Source: Gammaproteobacteria bacterium (GTDB lineage: Bacteria; Pseudomonadota; Gammaproteobacteria; SURF-13). From it: a DNA stretch of 64,000 nucleotides. Each line of letters begins with the position of its first letter. Positions within the stretch are counted from its first letter, which is position 1. The notes below the pieces were generated by a model that saw only the letters and a program-made list of their open reading frames with translations, was not told the origin of the DNA and ran no database searches. A program made the translations under genes and the position numbers. Below, piece by piece: positions 1 to 64,000 of the stretch. The stretch lies in the NCBI GenBank assembly GCA_030680605.1, contig JAUXUQ010000001.1, forward strand, positions 203,046 to 267,045. Direction: 5' to 3'.

Positions 1-1
1 T

Positions 2-793
2 ATCGCCCCCTCCAATGATACCTGGGTACGCGACCACGGCCCCATCACTGTCACTACGGACGGCACATTGGAGTTGCTTGATTTCAGCTTCAACGGCTGG
101 GGCGGAAAATTCGACGCCAGCCTGGACAACACCCTGACCCGTCGACTGCATGGCCAGGGCGCTTTTGGCGCCACACCCATCACTACTCTGGGATTTGTAT
201 TGGAAGGCGGCAGCCTGGAGGTGGACGGTGCTGGCAACTTGCTCACTACCGAGCGCTGCCTGCTGTCGCCGCAGCGTAATCCCACGCTCACCCGTAGCCA
301 GATCGAGTCGTATTTGCGCGAGTGGCTGGGCGTCACCCGCGTGCTGTGGCTCCGGCACGGCTATCTCGCCGGCGATGATACTGACAGCCACATCGACACC
401 TTGGCGCGCTTCTGCGCTGCGGACACGATCTGTTACGTGGCCTGCGATGACCCCCATGACGAACATTACGCCGAACTCAACGCCATGGCGCAGGAGCTGC
501 GCGCGTTGCGGATGTCTTCCGGCACCCCTTATCGGCTGGTTGCCCTGCCCTGGCCCAAGGCCAAATACGGCGAGGATGGCAAGCGTCTGCCCGCCAGTTA
601 CGCCAACTTTCTGATCATCAATGGTGCGGTGCTCGCACCCACCTATGATGACCCGGCAGATGCAGCCGCACTGGCTGTACTGCAGTCATGCTTTCCGGAT
701 CGCCGCATCATCGCAATCCCCTGTCTGCCGCTCATCCGCCAATACGGCAGTCTGCATTGCGTGACCATGCAGATACCCGCCGCAGTACTGTAA
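2..793 (+). CDS. aguA: Agmatine deiminase, 3' part
   Basis: Converts agmatine to N-carbamoylputrescine and ammonia. The reading frame is open from the first bases of the window, so the N-terminus is missing. The substrate-binding segment NDTWVRDHGPI is read at the very start, upstream of the first in-frame ATG at 68. Family active-site elements follow: DTDSHIDT carrying the catalytic His, and GSLHCVTMQ near the C-terminus carrying the nucleophilic Cys. The next gene encodes the following enzyme of the pathway and starts 9 nt downstream, which supports the assignment. The peptidyl-arginine deiminase family also holds related enzymes, but the neighbour makes AguA the best call. Confidence 0.93.
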   Translation: MAPSNDTWVRDHGPITVTTDGTLELLDFSFNGWGGKFDASLDNTLTRRLHGQGAFGATPITTLGFVLEGGSLEVDGAGNLLTTERCLLSPQRNPTLTRSQIESYLREWLGVTRVLWLRHGYLAGDDTDSHIDTLARFCAADTICYVACDDPHDEHYAELNAMAQELRALRMSSGTPYRLVALPWPKAKYGEDGKRLPASYANFLIINGAVLAPTYDDPADAAALAVLQSCFPDRRIIAIPCLPLIRQYGSLHCVTMQIPAAVL

Positions 794-802
794 ACTGTGC
801 CC

Positions 803-1696
803 ATGGAAACAAAACGACTCACCGTCGCGCTGATACAGCAGCAGGTTCAGACCTCTGACGTGCACGCCAATCTTGCAGCCAGCCTGCAGGCGGTGCGTGA
901 AGCCGCCCGTGCGGGCGCACAACTGGTGGTACTCCAGGAGCTGCATCTCGGCCCCTACTTCTGCCAGACCGAAGACGCACGCAACTTTGATCTCGCCCAG
1001 ACCATCCCCGGCCCCGCCACTGAGGCTATCGGTGCACTTGCCGCCGAACTGGATCTGGTCATTGTTGCCTCGCTGTTCGAACGGCGCGCGGCAGGGATCT
1101 ACCACAATACCGCCGTCGTGCTGGAACGGGACGGCACTGTCGCCGGAAAATACCGCAAGATGCACATCCCGGATGATCCGGGCTATCACGAAAAATTCTA
1201 TTTCACGCCGGGCGACCTGGGCTTCACGCCGATCAAGACCTCGCGCGGGACGCTGGGCGTGCTGGTGTGCTGGGATCAGTGGTACCCGGAGGCCGCGCGC
1301 CTGATGGCGCTCGGCGGTGCCGACCTGCTCATCTACCCGACTGCCATCGGCTGGGATCCGAACGATGATGCGCAGGAGCAGGCGCGCCAGCGTGAGGCCT
1401 GGATTACCATCCAGCGTGCACACGCCGTGGCCAATGGCCTGCCGGTGCTGGTGTGCAACCGTACCGGCTTTGAAGCCGACCCGACGGGGCGTAGCGCGGG
1501 AATCCGCTTCTGGGGTTCGAGTTTTACCGCAGGCCCCCAGGGTGAGCTGCTGGCGCAGGCGCCACAAGATACGCCGACTACCCTGATCGCTGAAATTGAT
1601 CTCGCCCACAATGAACAGGTGCGGCGTATCTGGCCGTATCTGCGCGACCGACGCATCGACGCCTATCAGGATTTGACCCGGCGCTACTGCGATTAA
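803..1696 (+). CDS. aguB: N-carbamoylputrescine amidase
   Basis: Nitrilase-superfamily hydrolase releasing putrescine, CO2 and ammonia from N-carbamoylputrescine, the step after agmatine deiminase. The 297-residue protein has the Glu-Lys-Cys triad: E46 in VLQELHLGPYF, K119 in KYRKMHIPDD and C156 in VLVCWDQWYPE. PDDPGYHEKFYFTPGD is characteristic of the AguB subgroup. The start is the ATG at 803; an in-frame GTG two codons earlier is less likely. The gene lies 9 nt after aguA, so the two form a putrescine operon. Cytoplasmic. Confidence 0.95.
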   Translation: METKRLTVALIQQQVQTSDVHANLAASLQAVREAARAGAQLVVLQELHLGPYFCQTEDARNFDLAQTIPGPATEAIGALAAELDLVIVASLFERRAAGIYHNTAVVLERDGTVAGKYRKMHIPDDPGYHEKFYFTPGDLGFTPIKTSRGTLGVLVCWDQWYPEAARLMALGGADLLIYPTAIGWDPNDDAQEQARQREAWITIQRAHAVANGLPVLVCNRTGFEADPTGRSAGIRFWGSSFTAGPQGELLAQAPQDTPTTLIAEIDLAHNEQVRRIWPYLRDRRIDAYQDLTRRYCD

Positions 1697-1709
1697 CACC
1701 CCACACCGT

Positions 1710-2975
1710 ATGAAACATTTTCCACTGGCGCGTGCCGCCGAGTTGCTGGAGTTGATCCTGCGTGGCCGTTTACCCGCCGACCAGCAGATGCAGGCGTATT
1801 TCCGCAAACACCGCAACATGGGCGTCAACGACCGGGGCTTCGTCGCCGAAACCGTTTACGGCTGCCTGCGGCGTAAACGTCTGCTGGAACACTTTCTGGG
1901 CCCGTCACCTGCTGCACAGGACACCGTCGCCGCCTATCTTGCCGCCGTGCAGGGCTGGAGTGCGCGCGCCCTGGAACAGGCAGGCTGCCGCCCCGGGATC
2001 CGGGAGCAGGTGGCGCATATTCGTGCAACCGATGTCTCCGCCCTGCCCGCTGCCGTACGTGCGGATATGCCTGACTGGCTGTACGAGCGGCTGGCGGCGC
2101 AACTGGGCGAGGCGGAAACCCTTGCACTGGCAGCAGCGCTGAATCAACCCGCGCCAGTCGACCTGCGCGCCAATACGCTCAAGACCACCCCCGCAGAAGC
2201 CGCTGCCCTGCTGGAGCAGGAGGGTTACCCCACTGAACCCGGCGCCCTTTCGCCGGTGTGCCTGCGACGGCAGGCGCGCAGCCCCTTGTTTAAAACCCGC
2301 GCCTTCAGCGAGGGGCTGATCGAGATACAGGATGAGGGCAGCCAGCTGCTTGCCCCGCTGCTGGAACCACGACGGGGGGAAATGGTAGTGGACTTCTGCG
2401 CCGGTGCCGGCGGCAAGACATTGCACCTGGGTGCCTTGATGGACAACACCGGCACCCTCTATGCCTTCGACGTCTCTGCCAGACGGCTTGACCAGCTGAA
2501 GCCCCGTCTGCGGCGCGCTGGCCTCGACACAGTACGCAGCGTTGTCATAGAGCATGAACGCGACCCACGCGTATTACGCCTGCGCGGCAAAATAGACCGC
2601 GTGCTGGTGGACGCGCCCTGCACCGGGCTGGGCACACTGCGCCGTAACCCGGACATCAAATGGCGGGCACACGCGCTCGACGAAATCACAGCACTGCAAC
2701 GCCGCATACTGGCGGCGGCGGCCGAACTGGTCAAACCGGGCGGGCGGCTGGTATACGCCACCTGCAGCCCGCTGCACGAAGAGAACGAGGCAGTCATTGA
2801 GGCGTTTCTGGCCGAGCAGCCCGAGTTCAGCATCCTGCCTGCGGGCGCCATTCTGGCACGCAGGCATGTGCCCATCAGCCTCCCGGAAACCACCCCAGCC
2901 CTCCACCTCTACAGCCATCGCCACCCTACCGACACCTACTACGCGGTTGCTCTGGAACGTGCCCCCCGCGCCTGA
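1710..2975 (+). CDS. rsmB: RsmB-family 16S rRNA (cytosine-C5) methyltransferase
   Basis: SAM-dependent methyltransferase, expected to make m5C967 in 16S rRNA. The 421-residue length and two-part architecture fit RsmB: an N-terminal NusB-like helical domain (about 1-130) and a Rossmann methyltransferase domain (about 150-421). Visible motifs are DFCAGAGGKT (SAM-binding loop, 228-237), DAPCTGLGTLRRNPDIKW with C304, and the catalytic YATCSP with C352. The pair of cysteines is the hallmark of RNA m5C enzymes. It begins 13 nt after aguB. In many gammaproteobacteria rsmB sits with fmt; here it does not. RsmF/NOL1 types lack the NusB-like domain. Confidence 0.9.
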   Translation: MKHFPLARAAELLELILRGRLPADQQMQAYFRKHRNMGVNDRGFVAETVYGCLRRKRLLEHFLGPSPAAQDTVAAYLAAVQGWSARALEQAGCRPGIREQVAHIRATDVSALPAAVRADMPDWLYERLAAQLGEAETLALAAALNQPAPVDLRANTLKTTPAEAAALLEQEGYPTEPGALSPVCLRRQARSPLFKTRAFSEGLIEIQDEGSQLLAPLLEPRRGEMVVDFCAGAGGKTLHLGALMDNTGTLYAFDVSARRLDQLKPRLRRAGLDTVRSVVIEHERDPRVLRLRGKIDRVLVDAPCTGLGTLRRNPDIKWRAHALDEITALQRRILAAAAELVKPGGRLVYATCSPLHEENEAVIEAFLAEQPEFSILPAGAILARRHVPISLPETTPALHLYSHRHPTDTYYAVALERAPRA

Positions 2976-2978
2976 TTG

Positions 2979-2987
2979 TGCCATAAT
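2979..2987 (+). promoter_or_regulatory. Candidate extended -10 promoter of the DAHP synthase gene
   Basis: TGC followed by CATAAT forms an extended -10 element just after the rsmB stop codon and 65 bases before the DAHP synthase start. No good -35 is visible, which is allowed for extended -10 promoters. Motif match only. Confidence 0.4.
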
Positions 2988-3052
2988 GCGCGGCTTGAAC
3001 AGGTCGGGCCAGGCCGCTCCGGAAACCATCTAAACCGCAAGCAGATTCCATC

Positions 3053-4168
3053 ATGATACTCATCCTCAAGCCGGACACCGACAAGCACAGCGCTGACTAC
3101 CAGACGCTTATCAAGCATCTCGAAAATCTTTCCGAGATCAAGGTGCGCGTGCATGATGAAGTAGGCGCGCAACGTACCCTTACCGAGATTTACCTGATCG
3201 GTAATACGCTGTCGCTCGGGCTGGAGGACATGAACAATCTGCCCTGTGTCGAACGCGCGGTCCGGGTAACCGAGGAATACCGCATTCTTGGCCGCCACAA
3301 GGATGACAACCGCGACACCCATTTCGACTATAACGGTGTGCGTTTCGGGCAGGACACTCTCAACATTTTCGCCGGCCTGTGTGCCGTCGATACACCCGAA
3401 CACGTCGAAATGATGATGCAGGCCCTGCGCGATCATGGCCAGGTCTGTACCCGTATGGGCGCCTACAAGCCGCGCACCAACCCCTACTCCTTCCAGGGCC
3501 ACGGCAAGAACTGCCTGCCGTATGTCTTCGAGCTCGCAGGCAAATACGGCATCAAGGTCATTGCAATGGAAGTGATGCACGAGTCACACGTGGAGGAAAT
3601 ACGGCAGGCGCTACGCCAGACCGGCAACCCTACCGGCATCGTGCTTCAGATCGGAACCCGCAACACCCAGAACTTCGAGCTGCTCAAGGTGGTCGGACGA
3701 CAGCACGAATTTCCAGTGCTGCTCAAACGCGGCTTCGGCATTACGCTGGAGGAATCACTCAACGCGGCGGAATATCTTGCCAGCGAAGGCAACCGTAATG
3801 TGGTCTTTGGCCTGCGCGGCATGAAGACCAACGCGGGCGATCCACACCGCAATTTCGTCGACTTCGCCCATGTGCCGGTGGTGAAACGTCTCACCCGCAT
3901 GCCGGTCTGCATTGATCCATCCCATTCCGTGGGTACGCGCGACATGGCGCCTGATGGCATCCTCGACATTGTGCATGTGGCTGCACAGGGTGTCGTTGCC
4001 GGGGCCAACATGATACTGATAGACTTTCACCCGGCGCCGCACAAGGCGCTGGTGGACGGACCGCAGGCACTCACGCTGAAAGAGCTGCCCTGGTTCCTCG
4101 AAGACGTGCGCATTGCGCGCGAGGCCTACGAGCAGCGCCGCGCCAACGCCAAAACCTTGCTGACCTAA
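3053..4168 (+). CDS. 3-deoxy-7-phosphoheptulonate synthase, type I-beta
   Basis: Condenses phosphoenolpyruvate and erythrose 4-phosphate to DAHP, the entry to the shikimate pathway. The 371-residue protein has an N-terminal ferredoxin-like segment (about 1-75; starts MILILKPDTD), typical of the regulatory domain of Thermotoga/Bacillus-type (I-beta) enzymes. A KDO8P-synthase-like TIM barrel follows. Barrel motifs include AGLCAVDTPE with metal-ligand C110, the PEP/E4P-binding KPRTNPYSFQG, and the C-terminal CIDPSHSVGTRD. This differs from the AroF/G/H type I-alpha paralogues of enteric bacteria, so I give no E. coli symbol. Feedback control through the N-terminal domain is expected from the family but cannot be read here. 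Confidence 0.9.
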   Translation: MILILKPDTDKHSADYQTLIKHLENLSEIKVRVHDEVGAQRTLTEIYLIGNTLSLGLEDMNNLPCVERAVRVTEEYRILGRHKDDNRDTHFDYNGVRFGQDTLNIFAGLCAVDTPEHVEMMMQALRDHGQVCTRMGAYKPRTNPYSFQGHGKNCLPYVFELAGKYGIKVIAMEVMHESHVEEIRQALRQTGNPTGIVLQIGTRNTQNFELLKVVGRQHEFPVLLKRGFGITLEESLNAAEYLASEGNRNVVFGLRGMKTNAGDPHRNFVDFAHVPVVKRLTRMPVCIDPSHSVGTRDMAPDGILDIVHVAAQGVVAGANMILIDFHPAPHKALVDGPQALTLKELPWFLEDVRIAREAYEQRRANAKTLLT

Positions 4169-4274
4169 AGGAAGCCCCGAAAGCTCCATCCCCGGATTTT
4201 CCAGCGATGAAAGCAACCCACGTGGTTTTTGCCCTTCATCGTTTAATCAAGCACTTGGGCGGTTGATAAACAGC

Positions 4275-4320
4275 GGTGCATCCCTGCACCATAGGGAGCC
4301 TCTGAATAAATAAGAGGCTC
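4275..4320. terminator. Two adjacent hairpins between convergent genes
   Basis: A 6-bp stem GGTGCA/TGCACC with a 4-nt loop (4275-4290) is followed by an 8-bp stem GAGCCTCT/AGAGGCTC with a 9-nt AT-rich loop (4296-4320). They lie between the convergent DAHP synthase and dsbC genes and can fold on either strand. There is no clean T-tract, so their role as terminators rests on position. Confidence 0.55.
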
Positions 4321-4321
4321 T

Positions 4322-5053
4322 CTAGCCTCCAGTGCGTGCGCCGAGAATCTCCGCCAACCTCTCTGGCGGGACGTAGCCCGGTATCAAGCTGCCATCTTCG
4401 AGGATAAGCGTAGGTGTGCCTGAAATACCGATTTTCCTGGCGGCCTGCAGGTGTATCTGCACCGGATCGTCACAGGTTTTCTTCGCCATCTCCTCACCGC
4501 GCTTGGCCCGGGTCATGGCCACCGCGCGATCCTTGGCACACCACACGGAAACCGATTTCTCATATGATGGGGTATCCACCCCGCTACGCGGGAAGGCCAG
4601 GTAACGCATCTTGATGCCCTGCTTGTTGTATGCCGGCATTTCACCGTGCATCTTCCTGCAGTAGGCACAATCCGGGTCGGTAAACACCGTAATCGTATGC
4701 TTTACCTGCTTTGGCGCGTAGACGATCATGCTGTTCTCGTCGATGGCGCTGACTATCTTGAGACGGGCCTGGCTCCGGTTAACTTCGGTCAGGTTCTCGC
4801 CACGCTCGACATCAATCAGATCACCCTGCAACAGATAGCGGCCGTCCAGGGTCATGTACAGCACGGTAGCACCGTAGCCAATCTCATACATGCCCGGAAT
4901 CGCAGACGGCTTGATACTGTCTGGTGTGGTTCCAGGTAACAGGGTGGCCAGTGCAGCCTTGAGCTTGGTGGTATCTTCCACGGGCATAGCGGGTGCGATT
5001 ACGCCCAACCATAGAAAACCCAACAATCCCGCCGCCATTGATTTATGTGTCAC
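4322..5053 (-). CDS. dsbC: Thiol:disulfide interchange protein DsbC
   Basis: Periplasmic disulfide isomerase that reshuffles wrong disulfides. The 243-residue precursor has a signal peptide (about 1-25), an N-terminal dimerisation domain (about 27-90) and a C-terminal thioredoxin fold. The active site is C129-A-Y-C132 in FTDPDCAYCRKMH, and the cis-proline loop is SGTPTL at about 211-216. A second cysteine pair (C172, C194) matches the structural disulfide of E. coli DsbC. DsbC is normally reduced by DsbD, which is not in this window. Convergent with the preceding gene. The isolated position suggests its own promoter. Confidence 0.92.
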   Translation of the reverse strand: MTHKSMAAGLLGFLWLGVIAPAMPVEDTTKLKAALATLLPGTTPDSIKPSAIPGMYEIGYGATVLYMTLDGRYLLQGDLIDVERGENLTEVNRSQARLKIVSAIDENSMIVYAPKQVKHTITVFTDPDCAYCRKMHGEMPAYNKQGIKMRYLAFPRSGVDTPSYEKSVSVWCAKDRAVAMTRAKRGEEMAKKTCDDPVQIHLQAARKIGISGTPTLILEDGSLIPGYVPPERLAEILGARTGG

Positions 5054-5076
5054 GTCTCATCCTTATTTAGTCAGTA

Positions 5077-5559
5077 TCAGTCACGAAAATTGATGTATTG
5101 CAGCGGCAACTCAAGTTTGGCGTTGCGCAGCAGCGCCATCACCTCCTGCAGGTCGTCACGCTTCTTGCCGCTTACACGTACCTGTTCGCCCTGAATGGCC
5201 GCCTGCACCTTCAGCTTTGAATCTTTTATCAGTTTGACGATCTTCCTGGCCAGATCACTCTCGATACCCTGGCGCACGGTGATTTTCTGCAAGGCCTTGC
5301 TGCCACTGATCTCAATCTTGTCTGCCTTGAGCACGCCGACATCGACACCGCGCTTGGCCAGCTTGCTGTGCAGGATGTCACTGATCTGCTTGATCTGGAA
5401 CTCGTTGTCCGCGTGCAGCGTGAGCAGCGCTGCTGCCTGCTCGACGTTGGCTCCGCTGCCTTTGAAATCAAAGCGCGTACCGATCTCGCGATTGCACTGG
5501 TCAAGCGCATTGGCGAGTTCATGCATGTCAACTTCAGAGACTACGTCGAATGATGGCAT
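5077..5559 (-). CDS. yajQ: YajQ-family nucleotide-binding protein
   Basis: Cytoplasmic 160-residue protein of the YajQ/DUF520 family, close to the usual length of about 163. It starts [15 protein letters not shown] and contains TRFDFKGS, both family signatures, followed by two ferredoxin-like folds. Relatives bind cyclic di-GMP and work with transcription factors; others bind nucleotides or tRNA. A c-di-GMP effector role is attractive because a c-di-GMP-linked chemosensory operon lies a few kilobases away, but that link is inference only. Single gene, 23 nt upstream of dsbC on the same strand. Confidence 0.9.
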
Positions 5560-5656
5560 AGTGCCTATTATTTACGGAAACGTTGGAAAACTCTACTCAT
5601 GACTGGAGAAATCTGTTGCCGTCCCGGCGAAACTTCAGCTTTACAAACAAATCCCT

Positions 5657-5697
5657 GCCCGGCCCTCCATGGCCGGGCGTTCGGCGATTTCATCGCC
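5657..5697. terminator. Hairpins downstream of xerD
   Basis: A GC-rich 8-bp perfect stem GCCCGGCC/GGCCGGGC with a 6-nt loop (5657-5678) and a 6-bp stem GGCGAT/ATCGCC (5683-5697) lie directly after the xerD stop codon. The first is a good terminator stem, though the T-tract is poor. The rest of the gap up to yajQ (5560-5656) shows nothing recognisable. Confidence 0.6.
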
Positions 5698-6630
5698 TCA
5701 CCCACGCGGATGATGCTGCGCATGCAGATTTTTTAAACGCTCACGCGCAACGTGGGTATAAATCTGGGTGGTGGATAAATCACTATGCCCCAGCAACATC
5801 TGCACCACGCGCAAATCAGCGCCGTGATTCAGCAAGTGGGTGGCAAACGCGTGACGCAGGGTGTGGGGTGACAGCGGCTTGGTAATCGCAGCACGCAGTG
5901 CGTGGCGTTTAATGAGATACCAGAACCCCTGCCGGGTGATCGCCCCACCGCGCCGCGTAGGGAACAGAAAGGCGCACGTCCGCCCTTGCAGCAACTGTGG
6001 CCGGGACTCCGCCAGATGCCGCTCCAGCCATACCCGCGCCTCTTCACCGAAGGGCACCAGGCGCTCTTTCGAGCCTTTACCGGTGATCCGCAACACCCCT
6101 TGGTGCAGGTTGATCTGTGCTGCCGTGAGCTGCACCAATTCAGAGACCCGCAGGCCGCAACCATAGAGCAACTCAAGCATCGCACGGTCACGCAGCCCCA
6201 GCGCAGTCTCGACCACCGGCGCGGCCAGCAGCGCCTCGACCTCCGCCTCCGTCAGCGACGCGGGCAGATTGCGCCCTGTGCGCGGCATGTCCACCTGCGC
6301 AGTGGGATCCTGCGCCATACGACCCTCCCGCAACCAAAAGCGGTAAAACCGGCGCAAGGCCGAAATCAGCCGGGCACGCGAGCGGGGCTTTCTGCCCTGT
6401 CCGGCACACACCTCCAGATACTCCAATACATGTCTGCGCTCGCAATCCATCAGGCTGCACTGTCTTTCTGCCAGCCAGCGCGCGCACCCTTGCAGATCAT
6501 TGCGGTAAGCGGCAAGCGTGTTGGTGCTCAGCCCCTGCTCCATCCACACGCGGTCGAGAAAACTCTCAATCAGCGCCTGCTCGGCCTCTGACAGCAATAC
6601 TGGCGGGTGTTCAGCCGCCACGCTGTTCAT
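5698..6630 (-). CDS. xerD: Site-specific tyrosine recombinase XerD
   Basis: Resolves chromosome dimers at dif together with XerC and FtsK. The 310-residue length fits from the ATG at 6630, which starts MNSVAAEHPP. The frame stays open further upstream, but that lies inside ogt and does not match the family. The N-terminal SAM-like core-binding domain is about 14-105 and the catalytic domain about 125-305. Catalytic residues are R161 (GLRVSEL), K185 (GKGSKER), H256 and R259 (HTLRHAFATHLL), H282 (LGHSDLSTTQIY) and Y291. XerD is favoured over XerC from overall resemblance. The start overlaps the ogt stop by 20 nt. FtsK, its activator, is encoded at 37.7-40.0 kb. Confidence 0.92.
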   Translation of the reverse strand: MNSVAAEHPPVLLSEAEQALIESFLDRVWMEQGLSTNTLAAYRNDLQGCARWLAERQCSLMDCERRHVLEYLEVCAGQGRKPRSRARLISALRRFYRFWLREGRMAQDPTAQVDMPRTGRNLPASLTEAEVEALLAAPVVETALGLRDRAMLELLYGCGLRVSELVQLTAAQINLHQGVLRITGKGSKERLVPFGEEARVWLERHLAESRPQLLQGRTCAFLFPTRRGGAITRQGFWYLIKRHALRAAITKPLSPHTLRHAFATHLLNHGADLRVVQMLLGHSDLSTTQIYTHVARERLKNLHAQHHPRG

Positions 6631-7108
6631 GGCTGAGCAACCAGCGCTTGAGTTGGAGGTTGCGACCTGTAGCTGCACCTGCATAGCCGCCCATGCCGTC
6701 CCGCGCCACCACGCGATGACAGGGCACGATAATCGGCACCGGATTGGCACGGCAGGCATTGCCTACAGCGCGGGCGCCGGTTGTCAGCTGCGCGGCCAGC
6801 GCGCCATAGCTGAGGGTGGCGCCAGGCGGGATGCGCATGAGCGCCCGCCATACCTTTTGTTGGAACGGGGTTCCCTGCAACGCCAGCGGGACTGAAAAAA
6901 CATGGCGCGGATCAGTGAAATAGCGACGCAACTGCTCCGTCACTCGCAGGGCGAGGGCTGTGGCAGGTGTGAGATCAGCATGGTGCGAGGGAAGAAAATC
7001 GATACTGACAAGGGCGGAGGAGTGCAGGCGCACACCCAGCTTGACCCGTAAATCCGCAGGGGCAGGCAGTATGGCCGCGTAGGTCGTTTCAGCGACCGGC
7101 GCGGCCAC
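6611..7108 (-). CDS. ogt: Methylated-DNA-[protein]-cysteine S-methyltransferase
   Basis: Suicide repair protein that moves methyl groups from O6-methylguanine or O4-methylthymine to its own cysteine. The 165-residue length fits the stand-alone Ogt/AGT type, without the Ada regulatory domain. The acceptor is C130 in the signature IVPCHRVVARDGMGGYAGA. The DNA-binding helix-turn-helix with GNACRANPVPI precedes it. Its 3' end overlaps the start of xerD by 20 nt, so the two are probably co-transcribed. Rejecting the long Ada form is safe because there is no upstream Ada domain. Confidence 0.93.
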   Translation of the reverse strand: MAAPVAETTYAAILPAPADLRVKLGVRLHSSALVSIDFLPSHHADLTPATALALRVTEQLRRYFTDPRHVFSVPLALQGTPFQQKVWRALMRIPPGATLSYGALAAQLTTGARAVGNACRANPVPIIVPCHRVVARDGMGGYAGAATGRNLQLKRWLLSHEQRGG

Positions 7109-7114
7109 AGACGG

Positions 7115-7459
7115 CTACAGCTTTTCCTGAATGCGCGCTTCCTTGCCTTTCAGCTCGCGCAGGTAGTAGAGCTTGGCACGACGCACTGCGCCACGACGCT
7201 TCACGCTGATGTCGTGAATGCTCGGGCTGTAGGTCTGGAATACACGCTCCACGCCCTCGCCGTGCGATATCTTGCGGACGGTAAAGGCGGAGTTGAGCCC
7301 GCGATTGCGGCGCGCAATCACTATACCCTCGAAGGCCTGCAAACGCTCACGCGTGCCTTCCTTGACCTTGATTTGCACTACGACGGTATCGCCCGGCGAA
7401 AAATCCGGTACCTTACGCGTCATTTGTTCGGCTTCGATTTGCAGAATGATGTTGCTCAT
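7115..7459 (-). CDS. rplS: 50S ribosomal protein L19
   Basis: Large-subunit protein at the 30S-50S interface. 114 residues from the ATG at 7459, giving [13 protein letters not shown] and matching the family. Conserved features are [16 protein letters not shown] and [17 protein letters not shown]. Last gene of the conserved operon rpsP-rimM-trmD-rplS. Its open frame runs on upstream into trmD, but that extension has no family match. Confidence 0.97.
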
Positions 7460-7490
7460 GGTGGTGTATCCCTGTCCTAAATATTTAACA

Positions 7491-8228
7491 TCAGTTTTGT
7501 TCTTTAATAAACTCATCCAGCAGACTGCGCTGTTCCTGCGTAAGCTCAATACCTTCCAGCAATTCGGGCCTTCTCAGCCAGGTACGTCCCAGTGACTGCT
7601 TGGCGCGCCAGCGCGCTATCGCGCGGTGATCCCCGCTCAGCAGCACCTCCGGCACCCGCAGCCCGTCAATCTCCTCGGGCCGCGTATAGTGCGGCGTGTC
7701 CAACAGCCCGCCCGAAAACGAATCCTGCAACGCCGAATCTTCATGCCCCAGCGCGCCCGGCAACAGGCGCGTGATGGCATCAATCATCACCATCGCCGCC
7801 AGCTCGCCACCGGAGAGCACATAATCACCGATCGACCATTCTGCATCAACCTGCGTGGCGATCACGCGCTCATCTATCCCCTCATAGCGCCCGGCCACCA
7901 GCACCAGGCGCGCATGCGCGGCAAGCGCCTCTACTCCGGCCTGATCCAGCCGCCGCCCCTGTGGCGTAAGGTAGACCACATGGGCCCTGTCCCCGCCCGT
8001 GCCGCGTGCGGCATTAATCGCGTCGCGTAGCGGCTGTACCTGCATCACCATGCCGGGGCCGCCCCCGTAAGGGCGGTCATCCACCGTGTGATGGCGATCA
8101 TGCGCGTAATCGCGCGGATTCCAGCGCGTGAGACGCAGCACGTCGCTCTTCAGCGCCCGGCTGGTAATGCCATAATCCGCCAGCGCATCAAACATCTGCG
8201 GGAACAGCGTAACGACTGCTATTTCCAC
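7491..8228 (-). CDS. trmD: tRNA (guanine-N1-)-methyltransferase TrmD
   Basis: Makes m1G37 in tRNAs reading CNN codons, which prevents +1 frameshifting. It is a SPOUT methyltransferase with a deep trefoil knot. 245 residues from the GTG at 8228 give [13 protein letters not shown], which aligns with the usual N-terminus and starts 2 nt after the rimM stop. A TTG at 8249 would add seven residues that do not fit the family. Family motifs are [21 protein letters not shown] and the SAM-binding [15 protein letters not shown]. An essential gene in most bacteria. Confidence 0.96.
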
Positions 8229-8230
8229 CG

Positions 8231-8767
8231 CTAAAATTCCGGATCCCAATCCACGCGCATCACGGCCTGCGCAGGGTCAATCTCATGCACCACCTGTCCC
8301 GGGATATAGGGGATCAGCCGTTCCCGTTCACCCTTGACCACCAGCACATCATTCGAACCGGTCTCCAGCAGGTGATCAATCACGCCGAGCTCAAGCCCCG
8401 CCAGCGTCACCACCTTGAGACCTACCAGGTCAGCCCAGTAATACTCACCCTGCCCCAGCGGCGGCAGTTGATCACGGTTGACAGCGATCTCCGCCCCCAG
8501 CATCGACTGGGCAGCATCACGATCCTGATGCGCTTCAAACCGAACCACAATGCCTTTATCCTGGCTACGACTCTCTGCGACCGCCTGTTCCAGCCACGGC
8601 GCATCCGTTGCTGCGTTAGCTGCACGCAGATACCACGGACGGTAGTGCAGGATATTTTCCAGCGGCGACGTGTAGGAAACAATCTTCAACCAGCCGCGCA
8701 CCCCAAACAGGCCTGCAACCCGGCCTACCCCGATCAGGCTTGGTGCTCCTGCACCGCCGCCGGACAA
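8231..8767 (-). CDS. rimM: Ribosome maturation factor RimM
   Basis: 16S processing factor that helps assemble the 30S head and binds S19. About 178 residues: RimM N-terminal beta-barrel ([20 protein letters not shown]) and C-terminal PRC-barrel ([25 protein letters not shown]). No ATG fits. The best start is the TTG at 8767, directly after the rpsP stop, giving [18 protein letters not shown] longer frame to 8851 runs inside rpsP. A weak TTG start in this operon may keep RimM far below the ribosomal proteins, as seen in other species. Confidence 0.92.
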
Positions 8768-8768
8768 C

Positions 8769-9011
8769 TCAGGCCGCGTGATTCTTGATGAGCCCTGCAA
8801 CACGCTCGGACGGCTTTGCGCCCTTGGATATCCAGTAGCCAATCCGTTCATTGTCCAGCGTCAGCTTTACTTCGCCACCGGTGGCGACAGGATTATAGAA
8901 TCCTACGCGCTCGATATAGCGCCCGTCGCGCGGCTGACGGTTATCTGTCACAACGATGTTGTAAAATGGCCGCTTTTTCGCGCCGCCACGAGCCATGCGT
9001 ATGGTTACCAT
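8769..9011 (-). CDS. rpsP: 30S ribosomal protein S16
   Basis: Small-subunit assembly protein of 80 residues, starting [18 protein letters not shown] at the ATG at 9011. [14 protein letters not shown] is conserved. First gene of the rpsP-rimM-trmD-rplS operon. Its promoter must lie in the 327-nt gap upstream (9012-9338). The stop codon is 1 nt from the proposed rimM start. Confidence 0.97.
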
Positions 9012-9338
9012 GCGTCCTCTACCCTCAAAATCGGCCCACGTGCCCAGACGGCAAGAGCCTGAAAATCCCAGCATTGTACGCCAAAAATACACCCCAAGGA
9101 AGAGCCTGCGACTGCCCCCCCTGCGGCATCATGGCTTAGCAGGTTGTTGAGAAGCAGCCTGCGTGCAGCCCAGGGATGGGCCGCCATTTTTCAAACACGC
9201 TGCAGGGGTTTGAGAAATGGCGCAAAGCGAAAATGACCTTTTTCGCTCTTACCGACTGCCATGGCGGCATTCGGCATGTCGCTGCGTTCCGCCGTTGCGG
9301 GTGCGCAGGGAAAGTATGGGCGGATGCGGCGATCTCAT
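9012..9338. repeat. Intergenic gap with a structured repeat-like segment
   Basis: No gene is visible in these 327 bases. They hold a 14-bp inverted repeat with one mismatch and an 11-nt loop (GCCATTTTTCAAAC at 9183-9196, GTTTGAGAAATGGC at 9208-9221). A second 8-bp inverted repeat follows (AGCGAAAA at 9226-9233, TTTTCGCT at 9240-9247). The segment from about 9131 (AGCAGGTTGTTGAGAAGCAG) onward looks like a dispersed intergenic element. It may also end the chemosensory operon and carry the rpsP promoter. I saw no second copy in the window. Confidence 0.5.
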
Positions 9339-12314
9339 TCAGGTGCCCGGCAGCGCTTTCTTTTCTCGCAAAAACTGCTCTATCTGCTCCGCCGGAACCG
9401 CTGGAGTGAGCAAGTACCCCTGCATCTCGTCGCATTTGAGCAGCCTCAGCAAATTCGCCTGCTCCTCGGTCTCCACGCCTTCTGCAATCACCCGCAGTTT
9501 CAGGGAATGCGCCAGGGAAATGATGGCGGAGACGATGCTCAGGTCATCAGCGTTGCTGGTCATGTTTATGATGAACGCCCGGTCGATCTTCAAGGCGTTG
9601 ACAGGCAGCTTGGCGATATAGCTGAGCGAGGAGTAGCCGGTGCCGAAGTCGTCGATCGCGATCTCGATGCCCATCTCCCGAATGCCCCGGAGCTTTTGGA
9701 TATTGGCCTCTATGTCTTGCATGACCAGACTCTCGGTTATCTCGAGTTCCAGCCTGCCGGCCACATCTCCGTCACCCTTCACCACGCGCTCCATCATGCT
9801 GACGAAATCTTTCTGTTGTAACTGAACCGGAGAGACATTGACGGCGATCCTTGGAGATCGCAGCCCTTTCGTCTGCCACACCAGAGAATCCGATACCGCT
9901 TTTTCCAAGGCCCACTGACCTGCCTCTATAATCATTCCGGTTTCTTCGAGCAAGGGAATGAACTTCATCGGCGGCACCAGGCCGGTTTCAGGATCGTTCC
10001 AGCGCAGCAGCGCCTCCAACCCGCAAATCCGCCCGTTCTTGAGATTGACCTTGGGCTGGTAATGCAGCACCAGTTGTTCCTGTTCCAGCGCCCGGCGCAG
10101 CTTGTTTTCGAGCGTCAGCTTCTCGGCAGCGCGGGCATTGAACTCAGGAGCGTAAAACAGGTACCTGTCGCCGGAAAGCTTGGCTTTTCCCAGCGCCGCA
10201 TCGGCATTGCGTAACAGGGTCTCGGCGTCCTCGCCGTCGGTGGGATAACACGATACCCCTATCCTCGCCGAAACGTGCAGCTCCTGCCCACCGATCAGGA
10301 ACGACTGATCCCGAATCGCCGACAACATACGTTCCAGGACATGAACGATGTTTACTTTTTCATCATGGCGGCGGGAGACGATGCCGAAGTAGTCGGCTGA
10401 AAAATGGGCAAGGATGTCCGTTCCACCGAGCACTCCCTGCAGCCGCTGCGCGACCTGGCGCAACAGATCGTCGCCAACCTGCCGGCCCAGGGTTTCATTG
10501 ATGCTCCTGAATCGATTGAGGTTGAACATGACTACGGGAAATACTTTATGATCACGGTATGCGGCGCCGATTCGCTGTTCGACCCGATCCTGGAGCAGCG
10601 CCCGATTCGGCAGGCCGGTAATCACATCATAGTAGGCGAGATAATTAAGCCTCTCCTCCTTTTCGAGCTTATCCATGGTGAATGAAATGTCGCCCGCCAT
10701 CTCGACCAGCAGCCGCATCTCCTCTTCGTCGAAAACACCCGCTTCCGGCGCATAGAGCACGAACACGCCGACCGGCCGCCCCTCTACAATCAGCGGAAAC
10801 ACTGCCACGGAGCGATAACCGCGGCTCAATGCCTCGTTACACAAGATATTCATGCGATCATCCGATGCGATATCGTTGCAGATCACCGGCTTCGCCTGTG
10901 TGATCGCCTCCGCCGTCAACCGGCAGTTTCCAGGGGTATCGGCCGCGGCGGTCAGGTTGATCTGATCCAGATACCCGTCGTCGCGGCCTGCTCTGGCGAC
11001 CGGCGTGACCTGCTGCGTGTCCACGTCAAACGTGCCCATCCACGCGAACGTGAACTGGCCATGCTTCACCGCGATGCGGCAGGCTTCGTCGAACAGTTCC
11101 TGAGGCTCGCGAACACGCACAATCGTCGTGTTGATGCCACTCAGAACTGCGTACACGCGGTTGAGGCGCATGACCCTGGCCTCCGCGCGCTTGCGCTCCT
11201 CGATCTCTGCAGTGAGGGCTGCGGTACGCTGTTCCACCAGGCTTTCCAGGTGCTCGTGCAGCCGGGCGCGCTCCAAGGCGATGGCGACCTGGTTGCCCAC
11301 GCCGTGCAGCGTTCTCAGGTCGTCTTCATCGAACAGCGTTTCGTCGGCGCCGACCAGGTTCATGATTCCCAGACGGCGGTCGCCGATCCACAGCGGAACG
11401 CTGGCATGGTAACGCAGGCCGTGCGCCTCGCCGTTTATCCTGCGTAGCCGCTCGCATTCCATAATATTGGTTGCGCCGTCGAGCTGGCCGGAAAGGAACT
11501 GGCGCCGGCACAGGCAATCGCCCTCGAACGCCCCGGTCGCCTCTAGCGCGGGAGGCAGGTTGCGCGCGGCCGCGATGCGGAAACCGGTATCGTTTTCGTG
11601 CAGGACGATCCAGCCGGCGCGGACACCGGGCAGATCCAACGCCCGCTCCAGCGCTTTATTGGCCACCTCATGCTCGGTGGCCGCGGCGTTTAAACCCGCC
11701 GCGACGCGGTATAGCCCGCTGAGTGACTGGTTGGAGTGCGCGAGCTCGCGCTGCCGTGTTTTGAGTTCCTCATTGAGGTGAACCGCCTCCTCGTAAATCG
11801 AAATCAGCAGATCCACGATCTGCTGGCGCTCGGCGGTGATGAAATGTTTCTGGCCGCCCAGCAGGATCTCCACCCCCATCTGCATCTTTTGATTCTTGCG
11901 CAGCTCGCAGTTCATCAGGATGTAATCAATGCGCGCGAGCAGGTATTTTTTGTCGTACGGCTTGCGGATAAAGTTGTCTGCACCGCACTCCAGGCCCTTC
12001 ATGACGTCCTGCACGCCGACAAGCGAGGTCACCAGGATCACCGGAACATCCTTCAGCTTCTTGTCTGACTTGATGGTCTTGCACAGGGTATAGCCGTCCA
12101 TCCGCGGCATGACGATGTCGCTGATGACCAGCGCCGGCTTGCGCCGGCGCGCTTCGGCAAGCGCCTGCTCGCCGTCGGCCGCGTGGGTGACATGGAAATC
12201 GCGCTCTTCGAGCAGATGTGTGAGCTGCTCGGCCTGCGTGGGGCTGTCCTCGACGATCAGGACTTTCGTTCTTTGCCGCTCGGATTTCTTACCCGATCTT
12301 GGTTTGGCGTTCAT
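9339..12314 (-). CDS. Response regulator with REC-GAF-GAF-degenerate GGDEF-EAL domains
   Basis: Probable output of the adjacent chemosensory operon, acting on c-di-GMP. The 991-residue protein starts at the ATG at 12314, with AAGGAGG 9 nt upstream; the GTG at 12323 would touch that ribosome site. Domains: REC (about 15-140; D66 in SDIVMPRMDGY, K in FIRKPYD), a helical linker, two GAF domains (about 200-350 and 390-550), GGDEF (about 565-720) and EAL (about 730-985). The GGDEF signature is replaced by SADYF, and the metal-binding DLD is NLN (FNLNRF), so cyclase activity is unlikely. The EAL domain keeps LEALLRW, NVSPVQL, ELEITES, AIDDFGTGYSSL, LKIDRAFI and AEGVETEEQ, so phosphodiesterase activity is likely. 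Last gene of the operon. Confidence 0.92.
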   Translation of the reverse strand: MNAKPRSGKKSERQRTKVLIVEDSPTQAEQLTHLLEERDFHVTHAADGEQALAEARRRKPALVISDIVMPRMDGYTLCKTIKSDKKLKDVPVILVTSLVGVQDVMKGLECGADNFIRKPYDKKYLLARIDYILMNCELRKNQKMQMGVEILLGGQKHFITAERQQIVDLLISIYEEAVHLNEELKTRQRELAHSNQSLSGLYRVAAGLNAAATEHEVANKALERALDLPGVRAGWIVLHENDTGFRIAAARNLPPALEATGAFEGDCLCRRQFLSGQLDGATNIMECERLRRINGEAHGLRYHASVPLWIGDRRLGIMNLVGADETLFDEDDLRTLHGVGNQVAIALERARLHEHLESLVEQRTAALTAEIEERKRAEARVMRLNRVYAVLSGINTTIVRVREPQELFDEACRIAVKHGQFTFAWMGTFDVDTQQVTPVARAGRDDGYLDQINLTAAADTPGNCRLTAEAITQAKPVICNDIASDDRMNILCNEALSRGYRSVAVFPLIVEGRPVGVFVLYAPEAGVFDEEEMRLLVEMAGDISFTMDKLEKEERLNYLAYYDVITGLPNRALLQDRVEQRIGAAYRDHKVFPVVMFNLNRFRSINETLGRQVGDDLLRQVAQRLQGVLGGTDILAHFSADYFGIVSRRHDEKVNIVHVLERMLSAIRDQSFLIGGQELHVSARIGVSCYPTDGEDAETLLRNADAALGKAKLSGDRYLFYAPEFNARAAEKLTLENKLRRALEQEQLVLHYQPKVNLKNGRICGLEALLRWNDPETGLVPPMKFIPLLEETGMIIEAGQWALEKAVSDSLVWQTKGLRSPRIAVNVSPVQLQQKDFVSMMERVVKGDGDVAGRLELEITESLVMQDIEANIQKLRGIREMGIEIAIDDFGTGYSSLSYIAKLPVNALKIDRAFIINMTSNADDLSIVSAIISLAHSLKLRVIAEGVETEEQANLLRLLKCDEMQGYLLTPAVPAEQIEQFLREKKALPGT

Positions 12315-12356
12315 GTCCCGCACCCTCCTTATTTTTATTGCGTTCCGGTGGCCACT

Positions 12357-13418
12357 TCATCTTTTCTTCACCAGGCCGGTCAGCGCGGCGGCGATCCGCT
12401 CCGGCGCCAGCACGTGCACCGCTGCCTCGAGGCGGATCGCCTCGCCCGGCATGCCGTGAACGATCGAGCTCTGCGCGTCCTGTGCGATTGTGACGGCGCC
12501 GCGCTCTTTCATCAGCCTCAGTTCTTCCGCGCCGTCTTTTCCCATGCCGGTGAGCAGCACACCGGCCGCGTTGCGGCCGTACGCTTCGGCAACGGTGCGA
12601 AATAAACAGGATACCGACGGGCAATGGTTGTTTTCCGTTTCATCCTGGCTCAGGACGATGATTCCGCCGCGCCGCACCCCCATCTGAAATCCGTCCGGCG
12701 CGATATAAACCTGTCCCGGCTGAAGCGTCTCGCCGTGGCCGGCGATACGCACCGGCAGCGCGCATGATCCGGCCAGCCATTCCACCAGCCCTTGCAGAAA
12801 TCCGGGCGCGATGTGCTGCACCACCAGCACCGGCGCCGGAAAATCTTCGGGAAGCCCGGACAGAACTGTCTGCAGCGCCTGCGGCCCACCGGTGGATGCG
12901 CCGATGGCGACGATACCTATCCTGGCCGGGGCGCGTTCGACACCCGCTGCCCCCGCCGGGGATGGCCGTGTGGTCGCGGCGGTGACCGGCCGGGCCCAGC
13001 GTTTCACCACCTTCACTTCCGACATCAGTTTCACGGTCTGAACCAGTTCCTTCGCCGTGGCCTCGTACATCGGGTGTCCGATGCCGTTTGGCCTCGGAAT
13101 CACCGTCAGCGCACCCATCTCCAGGGCGCGGAAGGTCGTGGCCACTTCGTCGCCGGTGCTGCTTCCGCTTATGATGATGATGGGCACGGGATACGTTTCC
13201 ATGATCCGGCGCGTGGCCTCAAAGCCGTCCATCTTCGGCATGTGGATGTCCATGGTGATGAGGTCCGGCTTCTTTTTCCTTATCTGCTCCAGCGCCTCCT
13301 CACCATTGGCTGCGGTTCCGATCACGCGAATCTTCGGATCCGAACTGAGCGTATGAACCAGGAACTCCCGTATCACCGGAGAGTCTTCCACAACCAGGAC
13401 ATCGATCATTCCTTTCAT
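12357..13418 (-). CDS. cheB: Chemotaxis protein-glutamate methylesterase CheB
   Basis: Removes methyl groups from (and deamidates) receptor glutamates, giving adaptation. 353 residues: REC domain (1-120; phosphoacceptor D57 in TMDIHMPKMDG), a linker rich in Ala/Pro/Thr (about 140-165) and a CheB esterase domain (167-350). The esterase triad is visible: S175 in GASTGGPQ, H202 in VQHIAPGF and D295 in GMGKDGAEE. The start ATG overlaps the cheA stop (ATGA), which indicates translational coupling. In Wsp-type systems this is the WspF position, where loss-of-function mutations lock the system on. Confidence 0.95.
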   Translation of the reverse strand: MKGMIDVLVVEDSPVIREFLVHTLSSDPKIRVIGTAANGEEALEQIRKKKPDLITMDIHMPKMDGFEATRRIMETYPVPIIIISGSSTGDEVATTFRALEMGALTVIPRPNGIGHPMYEATAKELVQTVKLMSEVKVVKRWARPVTAATTRPSPAGAAGVERAPARIGIVAIGASTGGPQALQTVLSGLPEDFPAPVLVVQHIAPGFLQGLVEWLAGSCALPVRIAGHGETLQPGQVYIAPDGFQMGVRRGGIIVLSQDETENNHCPSVSCLFRTVAEAYGRNAAGVLLTGMGKDGAEELRLMKERGAVTIAQDAQSSIVHGMPGEAIRLEAAVHVLAPERIAAALTGLVKKR

Positions 13419-15751
13419 ATGAGCCTTTTCACAACCTCCAGCAGGTTGCTCTGATCGAAACTGCTTTTCACGATATAGGCGTTGGCGCCGGCGTCAATCC
13501 CGCGCTCGCGATGTTCGCGCGATTCCAGCGCCGTGACCAGCACCACCGGCAATTCCGGCAGGTTCTTGTCCGCGCGTATCTTCGCCGTGAGATCGAACCC
13601 GTCCATTCTCGGCATCTCCACGTCCGACACCACCAGATCGAACTTCTCGGTTTTGAGCAAGGCGAACGCCTCAGCGCCGTCCACCGCCGTCCTGACATCG
13701 TAGCCGGCAGCCTCCAGAATATTCTTCACCAGTGTCCTGGCGGTAATGGAATCCTCCGCTACCAGAATGGTTTTTCTCTGAGCGGGCGTCTCCGCGGCGG
13801 CGACCGCGACCGGCGCGGCGGCGATCTTCACGGCTGACCTCATCAGGTCAGAGATGTTGAGGATCGGCACTACCCTGCCGGTACCGAGCACGGTGGCGCC
13901 GGCGATGTTGCGCACGCGCGCAAGCTGCGCGCCGAGGCCCTTGACCAGTATCTCCTGTTCGCCCTGAACGGCATCTACCATGAACGCGATGCGCTCTGCT
14001 CCCAGGCCGAGAATGACCGCCGCCGCGCCCGATGCCCCACCCTGTTTCGCGGCGCGGCGCGGGAGTTCCAGCACGTCCGCCAGCCGTACCAGCGCAAGTG
14101 TCCGCCCGTGGAGCTGAATTGTTTCGCGGTTCTCCACCGTCTTGATGTCGTCTCCCCGCACCCTCACCACCCGCTCGACGCTGGCGGCGGGAACAACGAA
14201 CACGCGCTCACCCGCCTGCACCAGCAGTCCGCGGAAGGTGGCGAGCGTCAGCGGCAGAGCAATCCGGAATGACGTGCCGCCATCGGACCGGCTTTCCACG
14301 GAGATAGCGCCGCCCAATCTCTCCACCTTTTCGCGCACGATGGCGAGACCCAGCCCCCGGCCGGAGATATCCGTGATGATCGGACTGGTGGATACACCTG
14401 AGCGGAAGATGAGAGACAGCGTATCCGGTTCAGTCAATTTCTCCGCGTCCTCCTGCGTGATGACGCCATGCTTGACCGCGGCGGATCTGACCTTTGCCGC
14501 GTCAATGCCCGCCCCGTCGTCGGAAACAAGGATGTCAATCTTGCCGCCGTTCTTTTGCGCGATGGCGATGGAGAGTTGCCCGCGTGAGGACTTGCCCTTG
14601 CGCTGCCGCTGCGCCGGATCCTCGATCCCGTGATCTATGCTGTTGCGCACCAGGTGGATCAGCGGGTCCTTCATCTCCTCCAGGATGCGCTTGTCAATCT
14701 CGATCTCCGCCCCCTGGACCAGCAGTTCCGCTTCCTTGCGCCTGTCGCGCGAGAGGTCGCGCACCAGTTTCGGGAAAATCTCCAGCAGCGACGCGAACGG
14801 GAGCATCAATATCTTCTTCATGTCGCCGAGGAGGTTGTCCACCATCCCGCCCAGCATGCGGTGATCCTGCTCAACCGCCTTCATCAATAGCGACACCCTG
14901 TTGTCGAACGACTTGCCAAGGAGATCGCCGCGCTCCAGGGCCTCGACGAGCTGATTCATCCCCGTTCGCTTTTTCTCCATGCCGTCCGGTTTTCCGTTGC
15001 GTCCGCCGTTTTTTTCCAGCGCGCGCTGAACGCCGCGCGCGTCGCGATACGCCTTGGCACATTCCTTTGTCCATATCTTCAGCGCGCCGCCGAGCGCCCG
15101 CAGATCCGCGGTGCGCTGGCCGACGGCGTGTTTCAGTGACAGTAATTCTTCGGTCTGGAGTAGAAGCGTATCGAGCTTGGCGGTCGCTACCCGGACGGTT
15201 TCAGCTTTCTCTGTTGGTTTTTTCTTCAGCGGGACGACGGCGGGAACCGCGTTCGCTGTCCCCGCTGCCGGCGGCGGGACTTCGGCTTTTTTCCTTGTTG
15301 GCTTTTTCTTGCCGGGACGCTGTACCTGCGGCGCAACGGCGTCCTTCTGCGCGCGTTTGAGCAATGTCTTGAGGTTCGCGATGCGGCTGTCGTCGAAATT
15401 TGTCTGTCCCGCCGTAGCGGAGGCAAGCATCGCGCCGAGGCTGTCCACCACTTGATGCAGAACATCGAACAGGTCAGCCGATAAACCGATGTTGCGGTTT
15501 TTCAGCCCGGCCAGAACGTCTTCCAGCGACTGGCAGACCGACTCGATCGGCAACAGATTCACCGCCCGCGCCGCGCCTTTCAGGCTGTGTGCCTCCCGGA
15601 ACAGGGTCTCAACCAGGCTCTGCCGTTCGTCCGCGCCGGGCGAGTCTTCCAGCGCCACTAGCAGGGAGGACATGGCACTGAAGTGTTCTTCCGCCTCGAG
15701 CTTGAACGTCGCGAGAAGCTTTTTCAGGAAATCGTCGTTTTTATTGGCCAT
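13415..15751 (-). CDS. cheA: Hybrid chemotaxis histidine kinase CheA with C-terminal receiver
   Basis: Central kinase of the array. 778 residues: N-terminal Hpt domain with H55 in REAHSLKGAAR; a Lys/Pro-rich linker (about 140-190) in place of a clear P2 domain; a dimerisation region; HATPase_c with LVRNSIDHGIEDP, SDDGAGID and ISGRGLGLAIV; a CheW-like P5 domain (about 510-640); and a C-terminal REC domain (about 655-778) with D710 in SDVEMPRMDG. CheA-REC hybrids are typical of Wsp, Frz, Chp and other non-flagellar systems. The receiver may act as a phosphate sink or relay. The stop overlaps the cheB start. Confidence 0.95.
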   Translation of the reverse strand: MANKNDDFLKKLLATFKLEAEEHFSAMSSLLVALEDSPGADERQSLVETLFREAHSLKGAARAVNLLPIESVCQSLEDVLAGLKNRNIGLSADLFDVLHQVVDSLGAMLASATAGQTNFDDSRIANLKTLLKRAQKDAVAPQVQRPGKKKPTRKKAEVPPPAAGTANAVPAVVPLKKKPTEKAETVRVATAKLDTLLLQTEELLSLKHAVGQRTADLRALGGALKIWTKECAKAYRDARGVQRALEKNGGRNGKPDGMEKKRTGMNQLVEALERGDLLGKSFDNRVSLLMKAVEQDHRMLGGMVDNLLGDMKKILMLPFASLLEIFPKLVRDLSRDRRKEAELLVQGAEIEIDKRILEEMKDPLIHLVRNSIDHGIEDPAQRQRKGKSSRGQLSIAIAQKNGGKIDILVSDDGAGIDAAKVRSAAVKHGVITQEDAEKLTEPDTLSLIFRSGVSTSPIITDISGRGLGLAIVREKVERLGGAISVESRSDGGTSFRIALPLTLATFRGLLVQAGERVFVVPAASVERVVRVRGDDIKTVENRETIQLHGRTLALVRLADVLELPRRAAKQGGASGAAAVILGLGAERIAFMVDAVQGEQEILVKGLGAQLARVRNIAGATVLGTGRVVPILNISDLMRSAVKIAAAPVAVAAAETPAQRKTILVAEDSITARTLVKNILEAAGYDVRTAVDGAEAFALLKTEKFDLVVSDVEMPRMDGFDLTAKIRADKNLPELPVVLVTALESREHRERGIDAGANAYIVKSSFDQSNLLEVVKRLI

Positions 15752-15780
15752 AGCCTTGTTCCGATCCGGGGGGGCAATAG

Positions 15781-17418
15781 TCAGCCTCTTTGGCTACCGA
15801 TCATGGATCTCAGCTTCTGCCCCAGTTCATGCAGGCCGTGCGCGGCGGTCTCGGCCTGCTTGGTGCCCGCCATGTTCTGGAGGCTCGCCTGCTTGATGTT
15901 GTCCATGGCCAGGGCCACCTGATCCATGCCCACCATCTGCTGCTGGCTCGAGGCCGCGATCTGCGTGGCGGCCTGGGCGGCCTCGGTGATGCTGTCGGCG
16001 AGCAACCGGATGGACTCGCCGGCCTCCGCCGACTGTTTCACGCCAATCTCCACCGCCTTGCTGCCCTGCTCGGTCGCCATGACCGCGACGCCGGTCGCCT
16101 TCTGGATGTCGCCCAAGATCGCGCGCACCTGACCCGTGGCCTGCTTGGACTGTTCCGCCAGGCTCTTGATCTCCTGGGCCACCACCGCGAAACCCGCGCC
16201 GTGCTCGCCCGCCTTGGCCGCCTCGATCGAGGCGTTGACGGCGAGCAGGTTCGATTGCTCCGCCAGGTCGTTGACCGTGGCGGTGATCTCGCCGATGGCC
16301 TGGCTTTGCTCGCTCAGGCGCACGATGCTCTCGGCGACGGATTCCATCTGCTCGCGGATGCGGCTCATACCCTCGATCAGTTCGTCCACGGACTTGCGCC
16401 CGCCGTGCGACACCTGCGCCGCCCTTTGCGCACCCTCCGAGACCTGCTTCGCCTTCTGGCTGGCGACCTGCGCCGTCTGCTTCACCTCCTCGACGGTCGT
16501 GGTGGTCTCGCTCACGGCGGTGGCGGTCTCGGCAGCACCGGCGGCCACCTGGGTGGTGGACGCCAATATCTCGCTGGAGGAGGAAGCGAGGACGTTGATG
16601 CCTTCTTTCATCTCCCGGTTCATCTCACGCAGACCTTCCACCATGCGGCGGAACGCCTGCGCCAGGACACCGACCTCATCGGTCCGGTTATCCGCCCGCA
16701 CGTTGACCGTGAGGTCACCGGAAGCCACCCGTTCGGCAACCCCCACGATCTCCCGCAGAGGTCCGGCAATGACCCGGGTCAGAAACCACACCATCATGAT
16801 GCCCAGCAGCAGCGCGGCTACGCCGACCAGCGCGAAGATGCGCAGGGTTTCACTCGCCCTGAGTTCTGCCTGTGCGACATTGGCCTGGGCCTGCTTTTCG
16901 GCGTCGCTTGTCAGCTCCTGGGCGATGGCGCGCATTTTCCGGTAGCGTTCCGCCTGCACGCCGAAGACCAACTCCATCACCTCGCTGGTCTTGCCGGCAT
17001 AGATCAGGGGGATGAGTTGTGCGTCCATCGCCTGAACGAAGCTATCCAAGGGTGCCTTGAGCTCCTCAATCCGGCCAAGCAACTGCGGATTGTTGCGGTT
17101 GCGCGCAAGCAGTTGCTGCATGGCCGTGTCTATCTCCTTGGTCCGGCTCTTGACGTCCTGATGCCATGTCTCCTGCTCGGACCGCGCGCTCACCAGTATC
17201 ATGTCCAGCAGCGCTGCGCGCATGCCATTAATATTGGATCTGACGGCATAGAGATTCATGGCATTGGCGAAGTCCTCCTCATACAGGTTTTTCTGTGTTT
17301 GCTGGATGGCGCTGATGCCGCTGTAGGCGGTGAAGATCGCGGCCGCCAGGAAAACGACCATCAGCCCGAAACCGAGCAAGAGCTTGACGCGCGTGGTGAG
17401 ATCTAAAAACCATTTCAT
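15781..17418 (-). CDS. Methyl-accepting chemotaxis protein
   Basis: Transmembrane receptor feeding CheA. 545 residues from the ATG at 17418, which has GAGGG a few bases upstream; a TTG 21 nt earlier is less likely. TM1 is about 8-30, followed by a four-helix-bundle periplasmic sensor (about 32-185), TM2 (about 190-212), HAMP (about 213-265) and the signalling domain with hairpin tip LAEQSNLLAVNASIEAAKAG. There is no C-terminal NWETF-type pentapeptide for CheR docking. That fits a CheR whose TPR repeats rather than a tethered peptide may provide docking. WspA-type receptors have the same layout. Confidence 0.94.
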   Translation of the reverse strand: MKWFLDLTTRVKLLLGFGLMVVFLAAAIFTAYSGISAIQQTQKNLYEEDFANAMNLYAVRSNINGMRAALLDMILVSARSEQETWHQDVKSRTKEIDTAMQQLLARNRNNPQLLGRIEELKAPLDSFVQAMDAQLIPLIYAGKTSEVMELVFGVQAERYRKMRAIAQELTSDAEKQAQANVAQAELRASETLRIFALVGVAALLLGIMMVWFLTRVIAGPLREIVGVAERVASGDLTVNVRADNRTDEVGVLAQAFRRMVEGLREMNREMKEGINVLASSSSEILASTTQVAAGAAETATAVSETTTTVEEVKQTAQVASQKAKQVSEGAQRAAQVSHGGRKSVDELIEGMSRIREQMESVAESIVRLSEQSQAIGEITATVNDLAEQSNLLAVNASIEAAKAGEHGAGFAVVAQEIKSLAEQSKQATGQVRAILGDIQKATGVAVMATEQGSKAVEIGVKQSAEAGESIRLLADSITEAAQAATQIAASSQQQMVGMDQVALAMDNIKQASLQNMAGTKQAETAAHGLHELGQKLRSMIGSQRG

Positions 17419-17512
17419 GGCGGTTCCCTCGTTTTTCAATTACGGATTTCGGATTGCGGATTCGATCCTTCATGGCATGCGTGTTCTTTTTTATTCCGCG
17501 TTCCGCACTTTC

Positions 17513-18151
17513 CTATGCTTCCACTTCCTCCTGCACGATGATCTTTCTGTCCGATAACAGCTTCGCGGCGTCCAGGATCACCACGCGTTCCTTCGTCACT
17601 CCGGTGAGATAGTCTTCCCGGATGCCCGTCAGTGTCGGCAGCGATGGTTGAATCTCTTTGCGCGAAATTGAGCGCACGCCGAGAATGGCATCCGCCAGGA
17701 TGCCGAGCTCCATTCCCCGCGACCTGACGATGATGACCTTGTTGAGATCGGTCAGACCCTTCTGCGGAAGATCGAAGAACTTCTTGATGTCCAGAACCGA
17801 GAGTATCTGGCCGCGGATGTTGATGATGCCGAGGACAAACGCGGGCGTGCACGGCAGCGGCGTGAGTTCCTTGAGCGGATGGATCTCGCGCACATAGGAC
17901 GATTCGATGCCGTACCTTTCATACGCCAGCAGGAATTCCACGATCTCGATCTGCTCTCCGGCGGCCTCCCGCGCAGGCGGCTCTTGCGCGGCGGCCTTGG
18001 CCCGCGCCCTGAGGATTTTCTTCTGTTCCGCCGGGGCGGGCGTCCATCCCTTATCCGTCATCGCCTGCGCCTCCGTCAGGCGGCGACGGACGGCATCCCA
18101 GTCAACAGCGGTTGTTTTTTTCCTGGGCGGGGCCGTCTTGCTGTCTTTCAT
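17513..18151 (-). CDS. CheW-like coupling protein with N-terminal extension
   Basis: Couples receptor to CheA. 212 residues: an N-terminal charged extension of about 70 residues (Lys/Arg/Ala-rich, probably disordered), then a CheW domain (about 72-205; IEIVEFLLAYERYGIE, FVLGIINIRGQILSVLDIKKFF). It corresponds by position and content to WspD. The start overlaps the cheR stop by 4 nt (ATGA). The 94-nt gap to the MCP gene carries short CGGATT-type repeats and no gene. Confidence 0.9.
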   Translation of the reverse strand: MKDSKTAPPRKKTTAVDWDAVRRRLTEAQAMTDKGWTPAPAEQKKILRARAKAAAQEPPAREAAGEQIEIVEFLLAYERYGIESSYVREIHPLKELTPLPCTPAFVLGIINIRGQILSVLDIKKFFDLPQKGLTDLNKVIIVRSRGMELGILADAILGVRSISRKEIQPSLPTLTGIREDYLTGVTKERVVILDAAKLLSDRKIIVQEEVEA

Positions 18152-19623
18152 GCCGCCATCTCCTTATGAACCATTGATCGAATGATTTCCCTGAGTCTGC
18201 CGGCGGTCATCCCCTCCGATACCGGGAGGCGGTCTTCCTGCGGGTACTTGTCCAGAATCGAGAGCGCGTTTTGAAGATGCCTTTCCGACTCCTTGTGCCT
18301 GCCCTGCCGGCGAACAAGATTACCGAGCGCGAAATGAGCCAGGGCGAAATCCGGATCGAGATAGAGCGCGCGCTTCAGCGAAGCAACAGCGTCCGCATCC
18401 TGTCCTTGTTCCTGTAAAATAATGGCAAGGAGATAATGCGATGCCGGATTGAGCTTGCCCGCGGCGACGGCCTTCTCGCACCACGCCAGCGCCTCGGCGA
18501 GCCTTCCCTGATTCGCCAGGGTCCGCGCCAGTAGCGTCATCGCCTCGGTGTTGCCCGGTTCCTGCGTCAACACGGCTTGCAGTTCTTCGGATACCTCGTC
18601 GTAGCAGCCCTGCTCGTACAGCGCCTGGGCCTGCCGGTATGAGGGTTTCTGTTGCGGCCTGGGCGTTTCCGTTTCGGGTTTTGCGCTGGCCGTTTCGGGT
18701 TGCGAGCTTAAAGTTTCGAGTTCGACGTTTAATGTCATGGGTTCCGGCGCAGGGCTCGCAACCTTAAACTTGCAACTCGAAACTTTGCGGTAAAGGATAA
18801 TTCCCGGATAATTTACCGTCGAAAACTCCGAAAATAGCGTATGCGAGGCTTCGCTCGGGCTGACGATCAGCCAGCCGCCATCCACCAGACAGCGGTGAAG
18901 ATTGCGGATGACCTGCTGCGCGCGTTGCGGAGAAAAGTACATCAGCACATTGCGGCAGAAAATGACATCCATGGCGTTGGTGTTGTTCAGCAGCGAGGGA
19001 TACACATCCTCCGCCAGGTTGAGGTAGGAAAACGTGACTCGTCTGCGGATCCGGGGATCAAGCTCGAAGCGGGCTTCAGAGGTTTTAGTGAAATATCGTT
19101 CCCTGACCCACCCAGGGGTCGCGCGAAACGACCACTCGTTGTATACGCCGTTCGATGCCTTACCGAGAAAATGCGGATTGATGTCCGTCGCCAGGAGGGT
19201 AAGATTCCAGTCGTCCAGGTCGGGAATCATCCGGTTGAGCAGAATCGCAACGGAATAAGGCTCTTCGCCCGTACAGCAGCCGGCGCTCCAGATGCGCAGG
19301 CGCTTTTCGCCATCACGCCACCGGCGTATCAATTCCGGGAGAATGTGCGCTTCGAGCGCCGCAAAGCTTTTCTCTTCCCGGAAGAAATAGGTCTCCCCTA
19401 CGGTCAGGTGGCTCGCCAGTATCTCGATCTCGCGCTTCGTCAGCGGGTGGGACATAAGCCACTCGACGCACGCACGCGCATCCCCCAGCGCAAAGTCCCG
19501 GGCGGCTGAACTGATTCCGCGCTCGAGGTCACACCAGCGTTCCCGGGGGAAATGCAAGCCGATCCGGGCGGCGATAAAGTCGCTGAATTGCGACAACAGC
19601 ATCTCGGAAAGGCCGGGATTCAT
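18148..19623 (-). CDS. CheR methyltransferase with C-terminal TPR repeats
   Basis: SAM-dependent receptor glutamate methyltransferase. 491 residues. The CheR alpha domain (about 10-75) and methyltransferase domain (about 80-280) have GETYFFREEKSF, WSAGCCTGEEPYS and DVIFCRNVLMYFSPQ. A Pro/Glu/Thr-rich linker (about 285-345) is followed by TPR repeats (about 345-455; two to three helix pairs such as ALYEQGCYDEVSEEL). CheR-TPR proteins are a mark of Wsp/Frz-like systems (WspC, FrzF). The linker DNA holds a 12-bp inverted repeat. It overlaps cheW genes by 4 nt at both ends. Confidence 0.94.
   Translation of the reverse strand: MNPGLSEMLLSQFSDFIAARIGLHFPRERWCDLERGISSAARDFALGDARACVEWLMSHPLTKREIEILASHLTVGETYFFREEKSFAALEAHILPELIRRWRDGEKRLRIWSAGCCTGEEPYSVAILLNRMIPDLDDWNLTLLATDINPHFLGKASNGVYNEWSFRATPGWVRERYFTKTSEARFELDPRIRRRVTFSYLNLAEDVYPSLLNNTNAMDVIFCRNVLMYFSPQRAQQVIRNLHRCLVDGGWLIVSPSEASHTLFSEFSTVNYPGIILYRKVSSCKFKVASPAPEPMTLNVELETLSSQPETASAKPETETPRPQQKPSYRQAQALYEQGCYDEVSEELQAVLTQEPGNTEAMTLLARTLANQGRLAEALAWCEKAVAAGKLNPASHYLLAIILQEQGQDADAVASLKRALYLDPDFALAHFALGNLVRRQGRHKESERHLQNALSILDKYPQEDRLPVSEGMTAGRLREIIRSMVHKEMAA
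18711..18785. repeat. 12-bp perfect inverted repeat in the CheR linker
   Basis: AAGTTTCGAGTT at 18711-18722 and its exact reverse complement AACTCGAAACTT at 18774-18785 sit in the coding sequence of the disordered CheR-TPR linker, where protein constraint should be weak. Related GTTTC-rich units also occur at 18665-18700. Confidence 0.6.
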
Positions 19624-20093
19624 GGTTTGCGCGCCGTAGCGCCGGACAGCGCGTGCTCCAGGGTCTTTTCTTCCTGGAAAGAAAGAAACTTGTCGAGGTC
19701 GTGAATCAGGATCATGCCGTCATCAAGCTTAGCGACGCCCTCGACATAGTCCATGTCGGGCAGAATTTTCTCCGCGCGCACGACCCGATGTTCCGGGAGT
19801 TCGATGACCCCGTCAGTCCCATCCGCCACAAGCGCCACCGGCCGCCGCGACGTGCGCGCGATGACGAACTGGTCACTGAGCATTATTTCCCGATCAGGCA
19901 GGCGGAACCGCTTGCGGATATTGACCACCGGGATCACCTGCCCCCGGACATTGATCACGCCCGCGATGATCTCCGGCGCTTTGGGCAGGGGGATAATCTC
20001 AACCGCGCGGATGACCCTTTCTACCTGGGCGAGAGGCAGCGCATAGCGCTGCCCATCCAGCGTCAAACCAACCATGAGACCAGACGTCTTCAT
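19620..20093 (-). CDS. cheW: CheW coupling protein
   Basis: 157-residue stand-alone CheW domain (GLTLDGQRYALPLAQVERVIRAVEI, IAGVINVRGQVIPVVNIRKRF). First gene of the chemosensory operon; its stop overlaps the CheR-TPR start (ATGA). With the second, longer CheW this gives two couplers, as in Wsp (WspB and WspD). The operon promoter should lie in 20094-20321. Confidence 0.94.
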   Translation of the reverse strand: MKTSGLMVGLTLDGQRYALPLAQVERVIRAVEIIPLPKAPEIIAGVINVRGQVIPVVNIRKRFRLPDREIMLSDQFVIARTSRRPVALVADGTDGVIELPEHRVVRAEKILPDMDYVEGVAKLDDGMILIHDLDKFLSFQEEKTLEHALSGATARKP

Positions 20094-20188
20094 TGCTTAC
20101 CCCGATATGGCCAATACCGGCCACCTGGTTAGCTGAGAAATAACTGAGCAAAGGCGTATGGTTTATAAGTATATAGGGGCTCAACTCG

Positions 20189-20217
20189 CAAGAGCAAGAG
20201 CAAGAGCAAGAGCAAGA
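20189..20217. repeat. Tandem hexanucleotide repeat (CAAGAG, about 4.8 copies)
   Basis: Four perfect CAAGAG units plus a partial CAAGA lie between the chemosensory operon start and the ffh terminator, about 95 bp upstream of the first cheW. Short tandem repeats of this kind can change length by slippage. Here it is in the likely upstream regulatory region of the operon, not in a coding frame. Confidence 0.8.
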
Positions 20218-20287
20218 TATCTCACCATGGTGAAGCAAAATCGCGCCACAGAGCATGAATTAGTCACACGTGTTCATTTTCATGCTG

Positions 20288-20310
20288 AAAAAGACCAGAG
20301 ATAGTCTTTT
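20288..20310 (-). terminator. Terminator of ffh
   Basis: On the minus strand, 12 nt after the ffh stop codon, AAAAGAC and GTCTTTT form a 7-bp stem with an 8-nt loop, and the transcript would end in a run of five U. The stem is low in GC, so strength is uncertain. Confidence 0.6.
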
Positions 20311-20321
20311 CCAACAACCCA

Positions 20322-21680
20322 TTAAAACGGCATGCGCCCTTTCATGCGCCCTTTAATGTTGTGCAGCATTTTCGCCATGCCGCCCTTGGCGACCTGCTTC
20401 ATCATGCGCTGCATCTGGTCATATTGCTTGAGCAGGCGGTTGACATCCTGCACCTGGGTGCCGGAGCCTGCTGCGATGCGGCGTTTGCGCGAACCGTTCA
20501 ATATGTCGGGCTTGCGGCGTTCCGCAAGCGTCATGGAGTTGATGATGACTTCCATGCGTTGCGGGTCTTTGTCATTGATCTGGCCTTGCGCAGCAGCGGG
20601 AATATTCATCATGCCGGGCAGTTTTTCCATCACGCCTGCCATGCCACCCATGGCGCGTATCTGGCGCAGCTGATCACGAAAATCTTCCAAATCAAAACCT
20701 TTGCCTTTTTTCAGCTTGGCGGCCATCTTCTCCGCCTGCTGCATGTCGACAGTGCGGCCCGCCTCTTCCACCAGGCTCAGCACATCACCCATGCCGAGGA
20801 TGCGCGACGCGACGCGCTCGGGATGAAATGGCTCCAGCGCACCGGTCTTTTCGCCGGTGCCGAGAAATTTGATGGGCTTACCGGTGACATGGCGCACCGA
20901 AAGCGCGGCGCCGCCACGCGCATCGCCGTCGGTCTTGGTGAGAATGACGCCGGTGAGTGGCAGCGCTTCATTGAAGGCGCGGGCACTGTTAACGGCGTCC
21001 TGGCCGGTCATGCTGTCCACCACAAACAATGTCTCTACTGGATTCAGCACTGCGTGCAGGCGCTTGATCTCGTCCATCATTTCGCCATCAATATGCAGCC
21101 GGCCTGCGCTGTCAATGATGACCACATCAATACTGCGCGTGCGTGCGTGCGCCAGCGCGGCCTCAGCAATAGCTACCGGAGCTTGCGTTACCTCGCTCGG
21201 GAAAAATTCCGCACCCACGTCTGCGGCCAGCACCCGCAGCTGCTCAATGGCAGCGGGACGGTATATGTCAGTACTGACCAGCAAGACACGCTTTTTCAGG
21301 CGCTCTTTTAGCAGCCGCGCCAGCTTGCCACTGCTGGTGGTCTTGCCTGCACCCTGCAAACCTGCCATCAGGATTACTGCCGGCGGAGGCACGTTGAGTT
21401 TCAACTCTTCGCAGGCCTCACCCATGAGCGTAACCAGCTCTGTGTGCACGATCTTGATCAGTGCCTGACCAGGCGTGAGGCTCTGCGCCACGTCCTGACC
21501 CACGGCGCGTACACGCACGCGCTCGACGAATTCGCGTACCACCGGCAGCGCGACATCGGCTTCCAGCAACGCCATGCGTACCTCGCGCAGCGTGTCCTTG
21601 ATGTTGTCTTCGCTTAAGCGGCCCTGACCACGCAGGTTTTTGAGGATGCGACCAAGACGTTCGCTGAGATTGTCAAACAT
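20322..21680 (-). CDS. ffh: Signal recognition particle protein Ffh
   Basis: GTPase that binds 4.5S RNA and signal sequences and delivers nascent membrane proteins to FtsY and SecYEG. 452 residues, normal length. N domain (1-85), G domain (about 90-295) with G1 GLQGAGKTTSSGKLA, DSAGR and TKTDGDARGG, then the Met-rich M domain (about 325-452; MGGMAGVMEKLPGM, GSRKRRIAAGSG). Single gene with its own terminator; the ffs RNA was not seen. Confidence 0.97.
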   Translation of the reverse strand: MFDNLSERLGRILKNLRGQGRLSEDNIKDTLREVRMALLEADVALPVVREFVERVRVRAVGQDVAQSLTPGQALIKIVHTELVTLMGEACEELKLNVPPPAVILMAGLQGAGKTTSSGKLARLLKERLKKRVLLVSTDIYRPAAIEQLRVLAADVGAEFFPSEVTQAPVAIAEAALAHARTRSIDVVIIDSAGRLHIDGEMMDEIKRLHAVLNPVETLFVVDSMTGQDAVNSARAFNEALPLTGVILTKTDGDARGGAALSVRHVTGKPIKFLGTGEKTGALEPFHPERVASRILGMGDVLSLVEEAGRTVDMQQAEKMAAKLKKGKGFDLEDFRDQLRQIRAMGGMAGVMEKLPGMMNIPAAAQGQINDKDPQRMEVIINSMTLAERRKPDILNGSRKRRIAAGSGTQVQDVNRLLKQYDQMQRMMKQVAKGGMAKMLHNIKGRMKGRMPF

Positions 21681-21735
21681 TGAAATACCCTGAGAGACTA
21701 CGACAACTATTGTAAAGGAAAGGAGCCCTGCAGCG

Positions 21736-23115
21736 TTACGGTGACAGGGGAAAGCGCAATGTTACCTTGAGCCCCGGATGATTATCATCCAGTTGCAATG
21801 TAGCGCGGTGCAGTTGCGCAACTGCACGCACCAGACTGAGGCCAAGCCCACTACCCGGCTGATGCCGGCTGCCATCCAGCCGGACGAAACGCTCCAACAC
21901 CCGCTCACGTGCCTCGACCGGAATGCCGGGGCCATTATCGGCCACACAGAGGTCAATGGCTCCATCAACACTCGCCACGCTGAGTCGTATGTGGCTGCCA
22001 CGGGACGTGTATTTGATGGCATTATCTAGCAGATTGGCAAGCGCCTGCGATAGCAGCTCACGACTTCCGTGCAGCACAAGCCCGCGCTCGGCGTCGACTG
22101 TCAGCATGTCGCCATGCTCCTCAACCAGCGGCTGATACAGCTCAGCCATATCGTTCTCCAATGCACCGGCATCAAGCAGCTCCCAGTCGCCGCGGCGCGT
22201 CCCTGCCTCCAGCTGGGCAATGCTGAGCAGGGCATTGAACGTGGCCAGCAGCCCGTCGACATCGCGCAGCGTTTGTTCGATGATATTTTGATACTCAGTA
22301 CTGTCCGGTGCACTACGCTGGCTGTGTTCAAGGCGGCTGCGCAAACGGGTCAACGGGCTGCGCAAGTCGTGCGCGACGTTATCAGTAACCTCCCGCAACC
22401 CGACCATCAGGCGTTCGATCCGCTCCAGCATGAGATTGAGATTCTGCGCCAGTTGATCAAACTCATCGCCGCTGCCGCTGAGCGGCATGCGCTGATCGAA
22501 ATGTCCGGCCATGATCTCGCGACTGGTGCGATTGATATGTTCGATGCGCCGCAAGACACCCCTGCTCAGCACCAGACCACCGGCAAGCGCGAGCGCAATC
22601 ATCACACCCAGCGCCCAGAACAACGTGTCTAGCGTGTGTTCGCGCAGTTCCTCACGTTCGTGCAGGTCTCGACCGACCAACAGATGCAACGTGCCCGGCA
22701 GGGTGAAACTCAGCACGCGGGCCTCACGCGTCTCATGCCCCTCATCACTGTCGTGTTCCACAACTCTCAAACGACCCCACGCATCACCGGTGCGCAGGCT
22801 CTCCGGCCAAGCCGGTAGATTTCCTGCCAACAGCGTGTAGTCCGGGCCGGCAAGCAGGTAGATATGACCAGTATCATCCCCCACCTTGGAGCGCTCATCG
22901 ACAGTGCGTTGCAAGCCCTTTAATCCTGTGCGTTGATATATCTCACGCAGGACATCCACCTCTGCGCGTATCATCGTATCAGTTTGCGCTTCCAGGTAGT
23001 TTGTGGTCGTCCAGTACACAAAACCGAGTGCGGCAAAGCCGGAACCTCCGAACAGGGCCGCATACAGCAGCGCCACGCGGAATGCGCTGGTGCGAAAGAG
23101 ATTAGGCAGGCGCAC
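21736..23115 (-). CDS. Two-component sensor histidine kinase
   Basis: Inner-membrane kinase of the EnvZ/QseC type. 459 residues from the GTG at 23115 (VRLPNLFRTSAF), overlapping the response-regulator stop by 14 nt. TM1 is about 12-36, then a periplasmic domain of about 125 residues, TM2 (about 165-185), HAMP, HisKA with H249 in NVAHDLRSPLTRL, and HATPase_c with NLLDNAIKYT, DNGPGIP and GSGLGLSLV. The periplasmic domain has no motif I recognise; it is fairly rich in Asp, Glu and His. Forms an operon with the upstream regulator and is divergent from an acidic exported protein and a cytochrome b561, which are its likely targets. Confidence 0.92.
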   Translation of the reverse strand: MRLPNLFRTSAFRVALLYAALFGGSGFAALGFVYWTTTNYLEAQTDTMIRAEVDVLREIYQRTGLKGLQRTVDERSKVGDDTGHIYLLAGPDYTLLAGNLPAWPESLRTGDAWGRLRVVEHDSDEGHETREARVLSFTLPGTLHLLVGRDLHEREELREHTLDTLFWALGVMIALALAGGLVLSRGVLRRIEHINRTSREIMAGHFDQRMPLSGSGDEFDQLAQNLNLMLERIERLMVGLREVTDNVAHDLRSPLTRLRSRLEHSQRSAPDSTEYQNIIEQTLRDVDGLLATFNALLSIAQLEAGTRRGDWELLDAGALENDMAELYQPLVEEHGDMLTVDAERGLVLHGSRELLSQALANLLDNAIKYTSRGSHIRLSVASVDGAIDLCVADNGPGIPVEARERVLERFVRLDGSRHQPGSGLGLSLVRAVAQLHRATLQLDDNHPGLKVTLRFPLSP

Positions 23116-23776
23116 GCAGGCAATACCCGGCGCCACGCACCGTATGCAACAGTGGCGCGGAAAAATTCTTGTCGATCTTCTGGCGCAAACGGCTGACATG
23201 GACGTCGATCACATTGGTCTGCGGATCAAAGTGGTAATCCCACACATGCTCAAGCAGCATGGTGCGCGTGACCACCTGATTGCTGTGACGCATCAGATAT
23301 TCAAGCAGGCGAAATTCGCGCGGCTGTAAATCAATGCGCGTACCGCCGCGTGTCACGCTGCGCGCCAGTAGATCCATCTCCAGATCGGCAACGCGCAGCT
23401 GGCCATCTACGCCGCCCGCTCGCCTGCGCAACAGCGCTTCAAGCCGTGCCAGCAGCTCGGAAAAGGCATAGGGCTTGGTAAGATAGTCGTCACCCCCGGC
23501 ACGCAGACCCTTGACGCGATCGTCCACCTCACCCAGCGCACTCAGGATGAGCACGGGTGTGGCATTGCCACGCCCCCGTATCGCTTCGATGATGGACAGG
23601 CCGTCACCCCCGGGCAGCATGCGGTCGATAATCATGGCGTCATAGTTCTCCTGCAACGCGAGATGGCTGCCCTCCCCCGCATTGGCGGCGTGATCCACCG
23701 CATAGCCGCTCTCTTTCAGGCCTTTAACCAGATAGGCCGCCGCCTGACGGTCGTCTTCAATCAGCAGAATACGCAT
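23102..23776 (-). CDS. OmpR/PhoB-family response regulator
   Basis: DNA-binding response regulator, 224 residues. REC domain (1-115) with phosphoacceptor D51 in MIIDRMLPGGDG and K in LTKPYAF, and a C-terminal winged helix (about 128-222; LEYLMRHSNQVVTRTMLLEHVW). First gene of the two-component operon. The 140-nt intergenic space upstream is shared with the divergent exported protein gene and is the obvious place for its binding site. Confidence 0.94.
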   Translation of the reverse strand: MRILLIEDDRQAAAYLVKGLKESGYAVDHAANAGEGSHLALQENYDAMIIDRMLPGGDGLSIIEAIRGRGNATPVLILSALGEVDDRVKGLRAGGDDYLTKPYAFSELLARLEALLRRRAGGVDGQLRVADLEMDLLARSVTRGGTRIDLQPREFRLLEYLMRHSNQVVTRTMLLEHVWDYHFDPQTNVIDVHVSRLRQKIDKNFSAPLLHTVRGAGYCLRAPA

Positions 23777-23916
23777 GCCCCATCATAAGCCAGCGCATGG
23801 GTCTGTGACATTACCAATTTTTAATGCTGCGGAAAGGCGGAGGTAATGTGGCCAGTGCCATGCTCTGTTCCAACGTGCTGAATGGTTCAACACGTCATCC
23901 ACAGAGGAGCTACATC

Positions 23917-24186
23917 ATGTTACACAAAAACACACTAAGTGCGGCACTGGCGGCCTCACTGCTTGCACTGGGCCTGGGTGGCACAGCCATTGCCGGCGAG
24001 AAACACGAGAAGACCGCGGCACCATCTTCTACAACGGCAGCGCCTTATGAACACAAAGATAAAGCCGCTCATGAGAAACGCGAGCATAAGGGCAAGGCTG
24101 AATCCGAGGATGAGTCGAAGGAACACGGCAAAGAAGCCGACGACGATGAGCGGGAAGATGCCGACGAAACCAGGGACCACGATTAA
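23917..24186 (+). CDS. Small exported acidic, His-rich protein
   Basis: Not a family I can name. The 89-residue precursor starts at the ATG at 23917 with GAGGAG 7 nt before it. A clear signal peptide (about 1-26, ending GTAIAG) is followed by a very hydrophilic mature part made mostly of E, D, K, H, S and A, with many His-Glu and Asp clusters (EHKDKAAHEKREHKGKAE, then an Asp/Glu-rich tail). It is likely disordered in the periplasm and capable of binding divalent metals. Divergent from a two-component system and 62 nt upstream of a cytochrome b561. A role in metal buffering or sensing is inference. Confidence 0.75.
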   Translation: MLHKNTLSAALAASLLALGLGGTAIAGEKHEKTAAPSSTTAAPYEHKDKAAHEKREHKGKAESEDESKEHGKEADDDEREDADETRDHD

Positions 24187-24248
24187 CCATATTACTACTG
24201 GTGCACGCCGGACGGGTTTCCGTCCGGCGTACTTACAGGAGACCGATC

Positions 24249-24860
24249 ATGACTGCTGACACACATCATCACCGTTGTTGGGATCGCGCTACACGCTTTC
24301 TGCATATGGGGCTGGCACTCACGGTGAGCCTGCAATTACTGAACAGCCTCGTGATGGAAGCGCCGGAGCCGGATCACCCGCTCAGCGGGCTTGAGGCTCT
24401 GGTGTTTCACAGCCATGAGTGGCTGGGCATGACGGCGCTTGCCGTAGTATTGCTGCACTGGGCATGGAGCCTGTGGGGCGCGGGCGGCGTCGGCATGCGC
24501 CACCTCTTCCCCTGGGGTACAGCTGAACGCACCGCCATCGCGCAGGAACTGCGTGGACTGCTGACGCTGCGCCTTCCGCCCGGCGGACCCAAAGGCAAGT
24601 TCTCGGGACTGATCCACGGCCTCGGCATTCTCGCCGTGACCGGCGCGGGGCTCACCGGCGCGGTGTTATTCTTCGCGCTACCGGAAAACGGCCAGACCAA
24701 CCTCGTCACCGGCGCAGCCAAAGAGGTGCATGAATTTATCGCCGGCTTCGTCTGGGCTTACTGGATCGGGCACGTGGCGATGGGCCTGCTGCACCACGTA
24801 TTCACGCGCGACACCACACTCCGCGACATGCTGAGTATGCGCACAAACCAGCAGGAGTAG
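24249..24860 (+). CDS. Cytochrome b561-like membrane protein
   Basis: Di-haem b-type membrane electron carrier (cytochrome b561 / Ni-hydrogenase cytochrome b superfamily). 203 residues from the ATG at 24249 with AGGAGA upstream. Four TM helices carry His residues suited to haem ligation: RFLHMGLAL, HSHEWLGMTALAVVLLHWAW, LIHGLGIL, and the KEVHEFIAG and IGHVAMGLLHHVF segments in the last helix pair. Substrate and partner are not evident; in other genomes this type often sits beside two-component systems and small periplasmic proteins, as here. Probably co-transcribed with the acidic exported protein. Confidence 0.85.
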   Translation: MTADTHHHRCWDRATRFLHMGLALTVSLQLLNSLVMEAPEPDHPLSGLEALVFHSHEWLGMTALAVVLLHWAWSLWGAGGVGMRHLFPWGTAERTAIAQELRGLLTLRLPPGGPKGKFSGLIHGLGILAVTGAGLTGAVLFFALPENGQTNLVTGAAKEVHEFIAGFVWAYWIGHVAMGLLHHVFTRDTTLRDMLSMRTNQQE

Positions 24861-24873
24861 CACCCTGCCAGGA

Positions 24874-26160
24874 CTAGGACACGAGACGTGCAAACACCTT
24901 CTCTGCCGCAGCCAGGGTGGCGTCAATCTCGGCGCCACCATGTGCACTCGACACAAAGCCGGCTTCAAATGCTGAGGGCGCCAGATACACACCCTCCTCC
25001 AGCATGGCATGAAAGAATTTCTTGAAGCGCTCCACATCGCACGCCATGACCTGTGCGAAGTTGTGGATGCTTTTTTCACTGCTGAAGAATAGCCCAAACA
25101 TGCCGCCCACCTGATTCACACACAGTGGCACATCCGCCTGCTGCGCACGTTGCACCAGTCCATCTGTCAGGCGCCTGGTGGTTGCGCTGAGGCGCGCATG
25201 GAAATCCGGCTCACTGACCAGGTGCAACATGGCAAGCCCGGCCGCCATCGCGACCGGATTACCCGACAGCGTACCGGCCTGATACACAGGGCCCAGCGGG
25301 GCAATCTGCTGCATGATGTCCTTGCGCCCACCAAACGCGCCTACCGGCAAACCGCCACCGATAACCTTGCCCAGCGTGGTGATATCCGCCTTCACGCCAT
25401 AATGCTGCTGGGCACCGCCGAGCGCCACGCGAAAACCCGTCATGACTTCATCAAAGATCAGTACGCTGCCGTGTGCGTCGCATAGTTTGCGTAATCCTTC
25501 GAGGAACCCCGGCACGGGCGGCACGCAATTCATGTTTCCCGCCACAGGCTCAACGATGACACAGGCAACCTCCGCACCGTACCGCACAAAGGCGGCCTGT
25601 ACCTGCTCAAGCTCGTTGTAGGCGAGTGTCAGAGTATGCTCAGCCAGTGCCGCGGGCACTCCCGGCGAGGTTGGCACGCCCAGAGTGAGCGCGCCGGAAC
25701 CGGCCTTTACCAGCAACGAGTCGGAATGGCCGTGATAACAGCCTTCAAACTTGATGATCTTGTCCCGCCCGGTAAACCCACGCGCCAGACGGATAGCACT
25801 CATGGTGGCCTCCGTGCCTGAGCTGACCATGCGCACCATTTCAATCGAAGGCACCAGTTCGCACACCTTGTCCGCCATCGCAGTCTCAATCGCGGTAGGC
25901 GCGCCAAAACCCAGGCCCTGCTCTATCGCCATTTTGACTGCTTCAATCACCTGCGGATGGGCATGGCCCGCAATCATCGGCCCCCACGAGCCCACATAAT
26001 CAATATAGCGCCTGCCGTCTTCATCGATGAGGTACGCACCCTCGCCACGACTGAAAAACACCGGCTCGCCGCCTACGCCGCGAAAAGCGCGCACCGGTGA
26101 GTTAACCCCGCCGGGGATATGCTTCTGGGCTGCGACAAAAAGCTCGTGTGACCTGGTCAT
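24874..26160 (-). CDS. hemL: Glutamate-1-semialdehyde 2,1-aminomutase
   Basis: PLP enzyme forming 5-aminolevulinate in the C5 haem pathway. 428 residues, normal length. It starts [24 protein letters not shown], a family signature. Further motifs are [31 protein letters not shown], the Asp of [10 protein letters not shown] and the PLP lysine in [18 protein letters not shown]. It lies 2 nt downstream of thiE on the same strand, so hemL is probably the last gene of a thiD-thiE-hemL operon, a common gammaproteobacterial arrangement. Confidence 0.97.
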
Positions 26161-26162
26161 AA

Positions 26163-26828
26163 TTATTTTTCCTGCTGTTCAAATAGTTGTGTGTAGTATT
26201 GCGCCGCGCCGCGCACATCGTCCGCGCCAAACACGCCTTCCACCACGGCGAGCATGTCTGCCCCGGCAGCGACCAGTTGCGCACCGTTGTCAGGTGTGAT
26301 GCCGCCGATAGCCACAATCGGGATCTGCAGCTCGGCACGCGCCGCGCGCAGCAACCCCAGACTGGCCGTGACGGCCTGCGGCTTGGTGTGTGACGGAAAA
26401 AAGCGCCCAAACGCAACATAATCCGCACCGCCGGCCGCCGCCGCGCGTGCCCGTATCAAGGTGTTGTAACACGACACGCCGATAATGGCGTCACGGCCCA
26501 ACTGCTGCCGTGCTTCGCTCACTGCGGCATCGTCATCCCCCAAATGCACGCCGTCCGCTCCCACTGCACGCGCCAGCGCAACGTCATCATTGATGATGAA
26601 GGGTGCCTGATAACTGCGACAAATCTCGCGCAGGGCGCAAGCCTCGGACAATCGGCGTACCGTGTCCGTGCCCTTATCGCGGTATTGTATCAGTGCAGCC
26701 CCACCCTCCAGGGCCTGCGTTACATGCTGCACCAGCTTCTCAACACCCAGCGCGTCAGCACTGGTAATCCCATACAGACCGCGCAGGCGCGGCCTTTCAG
26801 TACGTACCAGGGAGGCAAGGCCAGTCAT
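26163..26828 (-). CDS. thiE: Thiamine-phosphate synthase
   Basis: Joins HMP pyrophosphate and thiazole phosphate to thiamine phosphate. 221 residues from the ATG at 26828, which overlaps the thiD stop (ATGA). TIM-barrel motifs: [64 protein letters not shown] and [13 protein letters not shown]. No TPP riboswitch was seen upstream of thiD, though I cannot exclude a divergent one. Confidence 0.96.
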
Positions 26829-27634
26829 TCGCCGTCTTCGTGTTGCACCCAAAACAGGCGGTTGGGCAGATACTGTCCCTTACCCAGGCGGCGCGCGTGC
26901 TTGAGCGCATTCCAGGTGTACTGCTGCGCCTCATGTATCGCGGTGAACGGTTCAAGTCCGTGCGCCAGCATACCCGCGATAGCCGATGCCAGCGTACAGC
27001 CGGAGCCATGATAACTGCCTGGCAAACGTTCCCAGTGAAAGGTTTCCAGTTTGCGATGATTGCCATACAGGGTGTTGATAACCTCCGGCGTGTTCTCGTG
27101 CGTGCCCGTCACCAGTATAAACTCGCTGCCGTACTCCATGAGTTGCTGGGCGCAGGCATCCAGGGTGTCGGCGGCGGATGCCAGCGCCCGCGCCTCCAGG
27201 CTGTTGGGCGTGAGCACAGTGGCCAGGGGTAGCAAGAGTGCAATCATGGCGGCCTGCAGCGATGCATCGGCCAGCTCATACCCCCCTGCGGAAGTAAGCA
27301 CGGGATCAAGCACCACGGGTACGCCGGGATAATCCTTGAGAATGGTATGTATGGCCTCGGCCACCGCACGGCTACCCAGCATGCCAATCTTGAAGGCCGC
27401 TACCGGCATATCCTCAAGCACAGCGCGCGCCTGCTCAATCACCAGCGTGGCATCAACCGCCATGCAATCCTTGATGCCTGTCGTGTCCTGTGCGGTGAGC
27501 GCAGTAACCACGGATGCTGCGTGACAACCCTGACTCGCCAATACCTCGATATCGGCTTGCAGCCCGGCTCCACCGGTAGGATCGCTCCCTGCGAACACCA
27601 TCACTACCGGTGGATTTTCAGGCTGGTTGGGCAT
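26825..27634 (-). CDS. thiD: Hydroxymethylpyrimidine/phosphomethylpyrimidine kinase
   Basis: Phosphorylates HMP and then HMP phosphate for thiamine synthesis. Ribokinase-fold protein of 269 residues from the ATG at 27634 ([22 protein letters not shown]). Motifs: [40 protein letters not shown] and the anion-hole [17 protein letters not shown]. First gene of thiD-thiE-hemL, divergent from rubredoxin with a 120-nt gap. Confidence 0.96.
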
Positions 27635-27754
27635 GATTCGTACTATAGCATTTGTGTCGCGCAGCGAGGATGGTTTCATCCATTGCAAGGACGTGCGAAA
27701 ATAGCGTTTCGTGACAGGCTGAAGACGACCTGTCGCCCACCATCAGGAGTTTTA

Positions 27755-27919
27755 ATGAAGTCATATATGTGCGTGATCTGCGGCTTTATCTACGATGAGG
27801 CCGCAGGCCTGCCCCAGGAGGGCATTCCACCCGGAACAAAATGGGAGGATATTCCTCTGAACTGGAAATGCCCGGAATGCGGCGCCGGCAAAGAAGATTT
27901 TGAAATGATCGAAGTGTGA
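27755..27919 (+). CDS. Rubredoxin
   Basis: 54-residue one-iron electron carrier. Start ATG at 27755 with AGGAG five bases upstream. Iron ligands are C6 and C9 ([10 protein letters not shown]) and C39 and C42 ([12 protein letters not shown]), with the usual spacing and aromatic residues. Cytoplasmic. The redox partner is unknown; a rubredoxin next to thiD is seen in other gammaproteobacteria. No rubredoxin reductase is in the window. Confidence 0.95.
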
Positions 27920-27977
27920 CACCGCGCAGCTCTGTTGCGGCTGGTTAACCCGGATACCGCATCCAAAAACCTGACTT

Positions 27978-28280
27978 TTAAGGTAAGGGCGCGGCCTTCA
28001 GTGCTTCGCTACGTGCCTTGATCGCTTCGCGCCGTGCCGCGACGGCTTCATCGCGCGCCTGGTTATAGGCCCCCGCATCGAGCGCCTGCTTGGCCCGGTT
28101 AAGCAACGTTTCCGCACCTTCCATAATCTCCGGCGCCAGCTGGCCCGCGTTCGCATCACGTGCGGCCTGCACCGCCTGGCGCGCATCGCTCATCTCCTGG
28201 GTAGGAATGCTGGTGCAACCCAGCATCATGCTGAACATGAGCGGCGCAAGGTAGCGGAGGCGAGATACAATCATGGGCAT
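27978..28280 (-). CDS. DUF4398-like lipoprotein
   Basis: Small envelope lipoprotein of about 100 residues. Signal peptide with lipobox MMLGC, so it should be cleaved and lipidated at the Cys, followed by TSIPTQEMSDARQAVQAARD. The mature part is an Ala/Arg/Glu-rich amphipathic helix pair typical of DUF4398 (QAVQAARDANAGQLAPE, LLNRAKQALDAGAYNQARDEA). Such proteins often precede OmpA-domain partners, which are absent here. Three in-frame ATGs lie at 28286, 28280 and 28274; the exact start is uncertain. Convergent with rubredoxin and divergent from the WrbA-like gene. Confidence 0.72.
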   Translation of the reverse strand: MPMIVSRLRYLAPLMFSMMLGCTSIPTQEMSDARQAVQAARDANAGQLAPEIMEGAETLLNRAKQALDAGAYNQARDEAVAARREAIKARSEALKAAPLP

Positions 28281-28333
28281 ATCCATGCACATCAGGAACG
28301 GAAGGCGGATACCGCGTGGTTTCGCAAACCTAG

Positions 28334-29017
<684 letters not shown>

Positions 29018-29039
29018 ATCTCCGGCGACCCGTCAACAC

Positions 29040-30758
29040 ATGCGCACATCTCGACTACTGCTTCCCACGCTCAAAGAAGTTCCCGCCGATGCCGAGGTCA
29101 TCAGCCACCAGTTGATGTTGCGGGCGGGCATGATCCGCAAACTGGCCGCCGGCATCTACACCTGGTTGCCGCTCGGTCTGCGCGTGTTGCGCAAAGTGGA
29201 AGCCATCGTACGCGCGGAGATGGACCGTGTCGGCGCACAAGAAGTCCTGATGCCGGCGATCCAGCCTGCCGAATTGTGGCAGGAGTCTGGCCGGTGGGGT
29301 TTTTATGGCTCAGAATTGCTGCGCATCAAGGATCGCCATCAGCGTGACTTCTGCTTCGGCCCCACCCATGAAGAGGTTATCACCGACCTCATTCGCAACG
29401 AAATCCGCAGCTACAAGCAATTGCCCGCAACGTTCTACCAGATTCAGACCAAATTCCGCGACGAACCGCGTCCGCGCTTCGGCATCATGCGCGCCCGCGA
29501 GTTTTTGATGAAAGACGCCTACTCTTTCCACCTCGACCAGGCTTCCTTGCAGGAAACCTACGACGCCATGCACCAGGCCTACACACGCATCTTTACGCGC
29601 CTCGGGCTGAAGTTTCGGGCGGTATACGCCGACACCGGCGCCATCGGCGGCAGCGGTTCACAGGAATTTCATGTCCTCGCCACCTCCGGCGAAGACGCCA
29701 TCGCGTTTTCGGACGCCAGCGACTACGCCGCCAACGTAGAGTTGGCGGAGGCCATGACGCCAGGAGGGAACCGCCCCCCTGCACAGCACCCAATGCAGCG
29801 CGTTGCAACACCGGGACAGCACAGCATTGATGAGGTAAGCAAGTTCCTGAAAATACCTCACGAACGCTGCGTCAAAACGTTGTTGGTGCAAGGAACCCAT
29901 GCCAATGTTGTCGCACTGGTACTGCGCGGCGACCATGAACTCAATATGGTCAAGGCCGGTAAACTGGAGCAGGTCGCGAGCCCGGTTGTCTTCGCAACCA
30001 CTGAACAGGTGCGTGCCGCCGCCAACTGCGAGCCGGGCTCACTCGGCCCGGTGGACTTGAAAGTCGACGTGATTGTCGATCGTGCCGCCGCACAGCTCGC
30101 TGATTTCGTCTGCGGCGCGAATCAGGAAGACCACCATTATACCGGCGTCAACTGGGGGCGGGATTTGCCTGAGCCGCTGGTCGCAGATATCCGCAACGTC
30201 GTCGCGGGCGACCCTGCCCCCGACGGCAAAGGTTCGCTCTCTATCGCGCGCGGCATTGAAGTCGGCCACATCTTCCAGCTCGGCACCAAATACAGCGCCG
30301 CACTGAACGCCACCGTGCTCGACCAGTCCGGCCAATCAGCGGTCATGACCATGGGCTGCTATGGCATTGGTGTTTCGCGTATCGTCGCCGCCGCCATCGA
30401 GCAGAACAATGACGCTCGCGGCATTATCTGGCCCCAGTCGATTGCACCGTTCCAGCTAGCACTATTGCCAATGAACATGCAGAAGTCTCAACGAGTGCGT
30501 GAAGCCGCAGAGCAGCTTTACCAGAAGCTGCAGAACAGCGGCATAGAGGTGTTGTTTGATGACCGTCCATTGCGCCCCGGCGTGATGTTTGCCGACATGG
30601 AGCTGATCGGCATTCCACACCGCCTGGTGCTGGGCGAGCGCGGCCTTGATACAGGCACGATGGAGTACCAGGGACGACGAGACAGTGAAAGCAGGAATAT
30701 CCCCCTGTCAGACATCGTTGCATTCATGCAGTCCCAGCTCGCGGGGCCGGGGCCCTGA
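29040..30758 (+). CDS. proS: Prolyl-tRNA synthetase
   Basis: Charges tRNA-Pro. 572 residues from the ATG at 29040 ([15 protein letters not shown]), the usual bacterial length with the INS editing domain. Class II motif 2 is [21 protein letters not shown] and motif 3 is [17 protein letters not shown]. The YbaK-like insertion (about 225-405), which hydrolyses Ala-tRNA-Pro, lies between them. The anticodon-binding domain is about 470-565. The longer frame upstream overlaps the wrbA end and is not conserved. Confidence 0.97.
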
Positions 30759-30776
30759 AAACCGGTCTCTGCCTGC

Positions 30777-31121
30777 ATGTCGGTCATACTGCAAACCACG
30801 CTGCTACTGGCGCTGTCGAATGTGTTCATGACCTTTGCGTGGTACGCACACCTTAAAAATCTCAATGACAAGGCATGGTATTTTGCTGCCCTGATAAGCT
30901 GGGGTATCGCACTGTTCGAGTATTTGCTGCAAGTCCCTGCCAACCGCATCGGCTACAGCGAGCTAAGCCTCGCGCAGTTAAAGCTGCTGCAGGAAATTAT
31001 CACGCTGGTGGTGTTTGTGCCATTCGCCGTCTTCTACATGCAGCAGCCCGTGAAACTGGACTTTCTATGGGCAGGCCTGTGCCTGCTGGGCGCGGTATAT
31101 TTCATGTTTCGCGCAACATAG
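30777..31121 (+). CDS. DUF486-family membrane protein
   Basis: 114-residue integral membrane protein with four predicted helices and the DUF486 pattern (LSNVFMTFAWYAHLK, ISWGIALFEYLLQVPANRIGY, LSLAQLKLLQEIITL, FLWAGLCLLGAVYFMF). The fold resembles half-size drug/metabolite transporters (EamA/SMR-like), suggesting a dimeric transporter. Substrate unknown. Starts 18 nt after proS and may be read through from it. Confidence 0.85.
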   Translation: MSVILQTTLLLALSNVFMTFAWYAHLKNLNDKAWYFAALISWGIALFEYLLQVPANRIGYSELSLAQLKLLQEIITLVVFVPFAVFYMQQPVKLDFLWAGLCLLGAVYFMFRAT

Positions 31122-31194
31122 TCCCGCCTCATCCGGGGGCCAACACCCCACCCGGCGGGATGGGTAAGGCTGGCCCGAAAGTTGCTGTTTTCTG

Positions 31195-31222
31195 TTGGAA
31201 CATCTGTACCATACAATATACT
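31195..31222 (+). promoter_or_regulatory. Candidate promoter of the glgC-GH57-malQ operon
   Basis: TTGGAA (31195-31200) and TATACT (31217-31222) are separated by 16 bp, a plausible sigma-70 pair in the 212-nt gap before glgC. It would leave a 5' leader of about 105 nt. Motif match only. Confidence 0.45.
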
Positions 31223-31333
31223 CTTCAATATATAGACGAGGCTTGGGGAACGACAGCGTTTTCGATTACAGTTGACATACCGACGCCTCGCGGCGAATGA
31301 CCCCTACCGCCTCAGCTGATACAAGGAGAACCC

Positions 31334-32602
31334 ATGCATCCAGGTCATATTCGCCGCTTCGAACGACGCCGCATGCGCAATACACTGGCCTTGATTCTGG
31401 CCGGGGGTCGAGGTTCACGCCTGGAGCACCTGACACTCTGGCGCGCCAAGCCCGCAGTTCCCTTCGGCGGCAAGTTCCGCATCATCGACTTCCCCCTCTC
31501 CAACTGCATCAACTCCGGCATACGCAGCATCTCGGTACTGACACAATACAAGGCCCATTCGCTCATCGGCCATATCCAGCGTGGCTGGGGTTTCATGCGT
31601 GGAGAGTTTGGCGAATTCGTCGAGTTGCTACCGGCCCAACAGCGCATTGAAACTTCATGGTACACCGGCACCGCCAATGCCGTGTTCCAGAACCTGGATA
31701 TCATTCGCGGCCATAAGGCGAAATATATTCTTATCCTTGGTGGCGATCACGTATACAAAATGGACTATGGCCAGATGATCGCCTTCCATGCCTTGCACAA
31801 CGCCGACCTGACCGTGGGCTGCATTGAAGTGCCGCTTGAGCAGGCCAGCTCCTTCGGCATCCTCAGCGTGCAGGAACATGCGCGCGTGGTAGATTTCCAG
31901 GAAAAACCCGCCTGCCCTCAGCCCCTGCCGGACCGCACCGATGTGGCGCTCTGTTCCATGGGCATCTATGTATTCAATGCCGAGTTTCTCTATGAGCAGT
32001 TACTCAAAGATGCCGAATCTCCGCACTCCGCACACGACTTCGGCAAGGACATCATCCCCGGGGCGATCGATAAACACCATGTAGTAGCCTTTCCATTCCT
32101 GGATCACGATACCGGGAAATGCGCCTACTGGCGCGACGTGGGCACAGTGGACACTTTCTGGGAGGCCAACATGGAGCTGGTCGGTGTCACGCCGGAGCTT
32201 AATCTGTATGATGAAGACTGGCCGATCTGGACCTATCAGGCACAGCTGCCACCGGCCAAATTCGTGTTTGATGCAGAGGATCGGCGCGGTATGGCTGTGG
32301 ACTCGGTCGTCTCAGGAGGCTGCATCGTTTCCGGTGCCACCGTGCGCCGCTCCCTGTTGTTTTCCAATGTGGTTATCGAGCCCCACTCCACCATTACTGA
32401 CTCCGTCATCCTGCCGGATGTAAAAATAGGGCGTCACTGCACGCTGCAGAAGGTCATTATCGACAAGGCCTGCGTGATAGCAGATGGCACAGTGATTGGT
32501 CTCGATCACACCGAAGATGCCAAGCGTTTTCATGTAACGCCCAAGGGCGTCGTGCTGGTAACCCCGGAAATGCTGGGCCAGCGCATACACCATGCCCGAT
32601 AA
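31334..32602 (+). CDS. glgC: Glucose-1-phosphate adenylyltransferase
   Basis: Makes ADP-glucose, the donor for bacterial glycogen. 422 residues. The start ATG at 31334 is preceded by AAGGAG at 31322. N-terminal nucleotidyltransferase with [48 protein letters not shown] and [15 protein letters not shown]-terminal left-handed beta-helix (about 295-410) shows hexapeptide-type turns. Allosteric control by glycolytic intermediates is expected. Overlaps the GH57 gene by 11 nt. No glycogen synthase or branching enzyme is in the window. Confidence 0.96.
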
Positions 32603-34298
32603 GCCGCGCCTCAAGGTGGTGCTGTGCTGGCATATGCACCAGCCACAATACCGCGACTCCCTTACCCATGAATACCAGCTGCCATGGACTTACCTGCATG
32701 CGATCAAGGATTACACAGACATGGCGGCGCTGCTCGAGGACACACCCGCCGCGCGCGTGGTCGTCAACTTTGCACCTGTCCTGCTGGAACAGATTGCAGA
32801 CTACGCGCATCAGCTCAATGAGTTTTTAACTTCGCGCACACCGCTGAATGATCCTCTACTGGCGGCGCTCAGCGCTGAAAAATTGCCTGAAGAGAATGGT
32901 GCACGCAGTGCCTTGGTAAAATCCTGCCTGCGCATCAACCACGAACACCTCATCCATCCGTTTCCGCATTACCGCCGCCTGGTCGACATCGCAGGACGTC
33001 TCGAAGACGATACGGAGGCCTTGAACTATCTCGGTGAGCAATACTTTGCCGATCTCCTCATGTGGTATCACCTGGCATGGCTGGGTGAAACGGTGCGGCG
33101 CAAGAATATGACGGTACGCGCCCTGCTCGACAAAAGCTATTCATTCACCTTGAATGACAGACTGACCCTGCTGTCAGTGATCGCCGAACTGCTCAGTGGA
33201 TTACTGGGTCGCTACCGCAAGCTTGCCGAATGCGGTCAAGTCGAACTCTCCATGACACCTTACGCGCACCCCATTCTGCCGCTGCTGCTGGATTTCAGCA
33301 GTGCCCGTGAAGCCATGCCTGAGGTGCGCCTGCCCGTGTCCAGCGCCTATCCTGGCGGTGAAGAGCGCGTGCGCTGGCACATCCAGCATGGCATGGAGGT
33401 CTTTCACCGCCATTTTGGTTTTACGCCACAGGGCTGCTGGCCCTCTGAAGGCAGCGTCAGTGATGCCGCACTACGTACACTGGATGAATTTGGCTTCCGC
33501 TGGGCAGCGAGTGGTGAAGCTGTGCTGTATAGCAGCCTCACTCGCCACAACAAGGCGGAGCCCGCCAACAAGGCATGGCTGTACCGGCCGTACACGGTAG
33601 GTGCAGGCAAGATCGCAACCTTCTTCCGTGACGACGGACTGTCCGACCTCATCGGCTTCACCTACTGCAAGTGGCATGCGGACGATGCCGTCGGCAACCT
33701 CGTCTCACACCTGGACAGCATTGCCCACACCTACGACTGTAACAACAGCGTTGTATCCATCATCCTTGATGGCGAGAACGCATGGGAGTATTACCCCAAC
33801 AATGGTTATTACTTTCTGAGCGCCCTGTATCAGCGCCTCAGCTCCCACCCACAACTGGAAATGACAACCTTCTCGGCCTGCCTCGACCAGCTGCCGTCCA
33901 CGGAGTGCCTGCCCAGCCTTGTTGCAGGCAGCTGGGTATACGGTAATTTCTCTACCTGGATCGGCGATGATGACAAAAACAGGGCGTGGGACCGGTTGTG
34001 TGCCGCCAAGCATGCCTATGACTCCGTGCTTGCCTCGGGCCGCGTGACTGATGAGCAGCGTACCGCACTGGAGCAGTTGATGGCCATCTGTGAAGGCTCA
34101 GACTGGTTTTGGTGGTTCGGTGGCTATAATCCCGCTGACAGTGTGAGTGATTTTGAATTGTTGTTCCGGCGTCATCTTGCCAATCTGTACCGCTCGCTCG
34201 GCGAAGCCATCCCAGAAGAATTGTCGCTGGTGCTGTCCCGTGGCAGCGGGGCACCTGCGCAGGGTGGCGTGATGCGCCCCGGTCAGGAGTCCCGGTGA
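32592..34298 (+). CDS. Glycoside hydrolase family 57 protein
   Basis: Retaining alpha-glucan-active enzyme; GH57 includes alpha-amylases, 4-alpha-glucanotransferases and amylopullulanases. 568 residues. Motif 1 is [12 protein letters not shown] near the N-terminus. The nucleophile region [10 protein letters not shown] has E286. The likely acid/base region is [13 protein letters not shown], and [11 protein letters not shown] is a late conserved motif. No signal peptide, so it acts in the cytoplasm. It overlaps glgC by 11 nt and malQ by 4 nt, giving a tightly coupled unit for alpha-glucan turnover. The exact specificity cannot be read from sequence. Confidence 0.9.
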
Positions 34299-35752
34299 AG
34301 TCGAGACAAGGAAAAACCCGGCGCGCTGGCATCATACTGCATCCCACCTCCCTCCCTGGCCCGCATGCGCAGGGCAATCTCGGCCCTGAAGCCTATCACT
34401 TCGTCGAATTCCTTGCGGCAAATGGCCTGCGGGTGTGGCAGGTGCTCCCGCTCGGCCCTACGCACGGTGATGGCTCACCCTATCAGTGCCTGTCGGCCAA
34501 TGCCGGCAACCCCAACCTCATCAGCCCCGAACTTTTACAGCAAGCAGGCTGGCTGGGGCACTTTGAAGCCAGCGAGTCGCACACATCCCTCCTGCATCGG
34601 GCCTGTCAGCGCTTCACCCAGCAGGCGCCCGCAACCGAGCACGAGGAGTTCGCTGATTTTATAAAGCAGCAGGGCCATTGGCTGCCTGATTATGCACTGT
34701 ATCAGGCGATCAAGGGCGAGTATGCCGGGCACTCATGGCTCGGCTGGCCTGCAGCTTTGCGCAATCGTGACCCGCATGCACTCGGCAAAGCACGCACGCA
34801 GCATGACAGCGCCATCACGCAAACCTGCTTCGAACAATTCATTTTCTTCCGTCAATGGGATGCACTTAAACGCTACGCCAATGCCCATGGAGTGACGATG
34901 TTTGGTGACATGCCCATATTCGTTGCCCATGACAGCTCCGATGTCTGGTCCCGACGCGACATGTATGACCTCAATCCAGGCGGACAGGCGCGTGTTGTCG
35001 CCGGTGTTCCGCCGGATTATTTCGCCGAGCATGGCCAGCGCTGGGGTAATCCGCATTACAACTGGCAGCGCATTCGTGACGACGGTTTCCGCTGCTGGCG
35101 CGAACGCATGCGGACACAACTGCGGTTATTCGATCTGATCCGCATCGATCACTTCCGTGGCTTTGAGGCATACTGGGAAATTCCCGCAGAACTGCCGACC
35201 GCAGAAGGCGGGCGTTGGGTCAAGACGCCGGGCGATGAACTGTTCGCCGCGCTCAAGCGAGACTTTGGTCGACTGCCGCTGGTCGCCGAAGACCTGGGGC
35301 TGATCACACCTGAAGTGCATGCGCTACGCAAAAAATACAAGTTTCCGGGAATGAAAATACTGCAATTTGCCTTTGACGGTGACCCGCACAATCCCTACCT
35401 GCCGCCACAGCATGAAATTGACAGCGTCGTCTATACGGGTACTCACGACAACGACACCACCCTGGGCTGGTTCAACAAGCTTGGGCCGGATCAAAAACGA
35501 CACATCAATGATTACCTCGGTGCACCGGAGGAGCCCATGCCCTGGCCACTCATCCGCATGGCACTGGCATCAGTCGCGAATCTCGCCATCCTGCCAATGC
35601 AGGATATCCTGGCACTCGACAGCGAACATCGCATGAATATACCCGGCACTACGCACGGCAACTGGAAATGGCGATTTGACTGGGCCCAGATTACGCCGGA
35701 CATTACTGAACGCCTGCGCCACCTGACTCATTTATACAACCGCGTCGCCTAA
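34295..35752 (+). CDS. malQ: 4-alpha-glucanotransferase (amylomaltase)
   Basis: GH77 enzyme that disproportionates malto-oligosaccharides. 485 residues, the short type without the extra N-terminal domains of E. coli MalQ. The start is GTG at 34295 with AGGAG upstream, overlapping the GH57 stop (GTGA). Catalytic residues: nucleophile D285 in RIDHFRGFEAYWEIP, acid/base E332 in VAEDLGLITPEV and D385 in GTHDNDTT. Substrate-loop motifs LPLGPTHGDGSPYQ and GDMPIFVAHDSSDVW are also present. Works with the GH57 enzyme and GlgC in glucan storage and release. Confidence 0.96.
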   Translation: MKSRQGKTRRAGIILHPTSLPGPHAQGNLGPEAYHFVEFLAANGLRVWQVLPLGPTHGDGSPYQCLSANAGNPNLISPELLQQAGWLGHFEASESHTSLLHRACQRFTQQAPATEHEEFADFIKQQGHWLPDYALYQAIKGEYAGHSWLGWPAALRNRDPHALGKARTQHDSAITQTCFEQFIFFRQWDALKRYANAHGVTMFGDMPIFVAHDSSDVWSRRDMYDLNPGGQARVVAGVPPDYFAEHGQRWGNPHYNWQRIRDDGFRCWRERMRTQLRLFDLIRIDHFRGFEAYWEIPAELPTAEGGRWVKTPGDELFAALKRDFGRLPLVAEDLGLITPEVHALRKKYKFPGMKILQFAFDGDPHNPYLPPQHEIDSVVYTGTHDNDTTLGWFNKLGPDQKRHINDYLGAPEEPMPWPLIRMALASVANLAILPMQDILALDSEHRMNIPGTTHGNWKWRFDWAQITPDITERLRHLTHLYNRVA

Positions 35753-36048
35753 TGACAGGCACGCTGACACCGGAAGGCTGTACCTTTCAGGGCCTGTTCG
35801 AGGTCAGCGGGCTACAGCGGCTGGATGCACGCTTTCTGGACGAGCTGCATGCGCACAACCCGTCACTGCATGCCGGACTGCTCGGCTACCGGGGCGCATC
35901 GTTATCCCTGTCCCCACTGCAAATCAGCGTGTTGCTGCTCGCCTGTGCGCCGTTATTGGAAGAGTTTATTGCCCGGCTGTTTCATATCGAAACTGAAATA
36001 GAAGCGACACGCAAAGACCCTTTCCCACGACGCCGTCATGCAGTGTAA
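35752..36048 (+). CDS. Small protein resembling the N-terminal segment of a larger oxidoreductase
   Basis: 98 residues. The start ATG overlaps the malQ stop (TAATG), so translation is coupled. It is mostly helical, with LQRLDARFLDELHAHNPSLHAGLL, a Leu-rich segment SLSPLQISVLLLACAPLLEEFIARLF and a basic end DPFPRRRHAV. The LLEEFIARLFHIE ... DPF ... RR pattern reminds me of the N-terminal segment of large FAD/NAD-dependent oxidoreductases in some proteobacteria. If so, this is a stand-alone version or remnant. No function is assigned, and the resemblance is from memory only. Confidence 0.6.
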   Translation: MTGTLTPEGCTFQGLFEVSGLQRLDARFLDELHAHNPSLHAGLLGYRGASLSLSPLQISVLLLACAPLLEEFIARLFHIETEIEATRKDPFPRRRHAV

Positions 36049-36077
36049 AAAGGTATCTGTGCAGCGGCGCGCGCGCC

Positions 36078-36106
36078 TTAAGAAAGCACATCACTGGGGG
36101 TATAAT
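36078..36106 (+). promoter_or_regulatory. Predicted uppP promoter
   Basis: TTAAGA (36078-36083) and a perfect TATAAT (36101-36106) are 17 bp apart, 28 nt before the uppP start. The -10 is flanked by GGGGG and CCCCC, so the element sits inside a short inverted repeat. Confidence 0.65.
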
Positions 36107-36134
36107 GTCCCCCACCTTATGACCAAGGACACCC

Positions 36135-36938
36135 ATGGATAGTCTGTTACACCTGAAAGCCCTGCTGCTTGGCATCGTTGAGGGGCTCACCGAGTTTTTG
36201 CCTATCTCAAGCACAGGACACCTCATCATCGTTGCGGATACGGTAGGTTTTAATGGCATCAGTGCCAAGACTTTTACAATCTGTATTCAGTTGGGCGCCA
36301 TCTTCGCCGTATGCTGGCATTACCGCATCCGCCTGCTCGCACTGCTGCAGACCTCCCCTCCCGAGCGGGCCACACAGAACTTCACTTTCCTTGCCAATCT
36401 GTTCGTTGCCTTTCTGCCTGCGGCCATCCTCGGGCTGGCATTCCATGACATGATAAAGACGTATTTATTCACGCCTGCCAGCGTCGCCATTGCCTTAATC
36501 ATGGGCGGTGTGATTATTTTGCTGATCGAGCAGCGGCGCTATGTGCCACACACAGACTCAGTCGACGCCATCCACTGGAAGACGGCGCTTAAAATCGGCC
36601 TGTGTCAGGCCGTATCCCTGATTCCCGGTACCTCCCGCTCCGGCGCCACCATTATGGGTGGCTTGCTGTTTGGGCTGTCACGCCGGGCGGCAACCGAATT
36701 CTCCTTCTTCCTCGCCATTCCCGTCATGTTTGCCGCCACGCTTTATGACCTCTATAAAAGCTGGCACCTGCTGGGCAGCAACGATATCACGCTGTTTGCG
36801 ACGGGGTTTATTGCCGCCTTTATAAGCGGGCTGCTGGCCATCAAGGGGCTACTCGCCTTTGTCGCCAATCACAGCTTCCGCGTATTCGCCTGGTACCGAA
36901 TCGGCTTCGGCCTGCTGGTGCTGGCCTACTTCTGGTGA
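36135..36938 (+). CDS. uppP: Undecaprenyl-diphosphatase
   Basis: Membrane phosphatase that recycles the C55 lipid carrier of cell-wall synthesis and gives some bacitracin resistance. 267 residues with about eight TM helices. Family motifs: EGLTEFLPISSTGHLI (19-34) with the catalytic Glu cluster, and PGTSRSGATIMGGLLFGLSRRAATEFSF region with the essential Arg and Ser. Active site faces the periplasm. Its last codons overlap the end of convergent lolA by 13 nt. Confidence 0.95.
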   Translation: MDSLLHLKALLLGIVEGLTEFLPISSTGHLIIVADTVGFNGISAKTFTICIQLGAIFAVCWHYRIRLLALLQTSPPERATQNFTFLANLFVAFLPAAILGLAFHDMIKTYLFTPASVAIALIMGGVIILLIEQRRYVPHTDSVDAIHWKTALKIGLCQAVSLIPGTSRSGATIMGGLLFGLSRRAATEFSFFLAIPVMFAATLYDLYKSWHLLGSNDITLFATGFIAAFISGLLAIKGLLAFVANHSFRVFAWYRIGFGLLVLAYFW

Positions 36939-37654
36939 GCGGAGGGGCTGGCAGCGGTTTCGCGCAGGATATCGGTACCCGCCGGGGGTACAAACACAAA
37001 CCGTGACGGGTCCGGCGCAGCGTCATACTTCAGGTTGGAAAAATTCAGCACCGTAATCTGGCCAAAACTGTCGTGCATTTCCATCGCCTGCAAATCACTT
37101 TGTCCAAAACCCAGGCGGATACGTTCGAAACCGCTGTCTGTCTGCTTCGGCGTTAGCTCCACCCAGTCCAGACCATTCCTTGACTCGGCCTGAGCGATGC
37201 TGAAGCTTTCCTCCAGTGGCTGGTTGCCGCTCAGCAACGACGCTGGTGTGCCACCCAACGCCTGGCCCAGTGGCTTGATGGTCGCCTGCTCCAGATCCTC
37301 GTCGTAAATCGTGATTTCCTTGCCATCGGAGGCAATGACCTGGCGGTAAGGTGTTTGGTAATCCCAGCGAAACTTTCCCGGACGCTGCATCAGCAGACTG
37401 CCACTCGCCCGCTGCACTACCCGGCCCTTGCCATCCTGCAGCGTCTGCTTGAAATCTGCCTGTATCGTCCGGGCACCCTGAAAGAATACCTGCAGGCGCT
37501 CGGTCACGGAGTGTACTGGCGCCGTGTCTGCCCCGGAACGGACAGCAGCCTGCGCTGTTGCGCTTGCCGGCGTTGATTCTGTGGCCGCCGCAATCAGCGG
37601 CACGCACAGCAGCGCGCAGAGGTACCCTGTACAGCGTGAGCGTGGAAATACCAT
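36926..37654 (-). CDS. lolA: Outer-membrane lipoprotein carrier protein LolA
   Basis: Periplasmic chaperone that takes lipoproteins from LolCDE to LolB. The 242-residue precursor is somewhat longer than E. coli LolA because of an Ala/Ser/Thr-rich segment (about 25-45) after the signal peptide (about 1-23). Core motifs: FFQGARTIQADFKQTL, GSLLMQRPGKFRWDYQTPYRQ, IASDGKEITIYDEDLEQAT and IRLGFGQSDLQAMEMHDSFGQITVL. Located 14 nt after ftsK on the same strand, the standard ftsK-lolA order. Confidence 0.94.
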   Translation of the reverse strand: MVFPRSRCTGYLCALLCVPLIAAATESTPASATAQAAVRSGADTAPVHSVTERLQVFFQGARTIQADFKQTLQDGKGRVVQRASGSLLMQRPGKFRWDYQTPYRQVIASDGKEITIYDEDLEQATIKPLGQALGGTPASLLSGNQPLEESFSIAQAESRNGLDWVELTPKQTDSGFERIRLGFGQSDLQAMEMHDSFGQITVLNFSNLKYDAAPDPSRFVFVPPAGTDILRETAASPSAHQK

Positions 37655-37668
37655 ATTCTTCTGTCCGG

Positions 37669-39969
37669 CTAATCTTCGGGAGGCGCGGCAGCCAGCACTT
37701 CGCGGCTGCCATTGGATTGCAATGGGCTCACCACCCCGGCACGCTCCATCTCCTCAATCATGCGCGCTGCACGGTTATAGCCGATCTTGAGCCGGCGCTG
37801 AATACCCGAGACAGAGGCACGTCGCGTCTCGGTAACAATACGTAATGCAGAATCATAAAGCGGATCGGCCTCGCCACTGTCACCCTCTTCCCCCGTTAGA
37901 GTAGTCGCGTCCTCCATCGTTCCCTGCAACACCTCTTCGTGGTAGTCCGGTGTGCCACGCTGCTTCAGGTACGCTACCACCTTGTGCACCTCATGATCGG
38001 CGACAAACGCCCCATGCACCCGCGTGGGGATACCACCGCCCGGCGTCAGGTACAACATATCGCCCTGCCCCAGCAACTGCTCTGCGCCCATCTGGTCGAG
38101 TATGGTGCGCGAATCCACCTTGGCCGAGACCTGAAAGGCGATACGCGCCGGTATGTTGGCCTTGATCAGCCCGGTGATCACATCCACCGAGGGTCGCTGG
38201 GTGGCAAGTATCAGATGTATCCCCGAGGCACGGGCCTTTTGCGCCAGACGCGCAATCAGGTTTTCCACTTTCTTGCCCACCACCATCATCATGTCGGCCA
38301 ACTCATCAATGATGACCACGATGTAGGCCATGCTCTGCAACAACGGTGGGTCAACATCCTCCACCGGTTTCGCCATAGGGTCTACCAGCGGCTTGCCGCT
38401 GTCTGCCGCCTCCTTGATCTTGCGGTTGAGACCGGCGATGTTGCGCACGCCCAGCGCCGCCATCAGGCGGTAGCGCCGCTCCATTTCGGCCACGCACCAG
38501 TTCAGTGCGTTGGCGGCCTCGCGCACATCGGTCACCACCGGCGTCAGCAGGTGCGCAATACCCTGATAAACGGAGAGCTCGAGCATTTTCGGGTCGATCA
38601 TGATCAGCCGCACTTCGTCGGGTCGGGCATTGAACAAGATACTCAACACCATGGCATTCATAGCCACCGATTTACCGGAACCGGTCGTACCTGCCACCAA
38701 CAAATGCGGCATCTTGCCCAGATCGACCACCACCGGCGCACCGCCAATGTCCTTGCCCAGCGCCAGTGCCAGCGGCGAGCCGGCATGTTCATACTCCCTG
38801 GATTGCAGCGTTTCGGATAGCCGTACCAGTGCCCGGTGCTCATTGGGTAACTCCAGACCGATCACCGATTTACCCGGAATAACCTCCACCACGCGCACAC
38901 TGGTAGTGGAAAGACTGCGCGCCAGATCCTTGGCGAGGCTGGTAATCTGGCTCACCTTGATACCGGCCGCAGGCTGAATTTCAAAACGCGTGATTACCGG
39001 CCCTGGGTGCACCGCAACCACCTGCACCTCGACGCCGAAATCCATCAGCTTCATTTCCACCTGACGCGACATCGCTTCCAGCGCGCTGTCGGACAGGTTT
39101 ATCTGCTGGGCCTCCGGCGGATCCAGTAGCGACAGCGGCGGCAATGCATTATCGCTGGCGTCAAACAAGGGCACCTGACGCTCCTTCACTGCCCGTTCAC
39201 TGGAGACCACCGCCTTGAGCACCGGTTCGATGCGGGGCGGCACCCGGGTTTCCACCTTGCGCCGCTCCAGTTTTGCCGCCACCTCACGCTTGAGGCGCGA
39301 ACGCCGTCCAATGAAATAGTCGCGCAGACCCAGCCGTGTAATGAGGTAGTCAACTACTTGCAGGGTGATGCGCCCCACCCAGTCCATCAGCCAGAGCCAG
39401 GACAGACCGGTAAACAGGGTGACCCCGGTGAGAAACAGCACCAGCAGAAACAGCGTCGCACCGAGAAAGCTCACGCCCTGCACCAGCACGTCTGCAAGTT
39501 GGGCGCCCAGCAAGCCGCCCAGCTCATGCGGCAACGCCGACGGCCCGCTAAAATGCAGCGCCGCCAGACCCGCCCCCCCAGCCACGAGGAGTACCACACC
39601 CAGCGTGCGGACACCCATGCGGTGCCAGTTGAATGCCGTCGTACCCAGCCGGGCCTGATGAATCAACCAGCCGCCGTAACCAACGATGAGGGGTAACAGA
39701 TAGGAGAGCACGCCGAACAGATACAGCAACACGTCGGCAATCCAGGCCCCGAGCCAGCCGCCCAGATTGGCGATCTGCTCGGTGGTACCGCTGCGTGACC
39801 AACCGGGGTCGGTGATCTGATAGCTGGCGAGCGCCATCACCAGATAAATCGTCAGCGCCAGACAGGCGATCAGACCCACCTCGTGCAGGCCGTAGGCCAC
39901 ACTATGCGCCCAAGGGTGATTGCCCCCCTGGAAAAGTCCGCCTGATTTTTTGCGGGTCGCCTGCGACAA
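37669..39969 (-). CDS. ftsK: DNA translocase FtsK
   Basis: Septal DNA pump that clears chromosomes and activates XerCD at dif. 766 residues, shorter than E. coli FtsK because the linker is short. Four to five TM helices in the first 190 residues, a basic linker (about 210-290), the alpha/beta motor with Walker [13 protein letters not shown] (about 424-435) and Walker B region [10 protein letters not shown], and the C-terminal gamma winged helix (about 700-760; [23 protein letters not shown]), which reads KOPS. XerD is encoded at 5.7 kb. The upstream 73 nt to ssb is very AT-rich with a long palindrome. Confidence 0.96.
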
Positions 39970-39979
39970 GATCTAATCC

Positions 39980-40034
39980 ATATTATGAATAATTATTCAT
40001 AATATCATAATTTATCTATTATTTTTATAGATAA
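39980..40034. repeat. 26-bp perfect palindrome plus an 8-bp-arm hairpin in an AT-rich gap
   Basis: Between the ssb stop and ftsK start, positions 39980-40005 form a perfect 26-bp palindrome (half-site ATATTATGAATAA). Positions 40012-40034 form TTATCTAT/ATAGATAA arms with a 7-nt loop. The whole 73-nt gap is nearly all A and T inside a GC-rich genome. It could be an operator for ftsK, a terminator for ssb, or a protein-binding site. Confidence 0.75.
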
Positions 40035-40042
40035 CAAAACCT

Positions 40043-40516
40043 CTAGAACGGGATATCATCATCGAAGCTGTCGGCCTTGCCGCCCACCGCCTGCTCCATC
40101 TCCCCTGCATTGGCCTTGGCGCCACCACCCTTGGCACCGGCTGGCTTGTCCGCATAGGAGGCCGAACCACCGCCGCCCTTGCTGCCCAGCATCTGCATCT
40201 CGTTGGCAATGATCTCGGTGGTGTAGCGATCGGTGCCGGTGTTCTTGTCCTGCCACTTGCGGGTACGCAGACTGCCTTCGACATAGACCTGTGATCCCTT
40301 CTTAAGATATTCTCCAACAATCTCAGCCAACCTGTTGTAAAACACTACATTATGCCACTCGGTGCGCTCCTGCTGCTCGCCACTGGTCTTGTCCTTCCAC
40401 GACTCGCTGGTGGCAATGGTGATGTTCGCTACCGCGCCGCCGCTCGGCATATAGCGTATTTCCGGGTCTTTACCCAGGTTGCCGACCAGAATTACCTTGT
40501 TAATACCCCTTGCCAT
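40043..40516 (-). CDS. ssb: Single-stranded DNA-binding protein
   Basis: 157-residue SSB: OB fold (about 1-110; [62 protein letters not shown]), a short Gly/Ala/Lys linker, and the acidic C-terminal tip DSFDDDIPF that docks SSB partners (RecO, PriA, ExoI and others). AGGAGAG precedes the ATG. The tip closely matches the C-terminus of the reverse transcriptase at 44982-46544. Confidence 0.97.
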
Positions 40517-40573
40517 GTTTATCTCTCCTCGCTTGATCTGTTTTGTCCGTCGTCAGGCTGTTCGCGCTCTGCC

Positions 40574-41962
40574 TCACGCGACGCTGGCACGCCCTTCTGC
40601 GTCAGCGGAAAAGGCCTGTAAAGCCGCCTCATCCAGCACCAGGGCATCCACCTTGAGATAGGCCGTGCCATCCGCCACCACTGCCTCAGCCACGCCCGGC
40701 ACCTGCCGGATACGCTCGGCCAGGGCCTGAGACTGATTGTCGTCCAGCAGCCCCACTTTAAGCAAATAACTTTTCACGTAGCGCGGGCTGGCCATGCCAT
40801 AGGCCACCGCAGCCCACAGGCCGGCCAGCACGGCGCACAGCACAAACACCCCTGCCAGACCCTGTACCCCGTATACCCAGCCGCCCAGAACGCCGCCGCC
40901 GAAGGCCCCCAGAAACTGGCTGGTCGAGTAGATACCCAGCGCCGTACCCTTGCCATCGACCGGCGCGGTCTTGGAGATCAGCGACGGCAATGTCGCCTCC
41001 AGCACGTTGAAGCTGATAAAAAACAGGAGCAAGGCCAGTGTGATGCCGACCACCGAGTCGTAAAACAGGGCCAGCACCAGTTCAGACAGGCCGAGCACAA
41101 CGATAGCGCCGACAAATACCTCTTTCATGCGGCGCTTTTTCTCCGCCGCGAGAATAAAGGGCACCATCAGCATCAGGGCCAGCAGCATCACCGGGAGATA
41201 GACCTGCCAGTGATGCTCGACCGGCAAGCCGGCCTGCTCGCGCAGGGCGAAAGGCAGCGCGACAAAGCTGGCCATCAGCATGGCGTGCAAGACCATGATG
41301 CCGAAATTGAGCCGCAGCAGCTCGACATTCTTCAACACACTCCTGAACTTCGTCGGCATGGCCTCGGTATCGCGGTGAAAATGGCTTTCGACCGCTTGCG
41401 GCACCCCCAGCTTCAACACCGCGATACCCCCCAGCGCAAGCACGGCGGTAAGCCAGAAAATACCCGGCACGCCGATCCAGCTGTTCAGCACCGGACCCGC
41501 CACCAAGGCAAAGGCAAAGGAAACGCCAATCGTCATGCCGATCACGGCCATGGCCTTGGTGCGGTGCTCCTCCCGCGTGTGGTCGGCGGCCAGCGCCATC
41601 ACGGCAGCAGCAATCGCCCCGCTGCCTTGCAGCGCCCGGCCGACAATCACGCCGGCAATGCTGTCCGCCATCGCCGCCACCACACTGCCGAAGGCAAACA
41701 GCAGCAGGCCGCCGATAATCACCGGCTGGCGTCCGATGCGATCAGACAGCATCCCCAATGGAATTTGCAGGAAGGCCTGCGACAGGCCATACACGCCAAT
41801 GGCGAGGCCGATCAGGGCAGGGGTGGAATCAGGCAGGTGGTCGTGGGCGTAAAGCGCAAATACCGGCAGGATCAGGAACAATCCCAGCATACGCAGGGCG
41901 TAAATGGCGGCAAGTGAGATAGTGGCACGGCGCTCCCCGGGGGTCATGCCCGTTTGCTGCAT
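40574..41962 (-). CDS. YajR-type major facilitator transporter
   Basis: 462 residues: 12 TM helices (about 15-390) and a C-terminal soluble domain (about 395-462), the YAM ferredoxin-like domain of E. coli YajR (YVKSYLLKVGLLDDNQSQALAERIRQVPGVAEAVVADGTAYLKVD region). MFS motif A is GMLSDRIGRQPVI between TM2 and TM3. Substrate unknown; drug efflux is assumed for the family. The order ssb-yajR-uvrA, with uvrA divergent, is common in gammaproteobacteria. Its stop is 57 nt upstream of ssb, so the two may be co-transcribed. Confidence 0.88.
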   Translation of the reverse strand: MQQTGMTPGERRATISLAAIYALRMLGLFLILPVFALYAHDHLPDSTPALIGLAIGVYGLSQAFLQIPLGMLSDRIGRQPVIIGGLLLFAFGSVVAAMADSIAGVIVGRALQGSGAIAAAVMALAADHTREEHRTKAMAVIGMTIGVSFAFALVAGPVLNSWIGVPGIFWLTAVLALGGIAVLKLGVPQAVESHFHRDTEAMPTKFRSVLKNVELLRLNFGIMVLHAMLMASFVALPFALREQAGLPVEHHWQVYLPVMLLALMLMVPFILAAEKKRRMKEVFVGAIVVLGLSELVLALFYDSVVGITLALLLFFISFNVLEATLPSLISKTAPVDGKGTALGIYSTSQFLGAFGGGVLGGWVYGVQGLAGVFVLCAVLAGLWAAVAYGMASPRYVKSYLLKVGLLDDNQSQALAERIRQVPGVAEAVVADGTAYLKVDALVLDEAALQAFSADAEGRASVA

Positions 41963-41988
41963 GGGGTAGGTTTCCTTTTGCTTCTTTA

Positions 41989-42008
41989 AACCCGTATATT
42001 AACAGGTT
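41989..42008. promoter_or_regulatory. Imperfect palindrome in the yajR/uvrA divergent promoter
   Basis: AACCCGTATATTAACAGGTT, 23 nt before the uvrA start, is a 20-bp imperfect palindrome with half-site AACCxGT. It sits where an operator would act on both genes. It loosely recalls a LexA site (CTGT-N8-ACAG) but the spacing does not fit, so SOS control is only a possibility. Confidence 0.3.
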
Positions 42009-42031
42009 TGTTTAGCTGGTCGGAATCCTTC

Positions 42032-44860
<2,829 letters not shown>

Positions 44861-44924
44861 TAGCCAACCTTACCGAGAAACCTATACTAGGTAGTGCCGA
44901 ATTCTTATTACACCGGGGATAGTC

Positions 44925-44975
44925 ATGGTGCAAAACCAAGCAATTGATGGAAAGATCGCCCGAGAAGGTTGCTGA
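44925..44975 (+). CDS. Possible 16-codon leader peptide before the reverse transcriptase
   Basis: ATG at 44925 is preceded by GGGGA with a 5-nt gap (a good ribosome site), encodes MVQNQAIDGKIAREGC and stops 6 nt before the RT start codon. The RT itself has only a poorly spaced AAGG, so coupled translation from this leader would make sense. Upstream TATACT (44883-44888) may be a -10. The alternative is that this stretch is part of a structured non-coding RNA: AGCCAACCTT (44862-44871) can pair with AAGGTTGCT (44965-44973), with one bulge. Confidence 0.4.
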   Translation: MVQNQAIDGKIAREGC

Positions 44976-44981
44976 CAATAT

Positions 44982-46544
44982 ATGTCTCAACCTCTTAAGA
45001 CAGTGATCACCCCAGAGAGCCTCGACTTTGCTCTTAGGCACATTTCACACTACTATGACACCGACTTCTACCCCAGAACTGAAGAGTTTTTTGCAATTAA
45101 GTATTTCTGGGATGAGGTGAAAGAATATATTCTTAACTCAGATTTAGATGATGTTCTGTCCGCAGCCCCATTGGTCGATCCCTGGCCCAAGACGAGAGGT
45201 GGGTTCAGAATAGTTCACCGCATTGAGCCGCTCGACTCCCTTATTTACACAGCACTAGCAAAAACCGTTGCACCAGCGGTGGAGACTGCTAGGGCAAATC
45301 CCGAAGTGGCATGCTCATACAGAATCTCTGAAAGCGACACCAGCTTCTTCACAGATGGTTCTGGTTTTAATGTGTACAGGGAGCGCTGTGAGAATTTATC
45401 TAAAACATACCAATACGTACTATCCACAGATATATCAGATTTCTATAACAAGATTTACTTACATAGACTCCAAAATGCAATTCAGTCGGCTACCGACACT
45501 CCAACTGGTATATCCAAGAGGATTGAATACTTCCTCACCGCGCTAAATACAAGAGCTTCTCAGGGAATCCCTGTCGGGCCAGCGGCGAGCATAATAATGG
45601 CAGAAGCCACGCTTATTGATGCAGACCAATTTATAGATGGACGAGGCTTTGAGCACGTTCGATACGTAGATGACTTTCGAATATTCGGAAATTCTCAACA
45701 AGATTTGCAATCGCTCCTACAAGATTTCTCCGTTTACATGCATGAGAATCAGCGACTTTCTCTTTCTGCAGAGAAAACATACATCATAAGTTCTGATGAC
45801 TTCCTTAACAAGGAGCTCAACAACCAGTACCAACTGGAGAAATTAGAAATTTTAGCTGAAATCGAGGTCGTCAACCCCTACACAATGGAAGTTGAGGACT
45901 TGGATTTGGTTGTTATAGAGAATGCGGGAGAGCTTCTTCTGGACGCGCTTGTGCGAATCAGGAAATTCCAAACAGTGGACCTCGGAGTGATCCGAGCGAT
46001 AGTACGTCGAGCAAAAGCACACGGAATTAGAGAGATAGCCACGTACCTTATAGAAAATATTGAATTCTTTTCGGCAGCCGTTAATGACATTGCCCTCTAC
46101 CTTGACACTATAACCGATAGCGACTTCATCTCTTCAAACACGGTACTATTGGAGAAACTTTGCGAAAGCCCCGCCGCCAACTTGCGGGCCGTTAGGCTGT
46201 GGCTTGAGTGGTATTTCTCTCGTCACATATCGATTTTAAAAATACCTAAAGCTCACGCGCTTGTTTTCTCAAGCAAGCGACTACGACCGCAAGCTCGAGC
46301 CGCAATAACCTCGAACAACCAAGCGTGGGTGAAAGATAGAAAGAACCAACTTCTTCACTATGCATACTGGGATAGGCGCTCTATTTTCTTGGCCGCCAAA
46401 GTACTATCCAAAGATGAACGGGAAAGGTGGCTGACTCCACTTATCAAAGGGGATAGCCTAGGCCAAATGGATAAATGGATGGCTCGGTGGGTTCTTGCGG
46501 GCTCTCCAGACAGCTCCGACTTTGATGATGATTTACCGTTTTGA
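44982..46544 (+). CDS. Abi/UG-type (defence-type) reverse transcriptase with an SSB-like C-terminal tip
   Basis: 520 residues. The RT domain (about 55-300) shows motif A TDISDFYNKIY with D150, the motif B region SQGIPVGPAAS (193-203), motif C YVDD (228-231) and motif D LSAEKTYI. The layout (RIVHRIEPLDSLIYTAL, then motif A followed by YLHRL, then GIPVGP) is that of Abi/UG reverse transcriptases used in phage defence, not of retrons or group II introns: no maturase X domain, no HNH and no msr/msd. The C-terminal half (about 310-505) is helical, as in the HEAT-like region of that clade. The last residues SDFDDDLPF copy the SSB acidic tip. The gene is visibly AT-richer than uvrA next to it, which suggests transfer. 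Subclass not determined. Confidence 0.88.
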   Translation: MSQPLKTVITPESLDFALRHISHYYDTDFYPRTEEFFAIKYFWDEVKEYILNSDLDDVLSAAPLVDPWPKTRGGFRIVHRIEPLDSLIYTALAKTVAPAVETARANPEVACSYRISESDTSFFTDGSGFNVYRERCENLSKTYQYVLSTDISDFYNKIYLHRLQNAIQSATDTPTGISKRIEYFLTALNTRASQGIPVGPAASIIMAEATLIDADQFIDGRGFEHVRYVDDFRIFGNSQQDLQSLLQDFSVYMHENQRLSLSAEKTYIISSDDFLNKELNNQYQLEKLEILAEIEVVNPYTMEVEDLDLVVIENAGELLLDALVRIRKFQTVDLGVIRAIVRRAKAHGIREIATYLIENIEFFSAAVNDIALYLDTITDSDFISSNTVLLEKLCESPAANLRAVRLWLEWYFSRHISILKIPKAHALVFSSKRLRPQARAAITSNNQAWVKDRKNQLLHYAYWDRRSIFLAAKVLSKDERERWLTPLIKGDSLGQMDKWMARWVLAGSPDSSDFDDDLPF

Positions 46545-46594
46545 TCTTTGATTGCGTTTAAGGGGTTAGCAAGCACGGGCTCGGAGAGAACATA

Positions 46595-46682
46595 AGAACA
46601 TAGGGGTCAGGCCTTACAATTTAGAACATAGGGGTCAGGCCTTACAATTTACATCCATGTCAAATGTAAGGCCTGGCCCTAT
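46595..46682. repeat. REP-like array: two 28-bp direct copies and one inverted copy
   Basis: Positions 46595-46622 and 46623-46650 are identical 28-bp units in perfect tandem with core GGGGTCAGGCCTTAC. Positions 46662-46682 hold an inverted, slightly diverged copy (GTAAGGCCTGGCCCTAT), so copy 2 and the inverted copy can form a long hairpin. The core resembles the terminal repeats of the RAYT element at 47239-48173 (GGGGTCAAGTCTTGACA), suggesting a related REP/BIME family. The rest of the 221-nt gap shows nothing else clear. Confidence 0.85.
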
Positions 46683-46765
46683 TATTCCATCACCTTGACG
46701 CAATATTTGGCGTCAAATAGGATGGCTACTTTACGTTAGGCCAATTATGAAACGAAGGGGGCGCA

Positions 46766-47224
46766 ATGGGACAAGATTACAGATCGATTGACCCGGACTG
46801 GCGTTATTGCGCTAAAAAGGAGCTACTAGCTAAGAAAAAACCAAATTTTTATCAACGAATGGGGAAACCCCATGTCTTTTGGTTTGGCATCTTCTGTCTA
46901 ATCGCTATGATTGTAAACGCTCGAGAGCATGACTTATTTGGGGTTTCAGCCTTCTCAGCTATAGGCGGGATTGTATTCTATATTGCGTTCACCTCCATTG
47001 GCGATCTCGTTGACGGCGCGGTCTGTCACATAATGATCGACGGAATCGATTTCGGATACCGTATCGATGCCGGGGATCTTGAAGATTTCCTGTATTGCCA
47101 GTTTGAAAACAGAAAAATTGAGGTCGAGAAGACAGGGTACAGCGTAAGCACGCTACCTTCCGGTGATTTCTGGAAAAAAGAACGTCGTAGAATCAAAGAA
47201 TCAAAAGAATCAATAGGGTCATGA
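46766..47224 (+). CDS. Small two-helix membrane protein
   Basis: 152 residues; no family recognised. The ATG is preceded by AAGGGGG. A basic N-terminal segment (1-34) leads into two hydrophobic helices (about 36-50 and 58-80: FWFGIFCLIAMIVNA, then the GVSAFSAIGGIVFYIAFTSI region) and a soluble tail of about 70 residues (DGIDFGYRIDAGDLEDFLYCQ) with a very charged end KKERRRIKESKESIGS. It lies between the RT and the RAYT transposase in the accessory island, separated from the RT by the repeat array. It may be a membrane effector linked to the RT, but neither distance nor sequence proves it. Confidence 0.65.
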   Translation: MGQDYRSIDPDWRYCAKKELLAKKKPNFYQRMGKPHVFWFGIFCLIAMIVNAREHDLFGVSAFSAIGGIVFYIAFTSIGDLVDGAVCHIMIDGIDFGYRIDAGDLEDFLYCQFENRKIEVEKTGYSVSTLPSGDFWKKERRRIKESKESIGS

Positions 47225-47238
47225 CATCTAAACGGCAT

Positions 47239-48173
47239 AAACGGGGTCAAGTCTTGACATCACGGTTTTGGATCGGCTAATCTCTGTCCATGGCTCGCCC
47301 CCTACGACTTGAATTCCCCGGCGCGATCTATCACGTCACTTCACGCGGCAACGCGCGGAATGCGATATTTCTCGATAATGAGGACCGGGGGTTGTTTCTT
47401 GGTTGCCTCGGCGAAGTAATTGCTCGCTTTGGCTGGCTGTGTCATGCGTATTGCCTGATGGACAATCACTATCATCTGCTTATCGAGACGCCGGAGGGCA
47501 ACCTCTCGCTGGGCATGCGGCAATTGAACGGCGTCTATACCCAGCGCTTCAACCGGCGTCACGGACGTGTGGGGCATGTGCTCCAGGGACGATTCAAGGC
47601 GATTGTGGTGGATCGTGACAGCTACCTGCTGGAGTTGTGCCGCTATGTCGTGCTAAACCCGATACGTGCCGGTATGGTAGAGAAAATTGAGCGCTACGCT
47701 TGGAGCAGTTACCCAGCAACGATGGGGCTGGCCAAATGTCCGGCGTGGCTCAAAACGGACTGGGTGCTGGGCCAATTTGCCAAAACGCGTGCCGTAGCCA
47801 GACGACGCTACGCTGAGTTTGCGGCAGAAGGCGGGGGACTTCCGTCCCCGTGGCCTGCGGTGAGAGGCCAGGCGCTGCTGGGCTCGGAAGCCTTTGTGGA
47901 GAAAATACGCCCGTTGCTTGAAGGGAAGGACGAGATAAAGGAGATTCCACGTGCCCAACGCCTGCTGCACCGGCCAAGCCTGAGGAAGTTGTTTACCAAG
48001 GCGGTTCAAAGCGATAAGGCCTTGCGCGACGAGGCCATTCGAAAAGCGTATCTGGACTATGGCTATACCATGGCGACGATTGCTCGTCATGCCGGGGTGC
48101 ATTATTCTACGGTGAGCAAAGTCATCAAGGGCGAGAGGTGAAAACTGTGATGTCAAGACCTGACCCTGTTTTT
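47239..48173 (+). mobile_element. RAYT element with terminal inverted repeats
   Basis: The transposase gene is bounded by imperfect inverted repeats of about 32 bp: the left at 47239-47270 (core GGGGTCAAGTCTTGACATCA) and the right at 48141-48173 (core TGATGTCAAGACCTGACCC). The right repeat begins at the last base of the transposase stop codon. A T-rich CTGTTTTT repeat follows (48166-48197). Confidence 0.8.
47290..48141 (+). CDS. REP-associated tyrosine transposase (RAYT, Y1/HUH)
   Basis: 283 residues. The Y1 transposase domain of the IS200/REP group is about 1-165. It starts MARPLRLEFPGAIYHVTSRGNAR, a family signature. The HUH metal site is LMDNHYHLLIETPEGNLS, and the likely nucleophile Tyr lies in CRYVVLNPIRAGMV. 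HVLQGRFKAIVVDRDSYLLELC is also typical. The C-terminal part (about 220-283) has a helix-turn-helix of the DnaA/ParB-like kind (MATIARHAGVHYSTVSKVIKG), which probably recognises the REP hairpins. The frame is intact, so it may be active. Confidence 0.93.
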   Translation: MARPLRLEFPGAIYHVTSRGNARNAIFLDNEDRGLFLGCLGEVIARFGWLCHAYCLMDNHYHLLIETPEGNLSLGMRQLNGVYTQRFNRRHGRVGHVLQGRFKAIVVDRDSYLLELCRYVVLNPIRAGMVEKIERYAWSSYPATMGLAKCPAWLKTDWVLGQFAKTRAVARRRYAEFAAEGGGLPSPWPAVRGQALLGSEAFVEKIRPLLEGKDEIKEIPRAQRLLHRPSLRKLFTKAVQSDKALRDEAIRKAYLDYGYTMATIARHAGVHYSTVSKVIKGER

Positions 48174-48293
48174 CTGTTTTTCTGTTCTGTTTTTCTTGAT
48201 ATCTGGATCAAGGAAACTTAAATCAATAGCGAATTCATAACCAACGGCGGTCTGGAATATCTGCCTGCCTTCGCCATCAGTCTGGCCATCGGC

Positions 48294-49493
48294 ATGTTGA
48301 TCGGTCTGGAGCGGGAGCGCACGCCCACGGCCAAGGCGGGGCTGCGCACTTTCACTCTGGTGGCGCTGTTCGGCACCCTGGCGGCGCTGTTGTCGGAGCA
48401 GACCGGTGCTGCCTGGGTGCTGGCCGGTGGCCTGCTGGTGGTGGGTGGCATGATGGTGGCGGCCTACGCTCACGCCCCTCCCGATGCGGGCGGAGACCCG
48501 GGCACCACCACGGTAGCAGCCATCGTGCTGTGCTACGGACTGGGCGCGATGGTGTGGTATGGCTATCACCAGCTCGCGGTGATGGTCGCCATCGTGACCA
48601 CCGTGCTGCTCTACTTCAAGACCGAGTTGCACGGCATCACCCGCAGCCTCACCCGGCGCGATCTGATTTCTTTCCTGCAATTCGCGGTGTTGTCGCTGGT
48701 GATCTTGCCTCTCCTGCCGAATCAGAATTACGGCCCTTTTGAGGCGCTCAATCCCTACCGGATATGGTGGATGGTGGTGCTGATCTCCGGCATGAGCCTC
48801 GCGGGTTACGCCGCCCTGCGCATCGTTGGCCGGCGCCACGGCGCACCGCTTATGGGAGTGTTCGGTGGGCTGGTATCGAGCACCGCCACCACCCTGGTGT
48901 TCGCGCGCCACGCGCGCAGCAACGTGGAACTGGTTCCAATTGCCGCAATAGTAATCCTGCTCGCCAACCTGATGGTGCTGGTACGGCTGGGGGTCATTGC
49001 CGCCGTTGTATCACCCAACCTGCTGCCCGCGCTGCTGCCGGTGCTGGGTGGCGGCCTGCTTGCAGGGTTAGCCGGTACGGCCCTGTTTTGGCGTGGCCTG
49101 CACCGTGATGCCGCGTTGCCCGCCCTGGAACTCAACAATCCCACCGAGCTACGCACTGCGCTGGGCTTCGGCCTGCTCTATGCGGCGGTGCTGTTCGCCG
49201 CTGCCTGGCTCGCCGATTACGCGGGCAATCAGGGACTGTATGCCGTGGCGCTGGCCTCCGGCCTCGCCGACGTAGACCCGATCACCCTGTCCAGCCTGCG
49301 CCTGTTTGGGTTGGGCATATTGGCCGAAAGCCCGGTGGTGACAGCGATCACCCTCGCCTTTGTCGCCAACCTTGCGTTCAAATTCAGCCTGATGCTGTTT
49401 ATCGGCGGCGCGGCGCTGTCGCGCAAGACCGCCGCAGGCATGCTGTCCATCGCTGTCGGCGCAGGCGCCGGGTGGGCAGTTTTTTATATTTGA
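48294..49493 (+). CDS. MgtC/DUF4010-family membrane protein, start codon apparently lost
   Basis: Integral membrane protein with about 11-12 helices: an N-terminal MgtC-like half (IGLERERTPTAKAGLRTFTLVALFGTLAA) and a C-terminal DUF4010 half (LMGVFGGLVSSTATTLVFARHAR, GLYAVALASGLADVDPITLSS). Function unknown; ion transport is assumed. Coordinates use the first ATG (399 residues), but the conserved N-terminus reads on upstream as NSEFITNGGLEYLPAFAIS to about 48222. There an ATC codon stands where ATG is expected, 7 nt after AAGGAA, and no ATG, GTG or TTG occurs in frame. The true start may be ATC, a CTG, or the truncated ATG. Confidence 0.8.
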   Translation: MLIGLERERTPTAKAGLRTFTLVALFGTLAALLSEQTGAAWVLAGGLLVVGGMMVAAYAHAPPDAGGDPGTTTVAAIVLCYGLGAMVWYGYHQLAVMVAIVTTVLLYFKTELHGITRSLTRRDLISFLQFAVLSLVILPLLPNQNYGPFEALNPYRIWWMVVLISGMSLAGYAALRIVGRRHGAPLMGVFGGLVSSTATTLVFARHARSNVELVPIAAIVILLANLMVLVRLGVIAAVVSPNLLPALLPVLGGGLLAGLAGTALFWRGLHRDAALPALELNNPTELRTALGFGLLYAAVLFAAAWLADYAGNQGLYAVALASGLADVDPITLSSLRLFGLGILAESPVVTAITLAFVANLAFKFSLMLFIGGAALSRKTAAGMLSIAVGAGAGWAVFYI

Positions 49494-49609
49494 TTGGAAA
49501 CAAGCGCGGGGGTGCAGTATGTCTCGCGGATACCGCTGCGCCACATCCTGGCTACTTGCTACTACTTAGGCGCCGCTGAACTCTGACATTAGGCATACCC
49601 AGATACCCC

Positions 49610-49618
49610 TGATATAAT
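49610..49618 (+). promoter_or_regulatory. Extended -10 promoter before hicB
   Basis: TGATATAAT contains a perfect TATAAT with the TGn extension, 32 nt before the hicB start. No -35 is at the standard spacing. The rest of the 157-nt gap after the DUF4010 gene (49494-49650) shows nothing else. Confidence 0.55.
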
Positions 49619-49650
49619 TTTCTCGCCGTTCCTGACGAATGGAGAACCCC

Positions 49651-49867
49651 ATGAAACTGACCGCAGTATTCGAGAAAGCCCCCGAGGGCTATATCGGCTT
49701 TGTCGAAGAGCTTCCCGGCGCCAACACCCAGGGCGACACACTCGACGAGGTACGCAGGAATCTGCCAGAGGCCGTGGAGATTGTGTTAGCAGCCAACCGG
49801 GCGCTGGGCGGAAATGCTTCAGGGCAAAGACATTATTCGCGAGCCGTTGCTGCCACCGGCGGCATGA
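49651..49867 (+). pseudogene. hicB: HicB-type antitoxin, frameshifted
   Basis: Reading from the ATG at 49651 gives MKLTAVFEKAPEGYIGFVEELPGANTQGDT, a HicB-like antitoxin of the partial RNase H fold. After NRAL (about 49806) one extra G shifts the frame. In the correct frame it continues AEMLQGKDIIREPLLPPAA and stops at 49865-49867. That stop overlaps the hicA start as ATGA, the normal arrangement, which supports the reconstruction. As written, the frame runs on into hicA and makes a fusion. A sequencing error in GCTGGGCGG cannot be excluded. Confidence 0.82.
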
Positions 49868-50042
49868 GACGGCTCGACCTCGTACGCCTTCTCCAGAGTC
49901 ACGGTTGCGAACTGTTGCGGGAAGGCGGGAACCATAGCGTCTTCATTAATCACACTATCCGTAAGTCAGCTACGTTCCCGCGAGATCAACGAATTTCTGG
50001 CTCGCAAAAATATGCAAAGACCTTGAAGTCTTCGAACCCTAG
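49864..50042 (+). pseudogene. hicA: HicA-type mRNA interferase toxin, frameshifted
   Basis: Starts MRRLDLVRLLQSHGCELLREGGNHSVF with the catalytic His of the dsRBD-like HicA fold (GGNHSVF). After RKSAT (about 49975) sequence seems deleted: the expected REINEFLARK appears in another frame. An extra A near 50009 shifts it again to KICKDLEVFEP and a stop at 50040-50042. With two lesions it is probably inactive. Confidence 0.8.
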
Positions 50043-50059
50043 AGGGTCTATCTACCTGA

Positions 50060-51058
50060 CTACTGAAGTTTCCCTGTCAGACTGTTCAAAAACGCGACAA
50101 TAGCCTGCACCTGCTCATCACTCAAATCCTGCTGTAATTGAGTCTTCGCCATTACGCGCACGGCCTCGTCCAGCGTCGGCACCGTGCCGGTGTGAAAATA
50201 AGGTGCGGTGAGTGCGATATTGCGCAATGTAGATACCCGAAACAAGTGCTTGTGTATGGCTTCCCGGGTTGCTTCATAGTGTCCTAAATCGTCCGTCACC
50301 AGACTGTACTTCTGATCGTACTCACTGCCGATGTAATTGGGGAACAATTCGTAGAATCCCTCCCCCATGGGTACCGGCGGGCCGGAGAGATTGATGCCGA
50401 AGTGGCAGGCCGAGCAACCCACCTTCTGAAACTCTTCAAACCCGCGCTGTGCCTCGGCACTGAGCGCCTGTTTGTCGCCTTGCAGGTAACGGTCAAAGGC
50501 GCTGTCTGGCGTGATCAAGGTACGCACATAGGCAGCTAGCGCCTGGGCGATGCTGTCGTCCGCGCCTGTCGGTTGTGCGCCAAATACAGCGGCAAACTGT
50601 GGGCGGTATTTCTTTCGCGCCGTGATGCGCGCAGTCACGCTGGCGAGATCCGGATTGCCCATCACCGTCGGATCAATCAGGTGATCCTTAACCGCTGCCT
50701 CCAGACTCGCCGCGCGGCCATCCCAGAACTGCACGCTCTGAAACGCTGCGTTAAGCACGCTGGGTGTCGAGCGTCGCGTACGCTTGCCGAGCGCGCCCAG
50801 CGAGCGAACGCGGCCATCGGCACCTCCCTTGCTCAGGGCATGGCAGCTGTTACAGGCAACGGCCCGGTTGACTGAGAGCCACTTGTCGGCAAACAGTTGC
50901 TTGCCGAGGGCAATCTTGGCCGGGGTTTGCGGGTTATCCGCCGGGATGGGTGCAGTAATCGGCAGGGGTGAGAACACCTCAAAGGCCAGCAGCGGCTGCG
51001 CGCAGACAACAAGCGCCGCAACGATAACGGTACGTACCAGACCTGAGCGGTAATTCAT
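50060..51058 (-). CDS. Di-haem cytochrome c peroxidase family protein
   Basis: Periplasmic peroxidase of the CcpA/MauG family. 332-residue precursor with signal peptide (about 1-25, ending QPLLA). Two haem-binding motifs: C69-N-S-C-H73 and C215-S-A-C-H219. Other conserved parts are RRSTPSVLNAAFQSVQFWDGRA, DPTVMGNP and YFHTGTVPTLDEAV, typical of bacterial cytochrome c peroxidases that reduce hydrogen peroxide with electrons from small c cytochromes. Lies just after the rplQ terminator on the same strand, so it needs its own promoter. Convergent with the broken hicBA. Confidence 0.93.
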   Translation of the reverse strand: MNYRSGLVRTVIVAALVVCAQPLLAFEVFSPLPITAPIPADNPQTPAKIALGKQLFADKWLSVNRAVACNSCHALSKGGADGRVRSLGALGKRTRRSTPSVLNAAFQSVQFWDGRAASLEAAVKDHLIDPTVMGNPDLASVTARITARKKYRPQFAAVFGAQPTGADDSIAQALAAYVRTLITPDSAFDRYLQGDKQALSAEAQRGFEEFQKVGCSACHFGINLSGPPVPMGEGFYELFPNYIGSEYDQKYSLVTDDLGHYEATREAIHKHLFRVSTLRNIALTAPYFHTGTVPTLDEAVRVMAKTQLQQDLSDEQVQAIVAFLNSLTGKLQ

Positions 51059-51079
51059 GTACTCTCCTAAGCTCGAAAC

Positions 51080-51107
51080 AAAAAAGGCCGAGCAAGCTCG
51101 GCCTTTT
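51080..51107 (-). terminator. Intrinsic terminator of the ribosomal protein superoperon
   Basis: GGCCGAG/CTCGGCC stem of 7 bp with a CAAG loop (51086-51103), T-rich on the minus strand (six T) and TTTT on the plus strand. Lies 20 nt after the rplQ stop. The strongest terminator in the window. Confidence 0.92.
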
Positions 51108-51126
51108 CAGTGTGATGCCACATTGC

Positions 51127-51516
51127 TTACTTGGCAGCTTCTTTCACTGCTTCCGGTTGTGGGCGGTCCACCAACTCCACCAGCGCCATTGGCGCCGTGT
51201 CTCCAGCACGGAAGCCGCACTTCAAAATACGCAGGTAACCGCCGGGGCGCGTCTTGTAACGCGGGGCGATTTCGTTAAACAGTTTGGTGACCATCTCCCG
51301 ATCATGGATGCGGGCATAGGCCAGACGACGCTTGGAAACGTTGTCGACCTTGGCCAGCGTGATCAGCGGCTCCACCACACGCCGCAAGTCCTTGGCCTTG
51401 GGCAGCGTGGTCTCGATGACTTCGTGGCGCAGCAGGGCGGCGGCCATATTCTTGAACATGGCAGCGCGGTGCGAGCTGTTGCGACTTAACTGACGTCCTG
51501 AATTGCGGTGGCGCAT
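51127..51516 (-). CDS. rplQ: 50S ribosomal protein L17
   Basis: 129 residues, starting [24 protein letters not shown] without doubt as to family; [25 protein letters not shown] is conserved. Sits near the exit-tunnel face of the large subunit. Last gene of the alpha operon (rpsM-rpsK-rpsD-rpoA-rplQ) and followed by a strong terminator. Confidence 0.97.
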
Positions 51517-51541
51517 AAAAAATTCCCAGAATCCCTATATG

Positions 51542-52540
51542 TCAGGCTGATGCCTTCTCTTTGTCGCGCAGGTGCGCCGGTGGCCAGTTCTCCAGCCGCA
51601 TGCCCAGTGAAAGGCTGTGGGTGGCCAGCACGTCCTTGATCTCAGTGAGCGACTTCTTGCCCAGGTTCGGTGTCTTCAACAGCTCGTTTTCGCTGCGCTG
51701 AATCAGGTCACCGATGTAATGGATGTTTTCCGCCTTGAGGCAGTTGGCCGAACGTACAGTGAGCTCCAGATCATCGACCGGGCGCAACAGGATCGGGTCA
51801 ATCTCGGCCTGCATCGTGGCCGGGTGGACTTCCTCGCTGCCCTTCAGCTCGACGAAGGTGGAGAGCTGATCCTGCAGAATCGTTGCGGCACGGCGTATCG
51901 CCTCTTCCGGATCAACGGTGCCGTTGGTCTCGATGTCGATCACCAGCTTATCCAGGTCGGTACGCTGCTCTACACGCGCGCGCTCTACGGTGTAGGTCAC
52001 GCGGTGCACCGGGCTGAACGATGCATCCAGGCTGAGTGTGCCGATCTTGCGGTCTTCTTCCAGGTTCAGACGCGTTGCAGCTGGCTCGTAGCCTCTGCCG
52101 CGCTTCACCAGCAAGTTCATGTTGATTTCGCCCGACTTGGTCAAATGGGCAATGACGTGATCTGGATTCATGATTTCGACATCATGGTCGAGCGTGATAT
52201 CACGCGCCAGCACGACACCCTGGCCTTTTTTCTTCAGTGTAAGCGTGGCTTCGTCGCGGGCATGCATGCGTATCGCAAGGCCCTTGAGGTTGAGTAGAAT
52301 TTCGACCACGTCTTCCTGCACGCCTTCGATACTGGTGTACTCGTGCAACACGCTGTCGATCTCGGCTTCCACGACTGCACTGCCCGGCATGGAAGACAGC
52401 AGGATGCGGCGTAGCGCATTACCCAAGGTGTGCCCAAAGCCGCGCTCGAGTGGCTCCAGCGTTACCTTGGCGTGCCTGTCATTAATCGCTTGGACAGAGA
52501 CCAGGCGTGGTTTCAAGAATTCGGCGACTGAACCCTGCAT
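51542..52540 (-). CDS. rpoA: DNA-directed RNA polymerase subunit alpha
   Basis: 332 residues. N-terminal domain (about 1-235) dimerises and starts RNA polymerase assembly ([19 protein letters not shown]). A flexible linker joins it to the C-terminal domain (about 250-320), which binds UP elements and activators ([37 protein letters not shown]). Placed between rpsD and rplQ as usual. Confidence 0.98.
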
Positions 52541-52567
52541 ATTAAACCCTCTTTGGAATTGCCTGGT

Positions 52568-53194
52568 TTACTTCGAGTACAACTCAACGATCAAATGTTC
52601 CTTGATGTCGGCTGACAGTTCACTGCGCTCAGGCAGAGCCTTGAATATGCCTTGCAGCTTTGTGACATCAACATCAATCCAGTCTGAAAAGCCACGCTGC
52701 TGGGCCATTTCCATCGCTGCCTTGATGCGTAACTGCTCTTTTGCCGCATCCGTAGCAGCAATGACATCATTGGGCTGCACCTGGTAGCTCGGAATATTGA
52801 CCTTCTTGCCATTGACCGTGATCGCGTTGTGGCGCACCAGCTGCCGCGCTTCCGAGCGCGATGCGCCAAAACCCATGCGGTAAACGACGTTGTCCAAGCG
52901 ACCTTCCAGCAGCTGCAACAGTAACTCGCCGGTTGAGCCCTTGCGGCTGTCGGCCTCGGCATAGTAGCTGCGGAACTGACCTTCCAGCACGCCATAGACG
53001 CGGCGCAGCTTCTGCTTTTCGCGCAGCTGATGGGCATAGTCAGTCAGGCGCGTACGACGCTGCCCATGCTGACCCGGCGGAAAAGCTCGGTTCTCCATCG
53101 CACACTTGCTGGTAAAACACTTCTCGCCCTTAAGGAAGAGTTTCTCGCCCTCACGACGGCACAAACGACACTTCGGACCTGTATATTTAGCCAA
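52568..53194 (-). CDS. rpsD: 30S ribosomal protein S4
   Basis: 208 residues. Primary 16S rRNA binder and, in E. coli, the translational repressor of the alpha operon. The S4 RNA-binding domain is about 95-160 ([24 protein letters not shown]). The N-terminal segment holds CRLCRREG, a cysteine pair seen in zinc-binding S4 forms, with further Cys at CFTSKC: four cysteines that could bind Zn, unlike the C-minus enteric form. Confidence 0.97.
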
Positions 53195-53208
53195 GACTTA
53201 CTCCAGAC

Positions 53209-53601
53209 TCAAACGCGACGACGTTTTGGGGGACGGCAACCGTTGTGCGGTATCGGCGTGACGTCAGTGATATTAGTGACCTTGAAGCCCACCGCATTGA
53301 GTGCGCGCACCGCGTATTCACGTCCAGGACCAGGGCCCTTGATGAATACTTCGAGGCTTTTTACACCACATTCCAGTGCCGCAGTGCCCGCCTTCTCGGC
53401 GGCTACCTGTGCCGCAAAGGGCGTGCTTTTGCGCGAGCCACGGAAGCCGCAGCCACCGGCTGACGCCCAACTCAAGGCATTGCCCTGGCGATCAGTAATG
53501 GTGATGATGGTGTTATTGAACGATGCATGTACATGAGCCATGCCATCGACGACATTTTTCTTGACCTTTTTACGGGCACGCGAAGCTGTTTTGACTACCA
53601 T
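53209..53601 (-). CDS. rpsK: 30S ribosomal protein S11
   Basis: 130 residues, starting [17 protein letters not shown]. Conserved [21 protein letters not shown] and the basic end [16 protein letters not shown]. Forms the platform of the small subunit next to S18 and S21. Alpha operon, between rpsM and rpsD. Confidence 0.97.
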
Positions 53602-53610
53602 ATAGGCCTG

Positions 53611-53970
53611 TTATGTTTTGCGAATGGCTTTGCGCGGACCCTTGCGAGTACGTGCGTTAGTACGGGTACGCTGACCGCGTACCGGGAGACCGCGACGGTG
53701 GCGCAACCCTCGATAACAGCCGAGATCCATCAGTCGCTTGATGCTCATCGACACTTCGCGCCGCAGGTCACCCTCAACCTTGACCTTTGCCACTTCAGCG
53801 CGCAACGCTTCAACCTGTGCTTCGGTCAAGCTCTTGATCTTGACGTTGGGTTCTACACCGGCAGCGGCACAAATGGCGCGCGCACGGGTGTGTCCGATGC
53901 CGTAGATCGACGTTAACGCGATCGCAGCATGCTTCTGAACCGGGATATTTATGCCTGCAATTCTGGCCAT
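53611..53970 (-). CDS. rpsM: 30S ribosomal protein S13
   Basis: 119 residues, starting [24 protein letters not shown]. Conserved [21 protein letters not shown] near the C-terminus, which contacts tRNA and the intersubunit bridge. First gene of the alpha operon; 89 nt separate it from rpmJ. Confidence 0.97.
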
Positions 53971-54059
53971 TCAACCATGCTCTCTTAAGAGAAATAATGC
54001 CCTTGAAAAACTGTTAAGTATACGCATTCAGGGAATAATAATCAATCTATCCGCCGCAC

Positions 54060-54173
54060 TCAGCCTTGGCGCTGTTTATGGCGCGCGTTGGTACAGATGA
54101 CACGTATAATGCTCTTGCGCCGCAGGATTTTGCAGTTGCGACACAGCTTTTTTACCGAAGCTCGTACTTTCAT
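54060..54173 (-). CDS. rpmJ: 50S ribosomal protein L36
   Basis: 37-residue protein, [20 protein letters not shown] followed by a second half with a single Cys and a His ([13 protein letters not shown]). This is the C-plus form with a C-x2-C ... C ... H zinc site. Found between secY and rpsM, its standard place at the end of the spc operon. Confidence 0.96.
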
Positions 54174-54214
54174 AAACTATTCTCCACACTACTCTCAAAA
54201 CACGATTGCGCACC

Positions 54215-55555
54215 CTAGCGGGACTGCCCTCTCAGGTTGGCCTTTTTCAGCAGGCCATCGTACTGGTGGGACATTAAATGCGCCTGAACCTGCGCAATAA
54301 AATCCATTACAACCACCACAATAATCAAAAGCGAGGTCCCACCAAAATAAAACGGAACATTCCAGTACACAATCAAAAACTCGGGCAACAGGCAGACCGA
54401 GGTGATATAGATGGCGCCTACCGTGGTCAGCCTTGTAGTCACGGCGTCAATATAATGCCCGGTCTGCTCGCCTGGCCGTATGCCCGGGATAAACGCACCG
54501 GACTTTTTCAAATTGTCGGCTGTCTCTTTCGGGTTAAACACCAACGCCGTATAAAAGAAACAGAAAAACATGATCAAGGCTGCATAAGTGATCACATACA
54601 GCGGCTGACCCGGCGACAGTGTGGTAGCAATATCACGCATCCAGCTCATGCCTTCACTACTCCCCCACCAACTGCCCAGCGTGCTCGGAAACAGCAGGAT
54701 GCTGGAGGCAAATATCGGGGGTATCACACCCGCCATATTCACCTTTAGCGGCAGATGGCTGGCCTGGGCCGCAAACACCTTGCGGCCTGTCTGGCGCTTG
54801 GCGTAATTGACCGTAATCCGGCGCTGACCGCGCTCCACAAATACTACAAATCCCGTCACACAGAGCGCCAGCGCAAACAGCACCAGCACGATGAAAAAGT
54901 GCATCTCACCGGTACGGGCAAGCTCCATGGTGGTACCGATGGCAGACGGAAGCCCCGCCACGATGCCTGCAAAAATGATGATCGAGATGCCGTTGCCCAC
55001 GCCACGCTCGGTCACCTGCTCACCCAGCCACATCAGAAACATGGTGCCAGTCACCAGACTAACCGTTGCCACAAATATGAAGCCAGGGCCGGGATTAATC
55101 ACCACCGGCAGACCACCGCTACGCTGCGCCTCGAGTGCCACCGCAATGCCTATGGCCTGAAATATGGACAGCACCAGCGTACCGCGGCGCGTATATTGGG
55201 TAATTCTGCGTCTGCCCGCCTCGCCTTCCTTTTTAAGCTGCTCCAGTGACGGTACGACTGCCGTAAGCAACTGCATGATAATCGAGGCCGAAATGTAGGG
55301 CATGATGCCGAGCGCAAACAGCGACAGGCGCTCCAAGGCACCCCCTGAGAACATGTTGAACATGTCCACAATGGTGCCGCGCTGCTGCTCAAACAGGGCT
55401 GCAAGCGCGACCGGATCGATACCCGGCACCGGAATGTGTGCCCCAATCCGGAATACAATCAACGCGCCCAGCACAAACAGCAGACGCTGCTTCAACTCAC
55501 TGAGCTTGCCCATACCCCCCAGGGTAGCTGCCATGGTTGAGCGGGCTACAGACAC
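54215..55555 (-). CDS. secY: Protein translocase subunit SecY
   Basis: Channel-forming core of SecYEG. 446 residues and ten TM helices. Motifs: [27 protein letters not shown] at TM1, the plug region after it, [12 protein letters not shown] in the cytoplasmic loop and [15 protein letters not shown] in TM10. The likely start is GTG at 55555 with GAGG seven bases upstream inside the rplO end; an ATG at 55534 has no ribosome site. Located between rplO and rpmJ. Confidence 0.97.
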
Positions 55556-55557
55556 AC

Positions 55558-55992
55558 TTATTCCTCGACCTTGCCGCCTGCTGCCTCAATCGCCGCCCGT
55601 GCACCCCTGGTAACTGCCAGGCCACGTACGGTTACAGCCACGGTCAGTGCGCCTGACGCGATCACCTTGATACGCTTGGCGCCCTTCGGCACGAGATCGG
55701 CGGCCTTGAGCACTGCGGCATCAATAACCTTGGCGTCGATCTTGCCGAGGGTATCCAGACGCACTTCAGCAGATTTGCCGGCGCTGAGGGAGGCAAAACC
55801 AAGCTTTGGCAAGCGGCGCTGAATCGGCATCTGGCCGCCTTCAAAACCCACCTTGTGGTAACCGCCCGCGCGTGCATGCTGGCCCTTGTGGCCGCGGCCG
55901 CAGGTCTTGCCCAGGCCGGAACCGCCACCGCGCCCAACGCGTTTACGGGCCTGCTTCTCGCCGGGAGCTGATTTGATTGTATTGAGATGCAT
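55558..55992 (-). CDS. rplO: 50S ribosomal protein L15
   Basis: 144 residues, starting [22 protein letters not shown], with the Gly-rich basic loop [22 protein letters not shown]. Late-assembling large-subunit protein. The start overlaps the rpmD stop by one base; spc operon. Confidence 0.97.
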
Positions 55993-56183
55993 CAGGCCGC
56001 GTCCTCGACTTTGAGCATGTAGGAAATCTTGTTGATGATGCCCCGTACTTCAGGGGTATCCAGCAGTTCTACCGTCTGGTTCATGCGCATCAGACCCAGG
56101 CCCTTGAGGCACGCCACATGATTGGGCAGACGCCCATTCTTGCTACGCACCAGGGTAACCCTTACATTTTTCTTCGCTGGCAT
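55992..56183 (-). CDS. rpmD: 50S ribosomal protein L30
   Basis: 63 residues, starting [21 protein letters not shown], with the conserved [26 protein letters not shown]. The short bacterial form. Between rpsE and rplO, 2 nt after the rpsE stop. Confidence 0.96.
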
Positions 56184-56185
56184 GA

Positions 56186-56692
56186 TTATTCCAGTATCTC
56201 TGTCACCGTCTTGCCGCGCTTCGCTGCCATCTCTTCCGGTGAGGACATACCGTCCAGGCCTCTCAAGGTTGCGCGCACGACGTTAATAGGATTGGCCGAG
56301 CCGATACACTTGGCGAGCACGTCATGCACACCCAGCACTTCGAATACGGCGCGCATCGCACCACCGGCGATAATGCCCGTGCCTTCTGAGGCTGGCTGCA
56401 TGAACACCTTGGTCGCGCCATGATTTGCTGTCACTGCGTACTGCAGGGTTGTGCCATTGAGCGTTACGGAGCGCATGTTGCGGCGCGCGTCTTCCATTGC
56501 CTTCTGGATCGCCGCCTGCACTTCACGTGCCTTGCCGCGTCCCAGCCCGATCTTGCCATTACCGTCACCGACCACTGTAAGCGCAGAGAATCCGAACTGA
56601 CGTCCGCCCTTCACCACCTTGGCGACACGGTTGATATTGACCAGCTTCTCCTTCAAGCCGTCGCTCGGTTTACTGCTATCGTAGCTCGCCAT
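56186..56692 (-). CDS. rpsE: 30S ribosomal protein S5
   Basis: 168 residues. N-terminal dsRBD-like fold ([29 protein letters not shown]) and C-terminal S5 fold ([30 protein letters not shown]). Supports translational fidelity; spectinomycin contacts lie in the N-terminal loop. spc operon. Confidence 0.97.
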
Positions 56693-56705
56693 ATCCAGTT
56701 AGCCC

Positions 56706-57059
56706 TTAGAATTGGAGGCCGTGTTCACGCGCGGCTTCGGCCAGCGACTTGACACGACCATGGTATTGAAAACCGGAGCGGTCAAACGCCACCTTTGAAA
56801 TCCCGGCGGCCTTGGCTCGCTCTGCCAGCAGCTTGCCTACAGCAGCAGCGGCAGTAACGTTACCCGTTCCCTTGAGGTCAGCCTTGACAACTGCCTCAAG
56901 CGTGGAGGCGCACGCGACTACCATGGCACCGTCCGGCGAGATCAACTGGGCGTATATGTGACGCGGAGTGCGGTTTACGCACAGCCGGTACATGCCCAAC
57001 TCTTTGATCTTCGCGCGTGCCTTGCGTGAGCGACGTAATCTGCTTTCTTTCTTGTCCAT
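56706..57059 (-). CDS. rplR: 50S ribosomal protein L18
   Basis: 117 residues, starting [20 protein letters not shown]. Conserved [17 protein letters not shown] and [27 protein letters not shown]. Binds 5S rRNA with L5. spc operon. Confidence 0.97.
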
Positions 57060-57078
57060 GGTCTCGTCCTTTACCCCG

Positions 57079-57612
57079 CTACTTCTTCTTCACTTCTTTG
57101 CGCACAACCACTTCATCGGAGTAACGCACGCCCTTGCCTTTATAAGGTTCCGGCGGACGGTAAGAGCGTATCTTGGCGGCAACAGCACCTACCACCTGCT
57201 TGTCCATGCCCTTGATTACGATCTCGGTCTGAGTCGGTGTTTCTACCGTGATGCCTTCAGGTATAGGGAAGCTGAGCGGATGCGAAAAACCCAGCGTGAG
57301 GTTCAGCATTTTGCCCTGTACCTGGGCACGGTAGCCAACGCCCACCAGGTCGAGCTTCTTGCTAAAGCCCAGCGTGACACCCGTAACCATGTTGTTGACC
57401 AGCGCCCGGGTCGTCCCCGCCATGGCGTCAGAACGGGGCTCCTTGTCTAGCGGCGCGAATGTCAGCACGTTATTCTCAAGAACAGTCTGCACACGCCTGT
57501 CCAGTGGCATCTGCAACGAGCCCTTGGCACTCTTGACAGTAATCATCTGCCCTTGCACGACTACATCGACCCCGTTGGGGACCGGAATTGGATTTTTAGC
57601 AACTCTCGACAT
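57079..57612 (-). CDS. rplF: 50S ribosomal protein L6
   Basis: 177 residues, starting [19 protein letters not shown]. Two repeated L6 folds; [23 protein letters not shown] in the first half and the signature [16 protein letters not shown] near the end. Located near the GTPase-associated centre. spc operon. Confidence 0.97.
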
Positions 57613-57629
57613 GACCGCCTACCCTTTCC

Positions 57630-58025
57630 TTACGAGACCACGCACAGAATTTCGCCACCGTAGCCAGCTTTGCGGGCAGCACGGTCTGTCATCACACCTT
57701 GCGAGGTAGAGACGATAGTGATACCCAGACCACCCAACACCTTCGGCAGATCTGTTTTCTGCTTGTAGACACGCAGACCGGGACGACTCACACGCTGCAG
57801 ACGCTCGATAACGGGCTTGCCGTTGTAGTATTTCAACACCACCTGCAGCCTGGGCTTGGCGCCCTCCTCGCGCACGGCATAGTCAGCAATGTAGCCTTCG
57901 TCCTTCAACACCTGGGCCACTGCCACCTTCAGGCGTGATGCCGGCATGATGACTTCGGCCTTTTTCGCACCCAATCCGTTACGGATGCGGGTCAACATGT
58001 CTGCTATGGGATCGGTCATGCTCAT
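57630..58025 (-). CDS. rpsH: 30S ribosomal protein S8
   Basis: 131 residues, starting [23 protein letters not shown]-terminal [23 protein letters not shown] is the family signature. Binds helix 21 of 16S rRNA and, in E. coli, represses the spc operon by binding its mRNA near rplE. An 89-nt gap precedes it after rpsN. Confidence 0.97.
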
Positions 58026-58114
58026 AAAATCAGCTCTCTAGTGCCTGGTGGCCAGTAAAAACAAAAAATCATTATTCTTTTCTCGTCTCGCAACTTGTCA
58101 CTTGCTACTGTCAC

Positions 58115-58420
58115 TCACCAACTTGCCTTAACCAATCCCGGAATATCACCGCGCATTGCGGCCTCACGCAGTTTGTTACGGGCCAAACCAAACTTTCGAT
58201 AATAACCATGGGATCTTCCGGTAATGCGGCAGCGGCTATGCATTCTTACCGGGCTTGCGTCTCGCGGCAGCGCCTCAAACTTACGCCTGGCATCATCACG
58301 CACCTTGTCACTAGCGCCCTGATCGCTCATTTTGGCCTTCAGCGCTGCACGTTTCTGCGCGTACTTTTTTACGGTACGTGTGCGTTTGAGTTCACGGTTT
58401 ACAAGAGATGTCTTGGCCAT
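58115..58420 (-). CDS. rpsN: 30S ribosomal protein S14
   Basis: 101 residues, the long C-minus form without zinc cysteines. Starts [20 protein letters not shown] and ends with [34 protein letters not shown]. spc operon, 5 nt after rplE. Confidence 0.97.
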
Positions 58421-58425
58421 AGTCT

Positions 58426-58986
58426 TTAGCTGGTACGTATCGGGAAGTTAAATGCGGCGAGCAGTGCGCGCGCCTCTTCGTCATTCTTCGCACTTGTCGT
58501 GATGGTGATATCCATGCCACGCAAGGCGTCGATTTTGTCGTAATCGATTTCCGGAAAAATAATCTGTTCACGCACACCCAGGCTGTAGTTGCCACGGCCA
58601 TCAAAGGAGCGTGGGCTGAAGCCGCGAAAATCGCGGATACGTGGAATGGCGATACTGATCAGCCTGTCCAGAAACTCGTACATACGGGTACGGCGCAGCG
58701 TCACTTTGCAGCCGATAGCAAGATCTTCACGAATCTTGAAACCTGCGATGGATTTACGTGCATAGGTAACCACCGGCTTTTGGGCCGCAACCTTTGCCAT
58801 GTCACCCACAGCGTTGTCAACGATCTTCTTGTCCGCGACGCCCTCACCTACGCCCATGTTCAGCGTGATCTTGGTGATGCGCGGAACCTGCATCGCGCTG
58901 GTATAAGAAAATTTCTCAGTGAGCGTCTTGACCACTGTGGTTTCGTAATGCTTCTTCAGTCGTGGAGTAGTTGCAGCCATTTTCAT
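58426..58986 (-). CDS. rplE: 50S ribosomal protein L5
   Basis: 186 residues, starting [20 protein letters not shown]. Conserved [19 protein letters not shown] and [21 protein letters not shown]. Binds 5S rRNA and contacts the small subunit (bridge B1b). An ATG two codons downstream (58980) is an alternative start. Confidence 0.97.
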
Positions 58987-58987
58987 A

Positions 58988-59305
58988 CTACCTGTCGAGC
59001 ACTTCGTTGTTGGACTTAAAGTAGCGCACTTTGCGACCGTCCTCGAGGGTACGGAAACCTATGCGGCCACCTTTCTTGGTAACCGGGTTGTAGATAGCTA
59101 TATTGGAAGCGTGCAGTGGCATTTCCTTTTCCACAATCCCACCGCTCGCTCCACGCGCAGGATTGGGCTTGGTATGACGCTTCGCCATGTTGATGTTCTC
59201 CACCAACACGCGTTCACCTTCCAGAACGCGAGTAACCGCGCCGCGCTTGCCCTTGTCTTTGCCGCTGATGATGATGACTTCATCACCCTTCTTGATTCTG
59301 TCCAT
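58988..59305 (-). CDS. rplX: 50S ribosomal protein L24
   Basis: 105 residues, with the KOW motif at the N-terminus ([29 protein letters not shown]). Starts assembly of the large subunit at the 5' end of 23S rRNA. One nucleotide separates it from rplE. Confidence 0.97.
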
Positions 59306-59323
59306 GACGCCTGTGATCCTGGT

Positions 59324-59692
59324 CTATAAAACTTCTGGTGCCAGAGAGATAATCTTCATGAATCTCTCACTGCGCAGTTCGCGCGTCACTGGCCCGAAGA
59401 TACGTGTGCCGATAGGTTGCTTCTGATTGTTAAGCAAGACCGCCGCATTGCTGTCAAAACGAATCAAGGAGCCGTCCGGGCGGCGCATGCCTTTGCGCGT
59501 GCGCACCACCACTGCGTCATATACCTCGCCTTTCTTGACCTTGCCGCGCGGAATCGCTTCCTTGACGCTCACCTTGATGATGTCGCCAATGCCGGCATAA
59601 CGGCGGTGTGAGCCGCCCAGCACCTTGATGCACATCAGCCGACGAGCGCCGCTGTTGTCGGCGACATCAAGATGGGTTTGCATTTGTATCAC
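59324..59692 (-). CDS. rplN: 50S ribosomal protein L14
   Basis: 122 residues. The family almost always begins MIQ, which here requires the GTG at 59692; GGAGG lies six bases before it, confirming the start. Conserved [22 protein letters not shown]. First gene of the spc part; 84 nt separate it from rpsQ. Confidence 0.97.
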
Positions 59693-59776
59693 GGACCGCC
59701 TCCAGACTCGTTACTAATTACATCAGGTAACAGAAAATTGTAGCATGAATCATGCTGATACTAAACAGTGACTTTT

Positions 59777-60046
59777 CTACACCACTGCCTTCTCAAGCAC
59801 CTTGACCAGTCGCCATGACTTGTTCTTGGACAGCGGGCGGCACTGCTCGACGGCCACCAGGTCGCCTTCCATGCACTCATTGATCTCGTCATGGGCAAGC
59901 AGCTTGGTCGTACGGCGTATGTATTTGCCATACATGGGATGCTGCACTGTGCGTTCCACCAGCAAAGTGATGGATTTATCCATTTTATTGCTGACCACAC
60001 GCCCCGTGACGGTGCGGCTTGCCTTGCCTGCCTTGTCCTGACTCAT
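59777..60046 (-). CDS. rpsQ: 30S ribosomal protein S17
   Basis: 89 residues, an OB-fold protein ([32 protein letters not shown]). Early binder of the 5' domain of 16S rRNA. Its start overlaps the rpmC stop (ATGA). Last gene of the S10 part. Confidence 0.97.
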
Positions 60047-60243
60047 ATGGCCTTACCTGCCTTCTCATTCAGTAGCGTTTTGGTTCGCGCTATATTGCGC
60101 CTCACTGCCCGCAGCGCACTGGGCTTGGACAGTTGGCCCGTACCCTTTTGCATGCGCAGATTGAATTGCTCGCGTAGCAGGTCGAGCAACTCCTTGTTCA
60201 GGTCCTGTTCGGACTTCTTTCTCAGCTCAGAGGCCTTCATCAC
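60043..60243 (-). CDS. rpmC: 50S ribosomal protein L29
   Basis: 66 residues forming two long helices ([42 protein letters not shown]). Near the exit tunnel, where SRP and trigger factor dock. Its ends overlap rplP and rpsQ by 4 nt each. Confidence 0.97.
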
Positions 60244-60653
60244 ATCACCGTACGCGCTACAAAAGTTGTTAATACAGGAAGCTTGGCGGAGGCCAGCCTG
60301 AAGGCCTCACGCGCGATATCTTCGGTTACACCCTCAATTTCGTAAAGCATGCGGCCTGGCTGCACCATGGCAACCCAGTACTCCACGTTGCCCTTGCCAT
60401 TACCCATGCGAACCTCGAGGGGCTTTCTGGAAATCGGCTTGTCCGGGAATACCCTGATCCAGACCTTGCCGCCACGTTTCAGGTGGCGCGTCATGGCCCG
60501 GCGTGCAGCCTCGACCTGACGCGAGGTAATCTGGCCGCCGCGCGTTGATTTCAGGCCGAATTCACCAAAGCTGACACGATTGCCGGTCGTGGCTACGCCG
60601 CGATTACGACCCTTCATCTGTTTGCGGTATTTTGTTCTCTTGGGCTGTAGCAT
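60240..60653 (-). CDS. rplP: 50S ribosomal protein L16
   Basis: 137 residues, starting [19 protein letters not shown]. Conserved [29 protein letters not shown]. Contacts tRNA in the A site. The [12 protein letters not shown] end is normal length. Confidence 0.97.
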
Positions 60654-60658
60654 GTCGA

Positions 60659-61342
60659 TTACGCCCCTGCCACTGCTGTCTTCTCGACGCCTTCTTCAGC
60701 CAACTGGTCGCCAGCCTTGAAGACCTCGCCTTTGAATATCCAGACCTTGATACCAATCACACCGTAGGTGGTGTGTGCCTCGGCGAGACCGTAGTCGATA
60801 TCAGCACGCAGGGTATGCAGTGGGACGCGGCCTTCACGCACCCACTCACTGCGCGCGATCTCGGCGCCGTTGAGGCGACCACCGACATTGATCTTGATGC
60901 CCAGCGCACCGATGCGCATGGTGTTGGTAGCGGCACGCTTCATGGCGCGACGGAACATGATGCGCTTCTCAAGCTGTTGCGCGATGCTCTCTGCAACGAG
61001 GTAAGCGTCCATTTCCGGCTTGCGGATTTCTTCCACACTGACGTGCACCGGTATACCCATCATGCCGCTAATATGCTTGCGCAATGACTCGATATCTTCA
61101 CCTTTCTTGCCAATCACGATCCCCGGACGCGCAGTATGAATAGTGATGCGCGCACTGCGGGCGGGCCTCTCTATCTGAATACGACTTACCGAGGCTTGCG
61201 CCAGCTTCTTGCGCAGGAATTCCCGCACCTGCAGGTCGGTATTCAGATAATCAGCATAATTCTTCGTGTCGGCGTACCACATGGACGTCCAGTCCTTGAT
61301 GACTCCGAGACGAATTCCGACAGGATGTACCTTGTGACCCAT
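60659..61342 (-). CDS. rpsC: 30S ribosomal protein S3
   Basis: 227 residues, starting [18 protein letters not shown]. The KH type II domain holds [15 protein letters not shown], and the C-terminal domain has [20 protein letters not shown]. At the mRNA entry channel with helicase function. Confidence 0.97.
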
Positions 61343-61362
61343 AGCCCTAATCTCTCGTCTGT

Positions 61363-61695
61363 TTATTTGGCAGCAACTGTAATGGTGATGTGGCTGGTGC
61401 GCTTCAGAATGCGCGCCCCACGACCCTTGGCACGCGCGTGCATGCGCTTGTGCATGGGGCCACCGTCCACAAAGATCGTGGCAACCTTCAACTCGTCAAT
61501 ATCAGCACCCGCATTATGCTCGGCATTCGCAATCGCTGATTCCAACACCTTTTTGATCAGCCGGGCGGCTTTCTTATTGCTGAAGGTCAGCAATTGCAGC
61601 GCACGCTCGACCGGCAGACCGCGTATCTGGTCCGCCACCAGACGGCCCTTTTGCGGGGAAATATGGGTGTACTTCAATTTCGCTGCCACTTCCAT
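61363..61695 (-). CDS. rplV: 50S ribosomal protein L22
   Basis: 110 residues ([54 protein letters not shown]). Its long beta hairpin lines the exit tunnel and meets macrolides. Confidence 0.97.
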
Positions 61696-61707
61696 AGGTA
61701 TCTCTCT

Positions 61708-61992
61708 TTATGCAGCTGGTGCCGCAGCCTTCTTGTCGCCGGTGTGGCCTTTAAACGTGCGGGTCAGGGCAAACTCACCCAGCTTATGGCCAACCATGTT
61801 ATCGGTGATCATGACGGGTACATGCTGGCGGCCATTATGCACGGCAATGGTCAAGCCGATCATGTCAGGCAACACCATCGAACGACGCGACCAGGTCTTG
61901 ATCGGGCGCTTGCTGTTGGTTGCAACCGCCGCCTCGATCTTCTTGACGAGGTGCGCATCAATAAACGGACCTTTTTTAACTGAACGTGGCAT
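61708..61992 (-). CDS. rpsS: 30S ribosomal protein S19
   Basis: 94 residues, starting [18 protein letters not shown]. Conserved [27 protein letters not shown]. Located in the 30S head; partner of RimM, which is encoded at 8.2 kb. Confidence 0.97.
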
Positions 61993-62005
61993 ACAATTTA
62001 ATTCC

Positions 62006-62839
62006 TTACCTTACGCCCTTGGGACGACGACGGACGATCATGCTATCAGTACGCTTGTTTTGGCGCGTCTTGTAACCCTTGGTCGGCGTACCCCAGGGTG
62101 ACACCGGATGACGCCCACCCGAGGTGCGGCCTTCGCCACCACCGTGAGGATGATCGACCGGGTTCATCGCCACACCACGCACTGTCGGGCGTACACCACG
62201 CCAGCGCGCTGCACCCGCCTTGCCATATGAGCGCAGCCCGTGCTCTGCATTGCCTACCTCACCCATCGTGGCGCGGCAATCAATGGAAACCTTGCGCATC
62301 TCACCCGAGCGTAGACGCAGTACAGCGTGATCGCTTTCGCGGGCTACCAGTTGCACAGCAGCACCCGCGCTACGCGCCATTTGCGCGCCCTTGCCGGGTT
62401 GCATTTCGATGCAGTGCACCGTGCTACCCACCGGGATGTTGCGTAACGGCAAGCAGTTGCCTGTCTTGATTGGCGACTCGGAGCCAGAGAGCACAGTTGC
62501 ATCCTGCACCAGATCCTTGGGGGCGATCATGTAGCGACGCTCGCCATCTGCGTACAGCAGCAGGGCAATATGGGCGCTACGGTTGGGATCGTATTCGATA
62601 CGCTCCACGCGCGCCGGGATACCGTCCTTCTGGCGCTTGAAATCTATCAGCCGGTAATGCTGCTTGTGACCGCCGCCCTGATGGCGCGCTGTAATACGAC
62701 CGCGGTTGTTGCGTCCGGCTTTCTTTGACTGCTTCTCCAGCAGCGGCGCATGCGGTGCGCCCTTGTGCAAGCCAGGCGTTACGACCTTGGTCAGAAAGCG
62801 TCTGCCAGGTGACGTGGGTTTTGTTTTTACCAATGCCAT
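62006..62839 (-). CDS. rplB: 50S ribosomal protein L2
   Basis: 277 residues. Contains the essential peptidyl-transferase-centre region ([20 protein letters not shown]) and the SH3-like fold. Starts [20 protein letters not shown]. 11 nt after rplW. Confidence 0.98.
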
Positions 62840-62850
62840 AATATGTACCC

Positions 62851-63153
62851 TTACTTCGCCTCACCGGTGAAATCAATATCATGTCCAGGCTGCAGGCTGA
62901 CATAGGCCTTTTTCCAGTCGGAACGTCGGCCTGTTCCACGCGCACCGGCACGCTTGGTCTTGCCCTTGACATTGACCACGTGAACCTCGTCGACTTTTAC
63001 CTTGAACATCAGCTCGACCGCCTGCTTGATATGCGGCTTGGTCGCACGATCTGCCACCTTGAACACAAACTGCTTGTGCTTGTCGGCTGTGCGCGTGCTC
63101 TTTTCAGAGATATGCGGCGCAAGCAGCGTCTTCATCAATATTTCCTGGTTCAT
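62851..63153 (-). CDS. rplW: 50S ribosomal protein L23
   Basis: 100 residues ([23 protein letters not shown]). Main docking site of trigger factor and SRP at the tunnel exit. The start overlaps the rplD stop (ATGA). An ATG at 63135 is possible but less usual. Confidence 0.97.
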
Positions 63154-63773
63154 CCCAGCACCTTTTCCAGCTGCTTGACTGCGGCAGTTGTCATTAAAAC
63201 CTTCTCAAAACCAATCAAGCTGACTGGGTCTACTGATTTCACGCTGCAGACATCGACCTTGTACAGGTTGCGGGCGGACAGCATCAGGTTCTCGTCGGCC
63301 TGGTCAGTGACAATCAACACATCACCATCTATACCCAGCGTCGCCAACTTGTCTATGAGGCCTTGGGTCTTGATCTGCTCCAGCGTGAACTCTTCCACCA
63401 CTGTCAGACGTTCCTGGCGCGCGAGCTCGGACAAAATAGAGCACAAGGCCCGTGCGTACATCTTCTTGTTCACTTTCTGCGAGTAATCGCCCGTCACTGC
63501 CGCGAAGGTTTTGCCACCACCACGCCAGATCGGGCTGCGCGAGGTACCTGCGCGTGCGCGACCGGAACCCTTCTGGGCCCACGGCTTTCTGCCGCCACCG
63601 CGCACCTGTGAACGCGTCTTCTGGGCATGCGTGCCGGCACGACCCGCCGCCAGATACGCAGTAACCACCTGGTGCACCAGCGACTCATTGAATGCAGCGC
63701 CGAAAGCGGTATCAGAAACCTGGATTACGCCCGGTGCGCCCTTTTTGCCCACAGAGGTCAGCGTCAGTTCCAT
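63150..63773 (-). CDS. rplD: 50S ribosomal protein L4
   Basis: 207 residues. The tunnel loop is rich in Gly and Arg ([24 protein letters not shown]). In E. coli L4 also represses the S10 operon; whether it does here depends on a leader outside this window. 5 nt after rplC. Confidence 0.97.
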
Positions 63774-63778
63774 TTTTC

Positions 63779-64000
63779 TTACGCTCCTTGCCGGTTACGC
63801 ACTTTAGGTGAGGGACGTACGATCACATCGCCACCCGCCGAACCAGGTACGGCCCCTTTAATCAGCAGCAGATTGCGCTCGGCGTCAACGCGCACGACTT
63901 CCAGATTCTGCGCAGTACGACGCTTGTTGCCCATATGGCCTGCCATTTTCTTGCCTTTGAACACGCGGCCCGGCGTCTGGCGCTGGCCGATAGAGCCCGG
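63779..64000 (-). CDS. rplC: 50S ribosomal protein L3, C-terminal part
   Basis: The frame is open to the window edge; the gene start lies beyond 64000. Visible residues begin [21 protein letters not shown], the signature region of L3 (with the Gln that is methylated by PrmB in E. coli), and end [13 protein letters not shown]. Order rplC-rplD-rplW-rplB is as in the S10 operon. Confidence 0.96.

Follow-up and report, generated by a model that had tools for sequence, protein, structure and literature searches.

An SSB-like tip at the C-terminus of a Drt8-family reverse transcriptase from a gammaproteobacterial genome

In SSB, the C-terminal tip serves as the recruitment site for at least 17 proteins; conservation within it is highest at the final Pro-Phe, and the linker before it is variable (PMC10018359). 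Why would a defence-type reverse transcriptase (RT) end in the same way? The question is raised by a gene in a 64,000-nucleotide stretch of gammaproteobacterial DNA (hereafter, the window). An earlier note on this DNA had claimed that the RT ends in an SSB-type tip, and we confirmed that the C-terminus of the RT is SDFDDDLPF and that of the SSB encoded in the same window is DSFDDDIPF. In the open-access literature that we searched, an SSB-like tip on any reverse transcriptase is unreported.

Identity of the RT and its C-terminal tip

We compared the predicted protein with family profiles and found that the PADLOC Drt8 profile scored 454.9 bits, against 121.9 bits for the runner-up family; the other members of the tip-bearing clade described below scored 442–455 bits with the same profile. 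The motifs TDISDFY, SQGIPVGP and YVDD are intact, and the C-terminal letters of the ORF are SPDSSDFDDDLPF, followed by a stop (Table 1). RVT_1 was the sole Pfam domain, with neither an OB-fold/SSB domain nor a nuclease domain among the Pfam matches, so the protein is one that carries an SSB tag and not an SSB. Positions 3–490 of the Drt8 profile (493 positions) aligned to residues 10–505 of the RT, which places the tip outside the body common to the family. A PD-(D/E)XK domain has been attributed to DRT8 in one paper (PMC12596737), a nuclease that is no part of the PADLOC Drt8 RT profile itself. Since this nuclease is missing here, we refer to the protein as a Drt8-family RT and not as a complete canonical DRT8 system.

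Table 1. Positions in the window of the RT gene, its parts and the ssb gene
Feature	Position	Strand	Basis
Chromosomal ssb, for comparison, outside the system	40043..40516	-	Pfam SSB 2.9e-42
SSB tip	40046..40072	-	
Drt8-family reverse transcriptase with SSB-like C-terminal tip	44982..46544	+	520 aa; ORF, PADLOC Drt8, RVT_1
YVDD catalytic motif, residues 228-231	45663..45674	+	
C-terminal helical-repeat region, residues 315-505, last helix 495-505	45924..46496	+	AlphaFold2, blocks mostly 78-94 pLDDT
Variable linker AGSPDS, residues 506-511	46497..46514	+	
SSB-like acidic tip SDFDDDLPF, residues 512-520, past the end of the Drt8 profile	46515..46541	+	

The rarity of the tip was examined by scanning the 1.87-Mb genome, in all frames and on both strands, for the 15-nt pattern GANNTNCCNTTYTRR, which corresponds to [DE]-[ILVMF]-P-F-stop. 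Two matches were obtained, one in ssb and the other in the RT gene. Moreover, the retrieved stretches together contained 1,116 distinct ORFs with a length of 100 aa or more; in this set, the strict SSB-like tip was confined to SSBs and to the RT clade, and no RT outside the clade in those stretches carried it. The match between the tips exceeds chance. We also considered that the tip might be a copy of the end of ssb, which lies 4.5 kb from the RT gene, and rejected this because the two genes encode their tips with different codons and relatives of the RT at unrelated loci carry the tip as well.

The structure of the RT was predicted with AlphaFold2 from an input of seven sequences (mean pLDDT 76.9, pTM 0.78; an earlier input of three sequences gave a pLDDT of 52.7). 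Residues 509–520 were unstructured in this model, with pLDDT values below 50, and the tip is accordingly a predicted disordered segment; packing of the tip inside the RT fold was not seen in the model, in keeping with the exposed tip assumed in the earlier note. The top Foldseek matches were DRT4, DRT6, AbiK, UG15 and Abi-P2 (E values of about 1e-11 to 1e-10), and a sequence-profile search returned the same group (Abi-P2, AbiK, DRT4/UG15 and DRT6). To our knowledge, none of DRT4, DRT6, AbiK and Abi-P2 bears an SSB-like tip. The model and the Foldseek matches together show the class 1 UG/Abi architecture, in which the RT is fused to a C-terminal helical repeat domain. Class 1 UG/Abi RTs that have been studied make DNA without a nucleic-acid template, sometimes primed by protein (PMC13174585; PMC13275509), and by analogy the window RT likely performs untemplated DNA synthesis.

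Conservation, distribution and surroundings of the tip

We searched for relatives in 1,730 genomes around a few Pseudomonadota groups, a sample outside which the spread of the tip may differ. The tip-bearing clade comprised eight members, namely the window RT and seven relatives that are 46–78% identical to it, one of which (Nl12) is divided between two contigs. The seven tip-bearing RTs of full length grouped as a single clade in a maximum-likelihood tree (support 94/95). Every tip-bearing member has YVDD; DISDFY is replaced by DVADFY in a single member and is present in the others. An SSB-like tip was present in 8/8 members. For example, the RT of Candidatus Nitricoxidireducens (78%) ends in DEFPLDDDLPF, those of Nitrosospira multiformis Nl7 (76%) and Nl12 in YFDDDDNIPF and YFDYDDDIPF, and those of G1351 (78%) and G1590 (76%) in DEFPIEDDIPF and DSFPLDDDFPF, respectively; the two more distant members, from G1293 (about 50%) and G1435 (46%), end in GDFADDLPF and LVDFDDDIPF after much longer linkers. 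The terminal Pro-Phe and the Asp at position –5 are invariant throughout the clade, and position –3 is always hydrophobic. The linker, measured between the conserved WV and the last six residues, ranges from 9 to 27 aa and varies also in sequence, with a pairwise identity per position of mostly 0.1–0.5, and the tip codons vary synonymously, with all three stop codons in use. The earlier note had proposed to test whether a D/E-rich -(I/L)PF end is conserved in close homologues while the linker before it varies; in the clade, we found an acidic (I/L/F)PF end conserved in this way. The pattern shows that purifying selection has kept the tip in all eight members while the linker has drifted.

In Nl12 (G768; L003, L064/L075), an insertion has probably broken up the gene, whose two pieces lie at contig ends; the C-terminal piece retains a perfect DDDIPF.

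Outside the clade, no Drt8 RT that we examined had the tip. The four RTs of the sister group (G1040, G1321, G1437 and G1277; 42–43% identical) stop at WVLETA or a similar sequence, where the last helix of the window RT ends, and the RT of G120 continues, in place of the tip, into a long extension that includes a likely membrane segment. The other Drt8 RTs examined, including four on viral contigs, all lacked the tip, and searches of plasmid and phage collections found no tip-bearing relatives. The expectation that homologues with the same RT domain would share the tip thus held in all members of the clade but failed for the other Drt8 RTs, the sister group included, and we rejected the idea that the tip is a trait of all Drt8. 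Its absence from the sister group and the other Drt8 RTs indicates that the tag is an add-on of one lineage, judging from the sequences compared, and not a general Drt8 feature. Together, the conserved tip, the drifting linker, the tipless sister group and the disordered tail identify the tag as a selected, lineage-specific mimic of the SSB tip.

The tipless relatives have various neighbours and fusions. In G120 (L035, minus strand, 2437–4926), a single frame of 829 aa fuses the Drt8 RT to the likely membrane segment and to another domain, about 270 aa long. The Drt8 RTs in L038 (3669–5810) and L072 (6053–8245) are near-identical and of an alphaproteobacterial type, and each has a HerA/DUF87 ATPase gene immediately upstream; this arrangement suggests a two-gene unit. 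Upstream of the tipless Drt8 RT in L041/L072, the ATPase ends in GDQIPF, probably by chance, as its close homologue in L038 ends in PLPAADAQ. In G291 (L036), an OLD-nuclease-like ATPase gene lies upstream of a tipless Drt8 RT and a homologue of the PD-Lambda-3_A (PD-(D/E)XK) nuclease directly behind it (10784–11266), and the three are a possible multi-gene defence unit. HNH nuclease genes were found beside two of the four tipless sister RTs (L070, 3068–3817, by Pfam; L091, 5416–6243, by eye), and that of G1040 has its HNH gene downstream. On one viral contig (L095, 3964–6013), two ORFs of 317 and 367 aa, with no Pfam or PADLOC match, follow the Drt8 RT after 35 nt.

The tip-bearing RTs lie at unrelated locations: beside uvrA in the window, an IS110-like transposase gene in L001, PEP-CTERM-like and TPR genes in L002, relaxase and ArdC genes in G1351 and a phage-type integrase gene in G1293 (neighbours were named by eye, except relaxase, ArdC and integrase, which were taken from Pfam). 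No shared neighbour or nuclease partner was recognised beside the tip-bearing RTs at the loci examined. Loss of a nuclease partner where the tip was gained was considered and is suggestive only, the numbers being too small. The sequences that flank the RT gene in the window, in L001 and in L002 have no conserved block in common, and Rfam gave no match, although a diverged or distant ncRNA could escape both comparisons. These observations, with the gap of just 121 nt between uvrA and the RT gene, are consistent with a single-gene system. The RT gene and the small ORF that follows it have a G+C content of 44–45%, compared with 58% for the window, and the pair was therefore probably acquired. This low-GC island (44982–47224) holds the RT gene and a 152-aa ORF with a likely membrane segment, for which no family match was found. 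REP-like repeats lie behind the RT (46595–46679; two tandem 28-nt copies and one inverted), and after them a Y1-type (RAYT-like) transposase gene with 31-nt inverted repeats around it (47239–48171); a similar GTGCCTGACCCTATT stretch lies behind the RT in L002.

Possible roles of the tip

What might such a tag do? We give an even chance to the following reading: the gene by itself encodes a Drt8-family defence polymerase with a fold like that of AbiK, DRT4 and DRT6, its lineage has added a short, flexible linker and an SSB-tip mimic, and the tip provides an ExoI-type brake. Docking is the best-supported step; we know of nothing else that would account for acidic residues and an invariant terminal Pro-Phe at the end of a floppy linker. 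Very probably, the tip docks host SSB-interacting proteins onto the RT. The identity of the key partner is proposed with a confidence somewhat short of even, by analogy with other defence RTs: it may be an SSB-tip-dependent single-strand exonuclease, for which ExoI is the best candidate, that trims the product and so acts as a brake.

Under this proposal, the RT would make untemplated ssDNA, and the tip would bring an SSB partner, most likely an ExoI-like single-strand exonuclease, to that product. In an uninfected cell, the docked exonuclease would trim the ssDNA and serve as a built-in brake, or off-switch. A phage would release the brake by inhibiting the exonuclease, by shielding the 3΄ end or by competing for the tip-binding pocket, upon which ssDNA would build up and lead to abortive infection. 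Several precedents bear on these steps. The poly-dA product of DRT9 is degraded by ExoI, and phage gp58 blocks the degradation (PMC12483538); loss of ExoI is synthetically lethal with DRT9, and DRT3 is restrained by RecBCD and triggered by Gam (PMC13174585); and DRT4 is triggered by a phage protein that shields the ssDNA 3΄ end from exonuclease (PMC13213688). According to work cited in PMC10018359, the recognition site of ExoI is the C-terminus of SSB. In an RT that made ssDNA and carried a tag bound by ExoI, the brake would be built in. Slightly more tentatively, the SSB-tip label of the RT may keep an ssDNA exonuclease of the host, or a different SSB partner, tied to the DNA product, so that the host SSB interactome would act as an abortive-infection switch guarded against phage interference. 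Most Drt8 RTs lack the tip, and the sister group is tipless with two of its four members also lacking an HNH neighbour; a tip-based brake would therefore be no general need of Drt8.

Control of the RT's own DNA product by the tip seems more likely than action at forks or on phage ssDNA. The conservation of the tip is equally compatible with any SSB partner, and the SSB tip is a common tag for replication, restart and repair proteins (PMC10018359); the tip could thus place the RT at replication forks or phage ssDNA via RecO, PriA, the polymerase chi subunit or primase, where the RT would act on DNA ends or block the partners. However, related class 1 enzymes work via free or protein-linked DNA and not at forks (PMC13174585), and no sequence feature indicates a fork partner, so that we regard this as unlikely.

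Docking might also serve attack instead of restraint, the tip substituting for a dedicated nuclease and directing the host's nucleases or helicases at phage DNA or at the host's own. This would fit the PD-(D/E)XK domain described with DRT8 (PMC12596737), the nuclease homologue and the HNH gene next to the tipless RTs of G291 and G1040, and the lack of a recognised nuclease partner beside the tip-bearing RTs. Nevertheless, the numbers are small, an HNH neighbour occurs in just two of the four tipless sisters (one of them assigned by eye), and neighbours in defence islands can be coincidental; we consider this role quite improbable.

A sensor or decoy role, to which we assign a still lower probability, would have the RT tip vie with host or phage SSB for the pockets of their partners. 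Phage SSB or abundant ssDNA would alter the supply of SSB, and the resulting shift in partner occupancy of the RT would turn the defence on. The tip would by design compete with SSB, and enrichment of T5 SSB with DRT9 has been seen in infected cells (PMC12483538); yet SSB is abundant and tetrameric, and a lone RT tip would therefore compete poorly unless oligomerisation added avidity.

Slightly less credit still is due to a partner-free role, in which the acidic tail would bind the RT's own nucleic-acid cleft and gate synthesis. In SSB itself, the tip and DNA can be competitors for the core (PMC10018359), but an acidic gate would need charge and not an invariant terminal Pro-Phe, and the tail was unpacked in the AlphaFold2 model. 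Finally, that the tip is a functionless residue of chance or inheritance is highly improbable: the RTs of the window, L001, L002, G1351 and G1590 are 76–78% identical, so their similarity partly reflects recent descent, but the linker has diverged in these same sequences and the tip has not, and two members at 46–51% identity keep the tip after a threefold longer linker.

How DRT8 works has yet to be established, according to PMC13213688, and a conserved docking tag for host proteins would make this question directly accessible to experiment. Should ExoI or a different SSB partner be recruited by the tag, defence RTs that are restrained by host nucleases would be linked to the SSB interaction hub, and the case would show that a defence enzyme can evolve its own restraint into itself.

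Comparison with known systems

The window RT can be placed beside four kinds of known system. It matches the DRT8 profile (PADLOC Drt8, PDLC03783) over its full length and has the active-site motifs, but it adds a linker and an SSB-like tip past the profile end and is a lone gene without the PD-(D/E)XK nuclease attributed to DRT8. DRT4 (UG15), DRT6, AbiK and Abi-P2 are its best fold matches, sharing the RT and the helical repeat domain, although the window RT is just 14–18% identical to them. With the SSB C-terminal tip (SSB-Ct, MDFDDDIPF), it shares the same residues, also at the very end of the chain and behind a linker that varies and is probably disordered, with Pro-Phe invariant in both; the difference is that the protein bearing the tip is here a polymerase instead of an OB-fold SSB. 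As with DRT9 and ExoI or DRT3 and RecBCD, where the DNA products of defence RTs are held down by host exonucleases until a phage interferes, the product of the window RT may be under the control of a host nuclease; whereas a docking tag has not been described in those systems, the tag of the window RT would itself recruit the nuclease.
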